Shown in pieces: positions 1-23,741 of a stretch of 23,741 bases of DNA. The notes under the pieces were generated by a model, which was not told the origin of the DNA, did not search any database, and worked only from the letters and a program-made list of their open reading frames with translations. The position numbers were made by a program, and so were the translations under genes. Position 1 is the first letter of the stretch; each line of letters opens with the position of its first letter. Source of the DNA: Hyphochytrium catenoides (taxonomy: Eukaryota > Sar > Hyphochytriomycetes > Hyphochytriales > Hyphochytriaceae); NCBI GenBank assembly GCA_900088475.1, contig FLMG01004710.1, forward strand, positions 1 to 23,741. Reading direction: 5' to 3'.

Positions 1-23
1 AGAGAGAGAGAGAGAGAAAGAGA
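1..23. repeat. GA microsatellite at the left edge
   Basis: The window opens with an uninterrupted AG run of about 17 nt, followed by an imperfect continuation. The right edge also ends in a GA run, which suggests that assembly stopped in these repeats. Confidence 0.9.
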
Positions 24-141
24 CACCATGGTTTAGGGGAAAAGATCCTTGTGGGCACAATGATTTCTTCTTACTACTCTTCCTATCAATGCTTAGATAA
101 CCACTATTGGAAAGACATTGGCCGTACTATTATGACCACAG

Positions 142-805
142 CATTTGGTGTCCAGTGCCCTCGAATATCATCACTCTATTGTGAAACCGAGCCAAAATAA
201 TACGCCCGGATCTTCCATATCGTACGCCTTAATAGAGTACCGGTAAGTAGTAATATCACACTTCAAGGCTGAAAATAACCACCAAATTTCGTTCTACTCC
301 GTAAATACGCACTCGGTATCCTCAGGAAAAGGGATGCCGTTATGGGCCTCTTCGTTGTATCTAAGGGTAACAGAAAGCGATCGAATATCGGAGCTCTCCT
401 GACTTACAATGTAACAATGGTGTTTCAAGAACTACCTTACCGATAATAACGGCCAATGAAAGACGGCCAATCTATCCCACCTGAAGACCTATAAAATCTC
501 TTCACAAAGACAGACCGCCAGTTGATGGCCAACTACAATGTGAGACGATGAGTGCTTTTCTGCTGGTGTTTTAGCTGATTGCTTGGCTCTCTCTCTCCAA
601 AGAGTCCTCTGCCGTCCTGCTGCATGATGATGAAAGAACAGAAGAAGAGCCGTCTGGCGCCTCAGTCGTTCTCAATGACTTACAAGCCTCCATCATAAGG
701 CCAACTCTTTTCCCCGTCGGTTGTGATCTTCTTGTGTTCACCGATCGACGCGACAGCACTCAAAATGCCGCCCACAACGAACCACGTAGACCACGAAGCA
801 GCTAG
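142..805 (+). CDS. Possible 3' part of an unrecognised multi-exon gene
   Basis: I do not recognise a family. Three open segments join in phase. Exon 142-242 follows an acceptor-like CACAG and ends at CG|GTAAGT (phase 2). Exon 326-410 follows CCTCAG and ends AAT|GTAACA (phase 0). Exon 575-805 follows TTTTAG and ends with TAG. The last exon (76 codons) reads like protein, with an acidic stretch DDERTEEE and a hydrophobic stretch containing FPVGCDLLVFTDRRDST. If exon 2 is not spliced at 410 it runs to a TAA at 444-446. A competing frame over about 96-200 is also open, so the upstream exons are uncertain. The 5' end would lie in 1-141 or beyond the window. Short open frames like these occur by chance; only the phase agreement and composition support the call. 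Confidence 0.25.
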
Positions 806-981
806 ACGCTGCACCTAACCACAATATCCGCGCTTTCTTTTCTCCTCCAATGATATCTTTTCCTGCAAGTGTCATTAACCTTGCCACTTCTTACTACTAT
901 TGTCTACGCAAACTCAACAACAACGTCCTAGTTCCTTACGTCCTCACGTTGTGGAGTGAAAGAGAACCATTGACAGGCAAT

Positions 982-1059
982 CATCTAGACCTTCTGTTTA
1001 AAAAGGTTTCGAAAGGCGCGCATCTAGACCTTCTGTCAATAAAGGTTTCGAAAGGCGCG
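982..1059. repeat. 39-bp tandem duplication
   Basis: Two adjacent 39-nt copies, 982-1020 and 1021-1059, both start CATCTAGACCTTCTGT and end GGTTTCGAAAGGCGCG. They differ at three positions in the middle. The unit is a multiple of three and lies in a 73-codon open frame (850-1071), so it would give an in-frame 13-residue repeat if translated, but nothing else supports that frame as a gene. Confidence 0.92.
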
Positions 1060-1206
1060 ATTTCACGATAAGAGCTAAACATCTAGCTTGGTCCAGAAGA
1101 AAGAATATCTTTTGATGAGACTTATTGCCTTCTCCAGCACCGTTGTCCTTGAAATGCGACTTCTGCTTTATAAATTGCGAACGAGGAAGACCTACCATAT
1201 ACAAGA

Positions 1207-1450
1207 GTAGTTAAGAGAGTTACAAGCTATCATGATGTGTGTAAGGAGGAAGAAAGCCATTACCAGGAGAGCAATTAAGATAAACATAAGCAAAGTTAGA
1301 TAAGAGTGTACAAGCAAATATGATGGTGGGTCTAGAAGGAGGAAGAAAGGCATGACAGAGAGAGTAAACTAGATAAACATAGACAAAGTAGATAAGAGAG
1401 TAGAAGCTGTTCTGATATGTCTAAAGGAGGAAGAAAGGCATGAAGACTAT
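1207..1450. repeat. Degenerate ~90-bp tandem repeat, about 2.6 copies
   Basis: Copies begin near 1207, 1295 and 1388. Each opens with a GTAGATAAGAGAGT-like segment, continues through GGAGGAAGAAAGGCAT, and in the first two copies ends in AGATAAACATA-CAAA. Copies differ by many substitutions and small indels, so the array is old. No reading frame spans it. Confidence 0.8.
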
Positions 1451-2492
1451 AGTATTGAGACGAACAATAGGAACTGTCCACCAGCTAAAGCCCTTCGTAA
1501 GCGTTCCCATCCTTTGGCTTGTAGACTCTAAGATGATGCTGAGAAGTGAAGGAAAAAGAATCTAAGCGAAACATGGAGAAGAAGGAAAAGAGGAGCAAGA
1601 CCACATTCTTTGGCTTAGCTCCCATTGCCGGAGGAAGGAAGCATCATAATGTGCTTCCTTAGAACTAACTTCCCGTCTATATAAAGGAACAAAAGAAGAA
1701 GACCTGCCTCTTTTTATGGATCTTCATCATCATTTGGAGAAGAAGAAACTTCCGCATACACACAACTTGGTAATTGTTTTCCATTATTTCACAACGATAC
1801 TTCCTTTCAAAAAAGGTTTCATTAATGTTATCACCCATTTTTAACGTAAACTTCCATACCTCCATAAATGAAAGCTTCGGTTAGGACTTTGGTGTCCGAC
1901 CGGTAACGACCAGTAACTTTCCTGAATTTCACGGACCAAGACAGAGAACGACTCGTCTGACAGCCAGAGCTTAACCCAAGATACCCAGCATATAGCGCTT
2001 TAGTATAGTAAGGCTAGTAATGCGAGCTACAATAGAGATGCGGCAGCTCGCCCTAAGAGATACAGCTTACACCTCTGTTCAGAAGCCATCCAAGGGACAA
2101 CGACAAGGCTTCAGGACCCAGAGGCGATTTCGCAAAGGAAGAGAACGATCGGGCGTGAATCTCCCAGATCAGCGCCGTCCAGACAGAGATTCTGGAGTTC
2201 TCTGTGGGTCCATCTGTAAGCCAGCAAGCCCGAGAGTGTGGGCTTTGGGCTACCGTTCACTGGATCTCATTGATTAAGAGTAGGCGGCAAGAGTGAGGGT
2301 AGAAGACGTGCCAAAAGTGGCTACATAGAGCAAGCACTGTCCTCTCATCTGCTTTCTGTCTTCGTTCTCCTGGAATACCATCTGAGCTGCCCTACCTGGC
2401 AGCTAGTAAAGCTCTGACAGAAACCTAGACCCCTAGACTTTGAGACGGAGAATTCGTGTGTCTTCTAGCAGCGATCTCTCTCACAGTTTGCC

Positions 2493-5400
2493 ATGAGCAA
2501 CGAGGAAAAAGGGCCAGACAAAGCGCGAGCTTTGAGTCAGTATGGCGGAATTTTCTCTTCCATCAAGGGACTCGATTTGGATGATAGTAAGGCTTTGATG
2601 CTGCTTGCAGAGCAGTTTCAAGCCAAGAAGGTACACTTCCATCTCTATTACTTACAACGCGCTGCCTGCATTGCTCGTAACTGTTGCTTTGCTTGTCCAG
2701 GTCTTCCGGTTCGCCTTGACGGCTGTCTCGCGTATCTTAGTTGCTCTTTCCCTATATGCCTGTACCATCGCCATGCCCTCTCCTCCGCACATTCCAGTTA
2801 ATTAGCTACATAATTTCTTACGTGCTCCAACTGGCTGTCAAACAGAGCAAAGTCCTTCGGCGTGGTCGGCACTGGCCCCACTTGTGGATCAAGGAATACT
2901 TAGTACTGGAGCAGGACGTCCTCATGACCTTTGGCTCAGAGGAGAGTCATGGCGATAGCAGAGAGCCACATATAAAAGTCCTTCTCTCCTCGTTATCGCG
3001 CGTAGTTCCTAGCAATCGGTACATCCTTACTTCCGTAGTGCATGACACTCTTTGGTTATGACCCTCAGCTCTCCTCTTCTTACAGTTGTGCTCGTCTCCT
3101 TTTGCGGATAGTTGACGGTCACTGGTCTTCTTTCTTCTGCTCTCTCTTCGACTGCCTTTGTCCTATCTTTCTCCCGCCTGTCAAGGCTCATCCTGCGTCT
3201 GCCTTCTCCCTTCCTGTTACTGCTACTCCTAATATGCGTATGCTGAATAGAGGAGCGCACACTTTTCAGCTCACAGCTGGCCTAGAGACTCTGCACATCA
3301 AATGCCCCTCTGCCTCTGAATGCTGGCTCTGGATGGAAGCGATTGCTAACAACATCAGGGTTATCCAATCCTTTGAGAAATATGCTAGAGAGAGCAGGGG
3401 AGAAGTACCCGGCGCAACGGTGATGCTGGATGACTCTCCCGCTATGAGAGATACGAAGTATGTGGGCGAAGATCTAAGAAAGGTAATCCACTATCCTTAT
3501 GACCTTTTATGGAACGTCATGGGTTCTTTCATAGTCCTGGGCTCCTTCTCCTATGAGACCATTTCGCTCTTTCGTCTCTCCGGCTGCCTCTTCATGAAGA
3601 TGGCTAGCTTCCTCCACGCAAAATCTCCCTACGTCGTCCTTGGGCTTAACTCCTCCGTTCAGGTTTATTCTTCGTCCAATACTTCATCTATGGTCATTGC
3701 TTTTCCCGTATTCTTCTTGGCGATTCGATTAAGTGAGAAGGACTTCTTCTGTATTCTCTTCTCTGCTTCTTGGGTCCTTAGCGTGGCTGGTGGCGCATCA
3801 ACCCTCCAGTGGCCACAACCATGGAGGCTGAGATTCAGAAAGGAGCGAATATTTTGGAGCAATTCCTCAACCCGGCGCTGGGACCCGAGAGAACGGTTCC
3901 AAGGAAGATCTTGCAAAATGCACAAGGTTCGACACGTTCATCCGAATGTCATGATGGAGTGAGAAAAGAGTGAGATGTGGAATGACAGTTTTACTCTTGG
4001 AGATCTCATTGTATCAAATTGAACTGAGTAGAAAAGAAGGAGCGGAACACGTTGATTGTCAGCCCAGGCGATAGCGATGCATGGAACGCATTGCATGACA
4101 AATTACGTCTCGCCCCTTGTGGTTCTCTAGGCTTGGTGCTATTGACAATTTTGAAAGCCGGCTTCATGATCGGCGGCTCCCTGGGCACTGGTCTGGTGTT
4201 AGCTCGCCTCGACAACGGCACGTGGTCTGCTCCTTCGGCTGTGGCAAGCACAAGCCTCAGCTTAGGCATACAGGTGGGCGGCTTTTTATCGCTTGCCACA
4301 GCTTTTCTCCCTCTCTCCCTATCTGTCGCTCTCTTTCTCTCCCTCTCTTCAGGACAAACGTTTCTGCCTTTCAACTTTCTCTCCCTTCTCTGGACCCTCT
4401 CCCTTTTGTCTGCCTCCTTTGTGCGGATCACTAGGCGAAAAATTTAGCTCCTCTCTCCTCTATCCTCCATTGATGGTCCTTCCATTGAACCCAACAAAGT
4501 TCACCTCTTGGCTTCCTTGCACAGGGTGGTGCAGAGATCTGCGAGTTCATGATCGTGCTTAACTCCAAGGTTGTCGGCTGGCCGTTTTCTTTGCCAAAGT
4601 TCCCTTACCTATGCAATCGCAGATCTACCTAGACCGAGTTATCGGCTCTCTTTGTGCTTCCTTCTTGGGTCTATCTTGATATTACCATTGCTCCTTCACT
4701 GAATACGCACGATTGTCACTTCGTGGCGGGTACTTCAAAGTGGGTTTTCCTCTATGCTTGTCACCGGTGAGCATCCGCCACCGATATAGCTTTCTTTCAT
4801 GAACTCAAAGCACCGCACTTATATGACGTCGATCGGATTGTTTCACTTATTGCTGCTTCAACGCTTCCTTAGTCTGCCATCAAGAATCTAACCAAGGGTG
4901 GAAGCCTTACACTCGGAGCGGGCTTGGATTTGGCAATGGGCCCTTTGGGATCTGGTACTGCAGTGGGCCTGACTGCTGGAGTGGGAGGAGTGGTACCGAA
5001 CTACGTTTATGCCCAAGGAAAGGGCCTGTACGGAGGGCTCTCTCTCCAAGGTAAGGATTATTAGTGGTTGCTCGAACCGAATAGGGAGGGATTAGGGAGG
5101 ATGTGCCGGGAGGATCAAGAAAGAGGACGGGAAAGAGACTTCGGCGGCAAGAATTTCCCTCCCTCAAATTCATCTTCTTTGGAAGGGGCCTTCTCAATTG
5201 GTGAATGACGCATTATCTCTCTATATTTTCTCTACTTTCCTCCCAGGCACTGTCATAGCGGCCCGGAATAGTATCAACGAACAGTTCTATGGGCAGCGAG
5301 TGCCTGTAGAAAAGTTGTTGGATGGAACGATGCCTCCTGCCCCGGCATGCAACCCACTTTATAGAATCATAAACGTAGCACTAGGTATCAGTGAGGAAGA

Positions 5401-8400
5401 ATTCTCTAGAAGGTGGGACGGCTAGCTCTGCCAGATTGACCTGCTTTCAGTGCTTTTCAGCGTCACGGACATGTTCGGGCTTCAATGCTCAAAGCTAGCT
5501 CTCACATGCTTGCCTTACCCTATCACTTCGCTTAATTTCCTCTTCTCGTTGGTTCACTTATCCTCTTCTCTCCCACAGCCTTCCAGTAGTCTCATGCATA
5601 TCGAAAAGATCTTCTAACTCCGACCTTTTCTTCGTCTCTCGGCAGGCTGTCGCTATCCAGCGGGCCCCCTAGAATTCCTCCTCCTACGGATATGGTCCCG
5701 CAAACCCCGCCGCTGGTGAGCGTTGCTTGCTCTATTTTTTCTCTTGCCCACTTGGGTGTGGTGATCTCTCTTACCTCAGTCAACTTTAATCCCCTCAGTC
5801 CCCTCGCTGCTGGTGATCTCTCTTACCTCAGTCAACTTTAATCCCCTCAGTCCCCTCGCTGCTGCTGCCGCTTTACTTTGCAGCGGGAAGATCGCGTTCA
5901 TATGTCCTCTGAGTAGCCTCCGTCTGCTATACCTTTCCTTCTTTGGTCCTTCTATGCTGTTTTTCCAAAGAGGTAGATTTGCGTGGTAACGTCTCATCGC
6001 TCCTAACTTTGGGGTCCATCCAGCCTTCCGACGGGATACTCGAGCAAGGAGTAACCGGAGATATCGAGCCTCCCTCGAAGCCTATGGAGCTGATCTCCAC
6101 GCAGGATTCAATCACTCTCTACTGGCGCTGGGCAGGGCGAACGCTCAATCTTGCTAACAACGAACAGGTTGGATGCTCACTGTTCGTGAATTGAAGTGCG
6201 AACTAGTACCACGCTTAGTGCTAATATGTTTGTGTTAGGTTCTGTTCATCGTGCAATGGAAGAAGGCTAACGGAAGCGAGTGGATTCATATGAGATTTCC
6301 TGTCTCCGCCACCTCTGTTAAAAAGACTATGCTTGCAGCTGGTAAGTTTAAAGAGAGGCAAAATTGCAGCCGCCTGAAGAGCAATAAAGGGAGTTCTCTT
6401 GCCAACTTGAGATAGTTGAGATGTCTAAACAGAGGTTTACGGTCTCATGAAATTAGTCTCAACGGCAAGCGGGAAGGGAAAGAGGGAAACATGGCTCTAG
6501 TTAGCCGTTGGACCATCTACACTCTAATAATGACTGTCTCCGCTCTGTCTTGCAGACACGGAGTACATGTTCCGCGTCCGGGCACAATTGGGAGACAAGG
6601 TCTCCACGTGGTCTCCTCCTAGCGACGTCATTAGGACAACATCTCCGCTGAACATGCACTGGACGGATGCAGCCTCAGCCAAATCCCCTAACCTACTTGC
6701 CGAAGGTACCGGGTGTTGCCCACCGTTAATCGTGGAGCTGCTCTAGCTTATTGCCCCTAATCCTACGTCTTGTCGCTTATCGATATTTAGCCGAGTCCAA
6801 CCCTCGCTTGCCGGGACCACCTGAGGACTTGGTGGTTAAAGATATTGGGTCCACCCAGTTCACTATTGAATGGAAGGAGCCCAGGCACAAGGGAAGGAAT
6901 TGTCTGAAGATTGACTTTTATAGAGTTCAGTGGAAGAAGATAAAGGAGCTGAAGTGGGACAGCGATATCTGTATAGAGCAAAGGTGAGCGTATCATAAGA
7001 GGCGGTGACAGGCAAGAATGACCAGAGATAGGGGTGGGAGTTAGAAGGGTGCGAAGTTTGTAGGAGACAAAAAAACTAAGTTCATCTGCCCTAAGCGTTA
7101 TAGACAGTAGCAGGTACAACGGAGGACAAAGGCCCTCAGGAGGTGGTGAGAGACTGATGAGTCAGAAAAAGCTTCCTAGGAAGATGGAAGAGAAAAGAGA
7201 AAAGATGGTATAGCAGGGAAGGCTAAGTTTAGAATTTGGAGATAAGAAAGCAGCGAGTCTTTTGGCCATCCAAGCATTGACGCATGCTCTATCTTACCAC
7301 TCCCTCTCCTCGTTCATCGCAGCTTCACTGTGTCAGAGTTGGAGCCAGGGGAGATTTACGAGGTCCTAGTTATGTGCAAGAATAAGCACGGTACGTCCAC
7401 GAGGTCAACAATTTTAATCGCCCTCCACATCCTTTAGTTCCTGCTACCATCTTTATACTGCACACGTCCCTCTCGAGCTCCCACCTCGACCTCCCCAAAA
7501 CTGATTGAAGATCAGTTGAGCTAAGGACTTCTGCTCTCTCTCTCTTTGTTCTACTCTTAGGTTGGGGCAACCCCATACGCTCAGATATCATACCTCTTAG
7601 AACAGAAGAAGGAGGAACTACTGGAGAACCCTCCGCTCCTCCTGCTTCCCTTTTAGAAGACCCCAATCAGTTCATCGACTGGCTTGACGTCGACATCAAG
7701 GATATCAAGTTCGATGATCCCAAGAAAGTGTTAGGAAAGGGTGGCTATGGCGTTGTCTATCGCACAGCAGAAAAGGGCTTCTTAGGTTTGAAATCTTCCT
7801 CTTCCTGCTTCGCAACGCCTTTAAGTCCTGACTTTTCCAGCCTTGAGTTCATATCCGTACACCTCGCTTTCCCCACCCAGCTTTGCCCATAAGAAGGGCT
7901 CAAGAGTCATGTCGCCTTCTATCCCTTGCCGACAACTTCCTTCCTTTACCTTTCCTTTAGCGATCTGTGAGTGTGCGGACCTCTCGTCTCCCTTCCTGCC
8001 GGAATTTGGCGAAGTAGCATCTATCAATAATGGTCTGGCTCTCATATAGGCAAAACGGCGGCCGTTAAGGTGCTTCACACGCAGTTACATGGGGACGCTG
8101 ATGCCATGAAGGATATGAGGACGGAAGTTGCTCTTCTCTCCTCACTTCAGCATCCCAACCTGATAGAGGTGAGTTCTCTGCCAGGGTAACTAAGAGTCCA
8201 CTGACATAGTAGACCGGTAAAGAAGTAAAGGGAGGATATCTCGTTTAAACAGCCATCAGCCACTTCCTAGTCTATCACGGTGCTCATTGATAGGATGTAC
8301 AAGCTCTGACATGAGTTCGTATGTTAGCTCTATGGCGCGCGTCTGCGTCCGGACGCTTTCTTCATAGTTACCGAATATTGCGACGCGGGTTCGCTGTACA

Positions 8401-9522
8401 GTGCTATCTATGAGGTAGATTAGATGCGATAGAGCTTCTCACACTCCAACTCTTCCTGGCCTTCCCTCTCTGCCTTTGTTAAGCAGGAATCTCGCTTGTA
8501 TGCCTGCCAAAAGCTCCTGAACCTTTTCTAGGAGCATGTCACTCCTCCATCTTCTTTAAAGTCTATATGCCACCCGAGAGCTCCCTCATTGATCTCTTTT
8601 ATTCTATCGACTGTGCTTTTTAGAAAAAGCCTCTGTTGACCTTCATGGAGAAGCTGATGGTCCTGTATGAGACAGCAGAGGCGCTGGCCTATCTTCATTC
8701 CCAGTCTCCTCCCATCATTCATAGAGATATTAAGCCTCAGGTAAGGCTTGATTTTGTTTTCTCCCTCGCCAGATGGACTTTCTCAGCTGGATTGGCTCCT
8801 CGGTCTCTCTCAGTCCGTTTGCGTTCTTAGCTGCTTGATCTCTTGCACCGTCGAGAGACTCTATCTAGTAGTAGTCACTTGGCCAGCGAGCACTCTTCCG
8901 TACTCCATATAGAAAGACTTTCTTATGACGTAACTCGTGCCCATGGTACTAGAACATCCTGCTCTCAACCATGGATCCTCCTGCCGGACCGCTACGCTAT
9001 CGCACCAAGCTAGCTGACTTTGGGTTGTCGCGGGCGAGAGAGTTTTCGTGCCTGTACACTACCGTCGGTGGAACCTATGCTTATCTCTCTCCGGAGTCAT
9101 TTAGGTAAGAAAACCGGCCCAAGAGGTAAAGGGGGGCGAGAGCTTTCTGAGGGATTGGACAGGGAGACAGTGGGTGAGGGCAAAATGATGGAAGGAGGAA
9201 GGTCCGCTGGGCATAACAGGTCTTCTGTCTTCATTGCCATTAGTTCTTTCATTAACCATAGGATTGCTCTATCTCTATCTCTGGCTTGTCTTACTCTTAT
9301 GTCGGCCTCTCCCCACTGCATTCGCGTGTCCAACAACCAAACAGAGTCAATGCGTCTATCACTGAAAAGACGGACGTATACTCGTTCGGTGTGATGATGC
9401 TGGAGACTCTTACAGCCGTCGCTCCATGGAAAAACTGCGCGCCGCATCAGATCACAATGCTCGTCGCTGTAAAGGTCAGCCATGACTCACCGCCTTATCT
9501 GTCTGTCTGATTCTGGGAGAAG

Positions 9523-9558
<36 letters not shown>

Positions 9559-9965
9559 AAACAGTTGTCCTCGAACTCGTATATCGCCACTATGCCCTCT
9601 CCCATCTCCTGGTCTCCCATCTCCTGGTGTCTTAAGTTACTTCTTCTCCCAGAGTGTTCTTGCTTGAATGTCCTGGTCAGGAGGTGCCGCCGCAATGGCT
9701 CTATCATTCTTGAGCTTCTGTCCAGTCCCTCCCGCGCCACCCTATACTCCTTTCGCCTGGGACTGGATCTATGTCTATCCCTTTCTTCTCTCATCACTTG
9801 CCTACTCTCCTCCAGAAAGAACGGCCTCCCATCTCTCCTGCCGTTCCCGAGAGGTTGGCGAAGATTATCCGTGAGTGTTGGCAGGATGACGCAAACTCTA
9901 GGCCGTCACTAGATGATGTGGCCTCTAGACTGCAGGACTTCCTAGCTGAGATCGCACTATCATAG
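2493..9965 (+). CDS. PH-SYLF-FN3-FN3-protein kinase (TKL-like) fusion protein
   Basis: Predicted 983 residues from 21 exons: 2493-2630, 2846-2977, 3186-3482, 3782-3926, 4131-4273, 4525-4569, 4873-5050, 5247-5412, 5646-5715, 6024-6167, 6239-6341, 6556-6705, 6791-6983, 7323-7390, 7561-7785, 8050-8168, 8328-8414, 8624-8740, 8953-9104, 9345-9474, 9816-9965. All junctions are GT-AG and in phase.
Domains: PH about 47-147 (KVLRRG...[12 protein letters not shown], then HTFQL and the C-terminal helix Trp139); SYLF/Ysc84 about 200-414 ([47 protein letters not shown]); proline-rich linker 415-438; FN3 about 453-552 and 577-673; kinase about 705-983.
The kinase looks active: G-loop GKGGYGVVY 716-724, Lys739, Glu758, HRD Asp836, DFG Asp862, SPE 886-888. 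GTYAYLSPE and the C-terminal [11 protein letters not shown] fit the TKL group. PH and SYLF domains are known to bind phosphoinositides or membranes, so membrane-recruited signalling is inferred. There is no signal peptide or membrane segment.
Least certain are the exon 2/3 border (acceptor GTCAAG at 3181-3185) and whether one transcript spans SYLF to FN3. Exon 9 joins them in phase on both sides. Confidence 0.85.
5759..5863. repeat. 52-bp perfect tandem duplication in an intron
   Basis: Bases 5760-5811 and 5812-5863 are identical over 52 nt, both starting GGTGATCTCTCTTACCTCAG. They lie in the intron between the proline-rich linker exon and the first FN3 exon of the kinase gene. Each copy carries two acceptor-like sites (ACCTCAG and CCCCTCAG). 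Perfect identity implies a recent duplication or an assembly artefact. Confidence 0.95.
9526..9557. repeat. CT microsatellite in the last kinase intron
   Basis: A CT run of about 32 nt in intron 20 of the kinase gene (9475-9815), with CT on the sense strand. It is followed by AAAACAG, but the conserved kinase C-terminus starts only at 9816, so this nearer AG is not the acceptor in the model. Confidence 0.9.
9598..9627. repeat. 15-bp tandem duplication in an intron
   Basis: Two perfect adjacent copies of TCTCCCATCTCCTGG lie within intron 20 of the kinase gene. No function is suggested. Confidence 0.9.
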
Positions 9966-10286
9966 CGAATCGCCCAAGCAGCAGAGAGACATAGAGCCCA
10001 CAGATGAAGAGACAGACAGAGATATAAGCAACAACGTAGCTCAGCTTCAAAGATTATAGAGCTAAGCCAGAGCATAACAACTCTGTGCTAAAGACAGGCA
10101 TACTCGTCCTTCAGCAACCATCTTGGCCTTCGCTATTGCTCTTAACGATAAATGCTTCTTTCGCTCTCTCTCCTCTCATTTGATCTCGCATGTTCTCTCT
10201 CTCTCTCTCTCTCTCTCCCTCTCTCTCTCTCTTTCTTTCTTCCTTTTTGGTTTTGGTGATAGCTCTTTCACTCTATTCTTCTGGGC
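9966..10286. other. Convergent 3' intergenic interval with CT-rich run
   Basis: These 321 nt separate the stop codons of the kinase gene (+) and the BolA gene (-), so both 3' UTRs end here. I see no AATAAA on either strand. A CT-rich microsatellite occupies about 10194-10240. No coding sequence is evident. Confidence 0.7.
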
Positions 10287-10942
10287 TTAGGCTGCTCGGG
10301 TCTTGATCGTGAGGCCATGCATGTCCTTAATTTCATCCTTCAGGACCTGGCAAAGGGAAGAGAAGATGAGGTGGAGAAAGTAAGGTAGAAGAAAGAGAGA
10401 ACACATTTGCAAGAGAGAGAGAGAGAAGGCATAGAAAAGATCTGATCGTTGGACCATGAAGGGCCAATCTAAAAGAAGAGAGAAGCTCAGAGTGAATGGT
10501 AGAGTGCTTCTCAAGCCAGATGAGTGGGCGAAGGGGACATATAGCCGGTAGCACCGGACTGAGTGAGATGGATGCAGGAGCAGGCAAGAAGAGTAAATAG
10601 GCCACGTGGTCGCAGAGATAGAGAAGAGGCGTGAACGGTCAGAGAAGGAGGGACAGATGGAGAGACAGAAAGAGGCAGGAAACGAGAGTGCTAGCGCAAT
10701 TAGAGCGTTAGGATATAGAAGAGAAAGGACTTCCAGAACTGACGTCTTTGACCATCCTATGCTGATCCAATAGTCCTTTCCCTGAGAACTTCGGTGACTC
10801 CACCTCAATCTTAAACATCGCGCCACAACCGCCTGGGGCAAAAGAGACAAACAGGAGAGAGAGAGTGAGAGAGAGCGTGGAAAGAGAGAGAGAGAGCGAG
10901 AGAGAAGGAGATGGAAGCACAGAGAGAGAGAGAGACAGAGAC

Positions 10943-10973
<31 letters not shown>

Positions 10974-11287
10974 GAGAGAGGGAGAGAGCAGGAGAGAGAG
11001 AGAGAGAGAGAGAAAGAGACCGTAAAGCACACTCGAAGAACTAAGCTGAGGACGATCGAGCGCTAGGAAAGAGAAGAAAAGTTGGGAAGGAGCCGACAAG
11101 GTGATCAATGTGGACCTGAGATATCAGCCACAGAAACTCTAGTTGCTTCTAACTTCGTTTGCAGCAGATCTTTCAGCTCTGCCTCGCGTTCTGAGAGCTC
11201 TGTGCTAAAGAATCGAGAAAGAGGGGTCCGAGCCTGACCCTTGAAGCCTCTGATGCTATGGGAGAGAGCTCGAGAGAGAGGATTCAT
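10287..11287 (-). CDS. BOLA3: BolA-like protein 3, mitochondrial Fe-S cluster factor
   Basis: Predicted 106 residues from three minus-strand exons: 11287-11116, 10832-10744 and 10346-10287. Both introns are GT-AG and in phase (1, then 0). The N-terminus, MNPLSRALSHSIRGFKGQAR, is rich in Arg and Ser with no acidic residue for about 30 positions, as expected of a mitochondrial targeting sequence. The BolA domain follows: SEREAELKDLLQTKLEATRV, the GGCGAMFKIEVESPKF core, the LLDQHRMV segment with the conserved His, and KDEIKDMHGLTIKT at the end. The GGCG Cys together with the C-terminal KDMHGL pattern matches BOLA3 rather than BOLA1 or BOLA2. BOLA3 is known to work with NFU1 and GLRX5 in delivering 4Fe-4S clusters to mitochondrial enzymes. 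The open frame extends five codons upstream of the chosen ATG but only to TTG. The gene is divergent from the helicase gene. Confidence 0.88.
10854..11020. repeat. Long GA/CT microsatellite in BOLA3 intron 1
   Basis: Interrupted GA repeats cover about 165 nt and fill most of the 283-nt first BOLA3 intron (11115-10833). Because the gene is on the minus strand, the pre-mRNA carries CT, ending about 20 nt before the acceptor. The run creates long serine/leucine-rich false open frames. Confidence 0.9.
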
Positions 11288-11557
11288 CTTGACAAAGAGC
11301 AAAGACCTATCTTTTCCCGGTGACGAGAAGATACTACCGAGACGACAGAAGTCGGTAACACTAGTCCTTAGGAGCAGCTGCCGGTTCTCTCGGGCTCTGC
11401 ACGTCTGACTAACTGAGAGAGAGGCAGGAAGGAAGGAAAGGAGAGAATCTGAGCTCTGAGAAGCCTGGGGATCAAGAGAGAAAAGAGGAGAAAATTGTCT
11501 CTTTGGAGGTGCGTTCGTGTTCTCCCTTCACCATCAGAATCAGGACATCTCTGTACT

Positions 11558-11697
11558 TTTGTGAAAAAAGCTGTAAAGTGTACGTCAATTATGAGGTTTG
11601 ACGTTATTTGACGTTGACATTGCCTTCGCTTCCAGAGGCGCTCTGAGTGTGAATTAAGACATTCTTCACCGTTATTGACAAGGATTTGTGAAAAAAG
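11558..11697. promoter_or_regulatory. TGACGT motif cluster between 13-bp direct repeats
   Basis: TTTGACGTT occurs at 11597-11605 and again at 11607-11615, and the inverted form TACGTCAA lies at 11581-11588. This gives three TGACGT-type sites in 35 nt. Outside them, TTTGTGAAAAAAG is repeated exactly at 11558-11570 and 11685-11697. TGACGT is the core bound by CRE/bZIP factors in many eukaryotes. The location in a divergent promoter suggests a regulatory role, but that is inference. Confidence 0.45.
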
Positions 11698-11744
11698 ATT
11701 CGCAGCTTTTTTGAAGAGCTTGAAATGGGGTTCTGAAGGGGGGG

Positions 11745-11851
11745 GAGAGAGAGAGACAGAGACAGAGGGAGAGAGAGAGAGAGAGAGNNNNNNNNNNNNN
11801 NNNNNNNNNNNNNNNNNNNNNNNNNNNNNNNNGAGAGAGAGAGAGAGAGAG
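11745..11851. repeat. GA microsatellite containing an assembly gap
   Basis: GA repeats run into 45 N (11788-11832) and resume in the same pattern on the far side, so the unknown bases are probably more GA repeat of uncertain length. Confidence 0.93.
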
Positions 11852-12188
11852 TTGTTGAGGCAGATAGATGAAGGGTCAAAAGGATCGATGCCTTCCTCTA
11901 TCTCCCGTGTAGGCCTGCACTACGCTGGCTTGGTCTCTGTCGCTCTTGACACGCTTCCTCCTGTCAGCAGCCATTTCCTGATCTCTCAATCAGTCTGTGG
12001 GGCTTCTCTCGATAGAGGAGATCTCTCTCTTTCTTCGTCGAAGTAGGAAAGCACTAAGGAGAAACACATCTAGTGTCCCAAGGCCGAGGAAGACGGGAAG
12101 AAGAAGAAGATTTCTGGATAGGAGGCAAGCCCAGTCCAGAAGAGAAGCGGACGGCGGGCGAGCGCTGACTTGGACGCCAGAGAGGAGA

Positions 12189-12556
12189 ATGGCTCCAGGA
12201 GGGCGCAATCGTAGGGGCAGAGGAGGCCGACAAGAGGCCAGGGGAAGGGCCAACCGACAGAAGCCTCCGCCAAAGGGTGCACCTCCTCCTCCGGTGGGCT
12301 GCTATCCTTCTTGCTTCTCCCTGTGTCGTCTCTTGCTTGTCTCTTGTTTGTTATCTTCTTCCTCCTGCGCCTTGCGGACGATTGCATTTTGCAAGCTTAG
12401 CAGGCCACCTTCCCCTCCCTTTCTCTCTCCCTGTTCTCTTTCTATCCTCTACGTCTTTCTCTTTCTGGCCCTCTGTGTTCTCTGTCCTCCCCTGCTCTAG
12501 CTCTCTCACATTCTCTGCTCTCTCGTCCTCTTCCCCTCCTCTCTCATTCTCTGCTC

Positions 12557-12613
<57 letters not shown>

Positions 12614-13681
12614 TTTTTTTCTCCCTCTCTTTTTGTCTTTCTCTTGCCCTATTAAGCAAGAAGTCGCGTCTCCTCTCTCTCCTATATGTTTCCATTAGCC
12701 TTGACACACGTTGTATGCAACACTTTTTCTGTCTGCAGCAATACATTGTGCCCGAGTCTTTCCAGATTGAGACCACAAAGATGCTGATGTCCATCAGAGA
12801 AGAAGGATTGCAAGGTCAGCTTCGTTTTTCCTCTCTCCTTCTAGCCGCTGTCCTCGCGTCGATGGCCTTCACGTCTCTTAGGTTTGAGCTCTTTACTCAT
12901 TCTCCCCCGTGCTTCCTTGCACTCGTACTTCTTATGGGCTCCAGCCGTCAGTGCACGTGTCTCTCCTTCTCTTCGCGCGCATGTCTTCTAGAAATAAGTC
13001 TTCTCAATGACCCTGTTTTCTCTCTTTTTCGAGTGCTCACTAACATTGCACTGGGCCAATCTCTGTCTCTTTCTTTCATTCTTCTCCCTCCCTCTTTCTC
13101 TCTCTCTGTGTCTCTCTCTCTCTCCGTCAATACTCTTTGGTTTTATGTCTCCTCCTGTATCTGATATATTGGTCTAGCTGTAAGCTTTCCGCCGACTTTG
13201 GACAGCACTCAACGGCGGTTCATACACTCAATGTGCACCAGACTAGGACTTCATTCCAAGAGTCAAGGGTAAGAAGGGATCTACATGCATTTGTCCCTCC
13301 TCTCTCTCCTTCTTTTTCTCTCTCTCCCTCTTTACTATCTCTCCCCTCTCTCTTTCTCTCTCTCTCGCGCGCGCGCCCCCAGACTCTCTCTCCCCCAGGC
13401 TCTCTCTCTATCACTCTCTCTCTCTCTCTTCCCTGCTCTTTCTATCTTTTGCTTTGCTAATTCACGCGACTCTGTCCGCTCGGCGCAATTGTAACGTTCG
13501 AATCTTTACGCGACATCCTCCTTCTGCTCACCACTCAACGCCACCTTCCTACTACCACACTTCTACTCTACCCTTTATCTCTTTTTCGATGCTGTGGATC
13601 TAACCTGTTCCCGTCTTCCTTCTTTCCTCACCTCTTCTCTTTACCTGGTTTCCCCTTTTTCTCTCTCCTCTCACTCTTTCT

Positions 13682-13742
<61 letters not shown>

Positions 13743-16700
13743 TTTGTGTCTCTCTCTTCTCTCTTTATACGTCTTTCGCGCCGTGTGCAGCAAGGGTGAC
13801 AATCGCTATATCACTGTGTATCGGGATAAAGATACAGCGACTGGAGGTGCAGGCAAACAAGAGAGGCAAGGTCCTGCGCAGTACCTCTCCCTTCCCGAAG
13901 ATATGCTCTCAGCGATAGAGGAGTACTATCAAGCTCAGCCAATGACAAAGAGAGAGATAGAGGAGGTAGACAACAGACACCAAGACCTGCTGCAAGGTCA
14001 GACATACGAAAAGTAGCTTGTCAGCTCTCTCTATACTCTTTTTTACCGTTCTCTCTCATCGACTTTCCTCTACTCCTAATGGTAGTGTGGGAGAGTGGGC
14101 TGTGGATCTATGGCTTTCTGTCGTGTTCTCTCTCTCTTTCTCTCTTTCCCACTCCCTCTCGCCATACCACTTGTTTCATTCTCTCTCTCTCTATCGATTT
14201 CCTCTCTTTGACTGCTATATCGTGCTTGTTTGACCTATGTCCCACTCTATCTTCCTCTCCTCTCATCGAACTCCGGTCCTTTCTTCGCCCAGTGCCTGTG
14301 ATCCGAAGGCTTGGAGCCCCATCGTTCGCTCATCGTAAGGGCCATCAGAGTGAGCTAAGAGAGAGGAGGGCGCAGTATGAGAAGTGGAAGGAGAGGGTCG
14401 ACTCCTCCAAGGTGTTGAAGAACATAAATGAAGCAAGGGCTCGTCTTCCTACCACTAAGCACAAAGAGGAGATTATCAAGGTGAGAAAAGCACCCTTAGG
14501 CAAGAGAAAAGTCTCAAGCAAGAGGCGCCTGGCGGACTATCTGGACACTGCACGGTCCACAGGACCCTTTGTCTCATTCTCTATCCCTTTCCGCGTCCGT
14601 CTGTTCTCTCTTTTTGGCCTCGCTGGCTTGCTCTTGCTCTATCGTCTTCTTTATCTAAGTGCGTTCTCTGACTAGATGATCAAGACACATCAAGTCTCCA
14701 TAGTGAGCGGAGAGACAGGCTGTGGAAAGAGTACACAGGTATATTCCATGACGTATAGGGTAGCGTTGGCTCTGCAAAAGGGGATCAAGCGGATGGAGTC
14801 ACGTGGGAAGGATTGAGCCTGGCTTGCAAAGGGTGAAGCCTGTTCAGAAGGAGAAGTATGACGGCTTCCGTTTAATTTTATGAGAGAGATGTGTAGACAG
14901 CCTCAGCATTTGGTGTCGCCTTAGGGGCTTGATTGACCAGCTAAGCGGACAACGAAGAGAACCTAGCGAGACTGACGCAGATAGAAAGAGAAAGGGCCAC
15001 CATCTGAAGTGTGTTCTCTTATCTTACGTCTATACTGCTAGGTTCCTCAGTACATTTTAGAAGACGAGGAGCTTGGCCCAACATGCAAGATAGTCATTAC
15101 GCAGCCCAGAAGGATTTCCGCGATTGCCTTGGCTGGTAAGAAGGGGTTAGCTTCCTGCATCACTTTAGTTCCACTTTTCCAAGCAGAAGATTGCTCTTCT
15201 CTTCTTCTCTTTCTCCGCATGAGGGTCAGATATCTACTGATCTGGTGGAAAGCTAGAGAGCAGGTGTTGTTCCTTTTCTAGACTTAAGCCAACATGTTTC
15301 CTTCGCCCTCCACCGTCCCCAGTTTGTTCGCTTGTCAGTGATCTAAATCACCTTCCTTCATTCCTTTCACCTCGTTTCGTATGCCTGTGTAGAGCGTGTC
15401 TCCTATGAGCGAGGGGAGAATGTCGGCCAATCCGTGGGATACTCTATTCGTTTAGAGTCTTCTGTTTCCTCTGCCACCCAGCTCACCTTCATGACTGTGG
15501 GAGTCCTTCTACGCAAGATCTCCAATGACAGACTCCTCTCAGAGTTCACGCACATCATCCTTGATGAGGTGAGACATGGATGATTATCCTGCTCTACCTT
15601 CGTGTCTTTCCCTGCCCTGTGTCTTTTCTGCAGAATAGGAACTTAGTGATAAGCTAATGTCTAACAAAATGCACTGAAGACCTGTGTATCCTTCGACGCT
15701 TACACCCTGATTTGCTGGCTACATCGCTTCACCTGGTTCTCAGAGCAGCTCTCCTTCTCCTTCTCAATCAGGTCCACGAGCGGGACCGCTTGTGTGACTT
15801 TATGCTTATCCTGATTAGGGACATCTTACCACTTCGCCCAGACCTCAGAGTAGTGCTTATGAGTGCGACCATACAGGTATGAGAGAGAGATGCGGCATCC
15901 CATGTAGCACGCACCATTCTATCTCTGTGTATCTCATCAAGAGCAGGTCCATTACTTCTACGCGGCTTTAGGTTATACCTATTATCACCAAATGTCCTAT
16001 CTATAGCTCTTTTCACTGAACACTCTGTCTCCCCAACTCTGTCCTCATGTGCTCTGATTGCCTCCTGTTTTTGGAGCCCTTCCGTCCATTGTGCGCGACG
16101 GAGCTCTTCCCTTGTTCACTTCGCTGTACAGAACTACTGACCCTTTTTGGTGTGGCTCTTGCCGCGCTATTTCTCTCTCTTAGTTGGAAACGTTCAGAAG
16201 CTATTTCGCCTCCTGCCCAGTCATCCAAGTCCAAGGCCAGGCTTTTCCAGTCACAGAGTGCTTCTTGGAAGATATTCTTGCCCTTACGCACTTCGTGTCT
16301 CGTCCTTCGAGAAAGAAGAGAGGCAATGGAGGAGGAGACCAGATATATTCACTTCAAATGGACGAGGAAGAAAAGGAACAGCAAGTGGATGGGAGCCAGA
16401 CCGAACAGAGAGAGTATTGGTGTCCTCTATGCCAAACGGCCTTAGAGTCGGCTGAAGCGTTTGGCTCTCACATAACCGACTGCCTAGGAGCCGCACAGGC
16501 TCCTCAAAGTGTTGCCTCAGCGGTAAGATCACTGTTACTTTGGGAAGAAGAACATATTCTGTTAAGATCCCAAGAGAGGGACAAGCTGATACTTGAAGAA
16601 ATCAGGAGGAGATGAGAGATCTGCAGGAGAAGGTTAGAAGGGGTCGCGACCAGTACCAGAAAGCCTAGATAATTGCTCAACTTGATGCTTACGCCTTTGT

Positions 16701-19700
16701 GACCTCTACAATGCTTCAGGAAGGCGGAAGCGCTGGGGACCTTGTGCGCCAGGAGATAGAGAGGCAGAAACTCCTCAGCGTAAGTTCCAGATAGCAAAGA
16801 ATCAAGGATTACAGATGCACGTGTGCAAAACGATAAGAGGAAGCGAGAAAACAGAGACGCAGCCAGCATAAAGATAAGGAAGGGACATCCCGACACAGCT
16901 CATGAGCCGCACTCAGCGAACAGGAGGTTTCCATAATTTAGCCCCCTTTCTTGCCCTTGCCACAGTCCGAAGTAGAGGAGATGCTGTCGGTATATCAGGG
17001 CGAGTGGAACGACGAGGCAGTGGATCTAGACCTTATCGAGGCTCTTCTGACGCACTTGGACATGAAGAACTATGGAGAAGGAGCTGTTCTAGTCTTCCTG
17101 CCAGGTTTTAGATAACGAACCGCCCTCAAGCTCTTCCTCTCCCGCTGAGCTATTTAGGCTTCAGAGTGCGCTCTCTCAATCTCTCTCCGCTCTTCCTCTC
17201 ACCCTTGCTCATCAAATTATAATCTCTTCTTTGACCCTGTTCTTGTCACTGAAGGATGGGACGACATCTCGAGTCTAATGGCGAAGCTTCTCTCAAATCA
17301 CCGCTTCTGCAACCGATCGCGCTACTGGATCTTACCTCTGCACAGTGGAGTTAGGTACCACCCTCCGCCCTCGTGCTTTACTGACTTACTCTCGTCTTCC
17401 ATTCTGGGATCAGTTTTGCATTCATGTTTGGTTTCACCTGCGTGCATCTATTCTTGAGCCCTATGTGCTGCTAAAGGCTGATGGGTTCGAGCTGTTTTTT
17501 GGGCAGGGTAGCAATACAATGGCCAATCCCTTATCACTGCTGCTTGGCTCGCCCTATACTCTCTGCCGCCATCTTCTCTCACATAATGATGCGTTGGTTA
17601 TCAGCCCCTTCTCTTTTCTCTTTGGTTAGCCATCATCTTCCTCCCTATTGCGGTGCTCCATTCAAAAGTTTCCTGTGTGACTTTGGCTGTACATTTTAGT
17701 TACTCAGAAGCTAAAGATATGCTCTGCAGCACCGCCAAACAGAAGGAGGTCTTCCGCCACCCTCCTCCAGGATGCCGGAAAATCATCCTGGCAACCAACA
17801 TAGGTGCAGAATCGGCCCCTTCTCCCTCTTTTCTTCTTAAGATTTCCTCTTGCTCTATATAATCCAGAGTAGGTGGCATACGCTAACTCTCTTTCTTCCC
17901 TCTCTGGCTGTGTCCACTGTTTGCGGTAGCGGAGACAAGTATCACGATTGATGATGTGGTTTTCGTCGTCGATGGAGGAAAGATGAAGATGAAGAACTAT
18001 GACCCGCACCTTGCTATGGCGACATTCCAACCGCAGTGGGTGGCGAAGGCGAATGCTCAGCAGAGAAGAGGAAGAGCAGGTAGACTTCTACTCTGCTTGT
18101 AGCTCTTATACGAACGGTTCCAGCTCTAAGTATTATAAGGGACTACCACTACCTAGACCGCGGCCAACCTTCGCTTTATGACTGGCTCTTTCCTCGTTTT
18201 AGGCCGAACCCAGCCGGGCGTTTGTTTCCATACCTTCTCCCGGACGCGATTTGACGCTATGGATGACTTTCCAACGCCTGAACTTCTTCGTACTCCTCTA
18301 GAAGAGCTTGTGCTTCAGGTAAGGAAAGGGCGAGCGTTATGTACGGGACGAGATGTCTGTTATAAAGGTTGAAAAGTAGTTAGGCCATAAAAGGACTCAA
18401 AAGGCGGTTACGGCAGAGACTCTCGAGGCTCTGAAAGACAGAGGCTCCTACCGCTATTGTTGGCCAAGAGTGGAGAGGAAAGAGAGGGGGAGGAGAGAGA
18501 GAGGCAGAGACAGAGAGAGGGACAAGGAGAGGGAAAGAGAGGCCAATATGAGATAGACAGCAGATTGTGCTCGTGATGCTGTTCTCCTCTCGACAGTGTT
18601 TCCTACTGTTCTTTAGTTTGGGTTTCGCCCCATTCTTTTTGACGTCACATGGCTCCTTTCTCACGATGAACTTGCCGGCATTTTATTCAGGTTAAGCTGC
18701 TCGACTCCACCGGAGAGTTAGAGGGACCGGGAGGCGTAGAGGAGTTTCTCAGCAAGGCGCCGGAGCCGCCTCATCCGAAGGCAGTGCATAATGCTCTTAC
18801 TCTACTGAAAAACCTCGGTACGGGACGATAGTACCTAACTCTTACCGTTGTGTCTCCTGTCCCTTTGAGCTCTCGGCACTTTGCTGGCGGATGTCTCGAC
18901 TGTAGCTTTGCTGTACAAACAGCTCTCATCGTACCCGTCGAGTCTCTCTGGGTCCCAGCGATATTAGTCTTTAAATCCTCTTTCTCTCTGTTTCTCTCTT
19001 TTTTGGGGCTTGTCCCGACGCCTGTTGGCTGTACTTATTGTACTGCTTGTCGTTGGGTGGCGGCTCTGGTGCACCAGCTTTCTCTCTTCTTGTCTCTTAC
19101 CCGCCACCTTCCTCTTATCTCTGTCATTTTGTGTGGCTATTGCTCTTCACCGTGCTTAGGGGCACTGACCGAAGAAGAGAGTCTTACGGCGCTTGGCTTG
19201 CACCTGGCAAGTCTTCCGTTGGAGCCTCGACTGGGCAAGATGATCCTCCTTGGGCATCTCTTACGGTGTATAGACCCCGTAATAACCGTAGGGTGAGAAA
19301 ATGATTTGACGAGGAGGGAACCGTCCAGTCCTCTCTGACCTGTGCAGTCCTCTCTGACCCGCGCAGTCCTCTCTGCTATCATGAGACTTCTTTGGGCTGG
19401 AAGTAACAATTTCATGATGATAGCCTTATATTGTTTTTCTCAGATCTCTGATATGCCTGTCTCTTCTTTTCTCGAGTCGACTACTGTTTGCTCTCTCGAA
19501 GGTTTGGCCTTAGTCATTAATCTTTATGCTGAAGTATAAGTGCTCGCTCTCACTCCTCACTCTCACACGGCTTGCCTTCCCAAAAGTTGTGGAATCTCCT
19601 ACCGAGACCCATTCTTGTTACCGATGAACTTTGAGCAGAAATTAGAAGCTTCCAGGGTACGCCCAATACTGGCGCCCTCTCTCCGCTCTGCCTAGCTTCT

Positions 19701-21192
19701 GCAAGCTATCATCTCCTTGCTTCTGCACTTGCTTCTACTATAGCCTTAGCGCTAAGGCTTAGTCATCCTTCTAGGTGTTGTTTGCAGTCCGGTGACTATT
19801 CACACGTTGATTTCTGAGTTCTAGATGATATAGAGACACGTTACCCTTACGTAGTACTCTTTCCTCACTTCGTAACTGTTCTTCGCACTCTCTTCTCTCC
19901 TTTGTTGTCTCCTTTTTGTCCAGGTCAAAGTAGAGCTATCCCAGGGCCTTCGTAGCGATCATCTCACTGCGCTGCGTGCATTTTATTCTTGGGAGCTGAC
20001 TGAGGCAGAAGGAGGGACTGACGCGGGTTGGCGTTTCTGCAATGATCACTTCCTCTCTCTCCCAACACTCTCGATGGTCAAGCAAATGATCCCTCAGATG
20101 GCCAACGAGCTTGCTAAGGTAGGCACGCATTCCTAGGAACTTTGCCTAGCTCCTAACAGTGCCTTTGATACCTTAGTTCCAACTTTGTCTGGACTATATC
20201 CTTCTATTTCACCTCATAATGTGCAGGCTTCTCCCGTTTAACCACGTCCCATCGTTCTTTAACATTGTCTCTTTTTTTCCCAGTCATTCCTCATGGCTTG
20301 GTTTGGCTCACGTGGTTGGGGCTGCTTATGTCTCGTATGTCCTTGGCTAATCTTTATCCTCACTTTCTTCTTTTTGCTTCGCGTTGTATCTAGGTGGGCT
20401 TCGGCCGTCGCAGTCGTGAGGAATTTGAAGACCTCAACTCGCATTCTCGCAACTGGGGCGTCCTTAGGGTACGTATGCGCTGTGATGGATATTTTGCTCA
20501 TCGTGGTCCGCAGCTGCATGCTGCCGTGCTCACCTGAGATGCTCTGTCTCCCTAAACAGCCCTCACCAAGCTTGGCTCAGTTCCTAGAGAACCGCACTGA
20601 AAAACCTTAGATTCCTCTTTTAGACGTATCTGAGACGCTTTGACCTTCGGCATCTCACCATCTGTCTCCTGTTCGGCAGGCCGTTCTGAGCGCAGGACTA
20701 TATCCAAACGTTGTGAGGAGAGACAAGGGCCAAAAGAACTTCCGTACATTTGACGGGAAGTCCACCAAGTTCCACTTGTCATCTGTCTGCGCTCAAGACG
20801 GAGATAGTATGAAGAGGGAGAGAAAGAAGAAAGACAGAGATTGGATGGTCTTCACCGAGATAATTCAGACAAAAGACATCTTCACCGTCAGAGATAACAC
20901 TCCGGTATCAGAGCTCTCTTCCTCGCCCACCTTCTTTCTCAATAGAGTCTTTCCTTCGTCCCTGGGAATCCTTCCTAGATGAAGGTTATCTTCTTAAGGC
21001 GTGTTGCCTGTATCGTTTTGCGCTTAGCCTGGCTGGGTATGTTGCTAAGAAAATGCCATGATACAGATGTCTCTTCTGGCGCTGCTGCTGCTGTGCGGGA
21101 ATACTGAGCACACGGAGATAGTACGCAGAAGGAGACGACGCTGTGACATAGATTTTGAGGGTCAGTATCTCTTTGGCAGATTGTCCCTTCTT

Positions 21193-21224
<32 letters not shown>

Positions 21225-21350
21225 TCTTCGTTTGCCTCCCCTTCTCCCACTCTCGTGTCCTGTACATCTGCATCGTGTAGCCTAGCCAAATCCCTCTGAA
21301 GACTTCCATTTACATCGTAGAGCTTGTGCACTCTCTGGGTACTGTCAGCT

Positions 21351-21385
<35 letters not shown>

Positions 21386-21625
21386 GACGGTAGTTCCCTT
21401 CTGCGCAGATGATGATGAAATGGACGAGATTGATTTAGATGACCTAGAAGATGACGAAGATGAAGACGACGATGTGCTTTATATGGCCCAGTTCGCTGAC
21501 AGTAAAGGTCTCTTGGACGAGATAGACGAGGAAGAAGAAGAGAGAGAAAAGATCCTTGTGCTGGATGAGAAGATCCGGTTCAAGATGACACAAGGTATGT
21601 CGAGGAAGACTAGAGATCCGCCTCT

Positions 21626-21658
<33 letters not shown>

Positions 21659-22477
21659 TGCTTAAGCTTGCTCACAGCTCCATTTTATGTGTGCATAACT
21701 CCTTAGACGCACAGCTTTGTCTGCTCTCTTCAGAAGCCAGAACTCTCTGTTCCGCCTGGAGACGCTCTTCTCCATGCTCCATCCTGCATCCTAGCTTATC
21801 TTTCTTCTCTCCAAGTGAGGCACAAAAACCTCTCTTTTGCCTCTCTCTTTCTCTCTTGTCTGTTCCTTCTCCATGTGCTTCCAAATTCTGATCAAGCCTC
21901 TCGGTCTGCCTTCCTTTCTCTCTCTCTTTAACCCCTGGTTCATGCCTGTCTTTTAGAGCTATGTGACCAGCTCGTCACCCTCCGCCGTCGCTTTCAACAT
22001 GCATTTCTCTTCCACATCGACAACCCTCAGGAGGCTCTCCCTCCGCAGCACGAAGCTACCGTTTCTCTCATTTTAGAGCTGTTGGAGATGGAAGGCCCAG
22101 AGGAAATCAGACACGGGAAATTACGAGAGAGAGAGAGACCGAGATGGGGAAGAGGAGGAAGCAGACGAGGAGGCAGAGGAGGAGGAAGGAGAGAGAGAAG
22201 TGATGGTGGGTCCTCCCGTGGTGCAGAGAGAGAGGGCGGGCTCGTATGGCGCGGAGGGAGAGGAAGAGGTGGAAGAGGAGACAGAAGAGACAGAGGATCT
22301 ATTGCTGACGTGTACGCTGTAGAGACAATGACTCTCTCCTACCGTGAAGAGCAGGTGACCTACTTTGGCCACAGCGAAGGTGGATCGCGGGGAAGAGGAG
22401 GACAGGGAAGAGGAGGAAGAGGGAGAGGAAGGTCTTATGGTGGAGGGCGTGGAAGAGGAAGCCGGGGCAGATATTGA
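12189..22477 (+). CDS. R3H domain DEVH-box RNA helicase with RGG tail
   Basis: Predicted 1235 residues from 25 exons: 12189-12293, 12739-12814, 13178-13268, 13791-13996, 14293-14480, 14676-14738, 15042-15135, 15393-15568, 15772-15876, 16184-16522, 16720-16779, 16966-17104, 17255-17354, 17730-17803, 17930-18079, 18203-18318, 18691-18817, 19160-19292, 19587-19656, 19924-20118, 20394-20468, 20680-20904, 21067-21160, 21409-21594, 21957-22477. All junctions are GT-AG and in phase.
Features in order: RG-rich N-terminus; R3H domain about 50-105 (Arg73-x3-His77, SQGKGDNRYITVYR); RecA1 with GETGCGKST 234-242, TQPRR 263-267, DEVH 332-335, SAT 364-366; zinc-finger-like insert Cys448, Cys451, His464, Cys468; RecA2 with TNIAETSITIDD and QRRGRAGR 650-657; HA2/ratchet and OB-fold region; acidic stretch 1001-1024; RGG-rich tail about 1125-1235.
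R3H plus this DEAH/RHA-type core recalls YTHDC2 and the plant NIH helicase; no YTH domain follows. Expected role: ATP-driven remodelling of structured RNA or RNPs, not specified further.
Least certain are the N-terminal exons 1-2 and the region between exons 10 and 11. Confidence 0.88.
12553..12620. repeat. CT-rich microsatellite in helicase intron 1
   Basis: CTGT and CT repeats followed by a T-run lie in the 445-nt first intron, on the sense strand. Translated through, they give a false serine/leucine-rich open frame. Confidence 0.9.
13300..13440. repeat. CT-rich tract in helicase intron 3 (5' half)
   Basis: Interrupted CT repeats with a short CGCGCGCG block lie near the 5' side of the 522-nt intron 3 (13269-13790). 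Confidence 0.8.
13676..13767. repeat. CT microsatellite near the acceptor of helicase intron 3
   Basis: About 90 nt of nearly pure CT/TTTC repeats end about 25 nt before the acceptor GTGTGCAG (13783-13790). It is placed as an extended polypyrimidine tract. Confidence 0.9.
18481..18543. repeat. GA-rich tract in helicase intron 16 (reversed polarity)
   Basis: GA-rich repeats on the sense strand in the 372-nt intron 16 (18319-18690). This is the clear exception to the CT-on-sense pattern of the other intronic microsatellites. Confidence 0.85.
19326..19377. repeat. 19-bp tandem repeat, three copies (last partial)
   Basis: CAGTCCTCTCTG recurs at 19326, 19345 and 19364. The first two full 19-nt units differ at two positions. 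It lies in helicase intron 18 (19293-19586). Confidence 0.9.
21191..21227. repeat. CT microsatellite in helicase intron 23 (first block)
   Basis: A sense-strand CT run of about 37 nt lies shortly after the donor of intron 23 (21161-21408). A second block lies next to the acceptor. Confidence 0.9.
21351..21385. repeat. CT microsatellite near the acceptor of helicase intron 23
   Basis: A sense-strand CT run ends about 23 nt before the acceptor CTGCGCAG at 21401-21408. The following exon begins with the acidic GAT-rich segment. Confidence 0.9.
21628..21659. repeat. CT microsatellite in helicase intron 24
   Basis: A sense-strand CT run lies just downstream of the donor GTATGT (21595) in the 362-nt last intron (21595-21956). 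Confidence 0.9.
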
Positions 22478-22814
22478 GAAGTTGAGAAAGTACAAGTCTT
22501 CCTCACTTTGCCTCTCTCTCTTCGCTTTTTTTCTACACTATGGTCAGAGAAAGCAGTCAATAAACTGGCCATTGTTGGCGTTTACTTTCTCTAAAGCTCG
22601 TAAAGCTTCAAGGATCTCCTAACAGCAAAAGATACGGCTAGAGAGAGAGAGAGAGTGTGAGTGAGAGGAAAGGAGGACCAGACTGAGCACCAGGTTCCGC
22701 TTTGTAAAGCTGAATACTTTTATCAAAAGCAAATAAATATGTTGGTTGTTAGTGCTATACTAGGGACAACCGCCCTGCCTATCTCTATGTCCCTCTCTCT
22801 CTCTCTCTTCTCTC
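22478..22814. other. Convergent 3' intergenic interval
   Basis: These 337 nt separate the helicase stop codon (+) from the WW protein stop codon (-). They contain two AATAAA motifs on the plus strand, a short GA run near 22640-22653 and a CT run near 22792-22810. No coding sequence was recognised. Confidence 0.7.
22559..22564 (+). terminator. Candidate polyadenylation signal of the helicase gene
   Basis: A canonical AATAAA lies 82 nt downstream of the helicase stop codon. A second AATAAA at 22732-22737 is an alternative. Whether this organism uses the AAUAAA hexamer is unknown. Confidence 0.4.
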
Positions 22815-23516
22815 TTACGTCATTAGTCCATCCAACATGCTAAACCTATCAAAGCTATCTCTGGAGCAAAGAGAAAGAAGCGACTCTCGCTCCGGTTCTT
22901 CATCTCTTCTTTCGTTCTTGTCTGTCACTAAGACTGCGCCTCGGGGAAGAGTCCACACAGCTTCCTGAGAGAATTGGTTCTGATAGTATGTCTCTCCTGT
23001 CTCCTTATCTATTCTCTCTTCCCAAAGGTTCTCTTCTTCTCTTTGTTCTCCCTGCATTCTCTCCCATAAGTTTTCCAGTTGAGCTCCAGCATCCGGGACA
23101 GTTTGGATAATAAAGGCGGCGACAGGGTTGAGACTAGAGTCAAAGAAGCTCTCTTCTTTGTCTTCTCTCTTCTCCTCTTGTCTCTCCTCAGCGTAGTAGA
23201 TTACTGAGGACGAGGAGAGAGAGAGAGTAGGAGAGAGATTATCTGTGCCCTTACTTTCGCAAGGCTGGGATGAGATAAAGCAGGAGAGAGAGATGCAAGA
23301 GCGCTTGAGAATGGGTTGAATGGTTTTGTCTTGTCTCTCTTTTCTCGCTCTCTCTTCTCTCTCTTGCTCTGAGAGACTGGCAATGTCTAACGTAGGAGAT
23401 TCTTGATGAAAAATCTTGATGTGGATGAGCTGTGAGCCTTCAGGCCATCGGACCGTTCTCTTCCGCTTATTATGAAGCGTCCGGGACTGTTCATCTCCGA
23501 TGTTGGCGGTAAGCAT
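22815..23516 (-). CDS. WW domain protein with PP1-docking-like motif
   Basis: A single open frame of 233 residues starts at an ATG at 23516. The C-terminal part carries a WW domain at about 163-192: Trp165, the aromatic pair Tyr177-Tyr178, Trp188 and Pro191. The Trp-Trp spacing of 23 residues is normal for the family, which binds proline-rich peptides. Near the N-terminus a basic KRKR (17-20) runs into TVRWPEG (21-27), which fits the [RK]-x-[VI]-x-[FW] docking motif for protein phosphatase 1 and resembles the PNUTS site. Two charged, Glu/Arg-rich segments (about 48-64 and 109-123) may be helical. Residues 73-108 are serine-rich and low complexity, and may include a 51-nt intron (23254-23204) whose removal keeps the frame. 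It is intronless, or nearly so, beside very intron-rich genes. The overall family is not recognised; a nuclear adaptor for PP1 or RNA processing is a guess. Confidence 0.75.
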   Translation of the reverse strand: MLTANIGDEQSRTLHNKRKRTVRWPEGSQLIHIKIFHQESPTLDIASLSEQEREERARKERQDKTIQPILKRSCISLSCFISSQPCESKGTDNLSPTLSLSSSSVIYYAEERQEEKREDKEESFFDSSLNPVAAFIIQTVPDAGAQLENLWERMQGEQREEENLWEERIDKETGETYYQNQFSQEAVWTLPRGAVLVTDKNERRDEEPERESLLSLCSRDSFDRFSMLDGLMT

Positions 23517-23741
23517 GGTTCTTTCTCCTCTATTTCTCCTCTCTTTCTTTCCCCGTTGACGCGCTTTGCGATGGAGAGGCTGCGCCTAGTGTCTACTCTT
23601 CTCTTCTGGGCCTAGCGCCGCGGACAAGCAGAGAAATGCTTTACGAAGAAGGAAGGTTGCATAATGAAAAGTCGCCCTACGAGTACTGCTTGAAGAATAG
23701 TGAGGGCTATGTATTAGGGGAGAGAGAGAGAGAGAGAGAGA
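23517..23741. other. Upstream region of the WW protein gene and right-edge GA repeat
   Basis: These 225 nt upstream of the minus-strand ATG must hold the 5' UTR and proximal promoter. Nothing further is recognised. The final 22 nt (from about 23720) are a GA microsatellite at the contig edge. Confidence 0.6.

What the first reader, a model, noticed from the sequence alone, without database searches (positions are those of the whole stretch)
2493..9965. PH-SYLF-FN3-FN3-kinase: an unusual single-chain signalling architecture
Seen: 21 exons join in phase to give PH, SYLF, proline-rich linker, two FN3 domains and a kinase with all catalytic residues. Known: SYLF domains occur with SH3 (SH3YL1, Ysc84) or FYVE partners and bind phosphoinositides or actin; FN3 domains are usually extracellular. 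I know of no described protein joining PH and SYLF to a TKL-like kinase. Inference: a cytosolic kinase recruited to phosphoinositide-rich membrane by two lipid-binding domains, with the FN3 pair as spacer or docking module.
Basis: partly seen in the sequence, partly recalled or inferred. Interest (0 to 1): 0.78.

Follow-up and report, generated by a model that had tools for sequence, protein, structure and literature searches.

The report
PH-SYLF-FN3-kinase fusion gene in a protist
A gene in an unnamed microbial eukaryote appears to join two membrane- or actin-associated modules, two spacer-like domains and an intact protein kinase in one protein, a combination we did not find elsewhere in limited searches, though RNA evidence that it is one transcript is missing.

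Summary
Twenty-one GT-AG exons at 2493-9965 (+) join in phase. Pfam places PH, SYLF (Ysc84), two fn3 and Pkinase above their curated cut-offs, in that order, and the kinase keeps the catalytic residues checked. I moved one splice site of my own first model: exon 5 starts at 4131, not 4032, which removes a 33-residue insert from SYLF and gives 975 aa. The kinase is TKL-like by nearest solved structures. Of five SYLF contigs in this genome only this one showed a kinase match. No listed database hit joins SYLF to a kinase (120 of 158 hits listed; all 12), but sensitivity is limited.

The weak point is the SYLF-to-FN3 junction: 135 of 400 shuffles link as well. Yet the donor leaving the SYLF exon is unusually strong (equalled by chance in 38 of 3383 windows). 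I judge one protein about 78% likely. 'Two lipid-binding domains' is half supported: SYLF keeps the lipid-binding LK pair; PH lacks the canonical arginine. Best reading: a cytosolic kinase targeted to membrane or cortex, a new combination of known parts.

The parts
2493..9965 (+). whole gene, 21 exons: 2493-2630, 2846-3018, 3251-3482, 3782-3926, 4131-4273, 4525-4569, 4873-5050, 5247-5412, 5646-5715, 6024-6167, 6239-6341, 6556-6705, 6791-6983, 7323-7390, 7561-7785, 8050-8168, 8328-8414, 8624-8740, 8953-9104, 9345-9474, 9816-9965; 975 aa
   Evidence: all GT-AG, in phase, no internal stop
2855..3356 (+). PH domain, residues 50-139 (exons 2-3)
   Evidence: PF00169 28.8 bits in the whole protein, 32.8 in residues 1-158 alone, cut-off 25.1; coordinates
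3824..5392 (+). SYLF/Ysc84 domain, residues about 196-400 (exons 4-8); Pfam core 271-394
   Evidence: PF04366 108.6 bits; aligned to 4 SYLF sequences of the same genome and 11 of the 12 hits; coordinates
5646..5715 (+). exon 9, proline-rich linker; the bridge between SYLF and FN3; borders uncertain
   Evidence: one search found an alternative exon 5646-5812 joined to acceptor 5971 with a slightly better score
6069..6632 (+). first FN3 domain, residues about 446-538 (exons 10-12)
   Evidence: fn3 28.9 bits when this region is scanned alone, cut-off 25; coordinates
6814..7574 (+). second FN3 domain, residues about 571-654 (exons 13-15)
   Evidence: PF00041 best stretch 572-654; coordinates
7722..9932 (+). 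TKL-like protein kinase domain, residues about 704-965 (exons 15-21): G-loop 708-715, K731, E750, HRD 826-828, N833, DFG 854-856, SPE 878-880, D893, R955
   Evidence: Pkinase 704-962, 165.5 bits; PK_Tyr_Ser-Thr 704-965; motif positions; nearest solved structures

Best explanation
One gene encodes a 975-aa cytosolic Ser/Thr kinase of the TKL group, brought to phosphoinositide-bearing and actin-rich membrane by an N-terminal PH-SYLF pair. SYLF does most of the lipid binding; two FN3 domains hold the kinase away from the membrane or dock a partner. Shown here: exon structure in phase, domain order, intact catalytic residues, conservation of the SYLF lipid-binding pair. Inferred: one transcript, membrane targeting, Ser/Thr activity (from HRDIKPQN), cytosolic location, and that lipid binding affects the kinase.
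For: PH, SYLF, fn3 (two stretches) and kinase above Pfam cut-offs in one continuous frame. All kinase motifs checked are present. The first 22 of the 60 PDB sequences listed (of 2615 matched) are kinases that I class as TKL from their names (CTR1 E 1.5e-41, TAK1, Roco4, MLK4, MLT, TNNI3K); the 23rd is EGFR. SYLF keeps Ysc84 lipid-binding L55-K56 as L237-K238 and R73-L74 as R255-L256 (mutant data PMC4552428, passages and section 5). SYLF binds PIP3 in SH3YL1 (PMC9264614, one passage) and PI3P plus actin in CFS1 (PMC5561093, passages). One gene: the donor at 5413 ends the SYLF exon 10 bases before the read-through stop; 0.5% of 1125 background GTs score as high, and a chance donor that strong occurs in 38 of 3383 45-bp windows and 0 of 402 coding windows. 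Introns 8 and 9 are 64.8% and 65.9% pyrimidine on the coding strand; that level is reached by 5 of the other 18 introns, and of 233-bp flank windows by 0 of 76 upstream, 5 of 67 downstream and 1 of 35 at the window's end. No AATAAA or TATAAA lies between 5413 and 6023.
Against: In 135 of 400 dinucleotide shuffles of 5413-6023 an in-frame splice path from SYLF to FN3 scored as well as the modelled one, so linkability alone proves nothing. The pyrimidine bias is moderate evidence only: 13 of those other 18 introns do not reach it either. No orthologue was found to confirm the join. PH lacks the canonical binding arginine. The actin-binding pairs of Ysc84 are only half kept: KK16,17 is Q200-K201 and RR176,177 is R358-N359. 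No transcript data.
Confidence: 0.68

Rival explanations
1. Two adjacent genes: a PH-SYLF protein ending at the in-frame stop 5423-5425 (or in another short last exon), and an FN3-FN3-TKL kinase starting at the ATG in exon 9 (5692) or in exon 10 (6084). The long chain is then an artefact of joining.
For: The SYLF match ends about 10 codons before the read-through stop; exon 9 holds an in-frame ATG; shuffled sequence links as well in 135 of 400 cases; no orthologue of the whole chain.
Against: The strong donor at 5413 would be chance (38 of 3383 windows, 0 of 402 coding windows). The intergenic space would be about 266 bp, while the gap to the next gene downstream (ATG 12189 by eye) is about 2.2 kb. 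No AATAAA or TATAAA in 5413-6023; weak, since none follows 9965 closely either.
Confidence: 0.18
2. One gene, but a scaffold whose main job is actin and membrane organisation at endocytic or phagocytic cups, with the kinase acting on itself or on bound partners; the SYLF actin switch (actin binding blocked by PI(4,5)P2, as in Ysc84) is the regulated step.
For: Ysc84 SYLF binds actin and PI(4,5)P2 inhibits this (PMC4552428, passages and section 5); the window keeps R358, K201 and the LK pair.
Against: Two residues of the actin-binding pairs are changed (Q200, N359); the protein has no SH3 match, and SH3 is what targets Ysc84 (PMC4552428, passages).
Confidence: 0.1

Closest known systems
SH3YL1 / Ysc84 (Lsb4) / Lsb3, SYLF plus SH3
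   Same: SYLF domain with the lipid-binding LK pair; 37% identity to yeast Ysc84 (recalled sequence) and 39-43% to the five fungus-named hits
   Different: no SH3 match; SYLF in the middle of the chain, not N-terminal; PH, FN3 and kinase added
CFS1 / CFS2, FYVE-SYLF proteins (described as plant-specific)
   Same: a lipid-binding-type domain N-terminal to SYLF; FYVE lies just upstream of SYLF at two other loci of this genome
   Different: PH instead of FYVE; SYLF is not C-terminal; kinase present
TKL kinases: CTR1, TAK1, Roco4, MLK
   Same: kinase domain; a [11 protein letters not shown] stretch just before the glycine loop resembles TKL kinases (recalled, not from a call)
   Different: I know of none that carries SYLF (recalled); accessory domains differ

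Membership tests
SYLF/Ysc84 (PF04366) | profile match above curated cut-off | tested here: met
   108.6 bits, cut-off 25.1
SYLF/Ysc84 (PF04366) | lipid-binding pair LK55,56 of Ysc84 | tested here: met
SYLF/Ysc84 (PF04366) | actin-binding pairs KK16,17 and RR176,177 of Ysc84 | tested here: inconclusive
   QK and RN. The second R is replaced in all 4 same-genome SYLF rows (H, K, G, K) and in 10 of 11 database rows (6 of them K); the eleventh has a gap
SH3YL1/Ysc84 subfamily | SH3 domain next to SYLF | tested here: not met
   no SH3 match at E 0.1
CFS1-type FYVE-SYLF | FYVE zinc finger N-terminal to SYLF | tested here: not met
   no FYVE match at E 0.1; PH instead
Protein kinase | VAIK Lys, alphaC Glu, HRD, Asn, DFG, APE-like, subdomain IX Asp, subdomain XI Arg | tested here: met
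   motif positions; assignments by eye
TKL group | closest relatives are TKL kinases | tested here: met
   first 22 of 60 listed PDB sequences, group assigned from names; no tree was built
PH domain | profile match above cut-off | tested here: met
   28.8 and 32.8 bits, cut-off 25.1
PIP3-binding PH subclass | K-Xn-[KR]-X-R motif with the Arg before the beta-2 aromatic (recalled) | tested here: not met
   W60-I-K-E63-Y-L-V-L: Glu at that place, placed by eye from the Pfam range; the regular expression does match residues 45-56, but there the Arg (R54) lies in the beta1-beta2 loop
FN3 | two profile matches above cut-off | tested here: met
   two stretches, 70.2 bits; first region alone 28.9 (cut-off 25)

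The most novel reading that the evidence does not exclude
A new class of membrane-sensing kinase in which a SYLF domain, a lipid/actin switch, directly gates a TKL kinase, so that actin nucleation and phosphorylation at phosphoinositide-rich membrane are coupled in one chain.
Probability: 0.2. Interest if true: 0.7.

Novelty: new variant of a known kind. Interest (0 to 1): 0.42.

Why it matters
In the papers seen, SYLF is described beside SH3 or FYVE. A SYLF-kinase chain would be a natural tool for asking whether SYLF lipid or actin binding can regulate an enzyme, and would show another way in which a microbial eukaryote wires cortical membrane to TKL signalling. Such lineages often shuffle domains (general knowledge), which tempers the surprise.

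Tried and rejected
Rejected: exon 5 starting at 4032 (my own first model, used): poor acceptor, and it adds 33 residues absent from the four other SYLF sequences. Rejected as proof: in-frame linkability of SYLF to FN3 (135 of 400 shuffles reach the modelled path, 121 of 400 the best real path). Rejected: WLDV (690-693) as an autophagy motif, because it sits in the pre-kinase segment (recalled). Rejected: inactive kinase (motifs present).

Led nowhere: (SYLF region alone, uncorrected model, 7993 candidates, no hit at E <= 0.001). PDB search with the PH region: two weak matches to an unrelated enzyme. AdoHcyase search, meant to help place the organism: no match. Eukaryotic 18S search: not answered. 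tRNA and Rfam scans of the window: nothing. Paper searches with no paper on such a fusion: (titles and abstract starts only, apart from passages of PMC2837644 and PMC5561093).

Full report
What was checked. The window is contig C610 of an unnamed 42.5-Mb assembly of 1105 contigs; its introns mark it as eukaryotic. I translated the three forward frames, assembled 21 exons by eye and verified phase and GT-AG borders. Aligning the SYLF part with four SYLF sequences from the same genome showed a 33-residue insert unique to my model. A later acceptor (4129-4130) keeps the phase, scores 9.8 against -0.5 with a matrix that includes it (6.8 when left out), and gives an uninterrupted SYLF domain. The corrected protein has 975 residues.

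Domains. Pfam on the corrected protein gives PH, Ysc84/SYLF, two fn3 stretches and Pkinase above their cut-offs. The kinase has the glycine loop 708-715, K731, E750, HRD 826-828, N833, DFG 854-856, SPE 878-880, D893 and R955. Of 2615 PDB sequences matched, 60 were listed; the first 22 are kinases that I class as TKL from their names, led by CTR1, TAK1 and Roco4, and the 23rd is EGFR (run with the 1008-aa model, whose kinase is identical). HRDIKPQN suggests Ser/Thr specificity (established kinase knowledge). The only PDB sequence matched by SYLF alone is a chain named Lipoprotein, 7ofn (E 2.7e-5, run with the uncorrected stretch).

SYLF residues. Mutants of yeast Ysc84 assign lipid binding to LK55,56 and actin binding to KK16,17 and RR176,177 (PMC4552428; passages and section 5). 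Window: L237-K238, Q200-K201, R358-N359; RL73,74 is R255-L256. The lipid pair is kept and each actin pair keeps one of two basic residues. The second R of RR176,177 is also replaced in all 4 same-genome rows and in 10 of the 11 database rows aligned (6 of the 10 have K; the eleventh has a gap), so its loss is not special to this protein. CFS1 SYLF binds PI3P and, as an isolated domain, actin (PMC5561093, passages; PMC9584626, passages, also reports the pairing with FYVE). SH3YL1 SYLF binds PIP3 (PMC9264614, one passage). Hasegawa 2011, the source of that, was not read.

PH residues. Placed by eye from the Pfam range, the residue before the beta-2 aromatic is E63, where PIP3-binding PH domains have arginine (motif recalled). 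The regular expression for the motif does match residues 45-56, but its arginine then falls in the beta1-beta2 loop. That loop is basic (K45, K46, K48, R51, R52, R54), so other lipid binding is possible.

Is it one gene? Against easy acceptance: after dinucleotide shuffling of 5413-6023, 135 of 400 shuffles offered an in-frame path as good as the modelled one, and the real sequence offers a second path (exon 5646-5812, acceptor 5971) with a slightly better score, 5.90 against 5.76. For: the donor at 5413 is in the top 0.5% of 1125 background GTs and lies 10 bases before the read-through stop; a chance donor that strong occurs in 38 of 3383 45-bp windows and in 0 of 402 coding windows. I chose that window size after seeing the site. 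Introns 8 and 9 are 64.8% and 65.9% pyrimidine; 5 of the other 18 introns reach 64.8%, against 0 of 76, 5 of 67 and 1 of 35 flank windows of 233 bp, which is moderate support. No AATAAA or TATAAA lies in the gap. The scoring matrices come from 18 introns of the same model and are rough. I put one gene at about 78%.

How unusual is it? In its own genome SYLF matches fall on five contigs (seven pieces). In a search with the whole protein, kinase matches fell on the window's contig but on none of the other four SYLF contigs (45 of 84 candidates were scored, so the list is a lower bound). C112 and C350 have a FYVE match just upstream of SYLF on the same strand; that these are single FYVE-SYLF genes is inferred. 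The 44 FN3 pieces share contigs with the kinase matches only at the window, at C799 (about 165 kb apart) and at C864 (about 36 kb apart). In the protein database the full-length query (uncorrected model) gave 158 hits among 7994 candidates; of the 120 listed none carries PF04366, and 38 were not seen. The A2 profile gave 12 hits, all SYLF, none with a kinase, PH or fn3 domain. Each search scores only about 8000 candidates sharing short words, so a diverged relative could be missed. Literature: SYLF domain + kinase domain + FYVE, no paper; SYLF + kinase + amoeba, none; SYLF + protein kinase + domain architecture, one listing, on BTK partners; DUF500 + kinase, seven listings, none on such a fusion by title and abstract start. 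Of the 25 papers with 'SYLF domain' I saw passages of three. This is no proof of absence from print, as many journals are not held.

Mechanism. Most likely PH-SYLF targets a cytosolic TKL kinase to membrane or cortex. FN3 domains inside cells can act as rigid spacers or docking sites (general knowledge; a titin chain is the one listed PDB match that falls on the FN3 region). Whether lipid or actin binding regulates the kinase is open.

Verdict. A real, probably functional new combination of known domains; novelty is at the level of architecture.

Noticed in passing
L010:8580-8939 (-) and L008:4302-4661 (+); SYLF downstream in each: FYVE next to SYLF in this genome (FYVE 62.7 and 46.6 bits). 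PMC5561093 (passage) calls that pairing unique to plants, yet no light-harvesting family match was found here. A third SYLF locus (C961, L009) has an upstream Cys-rich stretch that may be part of a FYVE finger (by eye).
   Followed up: partly
L012:1841-4357 (-), L013:1862-4510 (-), L014:769-3240 (+): Three kinase loci have hydrophobic stretches upstream of the kinase that look like multi-pass membrane segments (by eye); the receptor-kinase reading is untested. Pfam confirms the kinase in L012 and L013; the first L014 frame gave no match and its second frame was not scanned.
   Followed up: partly
window 12189-22477 (+), ends by eye: Next gene downstream, an intron-rich DEAH-type RNA helicase: GETGCGKSTQ and MSATIQ motifs, OB_NTP_bind match in 20644-20982 (51.8 bits), RGG-like C-terminus; AATAAA follows at 22559.
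   Followed up: partly
window 22815-23585 (-): 256-aa open frame with weak matches below their cut-offs: WW-like (22.1 bits, cut-off 26.9) and MobI (19.1 bits, cut-off 26.6).
   Followed up: no
G000:C984:48744-67103 (-): Eight FN3 pieces inside one open frame of 11308 aa: a very large possible protein.
   Followed up: no
window 3483-3781 (+): Intron 3 (299 bp) has no stop in the frame that enters it; if kept, it would shift the frame in exon 4 and end at 3960-3962. Introns average 58% pyrimidine on the coding strand.
   Followed up: no
window 11788-11832: A run of N inside GA repeats: an assembly gap or withheld stretch downstream of the gene.
   Followed up: no
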